DNA from: Stenotrophomonas maltophilia
GTDB lineage: Bacteria; Pseudomonadota; Gammaproteobacteria; Xanthomonadales; Xanthomonadaceae
Direction of reading: 5' to 3'
DNA: 64,000 nucleotides
Assembly: GCF_900186865.1 (NCBI RefSeq)
Contig: NZ_LT906480.1
Coordinates: 4,296,001 to 4,360,000 of the forward strand
Shown: in pieces, positions 1 through 64,000 of the stretch
How the letters are laid out: every line of letters starts with the position of its first letter
Position numbering within the stretch: the stretch's first letter is position 1
The notes under the pieces: generated by a model
Told to the model about the DNA's origin: nothing
What the model saw: only the letters and a program-made list of their open reading frames with translations
The model's database searches: none
Program-made: the position numbers and the translations under genes

Positions 1-1057
1 TGGCGGTGTAGCCATCGAACAGTTCGAAGCCTTCGATGAACACCGCATCGTCGTGCGCGATCCAGTCCTTCCACTGCGCACGCGAGGTTGCATCGGTCGG
101 TGCGGTGACCAGCTTGAAGTTCTTCGCACCGTCGTTGGTACGGATCACCCAGCGGCCATCGTAGTGGTCGGCGTCGTACTCGACATCGCGCTGGCGCGGC
201 GCCAGCACGGTGAAGTGGGTCGGGTCGCTGGCCGGCGCGTAACGCTCTTCCGAGGACACGGTGCTGTGCACGCCGATGGTGATGAAGCGATCGTCGCGGG
301 TGCGGCCGATGCCCATGTAGAAGCTGTCGTCCTTCTCTTCGTAGACGACGGTGTCGGCGCTGGCCGGGGTGCCCAGCACGTGCTTCTTCACGCGCACGGT
401 CAGCAGCGTTTCCGGATCGTTCTCGACATACAGCACGGTGCGGTTGTCGTCGGCCCAGACCAGGTCGCCCGAGCTGCCGGTGATCACATCGGGCAGGACC
501 TTGCCGGTGGCCAGGTCCTTGAAGCGGATGGTGTACTGGCGGCGGCCGACATCATCATCGGCCCAGGCCAGCAGCTGATTGTCCTGGCTGACTTCCATCG
601 AGCCGACGCTGAAATAGCCCTTGCCGGCAGCCATCGCGTTGACGTCCAGCAGGATTTCCTCGGCGGCCTCCATGCTGCCCTTGCGGCGTGCGTGGATCGG
701 GTAGTCCTGGCCGGTTTCGAAGCGGCTGTAGTACCAGTAGCCACGCTCGCGCGCCGGCACGCTGGAATCGTCCTGCTTGATGCGGCCGACGATCTCCTTG
801 TAAAGGGTGTCTTCCAGCGGCTTCAGCGGCGCCAGCAGCTGGTCGGCATAGGCATTCTCGGCCTGCAGGTAGGCCAGCATGTCCTTGTTCCCGCGCTTGT
901 CGTCGCGCAGCCAGTAATAGTCATCGTTGCGGGTCGCGCCGAACGGCGCCTTGACCACATGCGGATGCTTGGCGGCATCCGGCGGAACGGGCGGAGTGGC
1001 GGCGGTGGCAGTGGTGGTCATCAGGCTGGCAAGCAACAGGCAGAGGGTGGATTTCAT
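1..1057 (-). CDS. ptrB: Oligopeptidase B (S9 serine peptidase), 3' part beyond the window
   Basis: The gene reads leftward from an ATG at 1057 and runs off the left edge, so only about 352 N-terminal codons are visible and the catalytic domain is missing. The protein starts with MKSTLCLLLASLMTTTATAA, a signal peptide, so the enzyme is probably exported. The mature part holds the S9 propeller start with the NDDYYWLRDD signature near residues 46-55 and GYWYYSRFETGQDYPI near 107-122, both typical of oligopeptidase B. Family members cleave short peptides after basic residues. The start is chosen because the signal peptide follows directly. The exact substrate cannot be judged without the C-terminal half. 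Confidence 0.85.
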   Translation of the reverse strand, partial: MKSTLCLLLASLMTTTATAATPPVPPDAAKHPHVVKAPFGATRNDDYYWLRDDKRGNKDMLAYLQAENAYADQLLAPLKPLEDTLYKEIVGRIKQDDSSVPARERGYWYYSRFETGQDYPIHARRKGSMEAAEEILLDVNAMAAGKGYFSVGSMEVSQDNQLLAWADDDVGRRQYTIRFKDLATGKVLPDVITGSSGDLVWADDNRTVLYVENDPETLLTVRVKKHVLGTPASADTVVYEEKDDSFYMGIGRTRDDRFITIGVHSTVSSEERYAPASDPTHFTVLAPRQRDVEYDADHYDGRWVIRTNDGAKNFKLVTAPTDATSRAQWKDWIAHDDAVFIEGFELFDGYTA

Positions 1058-1164
1058 GAGATAGGGCTCCTTGAGGGGCAATGCAATGGCGTCCTTGCGC
1101 CCGAGTCTGGGTTGCGGAAGGACGGTGGGCAACCCTGCGGAACGTCATGGTGGCCATGCCTGCC

Positions 1165-1238
1165 GGTAGTGCCGGCCGCTGGCCGGCACCCTCACGGCCT
1201 GCGGGTGGGTCGGTTGCCGGCCAGCGGCCGGCACTACC
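1165..1238. repeat. SMAG/REP palindrome pair
   Basis: Two GTAG-type palindromes face each other: 1165-1190 in one orientation and 1212-1238 in the opposite one, each with the stem GCCGGCCGCTGGCCGGC. This head-to-head pair is the usual REPIN-like arrangement of these elements in Stenotrophomonas. It lies between two divergent genes. Confidence 0.85.
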
Positions 1239-1277
1239 AGAGCGCGTGACCCCGGTGCGCGGCGTACCATGGGCTGC

Positions 1278-2471
1278 ATGAGTACCCTGCCCCATACGCC
1301 GGGCTACAGCCGGCGCAGCCATGAAATCGCTCCGTTCCACGTGATGTCCCTGCTGGCCCGCGCGCAAGCGCTGGAACAGGCCGGCCACGACGTGATCCAC
1401 CTGGAAATCGGCGAACCGGACTTCACCACCGCCGAACCGATCGTGCGTGCCGGCCAGGCCGCATTGGCCGCCGGCCATACCCGCTACACCGCCGCACGTG
1501 GCCTGCCCGCCCTGCGCCAGGCGATCAGCGGCTTCTATCGCAGCCACTACGGGCTGGACATCGACCCCGAACGCATCCTGGTCACCCCCGGCGGCTCCGG
1601 TGCGCTGCTGCTGGCCAGCAGCCTGCTGGTCGATCCCGGCCGCCACTGGCTGCTGGCCGACCCTGGTTATCCGTGCAACCGCCACTTCCTGCGCCTCGTT
1701 GAAGGCGGCGCACAGCTGGTGCCGGTCGGCCCGGACACTGCCTACCAGCTCACACCGTCGCTGGTGGAACAGCATTGGAATGCCGACAGCGTCGGCGCGC
1801 TGGTTGCCTCACCGGCCAACCCGACCGGCACCGTGCTCTCCGCCGACGAACTGGCCGCCCTGTCGAAGACCCTGCACGCGTGCGGTGGTCACCTGGTGGT
1901 GGACGAGATCTACCACGGCCTCACCTATGGCCTGGATGCACCCAGCGTGCTGCAGGTGGATGACAGCGCATTCGTGCTGAACAGCTTTTCCAAATACTTC
2001 GGCATGACCGGTTGGCGGCTGGGCTGGCTGGTGGCACCGCCAGCAGCCGTGCCGGACCTGGAGAAACTCGCGCAGAACCTGTACATCAGCGCATCGAGCA
2101 TCGCCCAGCATGCCGCACTGGCGTGTTTCAGCGACGAAGCGATGTCGATCTTCGAACAGCGTCGCGAAGCGTTCCGCCAGCGCCGCGACTTCCTGTTGCC
2201 GGCATTGCGTGAACTGGGCTTCCGCATCGAAGTCGAGCCGCAGGGTGCGTTCTACCTGTACGCCGATGTCAGCGCATTCACCGATGACGCACAGGCGTTC
2301 TGCGCCCACTTCCTGGAAACCGAGCACGTGGCATTCACGCCCGGGCTGGATTTCGGCTTCCATCGCGCCAACCAGCACGTGCGCCTGGCCTATACCCAGG
2401 AAGTGCCGCGGTTGCAGGAGGCGGTGGCACGGATCGCGCGTGGGTTGCAGCGTTGGCAGGGATCACGTTGA
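1278..2471 (+). CDS. PLP-dependent class I/II aminotransferase
   Basis: This 397-residue fold-type I aminotransferase starts at the second in-frame ATG; an ATG at 1269 would add only three residues. Family landmarks are present in order: SPANPTG (substrate/PLP asparagine), DEIYHGLTYG (PLP aspartate and tyrosine) and SFSKYFGMTGWRLGW, whose lysine 239 should form the Schiff base. HVRLAYT near the C-terminus carries the arginine that normally binds the substrate carboxylate. It should be a cytoplasmic enzyme moving amino groups between an amino acid and a 2-oxo acid. The substrate (aspartate, alanine or other) cannot be read from the sequence. It stands alone, flanked by REP pairs on both sides. 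Confidence 0.85.
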   Translation: MSTLPHTPGYSRRSHEIAPFHVMSLLARAQALEQAGHDVIHLEIGEPDFTTAEPIVRAGQAALAAGHTRYTAARGLPALRQAISGFYRSHYGLDIDPERILVTPGGSGALLLASSLLVDPGRHWLLADPGYPCNRHFLRLVEGGAQLVPVGPDTAYQLTPSLVEQHWNADSVGALVASPANPTGTVLSADELAALSKTLHACGGHLVVDEIYHGLTYGLDAPSVLQVDDSAFVLNSFSKYFGMTGWRLGWLVAPPAAVPDLEKLAQNLYISASSIAQHAALACFSDEAMSIFEQRREAFRQRRDFLLPALRELGFRIEVEPQGAFYLYADVSAFTDDAQAFCAHFLETEHVAFTPGLDFGFHRANQHVRLAYTQEVPRLQEAVARIARGLQRWQGSR

Positions 2472-2472
2472 C

Positions 2473-2546
2473 GGTAGTGCCGGCCGCTGGCCGGCAACCC
2501 GGGAATGCGTGAATGATGCGGTTGCCGGCCAGCGGCCGGCACTACC
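2473..2546. repeat. SMAG/REP palindrome pair
   Basis: Two inverted copies of the GTAG palindrome lie at 2473-2499 and 2520-2546, separated by about 20 bases. They sit directly after the aminotransferase stop codon, between convergent genes. Confidence 0.85.
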
Positions 2547-2554
2547 GGATAAAG

Positions 2555-2581
2555 AAAAACGCCGCCCTGGGGCGGCGTTTT
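2555..2581. terminator. Bidirectional intrinsic terminator
   Basis: The stem AACGCCGCC/GGCGGCGTT has a four-base loop and is flanked by A5 and T4 tracts. It lies between the convergent aminotransferase and prolyl oligopeptidase genes and can serve both. Confidence 0.85.
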
Positions 2582-2598
2582 CCGTTCTGCCTGTCTGC

Positions 2599-4695
2599 TT
2601 ACTTACCGCCCAACCGCTCCCACAGGAAGCTGTAGGCCAGCGCCGACATGTGTGCGGCCTGCGCGTTGTTGGCTGCACCGCCGTGGCCACCTTCGATGTT
2701 CTCGTAGTAGGTCACATCCTTGCCGGCGTCGATCATCTTCGCCGCCATCTTGCGGGCGTGGCCCGGGTGCACGCGGTCATCGCGGGTGGAGGTGGTGAAC
2801 AGCACCGGCGGGTACTTCTTCTTCGCGTCGAACAGGTGGTACGGCGAGAAGGTCTTGATGAACGCCCAGTCGCTGGTATCCGGGTTGCCGTACTCGGCCA
2901 TCCACGAGGCACCGGCCAGCAGGTGGCTGTAGCGCTTCATGTCCAGCAGCGGCACCTGCACCACCACCGCACCGAACAGTTCCGGGTACTGGGTCAGCAT
3001 GTTGCCGGTCAGCAGGCCACCGTTGCTGCCGCCCTGCACGCCCAGGTGCCTGGCGCTGGTGATCTTGCGCTTGACCAGATCGCGTGCCACTGCGGCCATG
3101 TCTTCATAGGCCTTGTGGCGGTTCTGCTTCAGCGCCGCCTGGTGCCAGCGTGGGCCGTATTCGCCGCCGCCGCGGATGTTGGCAACCACGTACACGCCGC
3201 CCTTCTCCAGCCAGGCGCGGCCCATGCCACCGGAGTAGCCCGGGGTCAGCGAGATCTCGAAACCACCGTAACCGTACAGCAGGGTCGGGTTGGAACCGTC
3301 CAGCTTCATCGCCTTGTCGTGCACCACGAAGTACGGCACGCGGGTGCCGTCCTTGCTGGTGGCGAAGTGCTGCTCGATCACCTTGCCCTTGGCATCGAAG
3401 AAGGCCGGCATGGTCTTCAGCGTTTCCGGGGCCTGCCCGATCTCGGCCAGCGCCAGGGTGGTCGGGGTCAGGTAGTCGGTGGCGGTCAGCCACACCGCGT
3501 CGCTGTCGTTGCTGTCGACCGCAGCCACGCCCAGCGTGCCGAAGGCCGGCGCGCCGACGAAGCGGCTGGTCTGCCAGCCATTGGCGCCCGGGGTCAGCAC
3601 CGACAGGCGGTTCTTGACGTCATCCAGCACGTTCAGCACCAGGTGGCTCTTGGTCCAGGTGGCGCTGGCCAGCGAGGTGGTCGCGGTCGGGGTGAACAGC
3701 ACGTCGAACTCACGCTTGCCGGCCAGGAAGTCATCCAGCCTGGTCGCCAGCAGCGAACCGGACGCATAGGTCTTGCCACCCACGGTCCACGGATCACGCA
3801 GCTCCAGGGTCAGCCACTGCTTGTGCAGGCCCTTCTCGGCCGAGTTCGGCGCATCGATCTTGGTCAGCGTGCCATCGTCGCCACGCAGGTAGATCTCGTT
3901 GTTGTAGAACGCCAGCGTGCGGCTGACCAGGTTACGCTCGAAGCCCGGGGTGTCATCGTGCATCGCCGCGATGTACATGTCTTCCGGCTTGCCTTCATAC
4001 ACCACGCTGGCGGAGGCCATCGGCGTACCACGCTTCCACAGCTTGGCCACGCGCGGGTAGCCGGAGGTGGTCATCGAGCCGGCACCGAAGTCGGTGTAGA
4101 CGAATACGGTGTCGCGATCGATCCAGTTCAGGCCGCCCTTCGACTCCGGACGGAAGAAGCCGTCCTTGATCCAGGTCTTGTTGGCCAGGTCGAACTCGCG
4201 GGTCACGTCGGCGTCGGCACCACCGCGCGACAGCGCGATCAGGCAGCGGCTGTAATCCGGGCGCAGGCAGTCGGCGCCGTGCCAGACCCAGTTCTCGCCC
4301 TCGGCCTTGTTCAGGGCATCGAGGTCAAGCACGGTCTCCCACTGCGGCGAGGCCTTGCGGTACTCGGCCAGCGTGGTGCGGCGCCACAGGCCACGCTCGT
4401 GCTGCTGGTCCTTCCAGAAGTTGTAATAGTAGTCGCCGATCTTCTGCACGGCGGGAATCTTGGCATCGGAGTCGAGCACCTCGCGGATGCTGGTCTCCAT
4501 CTGCTTGAAGGCCGGGGTCTGCGCCAGGCGCGCCTCGGACTTGGCGTTCTGTTCCTTGACCCAGGACAGCGGCTTGTCGCCGGTGACGTCCTCCAGCCAG
4601 GCGTAGCGATCGGTGTCTTCAGCAGCCACGGCGGTCCCCACCGAGGCAGCGGTCATCATGCCAGCCAGCAGGCAGGCGGAAGCGAGTCGAGACAT
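2599..4695 (-). CDS. Secreted prolyl oligopeptidase family serine peptidase (S9)
   Basis: This 698-residue protein begins with a signal peptide ending at TAVAA, so it is exported, probably to the periplasm. The N-terminal half is a beta-propeller starting YAWLEDVTGDKPLSWV; the C-terminal half is the alpha/beta-hydrolase domain. The triad is visible: Ser557 in GGSNGG, Asp640 in RDDRVHP and His671 in GGHGG. The length matches bacterial prolyl oligopeptidases (about 690-710). The family cleaves short peptides after proline. The gene is monocistronic with a terminator just downstream. A dipeptidyl-peptidase-like specificity is not excluded, but the propeller start fits S9A best. Confidence 0.88.
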   Translation of the reverse strand: MSRLASACLLAGMMTAASVGTAVAAEDTDRYAWLEDVTGDKPLSWVKEQNAKSEARLAQTPAFKQMETSIREVLDSDAKIPAVQKIGDYYYNFWKDQQHERGLWRRTTLAEYRKASPQWETVLDLDALNKAEGENWVWHGADCLRPDYSRCLIALSRGGADADVTREFDLANKTWIKDGFFRPESKGGLNWIDRDTVFVYTDFGAGSMTTSGYPRVAKLWKRGTPMASASVVYEGKPEDMYIAAMHDDTPGFERNLVSRTLAFYNNEIYLRGDDGTLTKIDAPNSAEKGLHKQWLTLELRDPWTVGGKTYASGSLLATRLDDFLAGKREFDVLFTPTATTSLASATWTKSHLVLNVLDDVKNRLSVLTPGANGWQTSRFVGAPAFGTLGVAAVDSNDSDAVWLTATDYLTPTTLALAEIGQAPETLKTMPAFFDAKGKVIEQHFATSKDGTRVPYFVVHDKAMKLDGSNPTLLYGYGGFEISLTPGYSGGMGRAWLEKGGVYVVANIRGGGEYGPRWHQAALKQNRHKAYEDMAAVARDLVKRKITSARHLGVQGGSNGGLLTGNMLTQYPELFGAVVVQVPLLDMKRYSHLLAGASWMAEYGNPDTSDWAFIKTFSPYHLFDAKKKYPPVLFTTSTRDDRVHPGHARKMAAKMIDAGKDVTYYENIEGGHGGAANNAQAAHMSALAYSFLWERLGGK

Positions 4696-4764
4696 TGCAG
4701 CTCCAGGCAGTCATAAGCCGTGGAACGCTAGCATGGATCGCTGCAGCCGCCCCCGTGTCGAAGG

Positions 4765-5091
4765 TCAGGCCGTGGCCGTAGCGCGGCGGCGACGGCGGGG
4801 CGTCCCGGCGGTGCGACGATGTGCCTGTCCACCGGTGCGACGGGCCAGCCGCAGCCACGACAGGCGCGGCACAGGGAAGCGCAGCAGCGCCCACCAGGCC
4901 ACCAGCGGCATGCCCACCAGCCACATCGGCAGCCAGCCCAGCCAGGCGTTGCTGCCGCGCGCGGCTGGCCAGACCAGTACCAGCGCCAGGCCGGCCAGGG
5001 CCACCTGCTGCACGCTGCGCAGCAGGCGCGGATCGGCGCGTTCAATGATGACGCGTTCAGTTGCAGGGCGGCGGACGGAACGTGCGTTCAT
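4765..5091 (-). CDS. Small membrane protein, function unknown
   Basis: This is a 108-residue reading frame starting at the ATG at 5091. I do not recognise a family. It has a charged N-terminus (MNARSVRRPATERVIIERAD), two hydrophobic stretches (about residues 27-44 and 48-68) separated by RGSNAW, and a strongly basic Arg-rich tail. That layout suggests an inner-membrane protein with two helices. It starts divergently from the lipocalin gene, 128 bases apart. The hydrophobic pattern is coherent, which is why this frame is preferred over the overlapping ones. It remains a prediction. Confidence 0.6.
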   Translation of the reverse strand: MNARSVRRPATERVIIERADPRLLRSVQQVALAGLALVLVWPAARGSNAWLGWLPMWLVGMPLVAWWALLRFPVPRLSWLRLARRTGGQAHRRTAGTPRRRRRATATA

Positions 5092-5219
5092 GGGGCTTCT
5101 CCGGTGGACAATGCAACACAGCTTGGGCAAGGCCCTTCTCACAGGTTGCGACACCATTGACGGATCGCGCACGCTCAGTCGACCATGCTCAGGCAAAGCC
5201 CTTCTGAGCCCGCTCCCGC

Positions 5220-5822
5220 ATGACTTCGATCCGCCCGCTCTGCGCCATGCTGTTGGCCCTGTCCCTGGCGGGCCCCGCCGTGGCCGCCAGTGAGCCGCCA
5301 TCGCCCCGCGCCAGCACCCCGCGCGCGACCGACCCGGATGCGCCGATCGACCTGAAGCGCTTCATGGGCACCTGGTACGTGATCGGCCGCGTGCCGAACT
5401 TCATCGAACGTGGCCATGTGGCCAGCGTCAACGACTACGAACTGCGCGACGAGCACAAGGTCGGCATCACCTACCGCTACCGTGATGGCTTCGGCGAACC
5501 GCTGCAGGAAGTGCGTGCCCGCGCCAGCGTCGACCCGGACAGCGGCAACCACGGCTGGCGCACCTGGTTCTACCGCGTCGTGCCTACCCATTCGCGGGTG
5601 CTGGAAGTGGCACCGGATTACTCGTGGGCACTGATCGGTTACCCGGGCCGCGAGATGGCCTGGATCTTCTCGCGTACGCCGGACATGGACAAAGCCCTGT
5701 ACAAGGAGCTGGCCGAACGCCTGCGTGACGAGTACGGGGTGAACACCGACAAGCTCAAGCGCGTGCCGCAGCACCCGGAGCAGGTCGGGAAGCTGGGTTA
5801 CGAAGTACCGAACGTGCGTTGA
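5220..5822 (+). CDS. blc: Lipocalin family protein (Blc-like)
   Basis: This is a 200-residue exported lipocalin. A signal peptide covers about residues 1-23 and ends PAVAA, with no lipobox cysteine, unlike E. coli Blc, which is lipidated. The lipocalin motif GTWY is at residues 50-53, followed by strands rich in alternating aromatic residues (VGITYRYRDGF, WRTWFYRVV, YSWALIGYPGREMAWIFSRTP). The family binds small hydrophobic ligands such as fatty acids or lysophospholipids in the periplasm. The gene converges on metI, with a hairpin and a single REP copy between them. Confidence 0.85.
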   Translation: MTSIRPLCAMLLALSLAGPAVAASEPPSPRASTPRATDPDAPIDLKRFMGTWYVIGRVPNFIERGHVASVNDYELRDEHKVGITYRYRDGFGEPLQEVRARASVDPDSGNHGWRTWFYRVVPTHSRVLEVAPDYSWALIGYPGREMAWIFSRTPDMDKALYKELAERLRDEYGVNTDKLKRVPQHPEQVGKLGYEVPNVR

Positions 5823-5832
5823 CCGCACGTGG

Positions 5833-5859
5833 GATTGCCGGCCAGCGGCCGGCACTACC
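5833..5859. repeat. Single SMAG/REP palindrome
   Basis: A lone copy in the complementary orientation (GATTGCCGGCCAGCGGCC...) lies between convergent genes. No partner copy is present within 200 bases. Confidence 0.75.
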
Positions 5860-5867
5860 CGAACGAG

Positions 5868-5888
5868 ATGCCGGGCGCCGCCCGGCAT
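5868..5888. terminator. Hairpin terminator between blc and metI
   Basis: The stem ATGCCGGGCG/CGCCCGGCAT, taken with the bases around it, forms a strong GC hairpin followed on the plus strand by TCTGTTAT. It lies between convergent genes. The T-tract is weak, so efficiency is uncertain. Confidence 0.6.
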
Positions 5889-5892
5889 TCTG

Positions 5893-6582
5893 TTATCTGC
5901 GGCTGTAATGCGCGACCAGGCGGTCGCCAAGCATCTGCAGCAGCTGCACCAGGATCAGCAGCAGGACCACGGTGACCAGCGCCACGTCGGTGTGCGAGCG
6001 CTGGTAGCCGTCGCGGAAGGCCAGGTCGCCAAGGCCACCGGAACCGATCGCACCGCCCATCGCGGTGAAGCCGATCAGCGCGACGGTGGTGACCGTTGCG
6101 CCAGCGATCAGGCCCGGGCGCGCTTCCGGCAGCAGCACGCGGGTGACCAGCTGCCAGGTGGTGGCTCCCATCGCCTGGGTCGCTTCGATCACGCCACGGT
6201 CCACTTCGCGCAGTGCGGTCTCGACCAGGCGCGCGTAGAACGGCGCGGCACCGATGACCAGCGGCACGATCGCACCGCGTACACCCAGCGACGTCCCCAT
6301 CAGGAACAGGGTGACCGGGATCAGCACGATCATCAGGATGATGAAGGGCACTGAACGCAGCAGGTTCACCACCAGCGCCAGCACGCCGTACGCAAATGGC
6401 CGGCGCTTCATCTGCGGTGCGCCGAACAGGTACAGCAGCACGCCCAGCGGCAGGCCGATGGCCAGGGTCAGCGGCAGCGAACCGAGCAGCATCAGCAGGG
6501 TGTCGATGGTGGCCTGGCCGATGTCGGCCCACTTGCCCGCGTCCAGGTGGCGGAAGAATCCGCCGGCAGTAGCGATGATCAT
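5893..6582 (-). CDS. metI: D/L-methionine ABC transporter permease
   Basis: This 229-residue inner-membrane protein has five to six hydrophobic helices and the BPD_transp_1 fold. The EAA loop that contacts the ATPase reads [25 protein letters not shown]. Near-identity of pattern to MetI (start [24 protein letters not shown], conserved SVPFIILMI) makes this a methionine importer permease rather than a generic one. The start ATG overlaps the metN stop by four bases (ATGA), so the two are translationally coupled. No metQ follows; the binding protein gene is near 46.9-47.7 kb in this window. Confidence 0.93.
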
Positions 6583-7586
6583 CGACGCAGCTCCTCAACA
6601 TGCACGCCGGCGGCCACGAATGCGGCCTGCGCGGCGGACTGGTCGCCGCCCACCAGGGCGACCACCAGCTGGCCATACGGGGTGTCCTTGATCCGGTCGA
6701 TGCGGCCGGACAGGATGTTGTAGTCGACCCCGGTCTCGCGCGCGACGCGGCCGAGCAGGGGTTCGTAGGTGTCGCCACCGAGGAAGGTCAGGCGCACGAT
6801 GCGGCCAACGACGGCATCGAAATCGCGGTGCAGCGTGCCCTCGTCCACATGCTCCGATTCGCTGACGAAACGGCGCGTGGTCGGGTGTTGCGGGTGCAGG
6901 AACACCCGGGTGACCGGACCGGTTTCGACCATCTGGCCGGCATCGAGCACCGCAACGCGGTCGCAGACACGGCGGATCACGTCCATCTCGTGGGTGATCA
7001 GCACGATGGTCAGGCCCAGCTCGCGATTGATCTTCGACAGCAGCGACAGCACCGAAGCGGTGGTCTGCGGGTCGAGCGCACTGGTGGCCTCGTCGCACAG
7101 CAGGATCTGCGGACGGGTCGCCAGCGCGCGGGCGATGCCGACGCGCTGTTTCTGGCCACCGGACAGCTGCGCCGGATACTTCTGCGCATGCGCTTCGAGG
7201 CCCACGGTCTGCAGCAGCTCGGCCACGCGCGCGTCGATCTCCGTCTTCGGCGTGCCGGCCAGTTCCAGCGGAAAGGCGACATTGCCGGCCACCGTGCGCG
7301 AGGACAGCAGGTTGAAGTGCTGGAAGATCATGCCGATGCGCCGGCGCAGCGCGCGCAGGCCGTCCGCGTCCAGCGCGGTGACATCCTCACCGCCGATCAG
7401 CAGCCGGCCACCACTGGGTTCTTCCAGGCGGTTGATCATGCGGATCAGGGTCGACTTGCCGGCGCCGGAATGGCCGATGATGCCGAACACCTCACCGGCC
7501 TCGATGGTCAGGTCCAACGGTTGCAGCGCGCTGACTTCGCGGCCGGCAACGGCATAGGATTTGTGCAGGCGCTGGAACTCGATCAC
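6579..7586 (-). CDS. metN: Methionine ABC transporter ATP-binding protein
   Basis: This 335-residue ATPase carries Walker [10 protein letters not shown] (residues 39-47), the signature LSGGQKQR (141-148) and Walker B ILLCDE (161-166). The C-terminal 75 or so residues form the NIL domain ([15 protein letters not shown] onward), which in MetN binds methionine and gives trans-inhibition of uptake. That domain distinguishes it from other amino-acid ATPases. It is the first gene of the metN-metI pair. About 90 bases upstream lies the AT-rich segment at 7672-7694, a candidate regulatory site. Confidence 0.95.
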
Positions 7587-7703
7587 GGGCGTGGCTCACC
7601 GGCTGGGTGACGGAAGGGGGCGTGCAGCCTACCAGCGCAGGCGGTCGCGCGCCCGCGCCATGGCCCAGAATGTTATTCCTTTTGGTTCTAAGAAACTGTC
7701 CCC

Positions 7704-7780
7704 GGTAGTGCCGGCCGCTGGCCGGCACCTGCAGCGGTCCCTCCGGCGCAAGGGGTTGCCGGCCAGCGGCCGGCACTACC
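7704..7780. repeat. SMAG/REP palindrome pair
   Basis: Inverted copies lie at 7704-7729 and 7754-7780, between metN (its upstream side) and the stop codon of the EamA transporter gene. Confidence 0.85.
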
Positions 7781-7787
7781 CCCGGGC

Positions 7788-8684
7788 TCAGGGATGATCC
7801 AGCGGCTTCGGCGGTTCCTGCCGGTTTACCCGCTCGCGATGCAGCAGGTACAGCCCCGAGGCGACGATGATCGCCGCGCCCACCCACGTATAGCCGTCCG
7901 GCAGCTGGCCCCAGAAGGCCAGATCCCAGCCGATCACCCAGACCAGGCCGCTGTACTCCAGCGGCGCGATCATCGAGGCCTCGCCCAGCTGGAAGGCCTT
8001 GGTCAGGGCAATCTGGCCCAGCGCCCCGGCCAGGCCCATGTCGGCAATCAAAGGCGCGTGTGCCAGCTGCAGCGGTACCCAGCCGGGAATGGCGAGCAGG
8101 CCGGCGCCGATGGCCATGATCACCAGGAACCACACCACCATCGACTGCGAGGTATCGGTGCGGGTCAGCAGGCTGACCGTGATCGCCGCCACGGCATAGG
8201 CCGTTGCCGCCGCCAGCACCATCAGGCCGGGCACCGAGATGAAGCCATCCACGCCCGGCCGCAGCACCACCAGCACGCCCACCAGGCCAATGCCGATGGC
8301 GACCCAGCGCCGCGGCCCGACCCGCTCGCCCAGCAACGGCACCGACAGCGCGGCGATCAGCAGCGGGGCAACGAAGTAGATGGTGTAGGCGGTGGACAGC
8401 GGCAGGTCGCGCAGGGCGAACACGAAGCAGCCGATCATCGCCATGCCCAACGCGCCACGCAGCAGGTGCAGGCCCCAGCGCCGCGGCACCAGCGAACGTG
8501 GGCCGGCACTGACCAGCACCCACACCAGCACGAACGGCAACGAGGCCGCACCACGCAGGAAAGTCACTTCCAGGGTGGGATAGCTGGCCGACAGCTGCTT
8601 CATGCCAGCGTCCATCAGCGAGAAACAGGCGACCGCAGCGACCATCCAGGCCACCGCACGCGAAGGGGAGCGTTGCACGTTCAT
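7788..8684 (-). CDS. EamA/DMT family transporter
   Basis: This 298-residue inner-membrane protein is built of two EamA repeats and about ten hydrophobic helices. Typical pieces are WMVAAVACFSLMDAGMKQL at the start, ALGMAMIGCFVFALRDLPLSTAYTIYFVAPLLIAALS in repeat one, and LAGALGQIALTKAFQLGEASMIAPLEYSGLVWVIGWD in repeat two. The family exports or exchanges small metabolites such as amino acids or nucleobases. The substrate cannot be inferred here. It is transcribed in the same direction as metN but separated from it by a REP pair, so cotranscription is uncertain. Confidence 0.85.
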   Translation of the reverse strand: MNVQRSPSRAVAWMVAAVACFSLMDAGMKQLSASYPTLEVTFLRGAASLPFVLVWVLVSAGPRSLVPRRWGLHLLRGALGMAMIGCFVFALRDLPLSTAYTIYFVAPLLIAALSVPLLGERVGPRRWVAIGIGLVGVLVVLRPGVDGFISVPGLMVLAAATAYAVAAITVSLLTRTDTSQSMVVWFLVIMAIGAGLLAIPGWVPLQLAHAPLIADMGLAGALGQIALTKAFQLGEASMIAPLEYSGLVWVIGWDLAFWGQLPDGYTWVGAAIIVASGLYLLHRERVNRQEPPKPLDHP

Positions 8685-8810
8685 GGCCCATTATCGCCGA
8701 CCGCACCGGATTGTAGGGCGGCCGCCGAGCATGGGCTGGGCTCCACAGAAAGCGGGCACGCGGGCCGGCACGATAGAATGATCGCCACTGAAACCTGCGG
8801 AGCACCGCCC

Positions 8811-9293
8811 ATGCCTTCCTTCGACGTCGTGTCCGAAGTCGACACCCACGAGCTGACCAACGCCATCGACCAGGCCAACCGCGAACTGGCCACCCGCTTC
8901 GACTTCAAGGGCGTGGACGCAAAGTTCGAGCGCGACGGCGATGTCATCAATCAGTTCGCGCCGACCGAATTCCAGCTCAAGCAGATGAACGACATACTGC
9001 GTGCTCGCCTGGCCGCGCGCGGCATCGACGTGCTCAGCCTGGAGTTCGGCGACATCGAGACCAACCTGGCCCAGGCCCGGCAGAAGATCACCGTCAAGCA
9101 GGGCATCGAGCAGAAGATCGCCAAGAAGATCGCGGCGGCCCTGAAGGACGCCAAGCTGAAGGTGGAAAGCCAGATCAACGGCGACAAGCTGCGCGTGCAG
9201 GGCAAGAAGCGCGATGACCTGCAGGACGCCATCGCCGTGCTCAAGGCCGGCAAGTTCGAGCTGCCGCTGCAGTTCAACAATTTCCGCGACTGA
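8811..9293 (+). CDS. yajQ: YajQ family cyclic di-GMP-binding protein
   Basis: This 160-residue cytoplasmic protein matches the whole YajQ family: start MPSFDVVSEVDTHELTNAID, the conserved ATRFDFKGVDA, EFGDIE and the C-terminal LQFNNFRD. YajQ proteins of Xanthomonas and of S. maltophilia have been reported as c-di-GMP effectors influencing virulence and biofilm genes. A TAGAAT hexamer at 8774-8779 resembles a -10 box and would give a short leader. The long upstream frame on the same strand is antisense to the EamA gene and is not part of the protein. Confidence 0.95.
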   Translation: MPSFDVVSEVDTHELTNAIDQANRELATRFDFKGVDAKFERDGDVINQFAPTEFQLKQMNDILRARLAARGIDVLSLEFGDIETNLAQARQKITVKQGIEQKIAKKIAAALKDAKLKVESQINGDKLRVQGKKRDDLQDAIAVLKAGKFELPLQFNNFRD

Positions 9294-9394
9294 GCCACCT
9301 GCCGGGAATCCCCCGGCGCTGCCAGCCGCAGGTACGACGGCGCGTTGCCAGCGACGCGCCTACAATGTCGGCCCCGCCAGCCGACGTGCCCGCC

Positions 9395-9961
9395 ATGACC
9401 GATTCCGACCTGTCCACCGATGACCCGATCGCCGCCACCCGCCTGTGGCTGGAGCGCATCGTCATCGGCCTGAACCTGTGCCCGTTCGCCAAGGCGGTAT
9501 ACGTGAAGGACCAGGTCCGCATCGTGCTCAGCGATGCGACCACGACAGAAGCGCTGGTTGAACAGCTGGCCGAGGAGCTGGTGCTGCTGCGCGACACGCC
9601 GGCCGAGCAGATCGATACGACGCTGATCGTGCATCCGCAGGTGCTGACCGATTTCCTCGACTACAACGACTTCCTCGACAACGCCGATGCGGCGATCGAG
9701 GCACTGGACCTGCAGGGGATCCTGCAGGTGGCCAGCTTCCATCCGGATTACCAGTTCGAGGGCGTGGCCGCCGACGACGCCAGCAACTACACCAACCGCG
9801 CGCCCTTCCCCACCCTGCACCTGCTGCGCGAAGACAGCGTGGCGCGCGCGGTGGATGTGTATCCGGACCCGGACGTGATCGTCGAGCGCAACATCCAGAC
9901 CCTGGACCGCATCGGCGTGGACGGCTGGCATCGTCGCCTGCGCGGCGAAGACCTGACGTGA
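9395..9961 (+). CDS. DUF1415 family protein
   Basis: This 188-residue protein is recognisable as DUF1415 by WLERIVIGLNLCPFAKAV near the N-terminus, VLTDFLDYNDFLDNADAAIE in the middle and YTNRAPFPTLHLLREDSV toward the end. The family is common in Xanthomonadaceae and related gammaproteobacteria and has no assigned function. The conserved Cys in NLCPFAK is notable. The start at 9395 is preferred over 9365 because TACAAT (9362-9367), a likely -10 box, overlaps the earlier ATG. Its stop overlaps the GTG start of the next gene, so the two are coupled. Confidence 0.85.
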   Translation: MTDSDLSTDDPIAATRLWLERIVIGLNLCPFAKAVYVKDQVRIVLSDATTTEALVEQLAEELVLLRDTPAEQIDTTLIVHPQVLTDFLDYNDFLDNADAAIEALDLQGILQVASFHPDYQFEGVAADDASNYTNRAPFPTLHLLREDSVARAVDVYPDPDVIVERNIQTLDRIGVDGWHRRLRGEDLT

Positions 9962-10761
9962 GCACGGTGCCGCCGATTGCCGCATGGCCGGCCGCGCCAC
10001 TGTCGGGCAAGGTGGTGCTGGTCACCGGCGGCGCCAACGGCATCGGTCGCGGTATTGCCCAGGCCGTGCTCGGTGCCGGCGGACGCGTGCTCATCGGCGA
10101 CCTGGACAGGGAGGCCGGCCAGGCCTGCCTGGACGAATGGCAGCGCGGCGAGGATGCCGCGTTCCAGCGTTTGGACATCACCGACGAAGCCAGCGTGCGC
10201 GACTTCATCGCCGAGGCGCTGCAGCGTTTCGGACACATCGACGGGCTGGTCAACAATGCCGGCATCGCCGGGCCGCACGGCACGCGGCTGCAGGACATGG
10301 ACTGGCACGAATGGCAACGCCGGCTGTCGTCGCTGCATGGCGCCTTCCTGTGCAGCAAGCACGCGCTGCCGGCGCTGACGGACAGTGCTGCGGGCGCGAT
10401 CATCAACATCGCCTCCACCCGCGCCTGGCAATCCGAAGCGCACAGCGAGGCCTATGCGGCGGCCAAGGGTGGCCTGGTGGCCTTCACCCATGCGCTGGCG
10501 ATCAGCGCCGGCCCGGCGGTGCGGGTGAACAGCATCAGCCCCGGCTGGGTCGGTACCACTGCGTGGCAGGCACCCTCACGGCGCCATGAACCAGAGTACT
10601 CGGCCATCGACCACGCACAGCATCCGGTCGGCCGGGTCGGCCGCCCTGAAGATATCGGTGCACTGGCGGTGTACCTGCTGTCGTCGCTGTCCGGTTTCAG
10701 CACTGGCCAGGACTTCATCGTCGACGGCGGCATGACCCGGAAGATGATCTACGCCGAATGA
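9958..10761 (+). CDS. SDR family NAD(P)-dependent oxidoreductase
   Basis: This 267-residue classical short-chain dehydrogenase starts with a GTG that overlaps the previous stop codon (GTGA). The cofactor motif TGGANGIG is at residues 23-30, NNAG at 99-102 and the catalytic Ser153, Tyr166 and Lys170 (YAAAK) are all present. Asp48 or Asp50 after the second strand (LIGDLD) points to NAD rather than NADP. The C-terminal FIVDGG motif is standard. Substrate is unknown. Translational coupling to the DUF1415 gene suggests related use. Confidence 0.88.
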   Translation: MSTVPPIAAWPAAPLSGKVVLVTGGANGIGRGIAQAVLGAGGRVLIGDLDREAGQACLDEWQRGEDAAFQRLDITDEASVRDFIAEALQRFGHIDGLVNNAGIAGPHGTRLQDMDWHEWQRRLSSLHGAFLCSKHALPALTDSAAGAIINIASTRAWQSEAHSEAYAAAKGGLVAFTHALAISAGPAVRVNSISPGWVGTTAWQAPSRRHEPEYSAIDHAQHPVGRVGRPEDIGALAVYLLSSLSGFSTGQDFIVDGGMTRKMIYAE

Positions 10762-10770
10762 CCGGTCTTC

Positions 10771-10858
10771 GGTGGTGCCGGCCGCTGGCCGGCATTCCGG
10801 TAGATCCACGCCATGCGTGGATGGCGGTGAAGTGCCAACCAGGGTTGGCACCCACCAC
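10771..10858. repeat. Cluster of three REP-like hairpins
   Basis: Three palindromes follow one another: a single SMAG copy (10771-10798), a GTAGATCCACGC/GCGTGGAT hairpin (10799-10822) and GTGCCAACC/GGTTGGCAC (10832-10851). The second and third types recur together at 26687-26735, and the third alone at 45190-45214. The cluster lies between convergent genes. Confidence 0.75.
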
Positions 10859-10864
10859 AACGGT

Positions 10865-12895
10865 TTACGCCATGCCCGAGTGGCGCAGCAGCGCGTCGAT
10901 CTGCGGTGCGCGCCCACGGAAGGCCTTGAAGTTTTCCGCCGCCGGACGGCTGCCACCGCGCGACAGGATCTCATCGCGGAAGCGTGCACCGGTCTCGGCC
11001 AGTGCCTGCGGCGCTTCCTCGAACGCCGCATAGGCATCGGCACTGAGCACTTCAGCCCACTTGTAGCTGTAGTAGCCGGCGGCGTAACCGCCCGCGAAGA
11101 TGTGGCTGAACTGGTGCGGGAAGCGATTCCAGACCGGCGGGTGATTCACCGCCACTTCCGCGCGCACGCGATCGAGCAGCGCCAGCACGCTGTCCTGCGC
11201 CGGTTCGAACTGGCTGTGCAACAGCATGTCGAACAGGCCGAACTCCAGCTGGCGCACGGTGGCCATGCCGCTGTGGAAGTTGCGCGCCGCCAGCATCCGT
11301 TCGTACAGCGCGCGCGGCAGCGGCTCACCACTGTCCACGTGCGCGGTCATCGCCTGCAGGTGGTCCCATTCCCAGCAGAAGTTCTCCATGAACTGGCTGG
11401 GCAGCTCCACTGCATCCCATTCCACGCCGTTGATGCCGGCCACGCCCAGTTCGCCGATGCGGGTCAGCAGCTGGTGCAGGCCGTGGCCCATCTCATGGAA
11501 CAGCGTGGTCACTTCGTTATGGCTGAAGGTGGCCGGCTTGCCATTGGCACCGCGGCCGAAGTTGCACACCAGGTAGACCAGCGGTGTCTGCACGCTGCCG
11601 TCTGCGCGCACGCGACGGTTGCGGCAATCATCCATCCACGCGCCACCGCGCTTGCCTTCGCGCGCGTACAGGTCCAGGTAGAACTGGCCAACCAGCGCGC
11701 CCTGCGCATCGACCAGACGGAAGAAGCGCACGTCGTCATGCCACACCGGTGCGCTGTCCTCCTGCACGCGCAGGCCGTACAGCTGCTCGATCACCGAGAA
11801 CAGGCCGCCAAGCACCTTCGGTTCGGTGAAATACTGCTTCACTTCCTGTTCGGAATAGCTGTAACGGGCCTGCTTCAGGCGGTCGGCGGCGAACGCCAGG
11901 TCCCAGGCCTGCAGGCTGTCGATGCCCAGCTGCTCGCGTGCGAACTGCTCCAGGTCGGCCCGGTCCCTGGCCGCGAACGGCTTGGCGCGCGCGGCCAGGT
12001 CACGCAGGAAACCCAGCACTTCGGCCGGGTCCTGCGCCATCTTGGTCGCTACCGAATAATCGCCATACGAATCGAAGCCGAGCAGCGCGGCCAGTTCAGC
12101 GCGCAGGGCGAGGATCCGATCGATGTTGCCGCTGTTGTCCAGGGACTCATCGCCGAATTCGGACGCACGCTGTGCGCTGGCGCGGTACAGGATCTCGCGC
12201 AGGTCGCGGTCCTCACCCCAGGTCTGCACCGGCAGGTAGCACGGCATCTGCAGGGTCAGTTTCCAGCCGGCCTTGCTGTCCTTCTGTGCTGCGGCATGTG
12301 CGGCGGCCTTCACGTCTTCCGGCAGGCCCTTCAGCCGCGCTTCGTCCTCGATGATCATCGACCAGGCATCGGTAGCGTCGAGCACGTTCTGCGAGAACTT
12401 CGCCGACAGCGCCGACAGTTCTTCCTTGATCGCCGCGAAGCGCTGCTGCGCCTCCGGCGCCAGCTCGGCACCACCGAGGCGGAAATCGCGCAGGGTGTTG
12501 TCCAGCACCTTGCGCTGGGCCGCGTCGAAGCGCGCCGCCTCGGCACTGGCGGCCAGCGTCTGGTACTGCCGGTACAACGCCAGGTTCTGGCCCAGCGCGC
12601 TGGCGAAGCGGGTCACCCGCGGCAGGTTGCTGTTGTAGGCCTCACGCAGTTCCGGGGTGTTGACCACGCCCTGCAGGTGGCCGACCAGACCCCAGGCGCG
12701 CCACAGGCGCTCGGTGGCGTCATCCAGCGGGGCAACGAAGGTCTGCCAGGTGACCGGCTGCACCTGCTCGGCGGCGCTGACGGCGGCTTCGGCCTCGGCC
12801 AGCAGCACGTCCAGCGCCGGCGCCACGTGCTCGGGGCGGATGGCCTCGAAGCGCGGCAGGCCGGAAAAATCGAGCAGGGGGTTGGCAACGGTCAC
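10865..12895 (-). CDS. prlC: Oligopeptidase A (M3 zinc metallopeptidase)
   Basis: This 676-residue cytoplasmic peptidase has the M3 zinc site HEMGH at residues 467-471 (FHEMGHGLHQLL). The downstream helix MENFCWEW supplies the third ligand region, and YKWAEVLSADAYAAFEE near the end is diagnostic for oligopeptidase A/dipeptidyl carboxypeptidase. Length matches E. coli PrlC (680). The start is a GTG at 12895, chosen because GGAG lies about nine bases upstream and because family proteins begin NPLL. It degrades signal peptides and other oligopeptides. Confidence 0.92.
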   Translation of the reverse strand: MTVANPLLDFSGLPRFEAIRPEHVAPALDVLLAEAEAAVSAAEQVQPVTWQTFVAPLDDATERLWRAWGLVGHLQGVVNTPELREAYNSNLPRVTRFASALGQNLALYRQYQTLAASAEAARFDAAQRKVLDNTLRDFRLGGAELAPEAQQRFAAIKEELSALSAKFSQNVLDATDAWSMIIEDEARLKGLPEDVKAAAHAAAQKDSKAGWKLTLQMPCYLPVQTWGEDRDLREILYRASAQRASEFGDESLDNSGNIDRILALRAELAALLGFDSYGDYSVATKMAQDPAEVLGFLRDLAARAKPFAARDRADLEQFAREQLGIDSLQAWDLAFAADRLKQARYSYSEQEVKQYFTEPKVLGGLFSVIEQLYGLRVQEDSAPVWHDDVRFFRLVDAQGALVGQFYLDLYAREGKRGGAWMDDCRNRRVRADGSVQTPLVYLVCNFGRGANGKPATFSHNEVTTLFHEMGHGLHQLLTRIGELGVAGINGVEWDAVELPSQFMENFCWEWDHLQAMTAHVDSGEPLPRALYERMLAARNFHSGMATVRQLEFGLFDMLLHSQFEPAQDSVLALLDRVRAEVAVNHPPVWNRFPHQFSHIFAGGYAAGYYSYKWAEVLSADAYAAFEEAPQALAETGARFRDEILSRGGSRPAAENFKAFRGRAPQIDALLRHSGMA

Positions 12896-13065
12896 GGCAG
12901 ATCTCCAGGGTACGGGCCCGGCAGGCGGGCAGCATGCAGGATATGGCGCTGGCAGGCGGGGCTGACAAGGGGGCACGGCCCGGCATTCACGTCGGCCTTA
13001 CGGTCGCGCACCGAAGCTCTGGCTGCGGGGGAGTCCGCAGCGGTACGCACCGAACGAGGCCCTAC

Positions 13066-13470
13066 ATGGAAGGTCTGGCTGCAGTTGCATCCGCCTCACC
13101 GGCCCGGTCACTGGCATTGTCCGCCAGCCCGGCCGAACTGACCTGGATCGCCGCATTGTGCGATGCCGGCGATGACGCCCCGCGCCATCTGCAGCAGTTG
13201 CAGGCAGTGCTGCAGCAGGGCGGCACGTTCAACGATGCGCAGGAGTGGTACCCGTTCGAGGTGATCGAACGCGGCGCCAGCCAGCTGCGGCTGGGCCATG
13301 AGCGCGAGTTCGTGATCTGCGTGCTGCTGTGGCTGCAGGCGCTGGCCCAGGGCCGAGCGAGCATCCTGGACCCGAGCCTGCATCTGGATGATCGCGCGGT
13401 GGACATCGAGGCCTTGCCCGATGCACTGCGCGACGCGGTGCTGGACGCGTTCACTGCAGCGGGATATTGA
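13066..13470 (+). CDS. Hypothetical protein, 134 residues
   Basis: I do not recognise this family. The protein is acidic, has no signal peptide or membrane helix, and looks soluble and mostly helical (DAPRHLQQLQAVLQQGGTFNDAQEWYPFEVIER, REFVICVLLWLQALAQGR). It starts at an ATG at 13066; the frame is open further upstream but without a good start. It is divergent from prlC, about 170 bases apart, and is followed by a GTCGAC-type repeat. Coding is supported by its coherent composition and the lack of a competing gene. Confidence 0.65.
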   Translation: MEGLAAVASASPARSLALSASPAELTWIAALCDAGDDAPRHLQQLQAVLQQGGTFNDAQEWYPFEVIERGASQLRLGHEREFVICVLLWLQALAQGRASILDPSLHLDDRAVDIEALPDALRDAVLDAFTAAGY

Positions 13471-13487
13471 GACGCCCCGGCGACCGG

Positions 13488-13574
13488 GTAGAGTCGACTG
13501 TTAGTCGACTTTCGCGCGCAGCGCGGGATTTTCGCGACCTGAACCTGGAGCAGTCGACTAACAGTCGACTCTAC
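13488..13574. repeat. GTCGAC-type composite inverted repeat
   Basis: The ends are GTAGAGTCGACTG and its complement, each followed or preceded by an extra inverted AGTCGACT unit, giving a nested palindrome. Inside is the segment CGCGCGCAGCGCGGGATT with a following CCTGAAC. The same outer ends and core recur at 29205-29294, and the ends with a different core at 43555-43642. Confidence 0.75.
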
Positions 13575-13608
13575 CCAGCCGACGCACAGCCGGCCGTGCG
13601 TTGCCGCG

Positions 13609-14721
13609 TTACAACGCTTCCAGGCTGCACCACGGCAATTCGGGCAGTCCCTGCCCGGCCACCGCCGCCGCCAGTTGCGCATCGGCGCCGTCGACATCGA
13701 TGCCCTGGCGCGCATACCACGACGGGTCGTAGTAGCTCTGTGCGTAGCGCTCGCCGCTGTCGCACAGGATGCTGACGATGCTGCCCTGGTGGCCCGCCTC
13801 GCGCATCCACTGCGCCGCCTGCAGCACACCGATGAAGTTGGTGCCGGTGGAGCCACCGACACGGCGGCCCAGCTGGCGGCTGACATGGCGCATCGCGGCC
13901 AGGCTCAGCGCATCGGGCACCTTCACCATCGCATCGACACTGGTCGGGATGAAGCTCGCCTCTACCCGCGGCCGGCCGATGCCTTCCACGCGCGAGCCAC
14001 CGCTGCAGGTCAGGCCGCGCCAGTCCTGCTCACCGGCAACGGCGGTTTTGTAGCCATCGAAGAACACCGACACTTCCGGGTCCGCACAGAGGATGCGGGT
14101 GTCATGCCGGCGATAGCTGACATAGCGGCCCAGCGTCGCTGCGGTACCGCCGGTACCGGGGCTGCACACGATCCATTCCGGAACCGGGCTGGGCTCTTCG
14201 GCCATCTGCTTGAAGATGGACTCGGCGATGTTGTTGTTGGCGCGCCAGTCGGTGGCGCGCTCGGCATAGGTGAACTGGTCCATGAAGTGGCCGCCGGTTT
14301 CACGGGCCAGCTTTTCCGAATCACAGTTGAGGTCGCAGGCACGTTCGACCAGGTGGCAACGGCCGCCGTGGAACTCGATCGCGGCGATCTTTTCAGGCGA
14401 GGTGGAGGCCGGGATCACCGCAATGAACGGCAGGCCGAGCAGCCGCGCGAAATAGGCTTCGGACACGGCGGTCGAGCCGCTGGAGGCCTCGATCACCGGA
14501 CGCCCTTCACGCAACCAGCCATTGGCCAGCGCATACAGGAACAGCGAGCGCGCCAGCCGGTGCTTCAGGCTGCCGGTGGGATGGCTCGACTCATCCTTCA
14601 GGTACAGGTCGATGCCCTCGAACCCTGGCAACGCCAGCGGGATCAGGTGGGTATCGGCGGAACGGTTGAAATCAGCTTCGATCTTGCGGATGGCGGCAGC
14701 CACCCATTCACGCTGCGACAT
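13609..14721 (-). CDS. PLP-dependent cysteine synthase-fold enzyme, Cds1-like
   Basis: This 370-residue fold-type II PLP enzyme has its lysine at K53 in TGSLKHR and the phosphate-binding loop [37 protein letters not shown] is the substrate-side asparagine/serine loop seen in cysteine synthase relatives. The overall pattern resembles the L-cysteine desulfhydrase Cds1 described in actinobacteria, so release of sulfide from cysteine is a reasonable inference. Plain cysteine synthase activity is the alternative. The start is the ATG at 14721; a TTG at 14730 could add three residues. It stands alone, divergent from gloA. Confidence 0.8.
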
Positions 14722-14846
14722 GGCGGGCAATCGTTGTCAGGACGGAACGGTGCGATCCGGTCATTGTACGTCGCAGTGCCGTCAGGTGCTGGCCGGTAGA
14801 ATGGCGCCATCCGGCCGGCAACGGCCCTGTCTGAAGGACCTCCCCC

Positions 14847-15365
14847 ATGACCATTCCCGCCCTGCGCGATGTTCCCGGCGTCGCCGCCCAGGCCCCGGCC
14901 GAAACCACCGGCTTCGTGTTCAACCACACCATGCTGCGCGTGAAGGACATTGCCGCTTCGCTGGACTTCTACACCCGTGTGCTCGGCTACCAGCTGATCG
15001 ACAAGCGCGACTTCCCCGAGGCCCAGTTCAGCCTGTACTTCCTGGCCTACGTGCCCGCTGGCGTCACGGTGCCGGAAGATGACAACGCCCGCCGCCTGTG
15101 GATGGCCGGGCTGCCGGGCGTGCTGGAACTGACCCACAACCACGGCACCGAAACCCAGGACGGCGCGGTCTACCACGACGGCAACAGCGACCCGCGCGGC
15201 TTCGGCCACATCTGCGTGTCGGTGCCGGACATCGAGGCTGCCTGCCAGCGCTTCGAGGATCTGGGCGTGACCTTCCAGAAGCGCCTGACCGACGGCCGCA
15301 TGAAGAACCTGGCTTTCATCAAGGACCCGGACGGCTACTGGGTCGAGATCATCGCCAACGTCTGA
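14847..15365 (+). CDS. gloA: Lactoylglutathione lyase (glyoxalase I)
   Basis: This 172-residue protein contains the paired beta-alpha-beta-beta-beta modules of glyoxalase I. The four metal ligands are visible: His27 (NHTMLRV), Glu94 (GVLELTHN), His121 (GFGHICV) and Glu167 (YWVEIIANV). The His at position 27 is the arrangement seen in bacterial, nickel-type GloA. The enzyme turns the methylglyoxal-glutathione adduct into S-lactoylglutathione in the cytoplasm. A TAGAAT at 14797-14802 is a likely -10 box. The VOC gene downstream may be functionally related but is separated by a large palindrome. Confidence 0.94.
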   Translation: MTIPALRDVPGVAAQAPAETTGFVFNHTMLRVKDIAASLDFYTRVLGYQLIDKRDFPEAQFSLYFLAYVPAGVTVPEDDNARRLWMAGLPGVLELTHNHGTETQDGAVYHDGNSDPRGFGHICVSVPDIEAACQRFEDLGVTFQKRLTDGRMKNLAFIKDPDGYWVEIIANV

Positions 15366-15368
15366 CCC

Positions 15369-15447
15369 GAAAAGGGGACGGAGGGGATTAAGTCGTTTCT
15401 GGCATTATTGGGCTGGAAGCGACTTAATCCCCTCCGTCCCCTTTTTC
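15369..15447. repeat. Long palindrome with AAAAGGGGACGG arms
   Basis: The arms at 15369-15395 and 15420-15447 are complementary over about 27 bases without mismatch (AAAAGGGGACGGAGGGG start), with a 24-base loop. The element fills nearly the whole gap between gloA and the VOC gene. Similar sequences are common in many proteobacterial genomes, but I see only one here. It may act as a transcription barrier. Confidence 0.85.
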
Positions 15448-15459
15448 TGCGAGGTTGGT

Positions 15460-15888
15460 ATGGAAACGATGGAACTGCACCGTGGCCGCCTGATCGACCA
15501 CATCCAGCTGGTAGTGCGCGACCTGGCGGCCAGCCGCCGCTTCTACCAGGCGGTGTTCGATACGATCGGCATCCCGATCGCCGGTGAAGGCGATGACTAC
15601 TTCTGGGCCGATGAGCTGTTCATTTCCAGCGCCAGCAGCACGGCCGCCACCGGCCAGCTGACCGGCCGCCACCATCTGGCCTTCCAGGCCCGCGACAGCG
15701 CCACCGTCGATGCCTTCCATACCGCCGCGATCGCCGCCGGCGGCACCGACAACGGCGCGCCCGGTGAACGCCCTTACCACCCGGGCTACTACGGCGCGTT
15801 CGTGCTCGACCCGGATGGCAACAACATCGAAGTGGTCTACCACGGCCCAGCCAGCTACAGCGCCGACTCGGTGAAGGTCACTTTCTGA
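15460..15888 (+). CDS. VOC family protein (glyoxalase/dioxygenase fold)
   Basis: This 142-residue protein has the vicinal oxygen chelate fold: HIQLVVRDLAASRRFYQAVF at the start, HHLAFQARD in the middle and FVLDPDGNNIEVVYH at the end. Candidate metal ligands are His14, His71 or His72 and Glu124. The family includes glyoxalases, dioxygenases and antibiotic-binding proteins; the substrate is not inferable. The start ATG directly follows the palindrome that separates it from gloA. A terminator follows. Confidence 0.82.
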   Translation: METMELHRGRLIDHIQLVVRDLAASRRFYQAVFDTIGIPIAGEGDDYFWADELFISSASSTAATGQLTGRHHLAFQARDSATVDAFHTAAIAAGGTDNGAPGERPYHPGYYGAFVLDPDGNNIEVVYHGPASYSADSVKVTF

Positions 15889-15910
15889 TTTCACCGATGC
15901 CGTGAACGAA

Positions 15911-15932
15911 GAAGCCGGGCAATGCCCGGCTT
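15911..15932. terminator. Bidirectional intrinsic terminator
   Basis: The stem GAAGCCGGGC/GCCCGGCTTC has a short AAT-type loop and is followed by TCTGCTT. It lies between the convergent VOC and CBS genes. Confidence 0.8.
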
Positions 15933-15955
15933 CTCTGCTTCCAGCGCTGCAGCCC

Positions 15956-16387
15956 TCAGTGGGCGGCCATGTAGATGTCCTGCAGCACGGCCTTTTCCAG
16001 CTCCAGCTCGCCCAGCAGGTTCTTCACGATGTCGCCCAGGCTGAGGATGCCGACCAGACGAGTGCCTTCGGTGACCATCAGATGACGGCGCCGCGAGTAC
16101 GTCATCAACGACATGGCCTGCTTCAGGGTGGCCTCCGGGGCGATGCCCTCCAGGCCGGTGGACGGCAGGCTGGAAATCACCCGGCGGCCGGCCTGCGGGC
16201 CGTCGTCGGCCAGGGTACGCACGATGTCCTTCTCGGAAATGATGCCGACCGGGGCATCGTCCTTCATCACCACCAGTGCAGCGATCCTGTTCGCGCTCAT
16301 CTTGTGGGCGGCGGCACCGATGGTGTCTTCGGCATCGATGGTGATGACAGCTTCTTTCTTGGATTGCAGGAGTTCGCGGACGTTCAT
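15956..16387 (-). CDS. CBS domain protein
   Basis: This 143-residue protein consists of two CBS domains, about residues 8-65 (VITIDAEDTIGAAAHKMSANRIAALVVMKDDAPVGIISEKDIVR) and 77-130 (SLMTYSRRRHLMVTEGTRLVGILSLGDIVK). Tandem CBS pairs bind adenine nucleotides and act as energy or regulatory sensors. No catalytic or DNA-binding domain is attached, so its partner is unknown. It is monocistronic. Its upstream region contains the adapter-like sequence described in the findings. Confidence 0.9.
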   Translation of the reverse strand: MNVRELLQSKKEAVITIDAEDTIGAAAHKMSANRIAALVVMKDDAPVGIISEKDIVRTLADDGPQAGRRVISSLPSTGLEGIAPEATLKQAMSLMTYSRRRHLMVTEGTRLVGILSLGDIVKNLLGELELEKAVLQDIYMAAH

Positions 16388-16833
16388 TCTTGTTTCCTGG
16401 TGCAGGTCACTGAAGTCAAAAAGTGTGCTCTTCCGATACGCCCCCTCCCCGGGAACAGACCTTTCAGCGCACGTCTGGCGCACCCGGCTGCCGCTTGGAA
16501 TGGATCGGCAGACGACGTGCTGCAACGCGAACGAGGTGGGCTCAACCGCTCAACCCGGACCTCGGTCAAATCGATTCTACGACTGCGACCATCGGTCACT
16601 ACCGGCATCGATGGGACAGTTCGTCGTGGGAACCAACCGACGATCCAGAGAATGGCACCGCGGCTGAAACCGCCGCTGAATACACGCGATGCCACGCGTT
16701 AAAGATTGATTGCCTGCTGCCGACGGTGGACAGAACACCCTGTGACTGTCCCACTTGCCGCTGCCACCGGCACAAACGAAAGGGGGCCCACACGGCCCCC
16801 TTCGCTTGCAACCTCCAACCGAGCTGACGGGTG
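16388..16833. other. Gene-free stretch upstream of the CBS gene
   Basis: About 445 bases hold no convincing gene. The right end carries the glmS terminator. The left end should hold the CBS gene promoter and includes a 34-base stretch (16406-16439) resembling a sequencing adapter. The middle has an open frame of about 134 codons on the plus strand, but its composition (many Cys, His and Arg runs) does not look like a real protein. Confidence 0.6.
16780..16802 (-). terminator. glmS intrinsic terminator
   Basis: The stem AAGGGGGCC/GGCCCCCTT has a five-base loop and is followed on the minus strand by TTCGTTTG. It lies 30 bases beyond the glmS stop codon. Confidence 0.8.
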
Positions 16834-18672
<1,839 letters not shown>

Positions 18673-18746
18673 GTCACGCGTTTCCTTGAAGACGATCGTC
18701 GCATTCTAGCCTGCGTGCCCGCGCTCCCCCTCCTGTCCGCTTAATG

Positions 18747-18785
18747 AAAGTGTCCGGAAAGGTGTCCGCGGACACCCGGACACTT
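18747..18785. promoter_or_regulatory. Nested palindrome, probable enhancer site of the exporter operon
   Basis: The perfect 14-base palindrome GTGTCCGCGGACAC (18762-18775) is flanked by a second inverted pair, AGTGTCCGG (18749-18757) and CCGGACACT (18776-18784). The result is two overlapping dyads built from TGTCCG. It lies about 60-75 bases upstream of the -24/-12 promoter, the usual place for an upstream activator site. The activator encoded later in the operon is the likely ligand; this is inference. Confidence 0.7.
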
Positions 18786-18825
18786 CACACCACATCCCAA
18801 CTCATTGACCCATAAGGAATTAAAG

Positions 18826-18842
18826 TTGGCACGCTACGTGCT
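18826..18842 (+). promoter_or_regulatory. Sigma-54 (-24/-12) promoter
   Basis: TTGGCACGCTACGTGCT matches the consensus YTGGCACG-N4-TTGCW at all but one conserved base (GTGC for TTGC). The GG and GC doublets are exactly ten bases apart. Transcription would start near 18853, about 23 bases before the adaptor ATG. The operon encodes a GAFTGA-type sigma-54 activator, which supports the call. Confidence 0.82.
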
Positions 18843-18875
18843 TGGTACTGGCTACCACCGTCAGGCACGCACCCG

Positions 18876-20153
18876 ATGATCCGCGACACTTCCGCCCAGG
18901 ACCAGATCGTTTCCTCCACTCCGGCCAGCGCTCCGCGCGCCAACTGGCTCCGTTACCGTTGGCCGGCGCTGGGCACGATCGCCCTGCTCGCCGGCATCGG
19001 CTGGGCCGTGCACGCCTGGTCCAACGCCAGCCGTTCCTTCGACAGCAGCCGCGTGCGCATCGCCGAAGTGAAGCGGGGCGACCTGGTCCGTGACATCGCC
19101 GCCGACGGCCGCGTGATCGCCGCCAACAGCCCGGTCCTGTATGCCATCTCTGCGGGCACCGTGGACCTGAAGGTGGTCGCCGGTGACGTGGTGAAGAAGG
19201 GGCAGGAGCTGGCGGTCATCGACAGCCCCGAACTGCGCAGCAAGCTGGCCCAGGAACAGGCCACCCTGGCCGGCCTGGAGGCCGAGGCCAGCCGTGCCGC
19301 GCTGGACGCCACCCTGGCCCGCGCCAAGTCGCGCAAGGAAACCGACCAGGCCACCATCGAACGGCAGGCCGCCGACCGCGACCTGCAGCGCTACCAGCGC
19401 GGCTACGACGGCGGGGCGGTGCCGCAGATCGACCTGGCCAAGGCCAAGGACTCGCTGAAGAAAGCCGACATCACCCTGGCCAACGCCACCACCGATGCCC
19501 GCCTGCAGAGCCAGGGCGCGGACCTGGATGCCCGCAACAAGCGCCTGCTGGCCGATCGCCAGAAGGCGGTGGTGGCCGAAGTACAGCGCCAGGTCGATGC
19601 GCTGACGCTGCGTGCCCCGTTCGATGGCCAGGTCGGCCAGGTGCAGGCGGTGCAGTCCACCAACCTGGCCGCCAATGCCCCGGTGCTGGGCGTGGTCGAC
19701 CTGTCCAAGTTCGAAGTCGAGATCAAGGTGCCGGAGAGCTTCGCCCGCGACCTGGCGATCGGCATGCCCGCACAGCTGACCGGCGGCAACGGCCAGCCCT
19801 TCCCGGGCGAGATCAGCGCGGTGTCGCCGGAAGTGGTCAACGGTGAGGTCAACGCGCGCGTGCGCTTTGCCAGCGCGCAGCCCGAAGGCCTGCGCCAGAG
19901 CCAACGGATGTCAGTGCGCGTGCTGCTCGATACCCGCAAGAACGTGCTGAAGGTCGAGCGTGGCCCGTTCGTCGAACAGGGCAACGGCATGGCCTACGTG
20001 ATGGATGGCCGCACCGCCGTGCGCCGTCCGGTGGAACTGGGCGTCAGCAGCCTGGGCGAAGTGGAAATCAAGTCGGGTGTGCAGCCGGGCGACCGCATCG
20101 TGGTCTCCGGCAGCGACCTGTTCAAGGACGCCGAACGCGTCTCCGTCAACTGA
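18876..20153 (+). CDS. ABC exporter periplasmic adaptor subunit (HlyD/MacA type)
   Basis: This 425-residue protein is anchored by one N-terminal helix (about residues 30-48, WPALGTIALLAGIGWAVHAW) and otherwise lies in the periplasm. It contains the split barrel-sandwich/lipoyl domain (VLYAISAGTVDLKVVAGDVVKKGQEL and LRAPFDGQVGQVQAV) around a long coiled coil rich in Ala, Gln and Arg (about 125-230). It should link the inner-membrane ABC unit to an outer-membrane channel, which is not encoded here. It is the first gene of the operon, just after the sigma-54 promoter. Confidence 0.9.
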   Translation: MIRDTSAQDQIVSSTPASAPRANWLRYRWPALGTIALLAGIGWAVHAWSNASRSFDSSRVRIAEVKRGDLVRDIAADGRVIAANSPVLYAISAGTVDLKVVAGDVVKKGQELAVIDSPELRSKLAQEQATLAGLEAEASRAALDATLARAKSRKETDQATIERQAADRDLQRYQRGYDGGAVPQIDLAKAKDSLKKADITLANATTDARLQSQGADLDARNKRLLADRQKAVVAEVQRQVDALTLRAPFDGQVGQVQAVQSTNLAANAPVLGVVDLSKFEVEIKVPESFARDLAIGMPAQLTGGNGQPFPGEISAVSPEVVNGEVNARVRFASAQPEGLRQSQRMSVRVLLDTRKNVLKVERGPFVEQGNGMAYVMDGRTAVRRPVELGVSSLGEVEIKSGVQPGDRIVVSGSDLFKDAERVSVN

Positions 20154-20188
20154 TACCTGATACCTGAATCCTGGAGAGAGGACACCCC

Positions 20189-20914
20189 ATGTACATGCTC
20201 GAAATGCGTTCGGTCGCCAAGGTCTTCCGCACCGAACAGGTGGAAACCCACGCACTGCGCTCGCTGGAACTGCAGGTCAAGGAAGGTGAGTTCGTCGCGG
20301 TCACCGGCCCGTCCGGCTCCGGCAAGACCACCTTCCTCAACATCGCCGGCCTGCTGGAAACCTTCACCAGCGGTACCTACATGCTGGACGGCCAGGACGT
20401 GAGCACGCTGGGCGACGACGCCCGCAGCCGCCTGCGCAACCAGAAGATCGGCTTCATCTTCCAGGGCTTCAACCTGATCCCCGACCTGAACCTGTTCGAC
20501 AACGTCGACGTTCCGCTGCGCTATCGCAGGATGAGCGCCAACGAGCGCCGCGAACGCATCGAGAAGGCACTGACCCAGGTCGGCCTGGGCTCGCGCATGA
20601 AGCACTATCCGAATGAACTGTCGGGTGGCCAGCAGCAGCGCGCGGCCATCGCGCGTGCGCTGGCCGGCAGCCCGCGCCTGCTGCTGGCCGACGAACCGAC
20701 CGGCAATCTGGATACGCAGATGGCCCGGGGCGTGATGGAGCTGCTGGAGGAGATCAACGCCGCCGGCACCACCATCGTGATGGTCACCCACGACCCGGAA
20801 CTGGCCGCGCGTGCGCAGCGCAACGTGCACATCGTCGATGGCCAGGTGACCGACCTGGTGCGCGAGCCGGTGCTGGCCACGCCGTTGCGCCACATCGTCG
20901 CCGTCAACGAGTGA
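20189..20914 (+). CDS. ABC exporter ATP-binding protein (MacB/LolD type)
   Basis: This 241-residue ATPase has Walker A GPSGSGKT (residues 40-47), the signature LSGGQQQ (144-150) and Walker B LLLADEP (164-170) followed by TGNLDT, the mark of the MacB/LolD subfamily. GGAGAG about 14 bases upstream is a likely ribosome site. It lies 35 bases after the adaptor gene and 10 bases before the first permease gene. It powers the export or mechanotransmission unit formed with the two FtsX-like permeases. Confidence 0.93.
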   Translation: MYMLEMRSVAKVFRTEQVETHALRSLELQVKEGEFVAVTGPSGSGKTTFLNIAGLLETFTSGTYMLDGQDVSTLGDDARSRLRNQKIGFIFQGFNLIPDLNLFDNVDVPLRYRRMSANERRERIEKALTQVGLGSRMKHYPNELSGGQQQRAAIARALAGSPRLLLADEPTGNLDTQMARGVMELLEEINAAGTTIVMVTHDPELAARAQRNVHIVDGQVTDLVREPVLATPLRHIVAVNE

Positions 20915-20924
20915 GGGCCCGACC

Positions 20925-22223
20925 ATGTTCGCCTACTACACCCGACTGGCGGCGCGCAGTTTCCGCCGCAACAAGGTCCTGACCGCGCTGATGGTGATCG
21001 CCATCGCGCTCGGTATCGGCGCCTCGATGACCACGTTGACCGTATTCCACGTGCTGTCCGGCGACCCGATTCCGGGCAAGAGTGACCGCCTGTTCTACGT
21101 GCAGCTCGATGCCGCGACCGGCGCCTATGTCGCCGGCGAGGAACCGGAAACCCAGCTGACCCGCTTCGACGGTGAAGCGCTGCTGCGCGAGGCCAAGGGC
21201 GAGCGCCAGGCGCTGATGAGCGGCGGCGGCGGCACCATCGAACCGGACAACAGCACGCTCAAGCCCTTCAGCATCGACACCCGCTGGACCTCGGCCGATT
21301 TCTTCCCGATGTTCGAGGTGCCCATGCAGTACGGCCGCCCCTGGACGCGCGAGGACGATGAAGGCCGCGCACGCGTGGTGGTCATCTCCAAGGCGCTCAA
21401 CGACAAGCTGTACCAGGGCGCCAACAGCGTGGGCCGCGACCTGCGCATGGAAGGCCAGAGTTACCGCATCGTCGGCGTGATGAAGGAATGGAGCCCGGAG
21501 CCGCACTTCTACGACCTGACCACCGGCAGCTACGGCAAGAACGAAGACCTGCTGCTGCCGATCTCCACCTCGTTGGACCTGAAGCTCGGCAACAACGGCA
21601 ACATGAACTGCTTCGGCGAAAACCCCGACGGCAACAGCTACTCGCTCAATGCCCCGTGCGCGTGGCTGCAGTACTGGGTGGAAATGGACCCGGCCAAGGC
21701 CGGCGACTACCGCCGCTACCTGGAGAACTATTCGACCCAGCAGCGCGAGGCCGGCCGCTTCAAGCATCCGCCGAACGTGCGCCTGCGCACCGTGATGGAA
21801 TGGCTGGACTTCAATGGTGCAGTGCCCAGCGACGTGCGCCTGCAGCTGTGGCTGGCGCTGGGCTTCCTCGGTGTCTGCCTGGTCAACACGGTAGGCCTGC
21901 TGCTGGCCAAGTTCCTGCGCCGCAGTGGTGAGATCGGCGTGCGCCGTGCACTCGGTGCCAGCCGTGGCCAGATCTTCCTGCAGTGCCTGGTGGAAGCCGG
22001 CGCGGTGGGCGTGGTCGGTGGCGTGCTGGGTATCGGCCTGGCCCTGCTTGGCCTGTTCGCGGTGCGCCAGCAGCCGGTGGAATACGCAAAGCTGGCCCAC
22101 CTGGACGGCAACATGCTGCTGCTCGCGCTGGGCCTGACCCTGTTCGCCAGCCTCGCCGCCGGATTCCTGCCCGCCTGGCGCGCGATGCAGGTCACCCCGG
22201 CCATCCAGCTCAAGTCGCAGTAA
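20925..22223 (+). CDS. ABC exporter permease 1 (FtsX/MacB_PCD type)
   Basis: This 432-residue protein has the MacB topology: one helix near the N-terminus (VLTALMVIAIALGIGASMTTL), a periplasmic domain of about 230 residues and three C-terminal helices. The FtsX core begins LWLALGFLGVCLVNTVGLLLAKFLRR and includes EIGVRRALGASRGQIFLQCLVEAG, the conserved cytoplasmic loop that meets the ATPase. Unlike MacB, the ATPase is a separate protein, so two permeases likely form a heterodimer. The next gene is 20 bases downstream. Confidence 0.9.
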   Translation: MFAYYTRLAARSFRRNKVLTALMVIAIALGIGASMTTLTVFHVLSGDPIPGKSDRLFYVQLDAATGAYVAGEEPETQLTRFDGEALLREAKGERQALMSGGGGTIEPDNSTLKPFSIDTRWTSADFFPMFEVPMQYGRPWTREDDEGRARVVVISKALNDKLYQGANSVGRDLRMEGQSYRIVGVMKEWSPEPHFYDLTTGSYGKNEDLLLPISTSLDLKLGNNGNMNCFGENPDGNSYSLNAPCAWLQYWVEMDPAKAGDYRRYLENYSTQQREAGRFKHPPNVRLRTVMEWLDFNGAVPSDVRLQLWLALGFLGVCLVNTVGLLLAKFLRRSGEIGVRRALGASRGQIFLQCLVEAGAVGVVGGVLGIGLALLGLFAVRQQPVEYAKLAHLDGNMLLLALGLTLFASLAAGFLPAWRAMQVTPAIQLKSQ

Positions 22224-22243
22224 GCACCCGAACGAGGACTCCC

Positions 22244-23461
22244 ATGGACATCCGCCCCATCCTCAGCACGCTGCGCCGGCACAAGACCGCTGCCGCCCTG
22301 ATCGTGCTGGAAGTCGCACTGACCTGCGCCATCGTCTGCAACGCGCTGTTCCTGGTCAGCCAGCGCGTGGAGAAAATCAGCATGCCCAGCGGTATCGCCG
22401 AGAGCGAACTGGTGATGCTGCGCGTCAGTGGCATCGGCAAGCAGACCGACGCCATGTCCCGCACCCGCGAGGACCTGGCATCGCTGCGCGCGATTCCCGG
22501 CGTCAGCAACGTCACCATCATCAACCAGGTTCCCTTCCGCAACGGCTCCTCCAGCAGCAGCATCTCGCGGGTGATCGACCAGGAACGGCCGACCACCAAC
22601 GCTTCGATGTACACCCTGTCCGAGAACGGGCTGGCCACGATGGGCATCAATCTGATCGCCGGCCGCGATTTCCTGCCCGACGAGTACCAGAACTTCGAAG
22701 ACGTCAGCAAGGGTGGCGCCAAGGAAAAGGCCATCCCGGTCATCCTCGCCCAGGCCACCGCCGCCAAGATGGAGCCCAACGGCAGCGCCCTGGGCAAGAC
22801 CTACTACATGGGCAAGCAGTCGCTGCATGTGGTCGGCATCGTCGACACGCTCAGCACGCCCAATGGCTGGAATGACAACTGGACCAACTCGATGCTGCTG
22901 CCGATCCGGGTCAGCTTCGACAAGGGTGGCACGTACGTGTTGCGCACTTCGCCGGAACGCCGCCAGGAGGTGCTCGATGCCGGTGCCGCCGCGCTGGAGC
23001 GCAACGACCCCAACCGCCTGATGCGCGACAAGCTGACCTATGAAGACCAGCGCAAGGACTTCTTCAAGAACGACCGCGCGATGGTCGGCCTGCTGATCAC
23101 TGTCAGCATCTCGCTGCTGGTGGTCACTGCGCTGGGCATCATCGGCCTGGCCAGCTTCTGGGTGCAGCAGCGCAGCAAGCAGATCGGCATCCGCCGTGCG
23201 CTGGGCGCCACCCGCGGGCAGATCCTGCGCTACTTCCAGACCGAGAACTTCCTGCTGGCCTCGCTGGGCATCGTGCTGGGCATGCTGGCGGCGTACGCGA
23301 TCAACCTGGCCCTGATGAACCTGTACGAGCTGCCGCGCATGCCGCTGTACTACCTGCCGCTGGGTGCGCTGCTGCTGTGGATACTGGGCCAGATTGCGGT
23401 GTTCGGTCCGGCACGGCGTGCGGCGGCGGTACCGCCTGCGGTCGCCACGCGGGGCGCGTGA
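22244..23461 (+). CDS. ABC exporter permease 2 (FtsX/MacB_PCD type)
   Basis: This 405-residue partner permease has the same plan: an N-terminal helix (AALIVLEVALTCAIVCNALFLV), a periplasmic region and three C-terminal helices starting GLLITVSISLLVVTALGIIGLASFW. QIGIRRALGATRGQILRYFQTENF is the ATPase-contact loop. It is paralogous to permease 1 only in pattern, so the pair is old. The start at 22244 is chosen because the upstream open frame lies inside the previous gene. It ends one base before the start of the small secreted protein gene. Confidence 0.9.
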   Translation: MDIRPILSTLRRHKTAAALIVLEVALTCAIVCNALFLVSQRVEKISMPSGIAESELVMLRVSGIGKQTDAMSRTREDLASLRAIPGVSNVTIINQVPFRNGSSSSSISRVIDQERPTTNASMYTLSENGLATMGINLIAGRDFLPDEYQNFEDVSKGGAKEKAIPVILAQATAAKMEPNGSALGKTYYMGKQSLHVVGIVDTLSTPNGWNDNWTNSMLLPIRVSFDKGGTYVLRTSPERRQEVLDAGAAALERNDPNRLMRDKLTYEDQRKDFFKNDRAMVGLLITVSISLLVVTALGIIGLASFWVQQRSKQIGIRRALGATRGQILRYFQTENFLLASLGIVLGMLAAYAINLALMNLYELPRMPLYYLPLGALLLWILGQIAVFGPARRAAAVPPAVATRGA

Positions 23462-23462
23462 G

Positions 23463-23855
23463 ATGCGTGCCTGCGCGATGTGCCTGATGCTGCTCCTGCC
23501 CCTGCCGGCGCTGGCCGGTGGTGGCAGCGCACAGACGCTGGAATGGCGCCGCGATGGAGCGCGGCTGTCGCTGCGCTCGACCGAAGGCCAGGTGCATGTG
23601 GAGGCCGCCAGCCCGGAAGTGCGCTTCGGCGTGCGCAGTGGCGATCGCATCCTCCGCGTGGACGACACGGCGGTGCGCCGGGTTGAACATCTGGCCGAGG
23701 CACTGCGCCATTCCCACGCGGCCAGCGCCTATCTGTTGCTGCGCCGCGACAAGCGCGAACTGACGGTGGCGGTCAACGCCGCTGCGTGGCGACAGGCATT
23801 GGAGGTCCCGCCACCACCCGCGCCACCACCTCCGCCAGCCCCACCCGGGCGCTGA
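23463..23855 (+). CDS. Small exported PDZ-like protein
   Basis: This 130-residue protein has a signal peptide (MRACAMCLMLLLPLPALAGG). The mature part, VRFGVRSGDRILRVDDTAVRRVEHLAEALR followed by YLLLRRDKRELTVAV, resembles a minimal PDZ domain, with the ligand-binding loop degenerate. It ends in a proline-rich tail of PP and AP repeats. Its ATG comes one base after the permease stop, so it is part of the exporter operon. A periplasmic recognition or sensing role is a guess. Closest alternative: a stand-alone PDZ_6-like domain of unknown partner. Confidence 0.72.
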   Translation: MRACAMCLMLLLPLPALAGGGSAQTLEWRRDGARLSLRSTEGQVHVEAASPEVRFGVRSGDRILRVDDTAVRRVEHLAEALRHSHAASAYLLLRRDKRELTVAVNAAAWRQALEVPPPPAPPPPPAPPGR

Positions 23856-23978
23856 GCATCATCCGCTCCTGCACGGCCACAGGTTTGGCTATGCTTGATG
23901 GGTGGCGCCGGGCTCTCCCGGTGCGTGGACACGAACGGCTCCATCGGCGCCGCCCATCCCTTTCTGCAGAACCGCTTG

Positions 23979-25325
23979 ATGCCTGCGATCCTGATCATCG
24001 ACGACAACGCCAGCGTGGGTACTGCGCTGGACGTGCTGTTCTCCCTGCACGACATCGACACCCTGCAGGCGCACACGCCCGCCGATGGGCTGGCCCTGCT
24101 CGAGTCGCAGCCGGTCGATCTGGTGATCCAGGACATGAACTTCAGCGAGGACACCACCTCCGGTGAGGAGGGCGAAGCGTTGTTCGCGCAGATCCGTGCG
24201 CGCCATCCGGACCTGCCGGTGATCCTGCTGACCGCCTGGACCCACCTGAGCAGTGCAGTGGACCTGGTCAAGGCCGGTGCGGCCGACTACCTGGCCAAGC
24301 CCTGGGACGACCGCAAGCTGATGACCACGGTCAACAACCTGCTGGAACTGTCCGAGGCACGCCGCGAACTGGACCGGCGCCGCAGCCGTGAACTGCACCA
24401 GCGCAACGCGCTGGAAGAGAAGTACGACCTGTGCGGCGCGGTCTTCGCCGACCCCGCCAGCGAGCGCGTCATCGCCCTCGCCTGCCAGGTCGCACGCTCG
24501 GAACTGCCGGTACTGATCACCGGCGCGAACGGTGCCGGCAAGGAGAAGATCGCGCAGATCATCCAGGCCAATTCGCTGGTGGCCAAGGGCCCGTTCGTGG
24601 CGGTCAACTGTGGCGCGTTGCCCTCGGAACTGATCGAAGCCGAACTGTTCGGTGCCGAGGCCGGTGCGTATACCGGCGCCAACAAGGCGCGCGAAGGCAA
24701 GTTCGAGGCCGCCGATGGTGGCACCCTGTTCCTGGATGAGATCGGCAACCTGTCGCTCGGCGGGCAGATGAAGCTGCTGCGCGTGCTGGAAACCGGCCGC
24801 TTCGAGCGCCTGGGTTCCAACCGCGAGCGCCAGGTCAAGGTCCGCGTGGTCAGCGCGACCAATGCCGACCTGCCGGCGATGATCCGCGAGGGTACCTTCC
24901 GCGAAGATCTCTATTACCGCCTCAACACGGTGGAACTGGTGCTGCCGCCGCTGGCCGACCGCCCGGGCGACATCGTGCCGCTGGCCGAGCGATTCCTGAC
25001 CGCTGGCAAGCCGCTGTCCAGCGCCGCCACCGCAGCACTGCAGCGGCACCCCTGGCCAGGCAACGTGCGCGAGCTGCGCAACGTGATCCAGCGTGCCGAA
25101 CTGCTGGCCACCGGCAACCGCATCGAAGTGGCCGATCTCAACCTGCCGCGCGCAACCGTCGTACCACGACCGGCACCCAGCGCAGACAATGATCCCGACC
25201 GCGCACGCATCGAGGATGTGCTGGCACGCAACCATGGCGTCATCGCCCAGGCTGCCGCCGAGCTCGGCCTGAGCCGCCAGGCGCTGTACCGGCGCATGGA
25301 CCGCCACGGTATTCCACGCGAATGA
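23979..25325 (+). CDS. Sigma-54-dependent response regulator (NtrC family)
   Basis: This 448-residue regulator has a receiver domain (residues 3-118, phosphorylation Asp52 in VIQDMNF, Lys107 in LAKPWD), an AAA+ domain and a Fis-type HTH (about 409-448, AAAELGLSRQALYRRM). Walker A reads GANGAGKE (182-189) instead of the usual GESGTGKE. The sigma-54 contact loop is GAYTGA (229-234) and Walker B is FLDEIG. The start at 23979 is placed at MPAILIIDDN, the normal receiver start; the frame is open upstream. Its stop overlaps the kinase ATG. It probably activates the exporter promoter at 18826-18842. Confidence 0.92.
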   Translation: MPAILIIDDNASVGTALDVLFSLHDIDTLQAHTPADGLALLESQPVDLVIQDMNFSEDTTSGEEGEALFAQIRARHPDLPVILLTAWTHLSSAVDLVKAGAADYLAKPWDDRKLMTTVNNLLELSEARRELDRRRSRELHQRNALEEKYDLCGAVFADPASERVIALACQVARSELPVLITGANGAGKEKIAQIIQANSLVAKGPFVAVNCGALPSELIEAELFGAEAGAYTGANKAREGKFEAADGGTLFLDEIGNLSLGGQMKLLRVLETGRFERLGSNRERQVKVRVVSATNADLPAMIREGTFREDLYYRLNTVELVLPPLADRPGDIVPLAERFLTAGKPLSSAATAALQRHPWPGNVRELRNVIQRAELLATGNRIEVADLNLPRATVVPRPAPSADNDPDRARIEDVLARNHGVIAQAAAELGLSRQALYRRMDRHGIPRE

Positions 25326-26674
25326 AGCGGCGCTCGTTCACTTTCCGCCTGTTCCTGCGCCTGCTGCCGGTGCTGGCACTGGCTGCGGCACTGCCGTGGC
25401 TGCTGGCCTACTGGATGGACCATGGCTGGGTGGTGACCACGGTGTCGGCGCTGATCCTGCTGTCGCTGATGTGGTGGACGCTGCGTCGGGCTACCGCCCC
25501 GGTGCGGTCACTGATGCGGGCCCTGGCGGGCACCACCAGCAGCTATCGCGACGGCGAATACAACTTCGGCGTGCACTGGCCCGGCAATGACGAGCTCGGC
25601 GACCTGGTGCAGGCACACCGGGAGCTGGGTGATGTACTGCGTGAGCAGCGGCAGGGCCTGGTGCAACGTGAGCTGCTGCTGGACACCATGGTGCAGAATA
25701 CGCCGGTTGCGATGCTGTTGATCGCCTCCGGCGGTGATGGCATCGCCCGCGTGGTGTTCTCCAACCTGGCCGCGCGCAAGCTGCTGCACGGCGGTTGGAA
25801 GCTGGAAGGCCAGCGCCTGGAAGACGTGCTGGAACAGGTGCCGGTGGAACTGCGCGATGCCATCGCCCGTGGCGGTGACAGCCTGTTCGCGGTGCACGCC
25901 GAGGGGGAGGACGGCGATGAGGATGACGAGCAGGTCTATCACCTCTCGCGGCGTGCCTTCCAGCTCAACGGTCGTCCGCACGACCTGCTGCTGGTGCGCC
26001 TGTTGACCGCCGAGCTGCGCCGCCAGGAAGTGCAGACCTGGAAGAAGGTGATCCGGGTGATCAGCCACGAGCTCAACAACTCACTGGCGCCGATTGCTTC
26101 GCTCGCCCATTCCGGCGGCGTGCTGGTGCAGCGTGAACGCTTTGACCGGCTGCCCGAGATCTTCACCACCATCGAGGATCGCGCACGCCACCTGGAAGGC
26201 TTCATCCGTGGCTATGCGCGCTTTGCCAAGCTGCCACAGCCGCAGCTGCAGACCGTGCACTGGGCGCCGTTCCTGTCCAGCCTGCGCCAGCAGATCCCGT
26301 TCGGCATGGAACGTGAGCCGGACGAGGAGCTGAGCAGCCGCATCGACATCGCGCAGTTCGGGCAGGCGTTGTTGAACCTGCTGAAGAATGCGCACGAAGC
26401 CTGCGCTGAAGCCGAGCCGCCCAACGACGATGTGCAGGTACAGCTGACCCGGCTGCCGCAGTGGCTGCGCCTGGACGTGCTTGACCGCGGCAAGGGCATG
26501 AACGAGCAGGTGCTGCAGAACGCACTGATGCCGTTCTATTCGACCAAGCGCAATGGCACCGGGCTGGGGCTGGCGCTGACGCGGGAGATCGTGGAGGCCC
26601 ACGGCGGACGGGTGTCACTGCAGAACCGCAGCGATGGCGGGTTGTGCGTGTCGATCCTGCTGCCGGTGGGTTGA
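25322..26674 (+). CDS. Sensor histidine kinase of the exporter operon
   Basis: This 450-residue kinase has two helices close together (about residues 12-30 and 38-54) with almost no periplasmic loop, so it likely senses a membrane or cytoplasmic state. A linker and PAS-like region precede the H box ISHELNNSLAP (His249). The ATPase domain shows NLLKNAHEA (N box), DRGKGM (G1) and GTGLGLAL (G2). The ELNN form of the H box is typical of NtrB/NtrY-like kinases that partner NtrC regulators. Its ATG overlaps the regulator stop (ATGA). Confidence 0.92.
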   Translation: MKRRSFTFRLFLRLLPVLALAAALPWLLAYWMDHGWVVTTVSALILLSLMWWTLRRATAPVRSLMRALAGTTSSYRDGEYNFGVHWPGNDELGDLVQAHRELGDVLREQRQGLVQRELLLDTMVQNTPVAMLLIASGGDGIARVVFSNLAARKLLHGGWKLEGQRLEDVLEQVPVELRDAIARGGDSLFAVHAEGEDGDEDDEQVYHLSRRAFQLNGRPHDLLLVRLLTAELRRQEVQTWKKVIRVISHELNNSLAPIASLAHSGGVLVQRERFDRLPEIFTTIEDRARHLEGFIRGYARFAKLPQPQLQTVHWAPFLSSLRQQIPFGMEREPDEELSSRIDIAQFGQALLNLLKNAHEACAEAEPPNDDVQVQLTRLPQWLRLDVLDRGKGMNEQVLQNALMPFYSTKRNGTGLGLALTREIVEAHGGRVSLQNRSDGGLCVSILLPVG

Positions 26675-26686
26675 GCGGACCGATCG

Positions 26687-26735
26687 GGTAGATCCACGCG
26701 ATGCGTGGATTTGCCGACCGAGGTCGGCACCTACC
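26687..26735. repeat. REP-like double hairpin
   Basis: A GTAGATCCACGC/GCGTGGAT hairpin is followed by GCCGACC/GGTCGGC and a closing CACCTACC, so the whole unit is bounded by GGTAG and CTACC. The first hairpin type is also at 10799-10822. It lies between the convergent kinase and acetyltransferase genes. Confidence 0.75.
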
Positions 26736-27264
26736 AGGCCTGCCGCATCGCCACGCGTAGATGCATCGGAAACCCCAGCGCGGCCTCTTCGGCCATCACC
26801 GCCTGCAGCCCTGCACCCCACTCCGCCTCCGGTACGGCGACGAACCCTTCACTGGCATAGAAGGCCGCATTCCACGGCACGTCGGACAACGTGGTCAGCA
26901 CGGCCGAGCGATAGCCCTCCGCCCGGGCCTGTACCAATGCATGGCGCAACAACGTGCGCCCATGACCTTGCCGCGCGTGTGCAGGATCCACATCCATCTG
27001 CAGCACGTGGAACTCACCTGCCAGTTCGCCGGCAAGCAGATAGCCGGCGATGCCACCGTCAGCCGCATCCACCACCCACAGCTGCCCGCGTTCAAGGCCA
27101 TCCTGTAGTGTCGGCAGGTCCAGGCCATGCCCGGCGAACACCGGATAGGCCTCATGGCCCCTCAACACCTCGCCGGCGCGCTGCTCGATGCCGGGCAGCA
27201 CACCGAGTTCATCGGCGCGGGGAATGCGGGGCTCAGGACTTCTTGAGCGGGCGCTTCCAGCCAT
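26731..27264 (-). CDS. GNAT family N-acetyltransferase
   Basis: This protein of about 177 residues has the GNAT core: [17 protein letters not shown] (strands 2-3), [25 protein letters not shown] (strand 4 and the acetyl-CoA loop, RQGHGRT for Q/RxxGxG/A) and [13 protein letters not shown] (motif B). The acceptor is unknown. The start is uncertain: the ATG at 27264 lies inside the 3' end of glmU, giving a 32-base overlap, and an ATG at 27285 is possible. The overlap implies cotranscription with glmU. Confidence 0.78.
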
Positions 27265-28600
27265 CGATGGTTTCCTGCCGGGCACGTGCCAGTGTCAGCT
27301 TGCCGTCCGGCGCGTTGCGGGTGATGACCGAACCGGCGGCAATGGTCGCGCCGTCGCCAATGGTCACCGGTGCCACCAGCGAACTGTTGGAGCCGATGAA
27401 CGCGTTGTCGCCGATGGTGGTGGTCGACTTGTTCACGCCATCGTAGTTGCAGGTGATGGTGCCAGCGCCGATGTTCACCTTGCTGCCGATCACCGCATCG
27501 CCCAGGTAGGTGAGGTGATTGGCCTTGCTACCGACACCCAGCGTGACCTTCTTGGTCTCGACGAAGTTGCCGACGTGCACGCCATCGGCCAGCACGGTGC
27601 CCGGTCGCAGGCGCGCGAACGGGCCGATCTGCGCGGCGCCCTCGGTAACCACGCCCTCCAGGTCGCAGTGCGCACGCACTTCGGTGCCCGGCCCAAGGTT
27701 GACGTCCTTCAAACGGTTGAACGGACCGACGGTGACGCCGTCGCCGAGCACCACGTTGCCCTCGAGCACGACATCGACGTCGATCAGCACGTCGCTGCCT
27801 ACGGTGACAGTGCCGCGGATGTCGAGCCGGGCCGGATCGCGCACGCGCGCCCCCTGTGCGCACAGGGCCCGTACCGCACGACGCTGCCAGGCGCGCTCCA
27901 GCTGCGAGAGCTGCCAGGGGTCGTTTGCCCCTTCGGCCTCCTGCGCGTCGGCCACCAGCGCCATTTCGGCCGGCGTGTATTCATGGGCGGCAAACGCAAA
28001 GACATCGGTGAGGTAGTACTCGCCCTGTGCATTGCTGTTGGAAAGCTGGGACAGCCAACGGCGCAGCGCAGTCGATTCGGCGGCGATGATGCCGGTATTG
28101 ATCGTACGCACGCGCAGCTGGTCATCGGTGGCATCCTTCTGCTCGATGATCGCGCCAACCTTGCCCTCGGCATCGCGCAGCACGCGGCCATATCCGGTCG
28201 GGTCATCGACATCGGCCACCAGTACCGCCAGCCGGCCCGGCTGTGCGAGCAGGTCGCGCAGGGTCTGCGCACGGATCAGCGGCACGTCGCCGTACAGGAC
28301 CAGCACCTGCGCCAGGTCGGGAACCTGGGGCATCGCCTGCGCTACCGCATGGCCGGTGCCGAGCTGCTGAGCCTGCTCGGCCCATTGCAGGTCGGGCTGG
28401 CCGGCGAAGTACTGGCGCACCGCCTCGCCGCCATGGCCATGGACCACGTGGATCGCCGCCGGCTGGAGCTCGCGGGCCGCGTCGATCACGTGCGCCAGCA
28501 TCGGCTGGCCCGCGATCGGCTGCAGCACCTTCGGCAGCACCGACTTCATGCGCTTGCCTGCGCCGGCAGCGAGGATGATGACGTGCAGGGGTTGGGTCAT
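27233..28600 (-). CDS. glmU: Bifunctional UDP-GlcNAc pyrophosphorylase / GlcN-1-P acetyltransferase
   Basis: This 455-residue enzyme catalyses the last two steps to UDP-GlcNAc. The N-terminal uridyltransferase domain has [17 protein letters not shown] and LYGDVPLI. The C-terminal half is a left-handed beta-helix of hexapeptide repeats (for example [27 protein letters not shown] and [12 protein letters not shown]). Length equals that of E. coli GlmU (456). It lies after the atp operon in the same direction, as in many proteobacteria, but glmS is about 8.5 kb further on, beyond the exporter operon. Confidence 0.96.
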
Positions 28601-28678
28601 GGGAACGGCGGTCCGTGGTTCGTTGCCGGTGATTCTAGAGCGTGCGCCGTTAACATGGGCATCCCTCCTCTCCTCGCC

Positions 28679-29068
28679 ATGCCGATGAGCCTCGTCCGCC
28701 AGGGAAGCGCCTACCTCGTCATCGGGCTCGTGCAGCTGCTGCTCGACTGGCTCGTGTTCGTGGTCACCACCGCACTGGGCATGCCAGTGGCGCCGGCCAA
28801 CATCGCCGGGCGCCTGGCCGGCATGCTGCTGGGCTTCTGGCTCAACGGCCGCTACACCTTTGCCGAGGCCGGCACCCGCAAGCTGGGATGGAAGCGATTT
28901 GCACGCTTCTTCGGCCTATGGCTGCTGCTCACCGTGGCGAGCACATTGCTGGTGAGCCTGGTGGACCACGCGCTGGGCCTGCAGTACACCTGGCTTGCCA
29001 AACCGCTGGTGGAAGGCGGCCTGGCGTGTGTGTCGTTCCTGCTGATGCGGTACGTGGTGTATCGCTGA
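28679..29068 (+). CDS. GtrA family membrane protein
   Basis: This protein of about 129 residues has four helices and the GtrA pattern: [24 protein letters not shown], then [46 protein letters not shown] and a last helix ending [11 protein letters not shown]. GtrA proteins are thought to flip undecaprenyl-phosphate-linked sugars in cell-surface polysaccharide modification. Starts at 28655, 28679 and 28685 are all in frame; 28679 is a compromise. The gene diverges from glmU and is followed directly by the G-rich tandem array. Confidence 0.83.
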
Positions 29069-29078
29069 GACGGCACCA

Positions 29079-29204
29079 GGATCGGGATCGGGATCGGGAT
29101 CGGGATCGGGGACCGGGATCGGGATCGGGGACCGGGATCGGGGACCGGGATCGGTGATCGGGATCGGGATCGGGACTGGGGACCGGGACTGGGGACCGGG
29201 ACTG
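29079..29204 (+). repeat. GGGATC hexanucleotide tandem array
   Basis: About twenty units of six or seven bases, mostly GGGATC with GGGACC, GGGACT and seven-base GGGGACC variants, run without interruption. The plus strand has a run of three or four Gs every six or seven bases, enough for G-quadruplex formation. It starts 10 bases after the gtrA stop and runs into a GTCGAC repeat. Length is probably variable between strains. Confidence 0.85.
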
Positions 29205-29335
29205 GTAGAGTCGACTGGTAGTCGACTAACGCGCGCAGCGCGGGATTTTCGCGGCCTGAACGTAGAGCAGTCGACTAACAGTCGACTCTACCCAGTCGAC
29301 TCTACCCAGTCGAATCCACCCGGTCGACTCTACCC
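29205..29335. repeat. GTCGAC-type composite repeat with extra end copies
   Basis: The unit at 29205-29294 matches that at 13488-13574 in both ends and core (CGCGCGCAGCGCGGGATT). It is followed by two more end fragments of the form CAGTCGACTCTACC to 29335, one degenerate (CGAATCCACC). Confidence 0.75.
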
Positions 29336-29347
29336 AGCCACCCGAAC

Positions 29348-29374
29348 AAAAACGCCGGCGCAGGGCCGGCGTTT
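29348..29374. terminator. Terminator after atpC
   Basis: The stem AACGCCGGC/GCCGGCGTT is flanked by A5 and T4, so it can stop transcripts from both directions. It ends the atp operon on the minus strand. Confidence 0.85.
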
Positions 29375-29395
29375 TCGTGGATGCAGCGCGGAACC

Positions 29396-29818
29396 TCAGT
29401 GCTTGAGGGTCTTACGCAGGCGTTCCAGGGCCTGCAGCTGGACGACGGCTTCGGCCAGCTTCTGCTGGGCTTCGGCCACTTCCATGGCTTCACCGCGGTT
29501 GGCCAGGATGCGCTCGGCTTCTTCCTTGGCCTTGCGGACCGAGGCTTCGTCGATGTCCTGCGCGCGGATCGCGGTGTCGGCCAGCACGGTCACCACCTGC
29601 GGCTGCACTTCCAGGATGCCGCCGGAAATGGCGAAATCCAGCTGCTCGCCATTCGGCGTGGTCACCACCACCTTGCCCGGCTTCAGGCGGGTGATCAGCG
29701 GCGCGTGCTTGGGCGCGATGCCCAGTTCGCCCAGCTCACCGGTGGCCACGACCAGGGTCGCTTCGCCACGGAAGATTTCCTGCTCGGCGCTGACGATGTC
29801 GCAACGGATCGTGCTCAT
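29396..29818 (-). CDS. atpC: ATP synthase F1 subunit epsilon
   Basis: This 140-residue subunit has the N-terminal beta-sandwich ([40 protein letters not shown]) and the C-terminal helical hairpin ([18 protein letters not shown]). It belongs to the central rotor stalk and limits ATP hydrolysis. It is the last gene of the atp operon, 113 bases after atpD, and is followed by a terminator. Confidence 0.95.
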
Positions 29819-29931
29819 GCAAATCTCTTCGCTGTTCGCGGCGGCGCAATGCCGCCGTGGGAGTCCACCGGCGCGGGCGGTTGCCCGGCGCCGGCGTCAG
29901 GTCGGGCAGGATCGCTCCCGCCCGCCCCGGA

Positions 29932-32239
<2,308 letters not shown>

Positions 32240-32301
32240 CTCTTGTTTCCCGTGGCGCGGGGCTGCTGCCCCGCGTTGTTCAACCGTTTGTCATCTGGTC
32301 C

Positions 32302-32322
32302 AGCGGAGCCAGCGGCTCCGCT
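32302..32322. other. Hairpin between atpA and atpG
   Basis: The perfect stem AGCGGAGCC/GGCTCCGCT has a three-base loop and no T-tract. It lies within the 97-base gap inside the operon. Such hairpins may tune message stability; that role is inferred. Confidence 0.5.
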
Positions 32323-32336
32323 CTACAGGACCGCGA

Positions 32337-33884
32337 TTACCAGCTGCCGGTGGTCTTGAACTCGGCGATGCCCTTCTTGAAGGCACCTTCGATGTCGTTG
32401 TCCCAGCCGCCGGTGGCGTTGACCTTGCTGACCAGCTCGCCCTGGGTGTTGGCGAAGTGGGCGTGCAGGCCTTCTTCGAACGCCAGCAGCTTGTTGACCG
32501 GCACGTCGTCGAGGTAACCCTCGTTGACGGCGTAGATCGACAGTGCCTGGTTGGCGATCGACATCGGCGCGTACTGCTTCTGCTTCATCAGCTCGGTGAC
32601 GCGCTGGCCACGCTCCAGCTGCTTGCGGGTCGCTTCGTCCAGGTCCGAAGCGAACTGCGCGAACGCAGCCAGCTCGCGGTACTGGGCCAGCGAGATACGG
32701 ATGCCGCCGGACAGCTTCTTGATGATCTTGGTCTGGGCCGAGCCACCGACGCGCGACACCGAGATACCGGCGTTCACGGCCGGGCGGATGCCGGCGTTGA
32801 ACAGGTCGGTTTCCAGGAAGATCTGGCCGTCGGTGATCGAGATCACGTTGGTCGGAACGAAGGCGGACACGTCGCCGGCCTGGGTTTCGATGATCGGCAG
32901 CGCGGTCAGCGAACCGGTCTTGCCGGTGACCTTGCCTTCGGTGAACTTCTCGACGTACTCCTCGGACACGCGGGCAGCGCGCTCGAGCAGACGGGAGTGC
33001 AGGTAGAACACGTCACCCGGGTAGGCTTCACGGCCCGGCGGGCGCTTCAGCAGCAGCGAGATCTGGCGGTAGGCGACAGCCTGCTTGGACAGATCGTCGT
33101 ACACGATCAGCGCGTCTTCGCCGCGGTCCATGAAGTACTCACCCATGGTGCAGCCCGAGTAGGCGCTGATGTACTGCATGGCAGCCGATTCGGAAGCGGT
33201 CGCGGCCACCACGATGGTGTGGGCCAGCGCGCCGTTCTCTTCCAGCTTGCGCACGATGTTGGCGATGGTCGAAGCCTTCTGGCCGATCGCAACGTACACG
33301 CACTTGATGCCGGTGCCCTTCTGGTTGATCACGGCATCGATCGCCATCGCGGTCTTGCCGGTCTGGCGGTCACCGATGATCAGCTCGCGCTGGCCACGGC
33401 CGATCGGGATCATCGAGTCGACCGACTTGTAGCCGGTCTGCACCGGCTGGTCGACCGACTTGCGCCAGATCACGCCCGGCGCAACACGCTCCACCGGAGC
33501 GGTCAGGTCGGTGCCCAGCGGGCCCTTGCCGTCGATCGGCTCGCCCAGCGCGTTCACGACGCGGCCCAGCAGTTCCGGACCGACCGGCACTTCCAGGATG
33601 CGGCCGGTGGTCTTGGCGACGTCGCCTTCGCGCAGGTGCTCGTAGTCACCCAGCACCACGGCGCCGACCGAGTCGCGCTCCAGGTTCAGGGCCAGTGCGA
33701 AGGTGTTGTTCGGCAGTTCGATCATTTCGCCCTGCATCACGTCGGCCAGACCGAAGATGCGCACGATGCCGTCGGACACGCTGGTCACGGTGCCTTCGTT
33801 GCGCGATTCCGCGGCCAGCTTGACCTTCTCGATGCGGTTCTTGATCAGTTCGCTGATTTCGGAGGGGTTGAGCGTGGTTGCCAT
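32337..33884 (-). CDS. atpA: ATP synthase F1 subunit alpha
   Basis: This 515-residue non-catalytic nucleotide-binding subunit has the P-loop [39 protein letters not shown] and the conserved [17 protein letters not shown]. The start is the ATG at 33884 ([15 protein letters not shown]); a TTG two codons upstream is less likely. It follows atpH by 44 bases. Confidence 0.97.
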
Positions 33885-33928
33885 CGTCAAGTCCTAGTGC
33901 CGGCAGCGGGGCCGGACGTTAAATGAAT

Positions 33929-34456
33929 TCAGTTAGCGAGCGCGGTCTGCAGACGGGCCAGCTTGCCCTTCAGCGAACCATCGATGACCACGTCGCCGGC
34001 GTCGATCACGGCGCCGCCGATCAGCGAGGCATCGACCGCGGTGGTCACGTCGACCTCGCGGTTGAAGCGCTTGCGCAGCGCGACCTTGATCGCGTCCAGC
34101 TCACCGGCCGACAGTTCGGCGGCCGAGGTGACGGTGGCCTTGACCACGTGCTCGGCTTCGGCGCGCAGGGCGTCGAACATGCCGGAAATCTCCGGCAGCA
34201 GCGGCAGACGATGCGATTCGGCCAGGATGGCCAGGAAGCGCGAGTAGGTCTCGCCGTGGGACACCGGCGCCAGCAGGGCGACGGCGTCGTCACGACCCAG
34301 CTCCGGGTTGGCGAGCAGGGCCGCCACGCGCGGGTCGGCGGCGACGTGGGCGGAGAACGCCAGGGCGTCCGACCACGGCGCGAACGCGCCTTCGTCGCGC
34401 GCGGTCGCGAACGCGGCGCGGGCGTACGGGCGGGCAAGCGTGAGGGCCTGGCTCAT
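33929..34456 (-). CDS. atpH: ATP synthase F1 subunit delta
   Basis: This 175-residue subunit has an N-terminal helical bundle beginning LARPYARAAFATARDEG and the C-terminal signature LRKRFNREVDVTTAVDASLIGGAVIDAGDVVIDGSLKGKLARL. It joins the F1 head to the b subunits of the stator. Only two bases separate it from atpF. Confidence 0.95.
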   Translation of the reverse strand: MSQALTLARPYARAAFATARDEGAFAPWSDALAFSAHVAADPRVAALLANPELGRDDAVALLAPVSHGETYSRFLAILAESHRLPLLPEISGMFDALRAEAEHVVKATVTSAAELSAGELDAIKVALRKRFNREVDVTTAVDASLIGGAVIDAGDVVIDGSLKGKLARLQTALAN

Positions 34457-34458
34457 CC

Positions 34459-34929
34459 TTAGATCTCCGAGGCCAGCTCGTCGAGCAGCGCCTTGTGGGC
34501 GTTGGCGTCGATTTCGCGCTTGAGCAGCTTTTCGGCACCGGTCACGGCCAGCGCGGACACCTGCTTGCGCAGATCTTCACGGGCACGGTTGGCGGCGGCG
34601 TCGATTTCAGCCTGGGCCAGTTCCTTCTGACGGGTGGCTTCGGTGATCGCTTCGTTACGGGCAGCATCAACGATCTGGTTGGCACGCGCGTGGGCCTGAT
34701 CGATGATCTCGTTGGCCTTGGTGCGTGCTTCCTTCAGCGCTTCGTTGACCTTCTCCTGCGCCTGGGCCAGATCTTTCTGGCTGCGGTCGGCAGCAGCGAG
34801 GCCTTCAGCAATCTTCTGCTGGCGCTCTTCGATCGCGTTCATCAGCGGCGGCCAGATCTTGGTCGCGATGATCCAGATCAGACCAGCGAAGGCCAGCGCC
34901 TGCGCAAGAAGGGTGAAATTGATATTCAT
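34459..34929 (-). CDS. atpF: ATP synthase F0 subunit b
   Basis: This 156-residue stator subunit has one N-terminal membrane helix ([22 protein letters not shown]) followed by a long charged coiled coil ([42 protein letters not shown]). Length equals that of E. coli (156). The start is the ATG at 34929; the frame is open upstream into the atpE-atpF gap but without family similarity. Confidence 0.95.
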
Positions 34930-34996
34930 GGTTAGCTCGATCGCTGGTTTCGGGGTGGACGCGCCGCCGTAGCGGCACATCCGGCCTTCATCCGAA

Positions 34997-35018
34997 ACCG
35001 GGTGCATCAGCACCCGGT
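34997..35018. other. Hairpin between atpE and atpF
   Basis: The stem ACCGGGTGC/GCACCCGGT has a four-base loop and lies in the 106-base gap between atpE and atpF. It has no T-tract, so it may instead set relative expression of atpE, the most abundantly needed subunit. That role is inferred. Confidence 0.45.
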
Positions 35019-35035
35019 CGTCTCAAACCGCTGTA

Positions 35036-35365
<330 letters not shown>

Positions 35366-35414
35366 CTAAGGGTGATGAAACGGATGAAGGTTGAAACGCG
35401 TTGAAGCTTGAAAC

Positions 35415-36215
35415 TCAGTGAGCGTCTTCCGACAGGCTCAGGTACACGATCGACAGCATCATGAAGATGAAGGCCTGCAGCGGGATCACCAGCAGGTGGA
35501 ACAGCATCCAGCCGAGGCCGAACACACCACCGGCAATGGCACCGAAGAAACCGGCACCACCCAGCACCCAGATCAGCAGGAACACGATTTCGCCGCCGAA
35601 CATGTTGCCGAACAGTCGCATCGCCAGCGAGATCGGCTTGCTCAGCCACTCGACGATGTTGAGGATCAGGTTGAACGGCATCATCCACTTGCCGAACGGG
35701 GCCGTCAGGAATTCCTTGATGAAGCCGCCCAGGCCCTTGGACTTGAGCGCGAAAAACAGCATCAGGAAGAACACGCTGATGGCCATGCCCAGGGTGGCAT
35801 TGACGTCAGCGGTCGGCACCGGCTTCCAGTAGTGCACGCCCGCCCATTCCAGCGGCTTGGCGATGAAATCGGCCGGGATCATCTTCAGCAGATTCATCAG
35901 CAGAATCCAGAAGAAGATGGTGATGGCGATCGGCGTGACCAGCTTGCTCTTGCCGTGGTAGGTGTCCTTGGCCTGGCGGTCGACGAACTCCAGGCAGATT
36001 TCAACGAAGGCCTGCCACTTGCCCGGCACGCCGGCGGTGGCCTTGCGGGTGCCCAGCCAGAACGCGACAACGATCACCAGGCCCATCAGGACCGAGGTGA
36101 GGAAGGTATCGACGTGGATATGCCAGAACATACCCTCACCCTTGCCGACCGGCGCGGTCAGGTTGTGCAGGTGATGCTGGATGTAGCTGGTAGGGGTTAG
36201 AGCCTCGCCCGCCAT
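35415..36215 (-). CDS. atpB: ATP synthase F0 subunit a
   Basis: This 266-residue inner-membrane protein provides the proton half-channels. The essential arginine lies in KPISLAMRLFGNMFGGEIV, and the last helix region is HLLVIPLQAFIFMMLSIVYLSLSEDAH. The conserved WxAF-type segment (KWQAFVEICLEFV) is also present. It follows atpI by 31 bases and precedes atpE by 73. Confidence 0.96.
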   Translation of the reverse strand: MAGEALTPTSYIQHHLHNLTAPVGKGEGMFWHIHVDTFLTSVLMGLVIVVAFWLGTRKATAGVPGKWQAFVEICLEFVDRQAKDTYHGKSKLVTPIAITIFFWILLMNLLKMIPADFIAKPLEWAGVHYWKPVPTADVNATLGMAISVFFLMLFFALKSKGLGGFIKEFLTAPFGKWMMPFNLILNIVEWLSKPISLAMRLFGNMFGGEIVFLLIWVLGGAGFFGAIAGGVFGLGWMLFHLLVIPLQAFIFMMLSIVYLSLSEDAH

Positions 36216-36246
36216 GTGTCCGGAACCTTCAGTTAATTGAATTCTG

Positions 36247-36612
36247 TCAACGCCTGGCCATCGCCAGGACCTGGAACATCAAGCCGACGGCGATACCGGC
36301 CAACAGCGCCAATGCAGGCAGCTTGAAGACCAGGAACCCCACCAGCAGGACGCCGAAAACCACAACCCACTTGGCCACGATCGCAATGATCAGGCGAGCC
36401 ATCGCCGATCCTGCGGCCAGTGCCCCACCGCCCAGTGCCATCCGTGCCGCCACCCAGCCACCGGCCGAAATGGCCACACCGGACGCCAGCGCGCCGAGGG
36501 CGTATTTCGGACCTACCAGCAGGAAGGCCAGGGCCAGGACAGCCACTGCGGCCAGCGGGTAGACCGCGGCGCGCAGCATCAGTCGCCGACCCGCATCAAC
36601 GGAGTTCAGCAC
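36247..36612 (-). CDS. atpI: ATP synthase subunit I
   Basis: This 121-residue protein has four hydrophobic helices (AAVYPLAAVAVLALAFLLV, YALGALASGVAISAGGWVA, LIIAIVAKWVVVFGVLLVGFLVF, LALLAGIAVGLMFQVLAMA). It is the first gene of the operon. AtpI is thought to help assemble the c-ring and is not part of the mature enzyme. Sequence conservation is low in this family; position and topology support the call. Confidence 0.88.
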   Translation of the reverse strand: MLNSVDAGRRLMLRAAVYPLAAVAVLALAFLLVGPKYALGALASGVAISAGGWVAARMALGGGALAAGSAMARLIIAIVAKWVVVFGVLLVGFLVFKLPALALLAGIAVGLMFQVLAMARR

Positions 36613-36682
36613 AGGACGTCCCGCGTGGTTGCAAGTGGAGGGCTGAGGCGGCTACAGCAGGGGGGCCTCATCGAGCCGCCAA

Positions 36683-36712
36683 ATTATAGCAATGGGACAA
36701 TTTGCGAGACAA
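36683..36712 (-). promoter_or_regulatory. Sigma-70 promoter of the atp operon
   Basis: On the minus strand, TTGTCT (36707-36712) and a perfect TATAAT (36683-36688) are separated by 18 bases. It points toward atpI, about 70 bases upstream of its ATG. No other good promoter is seen between here and atpI. Confidence 0.78.
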
Positions 36713-36915
36713 CCGCTCCCTGTTCATCCCTGGAAGCCGCAAGTTGCGGTAACGGTTACATTTTTGCGTGCCACCAGGGGGACAATGACGTCCGCACCAT
36801 GTTGCGACGCACTATTGAACTTTGGTCGCAGGCTGCGGAACTTTCGTCAGACATGCCGGTCCGATCATTCGACCTGCCTGCAGCATCCTCGTCGGCTCCG
36901 CCCCGCAGGTCCCAC

Positions 36916-36951
36916 GATGGCCCCGAAGCCCGGCTCCGGGGCCATCTTTTT
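36916..36951 (+). terminator. Orphan intrinsic terminator
   Basis: A perfect ten-base stem GATGGCCCCG/CGGGGCCATC with an eleven-base loop is followed by T5 on the plus strand only. No gene on the plus strand lies upstream within this region, so it must end a small RNA or an attenuated leader. Confidence 0.8.
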
Positions 36952-37069
36952 GCATCGTCGCGACAGCACTGAACCGTACACATGCCATGGACCATACGTT
37001 CACGCATGGTGGACGGGCCTGTCCGGCACAGTGGCCTTCATTCTGATGAACCACTGCAAGGACTCTTCG

Positions 37070-37888
37070 ATGCGCCCCGTACCCACCCTGCTCGCCTTCT
37101 CCCTGCTCGCTGCCGGCGCCTCGTTCGCCAATGCGGCCCACGCCGCCGAAGGCGATGACCGCTTTGCCATCCGTCTGGGTGCGATGAACATCGATTCGGA
37201 CAACACCCTCCGCGGCAGCACCACCGTGGCCGGCCAGGACATCTCCCTGAACCAGGACTTCAAGCTGGGTGGCAAGGAATGGGAGCCGCGCATCGACGGC
37301 ATGTTCCGCATCAGCAACCGTCAGCGCCTCCTGTTCAACTACTTCAAGTACGACAAGGACCGCCGCGAGACCCTCGACCAGGGCATTTCCTTCGGCGGTG
37401 AGAACGTGCCGGCCGGCAGCTTCGTGAAGGGTGAGCTGAAGTACCAGGTGGCCAGCCTGGTCTATGACTACTCGGTGGTTGATACCGACACCTTCGACCT
37501 CGGCCTGCAGATCGGTGGCGAGTACGCCAAGGTCAGCACCAAGGGCTACGCCGACCTGGGCACGGTGTACGAAGGCCAGTTCCTCGACGAGAAGGCCGAT
37601 GGCGTGGCACCTGTGGTGGGCGCCCGCATGACCTTCACGCCGTCCGAGCGCTGGATGATCACGCTGCAGGGCCAGTACCTCAACACGCGCTGGGGCAGCT
37701 TCGATGACTACAAGGGCGACCTGAGCCGCGCCAATGCCATCGTCGATTACCGCTTCACCAAGAACTTCGGCGTGTTCGCCGGCTACGACTGGTTCAAGCT
37801 GGACGTGGACAAGAAGGGCAGCGACGGTACTGTCGGCCTGAAGCAGGAATTCAAGGGCCCGGTGGCCGGTATCAGCTTCGTGTTCTGA
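37070..37888 (+). CDS. Outer-membrane beta-barrel protein
   Basis: This 272-residue protein has a signal peptide (MRPVPTLLAFSLLAAGASF...AHAA). The mature chain alternates aromatic and polar residues in strands (RFAIRLGAMNIDSDN, RQRLLFNYFKYDKDRR, WMITLQGQYLNTRWGSF, NFGVFAGYDWFKLDVD) and ends in a terminal aromatic (SFVF), the outer-membrane sorting signal. It resembles OmpA/OmpW-type small barrels, but I cannot name it. The start at 37070 follows AAGGA by eight bases; an ATG at 37046 is less likely. Confidence 0.8.
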   Translation: MRPVPTLLAFSLLAAGASFANAAHAAEGDDRFAIRLGAMNIDSDNTLRGSTTVAGQDISLNQDFKLGGKEWEPRIDGMFRISNRQRLLFNYFKYDKDRRETLDQGISFGGENVPAGSFVKGELKYQVASLVYDYSVVDTDTFDLGLQIGGEYAKVSTKGYADLGTVYEGQFLDEKADGVAPVVGARMTFTPSERWMITLQGQYLNTRWGSFDDYKGDLSRANAIVDYRFTKNFGVFAGYDWFKLDVDKKGSDGTVGLKQEFKGPVAGISFVF

Positions 37889-37922
37889 TCCCCCGCCCCT
37901 TCCACGGCACCCTCTCTCCTGG

Positions 37923-37955
37923 CGCGGCCTCCGGAACATCGGGGCCGCGTTTTTT
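37923..37955 (+). terminator. Terminator of the barrel gene
   Basis: CGCGGCC/GGCCGCG with a loop of about 13 bases is followed by T6. It lies 34 bases after the stop codon. Confidence 0.82.
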
Positions 37956-37990
37956 GTGGCATCGTCGAGCAGAGAAGCAGGTTGGTCGAG

Positions 37991-38088
37991 CGCGGGGGGA
38001 GAGGGGCTTGCGTGCGAATGTCCCCCGGCGCCGGCCTACGGCCGACGCCTCCTCCTTTACTTCGCACACAAGCCCCTCTCCCCCCGCG
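37991..38088. repeat. Long-armed hairpin element, type I loop, copy A
   Basis: The arms 37991-38018 and 38061-38088 are complementary at 27 of 28 positions; the exception keeps a G-U pair. The 42-base loop contains CCTCCTCCTTTAC and an inner eight-base hairpin. The loop, in reverse orientation, matches copy B at 38141-38244, while the arms do not. Confidence 0.85.
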
Positions 38089-38140
38089 TGTCAGGAATCC
38101 GGGCGGCTTTGGCACTGGCTCTGACTATCCGCAAGCCGAT

Positions 38141-38244
38141 CCACTGCGCGGGTGGCGGGCGTTTCGACAAAGTAAAGGAGGAGGCGACCGCCACAGGCGG
38201 GCGACGGGGGACATTTGTCGAAATGCCTGCCACCCGCGCAGTGG
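38141..38244. repeat. Long-armed hairpin element, type I loop, copy B
   Basis: The arms 38141-38171 and 38214-38244 are complementary at 29 of 31 positions, both exceptions being G-U pairs. The loop is again 42 bases, starts GTAAAGGAGGAGGCG and ends GGGGGACA, with an inner hairpin. Copy A has the same loop in inverted orientation but other arms. Confidence 0.85.
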
Positions 38245-38290
38245 CCCGGACCCTCGCGATGACAACAGCCGAAGACATTCCTGCAGCCAA

Positions 38291-38320
38291 CAAAAAACCC
38301 CGGCAGAAACCGGGGCTTTT
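38291..38320 (-). terminator. Terminator of lpd
   Basis: On the minus strand CCCCGG/CCGGGG with a six-base loop is followed by T6. It lies about 25 bases beyond the lpd stop codon. An opposite T-tract makes it partly bidirectional. Confidence 0.82.
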
Positions 38321-38342
38321 CGTTCGGAACGGCGCGGGCGCC

Positions 38343-40151
38343 TTACTTCTTCTTCGGCATGTACAGATCGGTGATCGTGCCGTCGTAGATTTCCGAGGCC
38401 ATCGCCACCGACTCGCTCAGCGTCGGATGGGCATGGATGGTGTGGCCGATGTCTTCGGCTTCGGCACCCATCTCGATCGCCAGGCCGATCTCGGCCAGCA
38501 GGTCACCGGCGTGCACGCCGACGATCGCACCGCCGATGATGCGGTGGGTTTCTTCGTCGAAGATCAGCTTGGTGAAGCCCTCGGTGCGGCCGATGCCGAT
38601 CGCGCGGCCACTGGCGGCCCACGGGAACTTGGCCACGCCGACCTTCAGGCCCTTGGCCTTGGCTTCGGTCTCGGTCACGCCAACCCAGGCGATTTCCGGG
38701 TTGGTATAGGCCACCGACGGAATCACGCGGGCCACCCATTCCTTCTTGTGGCCAGCAGCCACTTCGGCGGCCAGCTTGCCCTCGTGCGTGGCCTTGTGGG
38801 CCAGCATCGGGTTGCCGACGATGTCGCCGATGGCAAAGATGTGCGGCACGTTGGTGCGCATCTGGCGATCAACCGGGATGAAGCCACGGTCGGTGACCTG
38901 TACGCCGGCCTTCTCGGCATCGATCTTCCTGCCGTTCGGCGAGCGACCCACGGCCACCAGCACGCGGTCGAAGGTGCCCTGCGCCAGCGCAGGCGCCTGG
39001 CCTTCCTCGGCAGCGTCGAAGGTGACGGTGATGCCCTTGGCATCGGCGGTGACGCCCGAGGCCTTGGTCTTCAGGTGCACTTCGATGCCCTGCTTCTTCA
39101 GGCGGTCGGCCAGCGGCTTGACCAGGTCCTTGTCGGCGCCCGGCATCAGCTGGTCCATGAACTCGACCACGGTGACCTTGCTGCCCAGCGCGCTGTACAC
39201 GGTGGCCATTTCCAGGCCGATGATGCCGCCGCCGACGACCAGCAGCGAGCCCGGCACTTCGGCCAGCTCCAGCGCGTCGGTGGAATCCATCACGCGCTTG
39301 TCGTCCCACGGGAAGTTCGGCAGCTTCACCGCCTGCGAACCGGCGGCGATGATGCACTTCTGGAAGCGCAGCAGCTGGGTGCTGCCGTCAGCAGCGGTGA
39401 TTTCCAGCTCGTTGGCCGAGATGAACTTGCCGACGCCCTGCGCGTTGCGGACCTTGCGCTGCTTGGCCATGCCGGCCAGGCCCTTGGTCAGCTGGTTGAC
39501 GACCTTTTCCTTGTACTGGCGCAGCTTGTCCAGGGTGATGGTCGGCTTGCCGAACTCGACGCCAAAATCACCGGCATGGGCCACTTCGTCGATGACCGCT
39601 GCGGCGTGCAGCAGCGCCTTGGACGGAATGCAACCCACGTTGAGGCAGACGCCGCCGAGGCTGGCGTAGCGTTCGACCAGCACCGTATCCAGACCGACGT
39701 CGGCAGCGCGGAAGGCGGCGGTGTAGCCGCCCGGGCCCGAGCCCAGCACGACCATCTCGCATTCGATGTCGGCCGGCTTGCCGCTGGACAGCGCCGGCTT
39801 CGGCGCAGCCGGTTCGGCCGGGGCGCGGTGCGACGGGGTCACCGGCGGCTTGCTGGCCGGAGCGGCTGCAGCCGGAGCCGGCGCAGCAGCCTTGGCCGGG
39901 GCTTCGGCGGCGCCTTCAGCGTCCAGCACCACGACCACGGCGCCTTCGGACAGGGTGTCGCCCAGCTTGACCTTGATTTCCTTGACCACGCCGGCAGCCG
40001 AGGACGGCACTTCCAGGGTGGCCTTGTCCGATTCCAGGGTTACCAGACCCTGGTCCTTCTTCACCGTGTCGCCGACGGCGACCAACACTTCGATCACCGG
40101 CACATCGCTGTAATCGCCGATGTCGGGAACCTTGACTTCAATCGTGGCCAT
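38343..40151 (-). CDS. lpd: Dihydrolipoyl dehydrogenase (E3) with N-terminal lipoyl domain
   Basis: This 602-residue flavoenzyme reoxidises dihydrolipoamide in pyruvate dehydrogenase. Residues 1-80 form a lipoyl domain (lipoyl Lys43 in ESDKATLEV), followed by an Ala/Pro-rich linker (81-125) and the E3 core: FAD motif GSGPGG (137-142), redox pair Cys169/Cys174 in GGVCLNVGCIPSK, NAD motif GGGIIGLEMA and the C-terminal HAHPTLSE active-site His. E3 proteins with their own lipoyl domain are known in Neisseria and betaproteobacteria. It is 108 bases downstream of aceF. Confidence 0.95.
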   Translation of the reverse strand: MATIEVKVPDIGDYSDVPVIEVLVAVGDTVKKDQGLVTLESDKATLEVPSSAAGVVKEIKVKLGDTLSEGAVVVVLDAEGAAEAPAKAAAPAPAAAAPASKPPVTPSHRAPAEPAAPKPALSSGKPADIECEMVVLGSGPGGYTAAFRAADVGLDTVLVERYASLGGVCLNVGCIPSKALLHAAAVIDEVAHAGDFGVEFGKPTITLDKLRQYKEKVVNQLTKGLAGMAKQRKVRNAQGVGKFISANELEITAADGSTQLLRFQKCIIAAGSQAVKLPNFPWDDKRVMDSTDALELAEVPGSLLVVGGGIIGLEMATVYSALGSKVTVVEFMDQLMPGADKDLVKPLADRLKKQGIEVHLKTKASGVTADAKGITVTFDAAEEGQAPALAQGTFDRVLVAVGRSPNGRKIDAEKAGVQVTDRGFIPVDRQMRTNVPHIFAIGDIVGNPMLAHKATHEGKLAAEVAAGHKKEWVARVIPSVAYTNPEIAWVGVTETEAKAKGLKVGVAKFPWAASGRAIGIGRTEGFTKLIFDEETHRIIGGAIVGVHAGDLLAEIGLAIEMGAEAEDIGHTIHAHPTLSESVAMASEIYDGTITDLYMPKKK

Positions 40152-40259
40152 GGTGGGTTTTCCTCATGCCCGCCCGGCATGGCCGGTGGGCTGTCACTGC
40201 ATCTGTTCACGCGGCCGCGCCAGGGGCTGCGGCCGCACGGTGGGGGCGAAGCGGGTGCC

Positions 40260-41972
40260 TTACAGCAGCACGCGGCGCATGTCGGCCAGTACCTGGGACA
40301 GGTACGTGGTGAAGCGTGCGGCCAGGGCGCCGTCGATGACGCGGTGGTCGTAGCTCAGCGACAGCGGCAGCATCAGCTTCGGAGCGAATTCCTTGCCGTT
40401 CCAGACCGGCTGGATGGAGGACTTGGAGACGCCGAGGATGGCCACTTCCGGTGCATTGACGATCGGGGTGAACGCGGTGCCACCGATGCCGCCCAGCGAG
40501 CTGATCGAGAAGCAGCCGCCGCTCATGTCGGCCGGGCCCAGCTTGCCGTCGCGCGCCTTCTTGGCCAGTTCGCCGGTTTCCTGCGCGATCTGCACCACGC
40601 CCTTCTTGTCCACGTCGCGGATCACCGGCACGACCAGGCCGTTCGGCGTGTCGGCGGCGAAGCCGATGTGGAAGTACTTCTTCAGGGTCAGGTTTTCACC
40701 GCTGGCATCGAGCGAGGCGTTGAATTCCGGGAACTTCTTCAGCGCCGCGGCGCTGGCCTTGATCAGGAAGGCGAGCATGGTCAGCTTGATGCCGGCCTTC
40801 TCGTTCTCCTTGTTCAGCGCCACGCGCAGGCCTTCCAGGTCGGTGATGTCAGCCTGCTCGAACTGGGTGACGTGCGGGATCATCGCCCAGTTGCGGGCCA
40901 GGTTCGCACCCGAGATCTTCTTGATGCGCGACAGCGGCTGGACTTCGGTCTCGCCGAACTTGCTGAAGTCGACCTTCGGCCACGGCAGCAGGTTCAGGCC
41001 ACCACCGGCAGCGGCAGCAGCACCGCCGGCAGCCGGCACGCCACCACTGAGTGCGGCCTTGACGAACTTCTGCACGTCACCCTTGGTGATGCGGCCACCC
41101 TTCTCGGTGCCGTTGATCTGCAGCAGGTCCACGCCCAGTTCGCGGGCGAACACACGCACCGCCGGGGTGGCATACGGCACCTTGGCCGGCAGCACGCCAT
41201 CGGCGTTGAACTGCACCGGCGGGCTGGACGGGGTACCCGCCGAGGCGATCTCGCGGGCCGCCAGCTTGTCCGGCTGCGCCGGCACAGCGACCGGCTCGAC
41301 CTTGGTGGCGGTCTCGGCGGCAGCCGGAGCGGCCGCAGCGGCAGCCTTGGTCGGCGCCGGCGCGGCAGCGCCCTCGGCTTCGATGATGGCGACCACATTG
41401 CCCTGCGACAGAGTGTCGCCGACCTTGACCTTGATCTCCTTGACCACGCCGGCCACCGACGACGGCACTTCCATGGTGGCCTTGTCGCTTTCCAGCGTGA
41501 CCAGGCCCTGGTCCTTCTTGACCGTGTCGCCGACGGCGACCAGCACTTCGATGACCGGAATGCCGGAGTAGTCGCCGATGTCCGGCACCAGCGCTTCAAC
41601 CGCACCACCGCTGGCAGCCGGAGCGGCCGGCGCAGCTGCGGCTGGAGCCGGCGCGCTCTGGGTAGCGGCAGCCGGGGCAGCGGCCTTGGCCGGCGCGGCA
41701 GCCGCCGGCTTGGCGGCTTCGGCTTCGCCTGCGGCCACTTCGATCAGGGCCACGACCTTGCCTTCGGACAGGCTGTCGCCGACCTTGACCTTCAGTTCCT
41801 TGACCACGCCCGTCACCGAGGACGGCACTTCCATGGTCGCCTTGTCGCTTTCCAGCGTCACCAGGCCCTGGTCCTTCTTGACCGTGTCGCCGACGGCGAC
41901 AAGCACCTCGATTACCGGGATATCGCTGTAGTCACCGATATCGGGGACAAGTGCTTCCTTGATTTCGGCCAT
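40260..41972 (-). CDS. aceF: Pyruvate dehydrogenase E2 (dihydrolipoamide acetyltransferase)
   Basis: This 570-residue E2 has two lipoyl domains (lipoyl Lys44 and Lys164, both ESDKATMEV), Ala/Pro-rich linkers, a peripheral subunit-binding domain (ATPAVRVFARELGVDLLQINGTEKGGRITKGDVQKF) and the catalytic core with HRVIDGA (His543, Asp547). It transfers acetyl groups to CoA and forms the complex core. The start at 41972 gives MAEIKEALVPDIGDYS; the open frame continues upstream without similarity. aceE (E1) is not beside it in this window. Confidence 0.95.
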   Translation of the reverse strand: MAEIKEALVPDIGDYSDIPVIEVLVAVGDTVKKDQGLVTLESDKATMEVPSSVTGVVKELKVKVGDSLSEGKVVALIEVAAGEAEAAKPAAAAPAKAAAPAAATQSAPAPAAAAPAAPAASGGAVEALVPDIGDYSGIPVIEVLVAVGDTVKKDQGLVTLESDKATMEVPSSVAGVVKEIKVKVGDTLSQGNVVAIIEAEGAAAPAPTKAAAAAAPAAAETATKVEPVAVPAQPDKLAAREIASAGTPSSPPVQFNADGVLPAKVPYATPAVRVFARELGVDLLQINGTEKGGRITKGDVQKFVKAALSGGVPAAGGAAAAAGGGLNLLPWPKVDFSKFGETEVQPLSRIKKISGANLARNWAMIPHVTQFEQADITDLEGLRVALNKENEKAGIKLTMLAFLIKASAAALKKFPEFNASLDASGENLTLKKYFHIGFAADTPNGLVVPVIRDVDKKGVVQIAQETGELAKKARDGKLGPADMSGGCFSISSLGGIGGTAFTPIVNAPEVAILGVSKSSIQPVWNGKEFAPKLMLPLSLSYDHRVIDGALAARFTTYLSQVLADMRRVLL

Positions 41973-42139
41973 GGGGATAACTCCGGCAATCTGGTGTAGG
42001 GAAACGTCTATTGTGCGGCCAGCGGGGGCCAGCGCCAACCGTTACAGGTGTTTTCAGTACGCACGCAGCCGGGACAGGCTGTTGCCCATGGGTCGCGGCC
42101 GCGACCAGTCGGTAGCGTATTGTCCGGACGATGTCCGCT

Positions 42140-42655
42140 TCATGTCGCCCGCGCGTCGGCCACCGGCTGCCAGGCCTGCCGCAGGCGCGGCAACGACCAC
42201 GCCGCATTGGCAGGGCTGGTCGACGGCAATGCGACCAGCTTCGGCGGGGTTTCCAGCCGTGGCAGCACCCAGCGCTGGAATGCCTGCAGCGAGGCACCAC
42301 CATTGCAGCCGATCAGCTTCAGCTCAGGCAGCGTGGCGATCAGTTCCGGCAGCGCATTGGCCACTTCCGTGCCACGCACGATGTCGGCATCCAGGCTGCC
42401 GCGCCGCTCGCAGCGGCCGATCACATCCCACAGGCCGATGCCCGCGGCGTTCAACGCCTGCAGCCGTTGCACATAGGGCAGAGCCGCGTCGAAACCGCAG
42501 ATATCGGCCATCAGCGGCCAGAAGCGGTTGCGCGGATGCGCGTAGTAACGCTGCTCCTGGAGGGATGCCACGCCTGGCATCGAACCCAGCAGCAGCACCC
42601 TGCAATCCACGTTCACCTGCGCTTGCAGGCCGACGCACAGCGTTGCCGCGCTCAC
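42140..42655 (-). CDS. Uracil-DNA glycosylase superfamily, DNA-deoxyinosine glycosylase-like
   Basis: This 171-residue protein has the UDG-fold motifs RVLLLGSMPG (residues 20-28) and YYAHPRNRFWPLM (38-49), and LVALPSTSPANA near the end. The HPRNRFW form and short length resemble family 6 (hypoxanthine/deoxyinosine) DNA glycosylases rather than Ung or Mug. The start is GTG at 42655 with GGAG eight bases upstream. It would remove deaminated bases from DNA. It lies divergent from ompW and is not part of the aceF-lpd unit. Confidence 0.8.
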   Translation of the reverse strand: MSAATLCVGLQAQVNVDCRVLLLGSMPGVASLQEQRYYAHPRNRFWPLMADICGFDAALPYVQRLQALNAAGIGLWDVIGRCERRGSLDADIVRGTEVANALPELIATLPELKLIGCNGGASLQAFQRWVLPRLETPPKLVALPSTSPANAAWSLPRLRQAWQPVADARAT

Positions 42656-42841
42656 ATCTTCTCCAACTGAATGAATGCCACTGACGACCAGAAACCCCAT
42701 GGATACAGGCTTTTCGCGCTGATCGCTGAACAAGGAAAACTATTTTTTAACGCGCGTCGGATTCGATTCATGTTGAGGCGACTACGGTGTGCTCGCCCCG
42801 CAACCGGGGGCCCAAAACAAGAAACATTAGGAGATACCCCC

Positions 42842-43477
42842 ATGCGCTCCATCCGTATCCTGAGTCTCGCCCTGCTGACCTCCGCCGCCTTCGCGCCGGC
42901 CGCTTTCGCCCAGGACAGCAGCTCCACCGATACCGCTTCGGGCAAGCATTTTGCCGTGGTTGGCGGCGTCGCGCTGCTGCAGCCGAAGAATGATCCGATC
43001 GACGGCATCAAGAAGGTCGATGGTGGCCCGGCGCCGACCGTCAGCTTCAGCTACTACATCAACGACAACTGGGCCGTTGAACTGTGGGGCGCCGCCGACA
43101 AGTTCGACCACAAGGTGAAGGGCCCGAACAATGCCCGCCTGGGCAACGTCGAGCAGCAGCCGGTCGCGCTGAGCGGCCAGTACCACTTCGGCCAGGCTGA
43201 CAACGTGTTCCGTCCGTTCGTGGGCGTGGGCTACTACCAGTCCAGCTTCAGCAATGAAACGCTGGCCGACGGCAGCAGCTCCGACATCCGCCTCAAGGAC
43301 GCCAAGGGCGTGATCGGCACCGTCGGCGTGGACATGAACATCAACTCCACCTGGTTCGCCCGTGCCGATGCCCGCTACATGCGTTCGCGTCCGGACGTGA
43401 AGGTCGGCGGCGAGAAGATCGGCGAAGCCAAGATGGATCCGTGGACCGTCGGCTTCGGCATCGGTGCCCGCTTCTGA
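42842..43477 (+). CDS. ompW: OmpW family outer-membrane protein
   Basis: This 211-residue eight-strand barrel has a signal peptide (MRSIRILSLALLTSAAFAPAAFAQ). The OmpW pattern follows: HFAVVGGVALLQPKND, PAPTVSFSYYINDNWAVELWGA, QQPVALSGQYHF, FRPFVGVGYYQSSF and the last strand WTVGFGIGARF with terminal Phe. OmpW barrels allow passage of small hydrophobic molecules through a lateral opening. AGGAG lies ten bases before the ATG. The leader is AT-rich, with a T6 run, and may hold the promoter. A terminator follows. Confidence 0.92.
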   Translation: MRSIRILSLALLTSAAFAPAAFAQDSSSTDTASGKHFAVVGGVALLQPKNDPIDGIKKVDGGPAPTVSFSYYINDNWAVELWGAADKFDHKVKGPNNARLGNVEQQPVALSGQYHFGQADNVFRPFVGVGYYQSSFSNETLADGSSSDIRLKDAKGVIGTVGVDMNINSTWFARADARYMRSRPDVKVGGEKIGEAKMDPWTVGFGIGARF

Positions 43478-43508
43478 TCCAGGCAGCACCGGCTTCACTG
43501 ATGTAACG

Positions 43509-43532
43509 CGACGGGCCCTGCGGGGCCCGTCG
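43509..43532 (+). terminator. Terminator of ompW
   Basis: The perfect ten-base stem CGACGGGCCC/GGGCCCGTCG with the loop TGCG is followed by TCGTTTCC. It lies about 30 bases after the ompW stop. Confidence 0.78.
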
Positions 43533-43554
43533 TCGTTTCCGTCACCCGCGTTCT

Positions 43555-43642
43555 GTAGAGTCGACTGTCAGTCGACCGCTCTTTCAAAAAGTCGAACATG
43601 GCTCGACTCTACAAGAGGCAGTCAACTGACAGTCGACTCTAC
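43555..43642. repeat. GTCGAC-type composite repeat with divergent core
   Basis: The outer ends (GTAGAGTCGACTG and complement) match the copies at 13488 and 29205, but the inside is different (CTTTCAAAAAGTCGAACATG) and carries one more GTCGA unit. It ends 24 bases before the glpD ATG, so it lies in the glpD leader. Confidence 0.72.
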
Positions 43643-45134
43643 GCACACACAGGACACGGAGACGCGATGGACGACGTCGACCTGCTGGTGATCGGTGGCG
43701 GCATCAACGGCGCCGGCATCGCCCGTGATGCGGCCGGCCGCGGCCTGCGGGTGCTGTTGTGCGAGCAGGATGACCTGGCCGCGCACACCTCCAGCGCCAG
43801 CAGCAAACTGATCCACGGCGGCCTCCGCTACCTTGAACAGGGCGAGTTCGGACTGGTGCGCAAGGCACTGGGTGAACGCGAAGTGGTGCGGGGGCAGGCC
43901 CCCCATCTGGTCCGTCCGTTGCGCTTCGTGCTGCCATGGGAACCCCACCTGCGACCGCGTTGGATGCTGCGCGCGGGCCTGTGGCTGTATGACCATCTCG
44001 GCCGGCGCAGCCCGAGTTTTCCCGCCTCGCGCGCATTGGACCTGCAACGCGACCCGCTCGGCCCCTGGCTCTCCCCGGCGCTGCGGCAGGCCTTCAGCTA
44101 CGCCGATGCGCAGGTCGATGACGCGCGGCTGGTACTGCTCAATGCGCTGGACGCCGCCCGGCGTGGCGCACGGGTACATGTGCGCAGCCGCTGCATTGAA
44201 CTGCGCCCTGTGCTGGGCCGTTGGCAGGCCACGCTGGAAGCCACCGACGGCCGGCAGCAAACGGTGATCGCCCAGGCCATTGCCAATGCAGCCGGCCCTT
44301 GGGCAGGAGGCCTGCTGGAACGTATGCAGGCGCGCGATGGCGGCCCCGCCCTGCGCCTGGTACAGGGCAGCCACATCGTGCTGCGCCGGCCCTGGCCCGA
44401 CGACAGCGCCTGCCTGCTTCAGCAGCCCGATGGCCGCGTGGTGTTCCTGCTGCCGTTCGCCCACGACCACCTGCTGGTCGGCACCACCGACACCGACTAC
44501 CGCGGCGACCCGGCCCGGTGCAGCGTGCTGCCTTCGGAGGTGGCTTACCTGTGCGAGGCCGCCAACCACTACCTGCGCGAGCCGATCACCCCGCAGGACG
44601 TGGTCTGGCAGTTCGCAGGGGTACGCCCGCTACTTGCCGATCCAGATCCGCGTGCAGCGAAGCTGAGCCGTGACTACCGCCTGCAGTTGCAGTCCGGCCC
44701 GGCGCCCGCGCTGCATGTGCTGGGCGGCAAGCTGACCACGTACCGCGTGCTGGCCGAAGAAGCGCTGGACCTGCTGCGCCCCGCCCTGCCGCAGATGGGA
44801 CCGGCATGGACGGCAACGGGCCACCCACTGCCGGGCAGCGACTGGGGCGACGCCACGCAGGCGTGCTCGCGCCTGCAGGCACTGGCACCGTGGCTGCCCG
44901 CAGAGATTGCGCGCCGCTGGGCCGGCGCCTACGGCAGCCGCAGCGCGGAGCTGCTGCAGGGCCTGCGGGGTATGAACGATCTTGGCGAGGACTTTGGCGG
45001 CGGCCTGCATGCGCGGGAAGTGGCTTTCCTGCGCGACCACGAATGGGCGCGTAGCGCCGAGGACGTGCTGTGGCGGCGGAGCAAGCTGGGGCTGCGGCTG
45101 GATGCGGCGCAGGTGGCGCGGCTGCAGGCGTGGA

Positions 45135-46777
<1,643 letters not shown>

Positions 46778-46778
46778 A

Positions 46779-46856
46779 GGTCGTGCCGGCCGCCGGCCGG
46801 CAACCCCATGATCCTTGGCGGCGTTTGCAGATTGCCGGCCAGCGGCCGGCACGACC
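46779..46856. repeat. SMAG/REP pair, GTCG-headed variant
   Basis: Inverted copies lie at 46779-46804 and 46830-46856. The head is GTCGTGCC rather than GTAGTGCC, and both members share the change (CACGACC). They lie between the convergent glpK and metQ genes. Confidence 0.82.
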
Positions 46857-46883
46857 GCATGGCCAGAACGCCCGGAGCGCCGG

Positions 46884-47678
46884 TCAGAACGCCGGCAGCA
46901 CCGCGCCCTTGTACCTGGTCTCGATGAAAGCCTTCACCTGCGGGCTGGTCAGGGCCTTGGCCAGCTTCTGCACGCGGGCGTCGTCCTTGTTGTCCGGCCG
47001 CGCGACCAGGAAGTTCACGTACGGCGAGTCCTTGCTCTCGATCGCCAGTGCATCCTTGGTCGGGTTGAGGCCCGCATCCAGCGCGTAGTTGGTGTTGATC
47101 AGGGCCAGGTCGACCTGGTCCAGCACGCGCGGCAGCATCGCCGAGTCCAGCTCGCGGAACTTCAGGTTCTTCGGGTTGGCGGTGATGTCACGCAGGGTCG
47201 ACAGCGCGTTGGCCGGATCCTTCAGCTCGATCACGCCGGCCTTGTGCAGCAGGATCAGCGCGCGGCTGTTGTTGCTCGGGTCGTTCGGGATCACCACGTC
47301 GGCACCGTCGCGCAGCTCGGCCAGCGACTTGACCTTGCGCGAATAGGCACCGAACGGCTCGATATGCACGCCGATCACCTTCACCAGATCGGTCTTGCGA
47401 TCGCGGTTGTAGGCATCCAGGTACGGCTCGGTCTGGAAGTAGTTGGCGTCCACCTGCTTCTGCACCAGCTGGTCGTTGGGCTGCACGTAGTCGTTGAACA
47501 CGCGCACGTCCAGGTCCACGCCTTCCTGCTTGAGGATCGGCTTGACCACCTCAAGGATCTCGGCATGCGGCACGGCCGTGGCGGCCACCACCAGCTTCTG
47601 CGAGGGCTCGCCGGACTTGCCGCAGGCGGTCAGGGCCAGCGCAGCGGCGAGCAGGGGCAGCAACAGGGTCTTCTTCAT
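46884..47678 (-). CDS. metQ: Methionine-binding lipoprotein
   Basis: This 264-residue protein has a lipoprotein signal peptide with lipobox LTAC (Cys19). It has the NlpA/MetQ fold: VVAATAVPHAEILEVVKPILKQEGVDL, FNDYVQPNDQLVQKQVDANYFQTEPYL and DVVIPNDPSNNSRALILLHKAGVI. It should deliver methionine to MetNI, whose genes lie about 40 kb away on the same strand. Upstream, 26 bases away, is a WYL-domain regulator in the same direction, so the two may be cotranscribed. Confidence 0.93.
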   Translation of the reverse strand: MKKTLLLPLLAAALALTACGKSGEPSQKLVVAATAVPHAEILEVVKPILKQEGVDLDVRVFNDYVQPNDQLVQKQVDANYFQTEPYLDAYNRDRKTDLVKVIGVHIEPFGAYSRKVKSLAELRDGADVVIPNDPSNNSRALILLHKAGVIELKDPANALSTLRDITANPKNLKFRELDSAMLPRVLDQVDLALINTNYALDAGLNPTKDALAIESKDSPYVNFLVARPDNKDDARVQKLAKALTSPQVKAFIETRYKGAVLPAF

Positions 47679-47704
47679 GGGCGGAGGAGTTCTCGGGGGG
47701 AGTG

Positions 47705-48676
47705 TCAGGATTTTTCGTAGTTGCTCAGGGCCAGCTCGAGCAGCGCCTTGGCCTGCTCGCGCAGCATCACCGGCTCGACGATTTCGGCATCCGAGCCGTA
47801 GTGCAGCACGTCCATCAGCAGTTCGCGTGAGACGCTGTACGGCACCTTCAGTTCATAGCGGCCATCGGCCAGGAAGCGGCCCTGCTGCTTGGAGTGCCAA
47901 TGCTCGTCGGCCACCCAGCGCGCGGCCTTGGCACTGAACAGGATGGTCGCCCAGCCCTTCGGCGCACCGGAGAAGATGCCGTAGCTGGCACCCAGCTGCT
48001 CGTCCAGCTCGCTGTCGGCGACGTCACGGGCAGTGCTGTCGACCACGCGCGCCTTGTGGATGCGGTCCACGGCGAAGCTGCGCAGGGCTTCGCGGTCATG
48101 GTCCCAGGCATCCAGGTACCAGTTGTCGCGGTAATGGGTCAGGCGCTGCGGCGAGACGGTGCGCTTGGTCGGCTCGTCGGTGGAACGGGCACGGTACTCG
48201 AACGCCAGCTGGCGGCGCTCCAGCACCGCCGAGGCCACGCTGCGGAAGCTGCCTTCATCGAACTTGCGGCCGCGGTGCGGGATTACCCGCACACGGTCCA
48301 CCGGCCAGTTGGAGACACCGGCCTGGGCAGCCAGCAGGCTCTCGATACGCTGCTGCAGCGGCGCCAGCACCGAGGACAGCACGCCGCCGCCGGTACGCGC
48401 CAGCAGGTGCTGCGAGGCCAGCAGGGCGTGCAGCTCCTCCGAGCTGAGCCACAGGCCAGGCAGTTCGAAGCGGTCGCTCTCGTCGGCCTGGTAGCGGAAG
48501 CCGGCCTCGCCGTCGCCCTCGATCGGTGCCATCAGCGCATCGCGCAGGAAGGCCAGGTCGCGGTAGACGGTGGCACGGGAACAACCGAGCTTGTCCTGCA
48601 GGGTCGCCACCGTCACCGGATAGCGCGCGGACTTGAGCAGACGATGCAGGGCGGTGATGCGTTCGTATCGGTCCAT
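47705..48676 (-). CDS. WYL domain transcriptional regulator (YafY/DeoR type)
   Basis: This 323-residue protein has an N-terminal winged HTH (MDRYERITALHRLLKSARYPVTVATLQDKLGCSRATVYRDLAFLRD) and a WYL ligand domain (about residues 140-215) in which the motif appears as NWYLDAWDHDREALRSFAVDRIHKARV. A C-terminal WCX-like region ends LLMDVLHYGSDAEIVEPVMLREQAKALL. Such regulators respond to nucleotides or DNA damage products. The start at 48676 is the natural HTH start; the open frame upstream is not similar to anything. metQ follows. Confidence 0.9.
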   Translation of the reverse strand: MDRYERITALHRLLKSARYPVTVATLQDKLGCSRATVYRDLAFLRDALMAPIEGDGEAGFRYQADESDRFELPGLWLSSEELHALLASQHLLARTGGGVLSSVLAPLQQRIESLLAAQAGVSNWPVDRVRVIPHRGRKFDEGSFRSVASAVLERRQLAFEYRARSTDEPTKRTVSPQRLTHYRDNWYLDAWDHDREALRSFAVDRIHKARVVDSTARDVADSELDEQLGASYGIFSGAPKGWATILFSAKAARWVADEHWHSKQQGRFLADGRYELKVPYSVSRELLMDVLHYGSDAEIVEPVMLREQAKALLELALSNYEKS

Positions 48677-48757
48677 ACCCCCGATTATGTCCGAGTCGCG
48701 GGTCTTGTGTGGGACGTTTGGGCTATCGTGGTCGCCCCCACCCCCATGGAATGCCCG

Positions 48758-49360
48758 ATGCGCCGGTTGCCCGCCCTGTCCCTGCTGGCCTGCCTGCTGC
48801 TGGCTGCCTGCGATCGCGCACCGGCGCCGGCCAGGACCGAAGCCCCCGTGCCCGCGGCAGATCCGGCCCAGGCCGTACTCGGCGCCAGCCAACGCTTTGC
48901 GGCCCTGGGCAGTTTCCATGCCGAGCTGGAGGTGCTGGGCGCGCCGCAGCCGGTGCGCAGTGCCATGGACTTCGTCGCCCCCGACCGCTTCCGGGTGCAG
49001 ACCCCGGGCGGGCCGCAGACGATCATTGGCGACACCATGTTCCTGCAGGCCGACGGTGCGATCCGCCAGGTTCCCACCCCGCCGGGCCTGCTGGAGCAGT
49101 GGCGCAATCCCTTGCCGGCCGACGCCCTGCCTGCCGAACTGCAGGCCGAAGACCTGGGCAGCCAATCGCTGGATGGAGTCGAGACCCGTCACTACCGCCT
49201 GCGCGGCGCGCAGGCCGGCGAACGCCTGGAGTACTGGGTGGACGCCCAGGGCCTGCCACGGCAGATCGTGCGCAGCGGCAGCAGCAATGGCCGCAATTTC
49301 CAGCTGCGCCTGCGCTATTCGCGCTTCAACGACCCGGCATTGCGTATCGATCTGCCCTGA
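48758..49360 (+). CDS. Outer-membrane lipoprotein, LolA/LolB-like fold
   Basis: This protein of about 200 residues has a lipoprotein signal (LLLAAC, Cys18). The rest suggests a half-barrel of antiparallel strands: FHAELEVLGAPQPVRSAMDFVAPDRFRVQTPGG, TIIGDTMFLQADGAIRQ, TRHYRLRGAQAGERLEYWVDAQGLPRQIVR. This resembles the LolA/LolB or DUF2092-type fold that holds lipid. The function is unknown. An ATG at 48746 would add four residues; neither start has a good ribosome site. It diverges from the WYL regulator. Confidence 0.75.
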   Translation: MRRLPALSLLACLLLAACDRAPAPARTEAPVPAADPAQAVLGASQRFAALGSFHAELEVLGAPQPVRSAMDFVAPDRFRVQTPGGPQTIIGDTMFLQADGAIRQVPTPPGLLEQWRNPLPADALPAELQAEDLGSQSLDGVETRHYRLRGAQAGERLEYWVDAQGLPRQIVRSGSSNGRNFQLRLRYSRFNDPALRIDLP

Positions 49361-49466
49361 ATAGGCGTCCGCGGCAACGTCTGCTGAAGCGCGCCTTGGA
49401 TCGATTCTGACCGCCATCACGCTTCCAGTATCATCACCGGCTGTCAACCGCTTCGGAGAAGCCCCG

Positions 49467-50243
49467 ATGTCCCTGCGCGTGTCCCTGCTGATCCCCCTGC
49501 TGCTGTGCGCGCCGCTCGCGTATGCACAGGATGCCTCCGAACTGGCGGCGATGTCTTCGCCGTGGAGCGGCAGTGGCGGCGAGCTCGGCTTCGCCTCGGC
49601 ACGCGGCAACAGCAGCACCGAGAGCTTCAACGGCCGCCTGCGCCTGCGCTACACCGACGGCGACTGGGTGCACAGCATGGACCTGGCCGGCCTGCGTTCC
49701 AGCTCCAAGGTGACCGAGACCCGCGACGACGGCACCACCACCCGCCGCAACAACACCACCGCCAACCGCTACACCGGCAGTGCCGGCAGCGCGCTGCAGC
49801 TGGGCGAGCACCGCCAGCTGACGGCCACGGTGCGTACCGAGCGCGACGACTTCGCCACCTACGACCGCCAGAGCTCGTTCGGTCTGGGTTACGGCACCCG
49901 CCTGTGGAACACCGAGCGCTTCTCGTTCGACGCGCAGATCGGCCCCGGTGTGCGCCGCACCCACAGCACCGAGGACGACCGCACCCGCACCGGCATGATC
50001 GGCCGCGGCCTGTTCGACATGAAGTACTCGCTGACCGACAACACCGACCTGGTCAACACCCTGCTGGTCGAATCCGGTTCGTACAACACCTTCGGCCAGA
50101 ACGACTTCGGCGTGTCGGTGAGCATGAACGAGCACCTGGCGCTGAAGGCCGGCTGGCAGGCGCGTTACAACAGTGACGTGGCCGAGGACAAGCGCAAGAC
50201 CGATACGCTGACCACGATGAACGTGGTCTACAAGTTCAAGTAA
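49467..50243 (+). CDS. DUF481 outer-membrane barrel protein (YdiY-like)
   Basis: This 258-residue protein has a signal peptide (MSLRVSLLIPLLLCAPLAYAQ). It shows the DUF481 pattern: WSGSGGELGFASARGNSSTESFNGRLRLRYTDGDWVHSMDLAGL, then strands ending NVVYKFK with a terminal Phe-Lys. YdiY-like proteins are outer-membrane barrels of unknown role. GGAG lies about eight bases before the ATG (CTTCGGAGAAGCCCCG). A terminator follows immediately, so the gene is monocistronic. Confidence 0.87.
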   Translation: MSLRVSLLIPLLLCAPLAYAQDASELAAMSSPWSGSGGELGFASARGNSSTESFNGRLRLRYTDGDWVHSMDLAGLRSSSKVTETRDDGTTTRRNNTTANRYTGSAGSALQLGEHRQLTATVRTERDDFATYDRQSSFGLGYGTRLWNTERFSFDAQIGPGVRRTHSTEDDRTRTGMIGRGLFDMKYSLTDNTDLVNTLLVESGSYNTFGQNDFGVSVSMNEHLALKAGWQARYNSDVAEDKRKTDTLTTMNVVYKFK

Positions 50244-50245
50244 GA

Positions 50246-50270
50246 AACGGGCGCCAAGGGCGCCCGTTCT
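50246..50270 (+). terminator. Terminator of the DUF481 gene
   Basis: AACGGGCG/CGCCCGTT forms a stem with a GC-rich top and is followed by CTTCTTCC. It starts three bases after the stop codon. Confidence 0.75.
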
Positions 50271-50276
50271 TCTTCC

Positions 50277-50305
50277 GGTAGTGCCGGCCGCTGGCCGGCA
50301 CGACC
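50277..50305. repeat. Single SMAG/REP palindrome
   Basis: One GTAGTGCC-headed copy closes with CACGACC and lies between the DUF481 terminator and the hemC stop codon. It has no partner. Confidence 0.78.
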
Positions 50306-50314
50306 TGCGATGGC

Positions 50315-51226
50315 TCAGACGTTCAGCAGTTCGCCGGCACCGGCATCCAGCAGCATCTTCGCCACCTGCTGGCCCAGCGCTTCCGGATCACTGCCTGGGC
50401 CCACGGCTTCGGCGCGCACCGCACGGCCGTCGCTGGCGCTGCCAACCAGCCCCTGCAGGTGCAGGTCATCGCCCTGCCACTGCGCGATGGCCGCCACCGG
50501 CACGTGGCAGCTGCCATGCAACGCACGGTTCATCGCCCGCTCGGCTTCCACGCAGGCACGCGTGGCCGCGTCATCAAGCGGGGCGAACAACGCCATCAGA
50601 CGCGCATTGCCACTATCGCACTCCACCGCCACCGCGCCCTGCGCCGGGGCTGGCAGCCACTGCGGCGGTTGCAGGCGCGCGACGATGCGCTCGCCCAGAC
50701 CCAGACGCTCCAGGCCGGCCACGGCCAGCACGATGGCATCGTAGCCACCGTTGTCGAGTTTGGCCAGCCGGGTGTTGACGTTACCGCGCAGGTCGAGCAG
50801 TTCCAGGTCCGGTCGCAGCGCGCGCAGCTGCGCCTGGCGACGCAGCGACGAGGTCCCGACCCGCGCACCGATCGGCAGCGCGTCCAGCGAGGCGTACAGG
50901 TTGGAGACGAAGCCATCGGCGGGATCGTGACGGGTCAGCATTGCCGGCAACGCGAACGGCGCATCCAGTTCCATCGGCACATCCTTCAGCGAGTGCACCG
51001 CGCAGTCGGCCTCACCGCGCAGCATGGCCAGCTCCAGCTCCTTCAGGAACAGGCCCTTGCCACCGATGGCGGCCAGCGAACGGTCGAGCACTTCGTCGCC
51101 GCGAGTGCTCATCGGCACCAGTTCCACATGCAAGCCGGGATGGGCCTGGCGCAGGCGGTCGGCGACGTGTTCGCTCTGCCAGAGGGCGAGCGGGCTCTTG
51201 CGGGTGGCGATGCGGACGGTTTCCAT
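50315..51226 (-). CDS. hemC: Hydroxymethylbilane synthase (porphobilinogen deaminase)
   Basis: This 303-residue cytoplasmic enzyme joins four porphobilinogen units in haem synthesis. It shows [60 protein letters not shown] and VNTRLAKLD. The dipyrromethane cofactor attaches to Cys240 in HGSCHVP. Its neighbours, an AlgR-like and an AlgZ-like gene in the same direction, repeat the algZ-algR-hemC order of pseudomonads, but here a 560-base repeat-rich gap separates hemC from the regulator. Confidence 0.95.
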
Positions 51227-51310
51227 CCGGTCATTATCGCGCCTTCGGCGCGGATACGGCCAACGGCGGAGCCCCTCGTGGCTGGAGCGAACTGCTGGAT
51301 CATTGCACTA

Positions 51311-51414
51311 GGCCGGGCGGGGCGGGTTCGCGGGGGACGCCGTGAATCCGTCCGTGGAGGCTTGGCCGCGGCATCCATGCCGCGGACACCCCCGCGAACC
51401 CGCCCCGCCCGGCC
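51311..51414. repeat. Long-armed hairpin element, type II loop, copy C
   Basis: The 26-base arms 51311-51336 and 51389-51414 are perfectly complementary (GGCCGGGCGGGGCGGG start). The 52-base loop includes GTGAATCCGTCCGTGGAGG and an inner hairpin around CATCCATG. The loop is related to that of copy D, while the arms are not. Confidence 0.85.
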
Positions 51415-51480
51415 TCTGACAGTTTCCGTGTGCATCAGCCACGGAAGATCAAAAGAAAGAATCAAAAGCCGATTGCTTCC

Positions 51481-51521
51481 GGGGTCAGATCCCTTTTCCG
51501 CAGGAAAAGGGATCTGACCCC
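51481..51521. repeat. GGGGTCAGATCCC palindrome
   Basis: Perfect 19-base arms (51481-51499 and 51503-51521) enclose the loop GCA. The same family occurs, degenerate, at 45135-45176. The sequence type is common in proteobacterial genomes and may be a RAYT-type REP. Confidence 0.85.
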
Positions 51522-51578
51522 TCTTTCCCCACCCGATAACAACAATGCCTTTGCCGTCCGACGCGGGAAAAACGAGAG

Positions 51579-51683
51579 GGTTGGGCCGGGGTGGGGTGGC
51601 GGGACCGTTGGCGCCATGGATGGCGCCATCGAGCTACAGGGATGTACTTGCAGCGTGTCCCGCCACCCCACCCCGGCCCGACC
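51579..51683. repeat. Long-armed hairpin element, type II loop, copy D
   Basis: The arms 51579-51604 and 51658-51683 are complementary at 25 of 26 positions, the exception keeping a G-U pair. The 53-base loop contains GGCGCCATGGATGGCGCC and GATGTACTTGCAGCGTG. In reverse orientation it aligns with the loop of copy C. Confidence 0.85.
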
Positions 51684-51788
51684 CAGTACGTAGCACCAAC
51701 GCGCCGACCAACCGCCGTTGCAGTTGCAGTTGCCGTTGCTCCAGACGTTGCTCGTAAGCAGTCGCGGCCGCAGGCCGCGCGGGACCAC

Positions 51789-52520
51789 TCACAGATGCCG
51801 CAATTCCTGCTTCAGCGTCGCCACGCAGCGGCGGCTGACTTCCAGCGGCTGCTTTCCATGCCGCAGCACCGCCTGCACTTGACCACCCGCGCCTCGACGC
51901 AGCTCCACCAGCTCGTGGCGCGCCACCAGGCAGTTGCGATGGATGCGGATGAAGCGGCTGGCGAACTCTTCCTCCAGCGACTTCAGCGACTCCTCGATCA
52001 GGTCCTCGCCGCGCGCATGGTGCACCACCACGTACTTCTCTTCCGCCTGCAGGTAGTGGATGTCGTCCAGCGGGATCAGCCGCAGGCTGCCACGCAGGCG
52101 TGCGCACAGCATGCTGCGGGCCTGCTGCCCGCCGCTGTCCTGCGGCTGGCCATCGCGGCCGGCCAGGAACGTGCGTGCACGTGCGATCGCTGCGGCAAGG
52201 CGCTCGGCGCGGACCGGCTTCATCAGGTAATCGATGGCCGCCGCCTCGAACGCCGACAGCGCATGCGCGTCATAAGCCGTGCAGAACACCACCGCCGGGC
52301 GCGGCTCGAAGCTGGCCAGGTGGCGGGCGGCTTCCAGGCCGTCCAGCCCGGGCATGGCGATGTCCAGCAGGACCAGGTCCGGCTGCAGCTCCGCGCACGC
52401 ATGCAGGGCCTGCTCGCCGTTCCCGGCCTCGGCCACCACGTCCACCCCGTCCTGCGCCGCCAGCAGGCTGCGCAGGCGTTCCCGCGCCAGCGGTTCGTCA
52501 TCGGCGATGACTACCCTCAC
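51789..52520 (-). CDS. LytTR family response regulator (AlgR-like)
   Basis: This 243-residue regulator has a receiver domain (Asp53 in LVLLDIAMPG, Lys in DYLMKPV) and a C-terminal LytTR DNA-binding domain (from about residue 140: IPLDDIHYLQAEEKYVVVHHA, RFIRIHRNCLVARHEL). Domain order and the neighbouring AlgZ-like kinase and hemC resemble Pseudomonas AlgR, which controls alginate, type IV pili and virulence. It follows the kinase gene by 10 bases. Confidence 0.9.
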   Translation of the reverse strand: MRVVIADDEPLARERLRSLLAAQDGVDVVAEAGNGEQALHACAELQPDLVLLDIAMPGLDGLEAARHLASFEPRPAVVFCTAYDAHALSAFEAAAIDYLMKPVRAERLAAAIARARTFLAGRDGQPQDSGGQQARSMLCARLRGSLRLIPLDDIHYLQAEEKYVVVHHARGEDLIEESLKSLEEEFASRFIRIHRNCLVARHELVELRRGAGGQVQAVLRHGKQPLEVSRRCVATLKQELRHL

Positions 52521-52530
52521 GGTCGTCCCC

Positions 52531-53574
52531 TCACTGGATCGGCACTGTCACCTGGCAGGCATAGTAGCCCTCGCTCCAGCCAGCCGTCATCCGCGCGGCG
52601 GCGCCGAAGCGCCAGGCCAGCCGATGAGCGATGCTGTGCTGGGCATGGCCGGCACCACGCGCCAGCGCCAACCCCGGCGCCTGCGGATCGGGTGCGGGAT
52701 TGCGCACGCAGATCTGCAGCTCCTTGCCCTCGCGCACCAGCTGCAATTCGATGGTGCCGCCCTCGGGCAGCCGCGAAATGCCATGCAGCACTGCGTTTTC
52801 CACCAGCGGCTGCAGTACCAGCCTCGGCAGTGGCAGGTCCCACGGCAGCGGCTCATCGCGCTGCCAGCGCACCTGCAGACGCTCGCCGAGGCGCAGCGAC
52901 TCTATCGACAGATAGCGCTCGGCCAGCTCGCATTCGTCACGCAGGGTGGAGTCGCCCTCGCCCGCGCCCAGGGCAGCACGGAACAGATCGGACAGATCCA
53001 GCACCGCGCGTTCGGCCACCGCCGGATCGCGATGCAGCAGGCTGGCAATCAGGTTCATGCTGTTGAACAGGAAGTGCGGCCGGATCCGCGCCTGCAGCGC
53101 GTCGGCCTGGGCACGCGCGTTGGCCTGCACCTGCGCGGCCCAGCGATCGCTCACATAGAAGTAGCGCAGGGCAAGCGCGGCGATCAGTGCCGTGGTTGCC
53201 GCACTGCCCAGGGTGAAGCGCCAGAAGCTGATGCCGCGGGCGAAGTTGTCGCCCAGTACCGCGTACAGTGCATGCACGATGCCGGCACAGACCACCGCGA
53301 TCAGGGTCGCCAGCACGATCGCCGCGACAGCGCCCAGCACCGGCGGCAGCCTCGACAGAGCCTGCCGCAGGAGGCACAGGCTGGCGGTCACCGCCAGCGC
53401 CAGCCACAGCGCGAAGCCGCTGGCCGACAGCAGCTCGCCGAAGGTCCAGTGGCGGCTGCCATCGGGCGCCAGCGCCAGCACCACCACCACCAGCTGGGCC
53501 AGGCCGAGCATCGCCGCCAGCCGCGGCAGGCGGCACAGTTCCGGCATCCACGGCGATGTGCTGGCCGGGGGCAT
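52531..53574 (-). CDS. Sensor histidine kinase (AlgZ/LytS-like, His_kinase family)
   Basis: This 347-residue membrane kinase has four helices (about residues 20-37, 50-70, 80-105 and 122-140) and the unorthodox His_kinase domain: QARIRPHFLFNSMNLIASLL with His167, and PRLVLQPLVENAVLHGISRLPEGGTIEL in the ATPase domain. A classical G2 motif is absent, as in AlgZ. The start lies three bases after the esterase stop, so esterase, kinase and regulator probably form an operon. Confidence 0.9.
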   Translation of the reverse strand: MPPASTSPWMPELCRLPRLAAMLGLAQLVVVVLALAPDGSRHWTFGELLSASGFALWLALAVTASLCLLRQALSRLPPVLGAVAAIVLATLIAVVCAGIVHALYAVLGDNFARGISFWRFTLGSAATTALIAALALRYFYVSDRWAAQVQANARAQADALQARIRPHFLFNSMNLIASLLHRDPAVAERAVLDLSDLFRAALGAGEGDSTLRDECELAERYLSIESLRLGERLQVRWQRDEPLPWDLPLPRLVLQPLVENAVLHGISRLPEGGTIELQLVREGKELQICVRNPAPDPQAPGLALARGAGHAQHSIAHRLAWRFGAAARMTAGWSEGYYACQVTVPIQ

Positions 53575-53577
53575 GGC

Positions 53578-54237
53578 TCAGGCAGCGCCCAACCGTTCCT
53601 GCAGCCAGTCACCCAGCGCCTGGATCTCTTCGGCGCAGACCTGGTGGGCCATCGGATAGCTGTGCCACTCCACCTCCAGGCCCAGCGCCTGCAGGGCCTG
53701 CGCGCTGTGTACGGCCACCGCCTGCGGAATCACCGGGTCGCTGCTGCCATGGGCCATGAACGCCGGCACCTGCACCGCACCGTCAACGCGCCTGGCGCTC
53801 TCGGCTTCCGGCAGGTAAGTGGACAGTGCGATCAGGCCGGCCAGTGGCGCGGTGCGCGACAGTGCAGCGGTGAGGATGATCGCCCCGCCCTGCGAGAAGC
53901 CGGCCAGGAAGATCTTCTCCGGCGCGACGCCGCGCTCGATCTCACGTGCGATCAGCGCATCCAGCTGCAGCACCGATTCCTGCACGCCGGCCATGTCGGC
54001 ACGCGAGCGGAAGTCCATCCCGACGATGTCGTACCAGCCGCGCATCGGTACGCCGTTGTTGATCGTGATCGGCCGCACCGGTGCGTGCGGGAACACGAAG
54101 CGCAGCGCCGGCCAGTGCGGACGCACCAGTTCCGGCACGATCGGCGCGAAGTCGTGGCCGTCGGCGCCAAGCCCGTGCAGCCAGATCACCGACCACTGTG
54201 GCGAGGCGCCGGTTTCCTGTTCCACCGTTTGCAGCAT
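53578..54237 (-). CDS. Carboxylesterase / phospholipase (alpha/beta hydrolase)
   Basis: This 219-residue cytoplasmic hydrolase has the nucleophile elbow GFSQGG (Ser115), Asp167 (GSSDPVIP) and His198 (PMAHQV), with the oxyanion loop LHGLGADGHDF. It matches the abhydrolase_2 carboxylesterases of Pseudomonas, which act on short-chain esters and lysophospholipids. It is the first gene of a unit with the AlgZ/AlgR-like pair. No signal peptide is seen. Confidence 0.88.
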   Translation of the reverse strand: MLQTVEQETGASPQWSVIWLHGLGADGHDFAPIVPELVRPHWPALRFVFPHAPVRPITINNGVPMRGWYDIVGMDFRSRADMAGVQESVLQLDALIAREIERGVAPEKIFLAGFSQGGAIILTAALSRTAPLAGLIALSTYLPEAESARRVDGAVQVPAFMAHGSSDPVIPQAVAVHSAQALQALGLEVEWHSYPMAHQVCAEEIQALGDWLQERLGAA

Positions 54238-54287
54238 GATGCGGCTCCTTCAAGTTCGAGCCGCATTATGCCGCTGGTGCAGGGCCA

Positions 54288-56216
54288 TCAGTACAGCGGC
54301 GGTTGCTCGGCGGCTTCCCGGCGCAGCTGCGCGGCGCGCACCAGCACCGGTGGCGGAATGTTCTCTTCGGGGATGTCGAGCAGGCCGAGGCGATGCAGGA
54401 AGGCACCCGGACCGCGCGAGGAGGTCAGCGCCACCACCGGAACGGCCAGCACCATGCCGATCACCACCGGCGCCATCCAGGCTGCCAGCGACGGCGACAC
54501 CGCCCACGCCAGCACACCCATGAACGCACCAAACACGCCCAACCCGCCGTAGCCACGGATCAAGGCCATCCACGAGATGCCACCATCGTCACGCTGCTGT
54601 GCGTCCCAGCCGGAATCGCGGCCGGACAGCACTTCGGCCACGCCGCGCGACTGCACGTACATCACTACCGGTGCCATCAGTGCGGCCAGCACGGTCTCCA
54701 CCAGCATCGACACGAACGCACGGATCGCACCGCCGCAACCGCGGCGGTCGACAGGGTCCAGCAGCATCGCCAGATAGCCCAGCACCTTGGGCAGCAGCAG
54801 CACGGCCATGGTGGCGGCGAACAGGCGCACCACCTGCTCCTCGTCCTGGGCCCGCCAGTACACGCTGGGTGACAGGTGCAGCAGGGCGTTGAAATCGATG
54901 CCTTCCTGGAACAGCGGGATCGCAATGCCGATCAGCATCAGCATCGCCCACATCGGCGCGGTGAAGTAATGGCCGATGCCGATCAGCATGTGGGTGCGGC
55001 TGATCCAGTGCAGGCCACGGCTGCCGACCACCTTGCCGTGCTGCAGGTTGCCCTGGCACCAGCGACGGTCGCGCACCAGCAGGTCGGTCAGGGTCGGCGG
55101 GCCTTCTTCGTAGCTGCCCCCCAGGTACGGCACCATGTGCGCGGCCCAGCCGCCACGGCGCATCAGCGCTGCTTCGACGAAATCGTGGCTGAGCACGTGG
55201 CCGCCGAACGGCTTGCGCCCCGGCAGCGCTGGCAAGCCGGCGTGGTCGGCGAAGGCACGGGTGCGGATGATGGCGTTGTGGCCCCAGTAGTTGCTCTCGG
55301 CGCCATGCCACCAGGCCACGCCACGGGCGATCACCGGGCCGTACACGCGACCGCCGAACTGCTGCATGCGTGCGAACAGGGTGCGGCCACCGATCACCGA
55401 GGGCAGGGTCTGGATCAGGCCGACATCGGCGTTGTGTTCCATGCCGGCCACCAGGCGCACGATGCTGTCGCCGGTCATCAGGCTGTCGGCGTCCAGGATC
55501 AGCATCTGCGGGTAAGCGCCACCGAAGCGGCGCACCCAGTCGGCGATGTTGCCGGCCTTGCGCCCGCTGTTGTCGCCACGGCGGCGGTAGAACAGCCGCG
55601 TCTGGCCGTCCGGCACGCGCTCGCGCAGTTCGGCGAATACCTGCTCCTCGGCGCGTGCGATGTCCTCGCGCCGGGTATCGCTGAGCACGAAGAAGTCGAA
55701 GCGTTCGAGCTGGCCGGTGGCGGCCACCGACTCGTAGATCGCCTGCAGGCCCGCCAGCAGTCGGCGCGGATCCTCGTTGTAGGTCGGCATCAGCAGCGCG
55801 GTGCGGCTGTGCACGGTCGGCAGCGGCTTGTCCGGGTCGATGCCAAGGCGATAGCCGCGGTCGAACACGGCGGTCAGGAAGCCGGCCACGGCGCTGGCGA
55901 AGGACAGCGCGATCCAGGCGAACAGGCCGACGAACAGCACCAGCAGGCAGGCTTCCAGCACGCTGATGCCATTGGCCGACAGCACCCGCCACATCATGCG
56001 GGTGGCGATGGCGGTCATGGCCAGGGTGCCGCCGAAGATGTAGAACCGGCGCAGGCCGATCAGGCGTGGCGAGGTACGGTGCCGACGGACCTTCAGCTTG
56101 CCTTCGCGCAGGGTCTGTTCGGGCATCGGCAGCGGAGATTCGGCCGGCAGCAGCGCCCAGCCGGCGTCGAGCCGGGGCGCATCCGCTTCCGCGTGGATGG
56201 TTTGACCCCCCATCAC
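54288..56216 (-). CDS. opgH: Glucans biosynthesis glucosyltransferase H
   Basis: This 642-residue inner-membrane GT2 enzyme polymerises beta-glucose for osmoregulated periplasmic glucan. Catalytic motifs are [15 protein letters not shown], the DAD metal site in [12 protein letters not shown], a later acidic motif in [14 protein letters not shown], and [10 protein letters not shown]. About eight helices flank the catalytic domain. It is shorter than E. coli OpgH (847) but of the length usual in Xanthomonadaceae. opgG is not adjacent. Tandem ATGs (56216 and 56213) make the start slightly uncertain. Confidence 0.93.
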
Positions 56217-56705
56217 CGCTTACTCCCCACGATCGGCATGGCCGGCCGTCCCGGCCGGGCTGCATGCGCGAAGGTTCCCGGCGCGCCTTCCCGGCGCCCG
56301 CACTTGTCCTGGCTGTACCGGCCCTTGGCCGCACAGTCGCTGTCTGTCACTACCGGAACCCACACGATCTCCAACGGGGCGGAATCGAAAATGCGGCCCA
56401 GTCTAGGGCGCCGGATGTAAGCCGAGTGCGAAGGTCTATGCCGGGATTTATCCCCATTCAGCAAACAGCAGGCGATGGTGGACCGCGCAGGGGAATGTCG
56501 CTTCGTGGCACCGGGTACTGGATCGTAACAAACGCGAACGGTTATCATTTCATTAACCAGGCAGGTCGCCGTCTTCCTTACGGCCGAGACCCACCCAGCT
56601 GCGCCGGCCCGAACCGTGCGCCCTACGACCCATGGAAGGGGGCTGCCTGCTGTCTGCGTGCGCCTGCTGCTTCCACCGGGTCCTCCTCCTCCGATGGAAG
56701 CCGTC
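56217..56705. other. Divergent region between opgH and the TonB receptor
   Basis: About 490 bases without a supported gene should hold both promoters. The most AT-rich part is around 56525-56560, with the candidate Fur-type site at 56540-56558. The rest is GC-rich and without clear repeats. Confidence 0.6.
56540..56558. promoter_or_regulatory. Possible Fur-type operator
   Basis: GGTTATCATTTCATTAACC has inverted ends GGTTA/TAACC and contains ATCATT, but it matches the 19-base Fur consensus at only 9 positions. It lies about 150 bases before a TonB receptor of siderophore type. The call is weak and rests mainly on context. Confidence 0.35.
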
Positions 56706-58751
56706 ATGTCCCTGTCGTTCCGTACCCCTTCCGCGCGCCTGCCGCGCACCCGCCTGGCCTGCGCCCTGGCCACCGCCTGCCTGCTTGCCCTGCCCGGCCT
56801 GGCCGCCGCAGAGGCCAGTGCCGATGCCTCCACCAAGGATCTGGATACCGTGGTGGTCACCGCCTCGGGCAACCAGCAATGGATCAAGGATGCGCCGGCC
56901 AGCATCAGCGTGATCAGCCGCGAGGACATCGCGCGCCAGCCGGTGCACGACCTGGCCACCCTGCTCAGCCGCGTGCCCGGCGTGACCGGTGGCCTCAGTG
57001 CGGTTGGCGAGCAGTCCAAGATCAAGCTGCGCGGCATGCCGTCCAACTACACGCTGGTGCTGGTGGACGGCAAGCGCATGGGCAGCTCGGCCTCGACCAA
57101 CTACCGGCCGGACCTGGGCCGCCAGGACCTGAACTGGATCTCGCCTGACCAGATCGAGCGCATCGAAGTGGTGCGCGGACCGATGTCGTCGCTGTATGGC
57201 TCCGACGCCATGGGCGGCGTGATCAACATCATCACCCGGCGCATCGGTGATGACTGGAGCGGCAGCGCCACCCACAGCTATACCCGCCCGGGCGATGGCA
57301 AGCGCGGCGACACCCAGCAGATCGGTGCGACGTTCTCCGGCCCGCTCGGCGAGCGCTTCGGCCTGCGCATCGGTGCCAACAGCATGCGCCGCGATTCGGA
57401 TCGCTCCAATGGTGGTGTCTACGGCAACGCGTATGCAGGCGAGAAGGACCGCAATGTCGATGCGCTGCTGCAGTGGAAACTGAGCGACGCGCAGGAACTG
57501 TCGCTCGAAGCCGGCCATGGCGTGCAGCAGGCCTTCATCGACGCTTCGCTGGAAAAGCAGGATGAAGGCGCCTGGGGTGCCAGCGAACTCAAGCGCAGCT
57601 CGCTGGCGCTCAACCACGATGGCAAGTGGAGCTTCGGCAATTCGAAGATCAGTGCGTACTGGACCGAGTACAGGAACGACATCGGTGCTACCGGCCGTTC
57701 CGAAGCCACCGATACGATCATCGAGGGCAGCCTGACCACGCCGTTCACCCTCGGCGTTGAACACCAGTTCGCCGTGGGCGGCCAGTGGAAGCGCCAGGAG
57801 CTGACCAACACCGACACCATCGGCCGCGCGCCGATCGACTATACCGGCAATGCCGTCAGCGGCTCCGATCTGGAAGTGGATACCTGGGCCCTGTTCGTCG
57901 AAGACGAACTGAAGCTGCACCGCACCCTGGCACTGACCCTGGGCGCGCGCCTGGATCACCATGAGAAGTTCGGTGGCCACGTCAGCCCGCGCGCCTACCT
58001 GGTCTGGCATCCGGCCGAGCAATGGACCATCCGCGGTGGCGTCTCCAAGGGCTTCCGCGCCCCCAGCCTGACCGAGAACTCCGCCAGCGCCGCCACCCAG
58101 TCCGGTGGCCGTGGCTGCACCTCGCTGATTCCGCTGGGCTATACCCGCGGCGGCTGCTACATGGCCGGCAATCCGGACCTGGACCCGGAAACCAGCACCA
58201 ACCGCGAAATCGGCATCAGCTTCGACAACGATCTGGTCGATGCCGGCCTGACCTACTTCCACACCGACTTCAGGAACAAGATCGAGTACGCACCGCTGGG
58301 CAGGTTCAACGGCATCTGGTGGACGCGGATGAGCAACGTGCAGCGCGCACGCACCAGCGGCATGGAAGGCAACTTCAATGTCCGCTTCGGCGAGCACTGG
58401 CGCTGGCGCACCTCGGCGACGTGGATGAAGGAAGCCAGGAACCTGACCACCGGCCGCAACCTGATCGATACCCCCGAATTCTCGGGCTATTCGTCGCTGG
58501 ACTGGACGCCCGACGCGGTGTTTTCCAGCAGCCTGTCGGCGCAGTACACCGGCAGGCAGGCCGGCACGGCGACGACCTTCCTCAAGGCCTACACGCTGTA
58601 TGACCTGACCGCCGCCTGGAACGTCAATGAGGTACTGACCCTGCGTGGCGGCGTCAGCAACCTGGCCGACAAGAAGCTGTATGCGGAAGGCTCCACCGAT
58701 TACTTCGTGGCCGGGCGCAGCTACTTCCTCAGCATGACCGCGCGGTTCTGA
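56706..58751 (+). CDS. TonB-dependent outer-membrane receptor (siderophore type)
   Basis: This 681-residue receptor has a signal peptide (about residues 1-36, ending GLAAAEA) and a TonB-box-like TVVVTASG. The plug domain shows APASISVISREDIARQPVHDLATLLSRVPGV and IEVVRGPMSSLYGSDAMGGVINIITRR, followed by the 22-strand barrel ending SYFLSMTARF. The pattern is closest to CirA/FepA-type catecholate siderophore receptors, but the ligand is unknown. The CTSLIPLGYTRGGCYM loop has a likely disulphide. Iron control through Fur is expected but not proved. Confidence 0.88.
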   Translation: MSLSFRTPSARLPRTRLACALATACLLALPGLAAAEASADASTKDLDTVVVTASGNQQWIKDAPASISVISREDIARQPVHDLATLLSRVPGVTGGLSAVGEQSKIKLRGMPSNYTLVLVDGKRMGSSASTNYRPDLGRQDLNWISPDQIERIEVVRGPMSSLYGSDAMGGVINIITRRIGDDWSGSATHSYTRPGDGKRGDTQQIGATFSGPLGERFGLRIGANSMRRDSDRSNGGVYGNAYAGEKDRNVDALLQWKLSDAQELSLEAGHGVQQAFIDASLEKQDEGAWGASELKRSSLALNHDGKWSFGNSKISAYWTEYRNDIGATGRSEATDTIIEGSLTTPFTLGVEHQFAVGGQWKRQELTNTDTIGRAPIDYTGNAVSGSDLEVDTWALFVEDELKLHRTLALTLGARLDHHEKFGGHVSPRAYLVWHPAEQWTIRGGVSKGFRAPSLTENSASAATQSGGRGCTSLIPLGYTRGGCYMAGNPDLDPETSTNREIGISFDNDLVDAGLTYFHTDFRNKIEYAPLGRFNGIWWTRMSNVQRARTSGMEGNFNVRFGEHWRWRTSATWMKEARNLTTGRNLIDTPEFSGYSSLDWTPDAVFSSSLSAQYTGRQAGTATTFLKAYTLYDLTAAWNVNEVLTLRGGVSNLADKKLYAEGSTDYFVAGRSYFLSMTARF

Positions 58752-58761
58752 CCAAGAGCGT

Positions 58762-58803
58762 CCGCCGCGATCGCGCTGGCGACGGGCCAGCGCGATCGGC
58801 GGT
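58762..58803. terminator. Strong hairpin after the TonB receptor
   Basis: CCGCCG...GATCGCGCTGG pairs with CCAGCGCGATCGGCGG, the left arm carrying two extra bases. No T-tract follows, so it may be a Rho-associated or stability hairpin between convergent genes. Confidence 0.5.
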
Positions 58804-58811
58804 GTTGCGGA

Positions 58812-58985
58812 TTACTCGCTTTCCAATGCGGCGGCGGGCGCCGCGCTCTGCGTAGCCGCCGTGCGTGCACGGTCCATCGCCACTGCCAGTTGCTGGCGTG
58901 CGAGCAGCTGTTGTGCCTGCACCACTTCAGGTGTCGGCAGGAGCACCGGTCCCGGTGCGTTTTCCGGTGTAGCAGGTGTGGTCAT
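58812..58985 (-). CDS. Small hypothetical protein, 57 residues
   Basis: I do not recognise this protein. It reads MTTPATPENAPG at the start and contains PEVVQAQQLLARQQLAVAMDRARTAA, a probable single amphipathic helix, then an Ala-rich end. No signal peptide or membrane segment is seen. It converges on the TonB receptor gene. It could be a real small cytoplasmic protein; the biased Ala/Gln composition makes this uncertain. Confidence 0.5.
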   Translation of the reverse strand: MTTPATPENAPGPVLLPTPEVVQAQQLLARQQLAVAMDRARTAATQSAAPAAALESE

Positions 58986-59150
58986 GCAACCTCCATGGAC
59001 ATCCCGCCGCCGCACGGATTCAGCTGGTGCGGCAGCGGAACTGCGCACCCTATCCTAAAAACAAGGCGGGCGGGTGACGGTGCGCGCCCCTGCCGCAGCA
59101 GCCGGAACAAGGCAGGCGTCACATTTTTGACGGTGACGCTTGGATCCTGA

Positions 59151-59166
59151 ATAGGACTTGTCCTAT
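59151..59166. promoter_or_regulatory. Perfect 16-base palindrome upstream of the DUF2628 gene
   Basis: ATAGGACTTGTCCTAT is a seven-base dyad around TT, about 36 bases before the ATG at 59203. Just upstream is a second dyad, GCGTCAC/GTGACGC, spaced by ten bases. Their position fits an operator. The regulator is unknown. Confidence 0.5.
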
Positions 59167-59202
59167 CATGAAAACGTTTTCTCACAGGGATGTCTCCCCC
59201 CA

Positions 59203-59589
59203 ATGAATACCACTGACCTGTCCCAGTTCAGCCCGAAGTGGCAGTTCCGCTTCAACTTCTTCCGCCAGCACGGCGCCCCCAAGAACCCCGGCTTCAAGCA
59301 GGCCTGGAAGGCGCTGTCCTTTGGTGACCGCCTGAAGATCAACCTGAACTTCTTCGCGTTGTTCTTCGGTGCCATCTACCTGCTGATTCTTGGCATGTGG
59401 CGCAAGGCACTGGTGGTGATCGGCATCAACATCGCGCTGGCCATCATCACCATGTTCCTTCCGGACGTCGTCGGGCGCATGCTGTTCATCGCCATGAACC
59501 TGCTGGTCGCCTCCAGCACCAACTACAGCTACTACCTGGAGAAGGTGGAAGGACGTACCAGCTGGAACCCGTTTGAAGGAATGTTCTGA
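59203..59589 (+). CDS. DUF2628 domain membrane protein
   Basis: This 128-residue protein starts MNTTDLSQFSPKWQFRFNFF and continues HGAPKNPGFKQAWKALSFGDRLKINLNFFALFFGAIYLLILGMWRKAL, the DUF2628 pattern. Two or three helices follow (FFALFFGAIYLLILGMW, ALVVIGINIALAIITMFLP, MLFIAMNLLVASSTNYSYYL). The function of this inner-membrane family is unknown. The start at 59203 is preferred over 59158, as the family begins near the PKWQFRF motif. A terminator follows. Confidence 0.82.
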   Translation: MNTTDLSQFSPKWQFRFNFFRQHGAPKNPGFKQAWKALSFGDRLKINLNFFALFFGAIYLLILGMWRKALVVIGINIALAIITMFLPDVVGRMLFIAMNLLVASSTNYSYYLEKVEGRTSWNPFEGMF

Positions 59590-59629
59590 GCCATCAGACC
59601 TGCGCAGGATGCGCGGCAAGGATGCCACC

Positions 59630-59660
59630 GACGCCCGGCCCCCGCCGGGCGTCTTCGTTT
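59630..59660 (+). terminator. Terminator after the DUF2628 gene
   Basis: The perfect ten-base stem GACGCCCGGC/GCCGGGCGTC with the loop CCCC is followed by TTCGTTT. It lies between convergent genes. Confidence 0.82.
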
Positions 59661-59666
59661 CCGGGA

Positions 59667-62198
59667 TCAGGCCGCGCGGCGGGCCATGGCCTCCGGTTCG
59701 GCCCGCAGGCGGAAGCGCGAGACCGCCACGGCCAGCTGCTCGGCCTGCTCCTCCATCGCCCGCGCCGCGGCGCTGGCTTCCTCCACCAGTGCGGCGTTCT
59801 GCTGGGTGGTCTCATCCATCTGCACCACGGTCTGGTTGACCTGCTCGATGCCGGCGGACTGTTCGCGCGACGCAGCCGAGATCTCGGCCATGATCTCGTT
59901 GACGCGCCCCACCTGGCCGACGATGGCCTGCATGGTACGGCCCGCACCGTGCACCAGCTGCGCACCGGCACCGACCTGTGCCACGGATGCGTCGATCAGC
60001 TCCTTGATTTCCTTCGCTGCGCCCGCCGAGCGTTGCGCCAACGCGCGCACTTCGCTGGCGACCACCGCGAAGCCGCGGCCCTGCTCACCGGCCCGCGCCG
60101 CTTCCACCGCCGCATTCAACGCCAGGATGTTGGTCTGGAAGGCGATGCCGTCGATCACCGAAATGATCTCGGCGATGCGCTGCGAGGAGGCCTCGATCTG
60201 CTCCATGGTCTGCACCACCTGGTTGACCACTTCACCGCCCTCGCTGGCAACGTCAGCGGCGGATCCTGCCAAGGTATTGGCCTGCAGCGCGTGATCGGCG
60301 TTCTGGCGCACGGTGGAGGTCAGCTCCTCCATCGAGGCGGCGGTTTCTTCCAGGTTGGCGGCCTGCTGCTCGGTACGACGCGAGAGATCGCTGTTGCCCG
60401 CAGCGATCTCACCCGCCGCCAGGCGGATGCTGGCGGCCGACTGCTGGATCTGGCCGACGATCTGGGTCAACTGCTGCACGGTGCTGTTGGCATCGTCGCG
60501 CATCACCGCGAACACGCCATGGAAATCGCCGCGCATGCGTGCGCTGAGGTCGCCGGCGGCAATCGCGCGAAGCAGCGTCGAAAGCTCAGCCAGGTTGTGA
60601 TCGCTGACCTGCATCATGATGTTGAGGGTCTCCACCATGCGGCGGAAATCGTGGTCGAAGCGCTGGGCATCACCGCGTACAGCGAAGTCGCCGGCCGCCG
60701 CGGCGGCGGCCAGCTGCTGGATCTGCTCGTTGATCGCGGCCAGGTTGCTCTTGGTGGTGGCCATCGCTGCGGTGAACACCGCCTTCTCGCCCGGCAGCGC
60801 TTCCATGTCCACGCTGAGGTCACCCACCGCGTAACGCTGCATCACCTCGACCAGGCGCTGGGTGACCGCATTGCTGGAAGCCACCAGCTGGTTGCTGTCG
60901 GCCACCATGCGGCCGTACTCGCCGGGGAAGGCAGTGGCGTCCATGCGGTAGCTCAGCTCGCCAGCATCGTGGCGGCGCGCCATTTCCGCCTGCGCCGCCA
61001 TCACCGCCTGCAGCTGCCCGCGCATGCCCTGCATCGCGTCCAGCAGGCGGCCCACTTCATCGTTGCTGCGCGCAGGCAAGGTGCTGTCGAGCTTGCCGGC
61101 GGCTACGTCACCCGCCACCCGCACCGCTTCGGCCAACGGGCGGATCGCCAGGCGGCGCAGCAGCACATAGACGCCGGCACTCAGCGTCAACGCGGCCACC
61201 ACGCCCACCAGCAGCGTCAACCACAGCAGCTGGCGCGCCTCGGCCACGATCACCGCGTGCGGCATCACCACGCCCAGCGCGAAGCGCTGCGGGGCATTGC
61301 CCACGCGTAGCGGCACGTAGACGCGCACGTTGCCGGCTGCATCGGGCGTGAAGGCTTCGAACCGGCGGTCGGCGGCGATGTCGGCCAGCATGCTGCGGGT
61401 CAATGCGTCGGTGCGCGGCTTGCCGATCTCGGCGGCATTCGCCGAGGCCAGCACCACGCCGTTGGGCGAAAGCAGCTCGACGCGGCCTGCGCCCATCGGC
61501 GTCAGCGTCGCCAGGTGCTTCTGCAGCGCCGCCAGCGAGAAGTCGACGGTGAACACGCCGAGGAAGGTGCCGTTTTCGACGATCGGCGAGCTCAACGTGC
61601 TCATCAGCACCTGCTGGCCGGCGATGTCGTAGGCATAGGGCTCGCTGACCTTGGGCAGCTTGTCGCGGCTGGGTACCACATACCAGTCGGCCGAGCCGTC
61701 GGCGGCTTCGGTGTAGTCGGTCATGGTCGACTGCTGCGGCTTGCCGTCATGCCAGGCCCAGTAGCTCATGTAGCGGCCGCTGGCATCGTGCATCGCGGTA
61801 TTGGCGAACTCGGCATCCTTGCCATCGAAGGCATCGGCCTCCCACATGGTGCTCTTGCCCAGCCACTCCGGGTGGGTGCGCAGCTGCTCGCCCAGCACGG
61901 CAGCCAGGCTGGCGCGATCGGGCACGTCACCCCGCGCACGCTGGGCGAGCACGGCTTCGACCATGGCATCGTTGCTGGCAAACGCCGTGCCCAGATCGGC
62001 GGCGACCTGGCGCGCTTCAGCGTTGGCCTCGCTGGTCATGGTCTGGCGCGAGGCATCGATCAGGCTGGCACTGGCCTGGCGATAGATCAGGAACGCCGTC
62101 AGGCCGAAGCACAGCAGCGCGATGACGGCGGTGCCCAGCATCAGCTTGTGGGCGATGCTGCCCGGGCGGCGGGCAGCGGCGGAACGGGAAGAAGGCAT
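59667..62198 (-). CDS. Methyl-accepting chemotaxis protein with periplasmic sensor domain
   Basis: This 843-residue receptor has a helix at about residues 18-38 (HKLMLGTAVIALLCFGLTAFLIY) and a periplasmic region of about 300 residues resembling dCache (GDVPDRASLAAVLGEQLRTHPEWLGKSTMWEADAFDGKDAEF, YYVVPSRDKLPKVSEPYAY-like segment). A second helix (LLWLTLLVGVVAALTLSAGVYVLL), HAMP units and the signalling hairpin IDGIAFQTNILALNAAVEAARAGEQGRGFAVVASEVR follow. There is no CheR-tethering pentapeptide at the C-terminus. The start at 62198 fits the helix position. The ligand is unknown. Confidence 0.92.
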   Translation of the reverse strand: MPSSRSAAARRPGSIAHKLMLGTAVIALLCFGLTAFLIYRQASASLIDASRQTMTSEANAEARQVAADLGTAFASNDAMVEAVLAQRARGDVPDRASLAAVLGEQLRTHPEWLGKSTMWEADAFDGKDAEFANTAMHDASGRYMSYWAWHDGKPQQSTMTDYTEAADGSADWYVVPSRDKLPKVSEPYAYDIAGQQVLMSTLSSPIVENGTFLGVFTVDFSLAALQKHLATLTPMGAGRVELLSPNGVVLASANAAEIGKPRTDALTRSMLADIAADRRFEAFTPDAAGNVRVYVPLRVGNAPQRFALGVVMPHAVIVAEARQLLWLTLLVGVVAALTLSAGVYVLLRRLAIRPLAEAVRVAGDVAAGKLDSTLPARSNDEVGRLLDAMQGMRGQLQAVMAAQAEMARRHDAGELSYRMDATAFPGEYGRMVADSNQLVASSNAVTQRLVEVMQRYAVGDLSVDMEALPGEKAVFTAAMATTKSNLAAINEQIQQLAAAAAAGDFAVRGDAQRFDHDFRRMVETLNIMMQVSDHNLAELSTLLRAIAAGDLSARMRGDFHGVFAVMRDDANSTVQQLTQIVGQIQQSAASIRLAAGEIAAGNSDLSRRTEQQAANLEETAASMEELTSTVRQNADHALQANTLAGSAADVASEGGEVVNQVVQTMEQIEASSQRIAEIISVIDGIAFQTNILALNAAVEAARAGEQGRGFAVVASEVRALAQRSAGAAKEIKELIDASVAQVGAGAQLVHGAGRTMQAIVGQVGRVNEIMAEISAASREQSAGIEQVNQTVVQMDETTQQNAALVEEASAAARAMEEQAEQLAVAVSRFRLRAEPEAMARRAA

Positions 62199-62408
62199 GG
62201 AGGGGTCCGCAAGGCAGTTCAGGACGACCGGCACCGGGAGGGCACCGCGCAGGCGCGCGATCCGTCGCGCAGGCCACCGGCCGCCGGGACCCGCCCGGCG
62301 CAGGAAGCGCACCGGGTTAGCGGCCGCCTGCCAACGAGGTTGAGGCGACCGGCCTACACATTCCTGAATCCACTCAGGGACGGGACAGAGGATCCGTCCC
62401 CGCGTCCC

Positions 62409-63302
62409 CTATTCGGCCACCCGATCCTTGATCCACTCCGCGCGTGGCAACACCTCGATGCTGCCTGCGGCGTACTGCTGCAGCACGGCGTCCGGCCCGA
62501 AACGCGGCTGCCACCCCAGCTCCCTGCGGATGCGGGCGCTGTCGTAGACGCGGTCGACGCTCAGCGGCAATGGCCAGCCGCGGCGCTCGAACTCGGCCAG
62601 CAGCTGCGGTACGCGCCGGGCCAGTACGTTGCGCGGCTGGGTGGCCAGCTCGAGGCAATCCTCGCGACGGAACGGGGTCGCGGCGCAGGCGATGTAGCGG
62701 GCGAAGGCCGGCCCCTCATCCAGCAGCAGCGCGGCATGGGCACTGGCCACGTCACGGGCGTCGATCCCACGATGCAACCGGAACATCGCCATCCGTTCCG
62801 GCGGTTCCGGGAAGCAGCGCCCCATCCGCAGCACGCGCACCCCGAAGTCCGGTGCGGCGGCAGCTTCAGCCAGGGCCTCGGCCTGCAGCTTGCTGCGGTG
62901 GTAGATCGTTCGCGGCAGCGGCTCGGTATCCTCATCGATCCAGCGGCATCCCCCTGCCATCACCGCGTGGCCGTACAGCGCGGTGGTACTGGTCAACACG
63001 AACCGCCGCGCGCCTGCCTCGCGCGCCGCCTGCAGCAGGTGCGCAGTCGCGTCCACGTTGATCTGCTGGAACACCGCGTCCGGTACCAGGCCCACGTGTG
63101 GCGCATGCAGGGCCGCGGTATGGATGACCGCGTCGACGCCCTGCACCGCGCGCACGACGGCTTGATGATCGGTGACATCGGCAATGATGCGCGTGGTGGC
63201 AAACGGACTGCGGTCCAGACCCACCACTTCATGGGCAGCCGCCAGCGCGCCGAAGATCGCGCGCCCGATCCGCCCGGAACTGCCGGTCAACAGAATCTTC
63301 AT
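62409..63302 (-). CDS. NAD-dependent epimerase/dehydratase family protein
   Basis: This 297-residue extended SDR has the cofactor motif GSSGRIG at the N-terminus, Asp31-type specificity (VVGLDRSPF), DVTDHQAVVRAVQGVDAVIHTAA and the catalytic set STTALYG plus YHRSK (Tyr and Lys). The C-terminal part varies and gives no substrate clue; a nucleotide-sugar or related epimerase is only one option. An ATG at 63311 would add three residues. It is monocistronic. Confidence 0.82.
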   Translation of the reverse strand: MKILLTGSSGRIGRAIFGALAAAHEVVGLDRSPFATTRIIADVTDHQAVVRAVQGVDAVIHTAALHAPHVGLVPDAVFQQINVDATAHLLQAAREAGARRFVLTSTTALYGHAVMAGGCRWIDEDTEPLPRTIYHRSKLQAEALAEAAAAPDFGVRVLRMGRCFPEPPERMAMFRLHRGIDARDVASAHAALLLDEGPAFARYIACAATPFRREDCLELATQPRNVLARRVPQLLAEFERRGWPLPLSVDRVYDSARIRRELGWQPRFGPDAVLQQYAAGSIEVLPRAEWIKDRVAE

Positions 63303-63311
63303 TGAGTCCAT

Positions 63312-63802
63312 TCACTCGAAGCGCCCGGGAACTACCGGGATGCTTCGATTCTAGGCATGCAACGGAACATCTGCGATAGGACGACCGCGCAACTGTGCGT
63401 TCATCCTGACGACTTCGGCGGAGCCAGCAGTTGACGCGCGATGGAGAGTGGATCGTCGCCGCCTGCCGCGTGGGGCGCGACACCGGTCCGTTCGCCGTTG
63501 CCACCGGTGCGCAGTCTGATCGGTTGCCGGTCCGGAACGCTGATCTGATAGCCATCGGGCAGCAGCACAGGATCATCGAACATATGTGCGGCACCGCCAC
63601 TGCGGCCGCCGGCGTTGCCGCACATCCGAGGGCCGGCAGTGAATACGCGACGAATGCGGCCGCCGGGCCGGCTGCGTGATCATCCCGGTGCGCAGGGCGC
63701 GTGAAAACCGGGGCGAAGATAGCGACCTGGACTTAGCGTGCGATGGCCAAGCATGGACGCCGTCGTCCACGAAGGCGGCGTCCACACTGCAGGAGATTTC
63801 AC
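63312..63802. other. Stretch with one doubtful small gene
   Basis: About 490 bases between the epimerase and the KGG-protein gene. The only plausible reading frame is the minus-strand one at 63401-63583. The right end should contain the stress-protein promoter; no clear -35/-10 pair stands out. Confidence 0.5.
63401..63583 (-). CDS. Doubtful small hypothetical protein, 60 residues
   Basis: The frame starts MFDDPVLLPDGYQISVPDRQ and ends QLLAPPKSSG. The first half reads like a real protein, but there is no clear ribosome site, and an earlier ATG (63625) is in frame. I do not recognise it. An open plus-strand frame overlaps it. It is listed because no better gene fills this stretch. Confidence 0.35.
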   Translation of the reverse strand: MFDDPVLLPDGYQISVPDRQPIRLRTGGNGERTGVAPHAAGGDDPLSIARQLLAPPKSSG

Positions 63803-64000
63803 ATGACTGAGCAGAACCCGCGCAGCTCCAACCGGGGCTTCGCCTCGATGGACCAGGACAAACAGCGCGCGATCGCCGCCAAGGGCGGGCGCGCGGCACA
63901 TGCCTCCGGCAATGCGCACGAATTCAGTCCGGCCGAAGCACGTGTCGCAGGCCGCAAGGGCGGCGAAGCGATCAGCCGCGACCGCCAGCACATGGCCACG
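63803..64000 (+). CDS. KGG-repeat stress-induced protein, cut by the window end
   Basis: The 66 visible codons begin MTEQNPRSSNRGFASMDQDK. They contain two KGG repeats of the Con-10/GsiB type: RGFASMDQDKQRAIAAKGGRAAH and HEFSPAEARVAGRKGGEAIS. Such small hydrophilic proteins are induced by starvation or desiccation in many bacteria. AGGAG lies eight bases before the ATG. The frame is open to the end of the window, so the full length is unknown. Confidence 0.85.
   Translation, partial: MTEQNPRSSNRGFASMDQDKQRAIAAKGGRAAHASGNAHEFSPAEARVAGRKGGEAISRDRQHMAT

Follow-up and report, generated by a model that had tools for sequence, protein, structure and literature searches.

Two long-armed hairpins with a common loop and different arms lie close together in an intergenic gap of Stenotrophomonas maltophilia, raising the question of whether they are chance palindromes, a local duplication, or copies of a selected, folded element with a wider distribution. 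The window analysed here is the whole 64,000-nucleotide (64-kb) stretch of contig NZ_LT906480.1 that contains them.

Architecture of the hairpin pair and its relatives

Consistent with the original prediction, an inverted-repeat search of the window recovered two hairpins in opposite orientation, separated by a 52-nt spacer (38089..38140). Hairpin A (37991..38088; arm class 2, motif strand minus), supported by inverted repeat, fold and model R1 (95.5 bits, 38005-38074), has 28-nt arms (37991-38018 and 38061-38088) that are 96% complementary and enclose a 42-nt loop (38019..38060, minus strand) made up of GTAAAGGAGGA, an inner stem-loop (38027-38049) and GGGGGACA. Hairpin B (38141..38244; arm class 1, motif strand plus) rests on the same three lines of evidence (87.9 bits, 38158-38227); its predicted 31-nt arms were recovered and extend to 36 nt (38136-38171 and 38214-38249) at 89% complementarity, and pattern and fold give its 42-nt loop (38172..38213, plus strand) the same order of parts as that of A, with the inner stem-loop at 38183-38205. 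Read on their opposite strands, both loops start GTAAAGGAGGAGGC and finish GGGGGACA, a pattern that occurs twice in the window and in 0 of 100 shuffles. Within the internal loop, position 38053 (A) contacts 38024 (G) on the minus strand of hairpin A, as 38179 does 38208 in hairpin B; certain copies elsewhere have the swapped G-A contact here. For the motif strands, folding z-scores are -10.7 (A) and -10.6 (B); the opposite strands score -10.6 and -7.5. The claim that the arms share no sequence holds in part: they are largely different, but both finish in C(A/G)AA adjoining the loop, and A and B together form a larger, 77% inverted repeat of 66 nt.

The doublet sits between convergent genes which, judging by their translations, probably encode an outer-membrane-protein-like product (ORF ending at 37888, plus strand) and an lpdA-like product (38343-40151, minus strand). 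Terminator-like hairpins occur on each side, one belonging to the left gene and preceding the doublet (37929..37954, plus strand), the other a hairpin with a T-run read in the sequence at the end of the lpdA-like gene (38292..38315, minus strand), a stem that the terminator scan also listed on the plus strand. Elsewhere in this 5.0-Mb, single-contig genome no further exact copy of the loop pattern occurs; allowing up to 3 mismatches raises the total from 2 to 6, and the other four lie together at 577 kb, in alternating orientation, as an array of two doublets. The corresponding site of genome G048 contains three class-2 hairpins and one complete class-1 hairpin.

Across the wider family, the outer stem of most copies measures some 21-60 bp and is followed by an internal loop of the form RTMAAGGAGGA / GGGGGACA and an inner stem ranging from about 3-4 bp to about 10 bp. 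Variovorax copies have inner stems of about 3-4 bp and 28-30-nt loops, and the arms of G072 copies are near-perfect over up to about 60 bp. The 5' side of the loop reads RTMAAGGAGGAGG in 266 of 290 copies and a close variant in the remainder. Complementary flanks, as predicted, accompany the loop in 179/187 unique copies with flanks (over 24 bp) and in 67/69 Burkholderiales copies (26 bp), in a scoring that makes no distinction between G-T and A-C.

What the original prediction overlooked is that A and B belong together, as a single unit whose hairpins differ in arm class and favour one orientation relative to each other. Copies are usually organised as doublets of two dissimilar hairpins, one of each arm class, and the G-rich motif strands point outward in 114 of 125 two-copy clusters (inward in 2, tandem in 5 and 4), counts in which orthologous sites of related genomes recur. 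All 18 pairs at the Burkholderiales loci examined are likewise outward, with 104-118 bp from loop to loop; the distance between loop edges is about 110 bp in these pairs and in the window doublet, and wider in G154 (some 115-135 bp) and G924 (>200 bp). With the G-rich strands pointing outward, each DNA strand has one hairpin in the correct sense. Doublets of G924 (L329, L333) are enclosed by an outer inverted repeat resembling GCTATTGAATTTGTAGCG, apparently another repeat family.

Distribution, genomic setting and turnover

Loop copies in related genomes had been set beforehand as the test of the prediction, and they proved numerous. The exact loop pattern was found in 39/91 same-genus genomes and a covariance model (E <= 0.001) recovered the element in 56/91, the S. 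maltophilia genome being included in both counts, with at least 55 matches in the richest of them. The first such model was built from 20 diverse copies. Within the Lysobacteraceae the covariance model identified the element in 57/297 genomes and 7/54 sampled genera, own-genus genomes included. A pattern scan of named genomes returned at least 120 matching stretches, and among the matches listed are Stenotrophomonas, Luteimonas, Lysobacter and Thermomonas together with Variovorax, Ramlibacter, Rhodoferax, Hydrogenophaga and Pseudorhodoferax on the Burkholderiales side. A second model (E <= 1e-5) detected the element in 4/369 genomes of a class sample and 6/299 of a phylum sample, where the best 13-16 candidates per genome were scored and weak carriers may be missed; all carriers belong to the element's own family or to one other (f108). 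These copies across genus, family and Burkholderiales rule out that the pair is no more than a local duplication, and the window pair is one unit of a bacterial repeat family spanning two proteobacterial families.

Carriage by phages was ruled out by a pattern scan of viral contigs and by blastn of phage records with a Variovorax doublet as query, neither of which gave a match. The plasmid set contains no match to the window doublet; three Variovorax replicons of 1.2-1.3 Mb in that set carry 15 places resembling the Variovorax doublet (7 in NZ_CP070344.1 and 4 each in NZ_CP138514.1 and NZ_CP138516.1).

No copy lies inside a gene predicted by a crude codon-score gene finder (0/105 and 0/120 clusters). 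Among 98 clusters with genes called on both sides, 30 occupy convergent, 62 tandem and 6 divergent gaps; among 258 background gaps no shorter than 60 bp the corresponding counts are 22, 153 and 83. Where a single copy lies between tandem genes, it is sense in 19 cases and antisense in 13 (P 0.38), and on this absence of a significant strand bias (n=32, low power) we set aside an mRNA 3'-UTR element read in the sense direction. Association with one gene family was likewise rejected: the 150 of 238 flanking proteins scanned have no common family, the commonest Pfam families occurring in just 5.

That a doublet is present or absent at a site as one unit is well supported. At one site compared in 26 chosen Stenotrophomonas genomes, the 4 known carriers have the whole doublet and the other 22 lack it, with a short intergenic stretch instead; in G034, the genome with most flank homology at the empty site, the junction lacks a clear duplication. 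The lpdA and 577-kb sites record mainly loss and array change: depending on the genome, they hold a complete doublet, one hairpin alone, an internally deleted form, REP-type palindromes in place of the doublet, or none of these. The replacing palindromes (GTAGATCCACGCCATGCGTGGAT or GTAGAGTCGACTGTCAGTCGACT) were seen at one or other of these two sites in L158, L161, L164, L387-L389, L391 and L392. Deletions of one hairpin or half of one at the 577-kb site (L379, L380, L381, L382) have junctions seemingly at short direct repeats, as expected of replication slippage across a hairpin. Several G924 copies are closely similar to one another and have different flanks, which suggests that copies have spread inside this genome.

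One explanation of this distribution is that the host keeps the doublet at the 3' ends of genes as a structural or boundary DNA that insulates convergent genes, its extruded hairpins stopping read-through, retaining supercoils or binding a nucleoid protein. The enrichment in convergent gaps, the avoidance of divergent (promoter) gaps and the REP-type palindromes at several doublet-free sites all agree with such a role. A symmetric cruciform, however, predicts no excess of G-T pairs on one strand, as documented below, and complete absence is tolerated in those 22 of 26 genomes; we consider this explanation improbable.

A vehicle is evident for a minority of copies. Ten of 239 clusters lie between GGTTCTTCTCCC-type, ISL3-like inverted ends 371-616 bp apart, compared with 0.15 expected on average from 20 shuffled motifs; six come from G072, a copy-rich genome assigned to the same genus as the window, three from G154 (another genus) and one from Stenotrophomonas sp. 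Ste86. Elements with such ends at L108, L109 and L114 (G154), L065, L120, L122, L193, L201 and L259 contain doublets or single hairpins. The 8-bp flanks of the ten cases agree at 8/8 positions in one, 7/8 in three, 6/8 in one and fewer in five, A/T-rich flanks raising chance agreement. In G008 (L179:3565 onward) the same type of end precedes an ISL3-family transposase gene, beside a degenerate hairpin copy. Both ends are absent from most clusters, so that the copies as a whole are not ISL3-type MITEs, and outside these cases no fixed terminus and no clear duplication of the target came to light. A terminal inverted repeat common to the family was rejected: apart from the ISL3-type subset and a marginal case in Variovorax, flank scores stayed mostly at control level. 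ISL3-type elements are thus one vehicle and not the family's definition.

Y1_Tnp transposases (PF01797) were detected in 19/22 and 8/10 element-bearing genomes searched, and not in G253, G268, G283, the copy-rich G924 or G1017. No hairpin copy was found near Y1_Tnp in 30 and 21 loci (38 distinct among the 51 Y1 matches) scanned mostly 1.5 kb on either side. The absence of copies at these loci, and of Y1_Tnp from some copy-rich genomes, rules out a RAYT-associated REP. A long-type Y1 protein was noted in several element-bearing Burkholderiales and Lysobacteraceae genomes (L367-L374, L127-L130), and 8 of 10 Burkholderiales-side genomes searched have a single Y1 match each. Our guess is that these long-type proteins belong to TnpA-Y1 subclasses 2.1/2.3. 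Both Y1 genes of copy-rich G072 resemble the short type, and a link between the long type and the hairpins is therefore not supported.

Selection for folding and the purine contact

Compensatory change, for which a check with a covariance model had been proposed, is pervasive. When 20 copies were aligned with MAFFT without structural guidance, two-sided change was seen in 16 of 22 pairs and the covariation score was 0.497, compared with 0.199 for shuffled and at most 0.122 for slid pairings. A model-fitted alignment of 132 copies, which is biased towards the structure, gave two-sided change in 22/22 pairs and a score of 0.554 (0.147 shuffled, at most 0.105 slid). The G-C to C-G change first noticed between the inner stems of A and B is real and recurs across the hairpin family. 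Shuffles, folding scores, covariation and recurrence together rule out chance palindromes and bear out the proposal of a selected fold.

The same pattern holds within a single orthologous site. A copy is present at 45 of 57 lpdA loci compared (several genomes being represented more than once), which yielded 23 distinct class-1 and 27 distinct class-2 hairpins. Class 1 has two-sided change in 11/32 pairs, some of it in a single sequence only, including an even split at pair 7 (G-C 10, C-G 9), GC-GT-AT series at pairs 11 and 29, and the opposite direction at pair 23 (C-A 3, T-G 1); class 2 has two-sided change in 22/25 pairs, with several copies per site included. By these two-sided changes, resident copies appear to be kept foldable in place. 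It is well supported that the outer and inner stems are free to drift while pairing is maintained.

Wobble pairs indicate which strand is concerned. A G-T pair on one strand is A-C on the other, and a constraint acting on double-stranded DNA or a cruciform therefore predicts equal counts. On the motif strand of Lysobacteraceae copies we counted 211 G-T and 29 A-C pairs in all copies, and 99 and 9 after removal of copies at least 85% alike (68 scored of 73 copies, 24 bp). Burkholderiales copies gave 132 and 5, or 68 and 3 de-duplicated in the same way (33 scored of 35 copies, 26 bp), and among 31 additional Xanthomonadales copies, some of them from the same set of genomes, the 22 scored yielded 22 and 3. 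For chance hairpins behind six other heads the G-T/A-C ratio was 0.8 to 2.1 (GTTG 44:21, GTGG 74:60, GATG 43:39, GCAG 59:75, GTAC 8:10), the GTAG-head REP control (5 G-T, 6 A-C) having too few hairpins to inform. The bias is weaker at the lpdA site alone (class 1, 32:17 over 32 bp; class 2, 26:8 over 24 bp) and not evident in 20 copies from G072 (4:2, 20 bp). The copies are related, and binomial P values for these counts are indicative only. An excess of wobbles on the G-rich strand means that this appears to be the strand that must fold, and constraint on the G-rich strand of each hairpin is well supported. This points to one DNA strand, or its RNA, being kept foldable for some purpose.

A purely mutational origin, in which template-switch repair perfects quasi-palindromes and ordinary MITEs spread the copies without any selection on folding, could draw on G072, with its near-perfect arms and lack of evident wobble bias, as well as on the ISL3-type ends in two genera and the apparent deletions at short repeats inside hairpins. 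It does not predict the strand-biased wobbles found elsewhere, nor a loop nearly fixed across two families with a swap between A-G and G-A, and we regard it as very improbable.

Structured RNA is the main alternative. RNA transcribed from each G-rich strand, either from its own promoters in the spacer or through transcription running on from neighbouring genes, would fold and bind a protein or stabilise 3' ends; protein binding through repeated GGA motifs in CsrA/RsmA targets is a possible parallel for such RNA reading. Both the G-T over A-C bias and the GC-GT-AT series are classic hallmarks of RNA, the two stems covary round a near-fixed loop with a swapping A-G contact, and convergent gaps are enriched while divergent ones are avoided. 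Several observations stand against it: with respect to the upstream gene, single copies do not significantly favour either strand (19 vs 13, low power); the window doublet lies beyond the terminator-like hairpins of both convergent genes; a simple consensus scan, of little power in GC-rich DNA, found no sigma-70-like promoter in the 52-nt spacer; the neighbouring genes have no evident common pathway, given the scatter of Pfam families noted above; and no Rfam family reached threshold, the window giving no match at gathering score and a single miRNA family, far under its threshold, being all that L218, L189 and L224 returned. Wobbles and in-place persistence fit RNA as well as or better than the reading of single-stranded DNA (ssDNA). 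The lack of a clear strand bias relative to genes and the position past both terminators at the window site tip the balance towards ssDNA, and we judge structured RNA possible but rather unlikely.

The internal loop offers a more specific constraint. It is well supported that this purine loop is nearly fixed and has a non-canonical A-G contact; its bases hardly vary across 290 unique copies, a near-fixity that arises partly from search patterns requiring purines. Position 8 of the 5' side is coupled to the third G of GGGGG, in the states A-G (271 copies), G-A (11), A-A (6) and G-G (2), with a mutual information of 0.150 compared with 0.005 for the next pair (Fisher P 4e-14). Because Stenotrophomonas and several Burkholderiales loci both have copies in the swapped state, the swap probably arose more than once. 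Such coupling points to a direct purine-purine contact that would form in the folded single strand, and we infer that the flanking G runs may be opposed as G-G pairs or quartets. A bolder proposal builds on this geometry: the two hairpins, one per strand, would be joined through their near-fixed purine loops as a mobile or self-maintaining DNA of a new class. GGAGG, with a central A-G contact that most often changes by swapping to G-A, could lie opposite GGGGG in a four-stranded G-rich junction, alone or with a putative protein. If true, synapsis would proceed through nucleic acid structure and not through a transposase bound to double-stranded ends, though we hold this proposal to be doubtful.

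The reading we prefer, at a probability of roughly 45% and so a little short of even, is a REPIN-like doublet of a new kind that is read as a folded single strand by a putative protein. The feature in the window would then be one copy of a dispersed, non-coding repeat with the doublet as its unit. The putative protein would recognise the folded strand, and its target would most likely be ssDNA laid bare during replication, as has been proposed for REPIN/BIME doublets; such recognition may both spread doublets and hold resident copies fold-competent. In two genera the doublet is also packaged in ISL3-type miniature elements, where a transposase acting in trans could spread it. Scans of Y1 loci and of flanking proteins found no trans-acting protein for the doublets. 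Both halves of the original suggestion of a small mobile hairpin or a structured RNA still stand; presence or absence of whole doublets and the ISL3-type vehicles favour a dispersed DNA element, and the wobble bias fits either RNA or ssDNA.

Relation to known systems

No published description of this hairpin family was recognised, subscription papers and supplements being outside the scope of the search. The closest parallel is with REPINs/BIMEs, described as inverted extragenic hairpin doublets that spread in genomes, form tandem arrays and undergo compensatory changes (PMC3116915, PMC2817692). Like them, the window family has an inverted doublet as its unit and is extragenic and dispersed, with arrays, compensatory changes and single copies that are probable remnants. 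It differs in having no GTAG or GTGG head, so that the test for a GT(A/G)G head was negative, in its hairpins of mostly about 85-115 nt with a near-fixed purine internal loop, in the two arm classes per doublet, and in having no copy at the scanned Y1 loci and no Y1 gene in some copy-rich genomes.

Within Stenotrophomonas itself, SMAG repeats (consensus GTAGTGCCGGCCGCTGGCCGGCA) are described as short and GTAG-bearing (PMC2613905) and correspond to GTAG families 6-9 (PMC3733652). They resemble the window family as intergenic palindromes of the same genus, and REP-type palindromes occur at the same sites in other genomes, but their short length and GTAG tag set them apart from the window-family hairpins. 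GGAGGAGG is absent from the Stenotrophomonas REPs in the table of PMC2817692, and the string does not appear in the main text on REP diversity in ten Stenotrophomonas strains (PMC3686654).

Other mobile systems match in part. ISL3-family MITEs share with the 10 of 239 clusters, in two genera, the arrangement of hairpins between GGTTCTTCTCCC-type ends, whereas the window family conserves its hairpins and not its ends, most copies being end-less. BRE, a beta-proteobacterial repeat element 75-91 bp long, is described from Bordetella and Comamonadaceae, where it forms arrays and is mostly found between genes (PMC3110155); as described there, it differs in that its copies follow one another in tandem with few or no intervening bases, and some lie inside genes. 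TnpA-Y1 subclasses 2.1 and 2.3, which PMC6006769 presents as lacking REPs or a known hairpin substrate, are presumed ssDNA-processing enzymes, and Y1 proteins of a longer type are present in several of the element-bearing genomes but were not found in every one.

Palindromes in high copy number occur dispersed across bacterial genomes, and the best-described type relies on RAYT enzymes that read a GTAG-tagged hairpin. The window family has the same doublet layout with a different, near-fixed recognition core and no RAYT beside the copies checked, and it spans two distant families with free-living soil bacteria among its carriers. Its purine internal loop, with one swappable contact, is a handle with which to find a protein that reads the single strand or to demonstrate a role as RNA.
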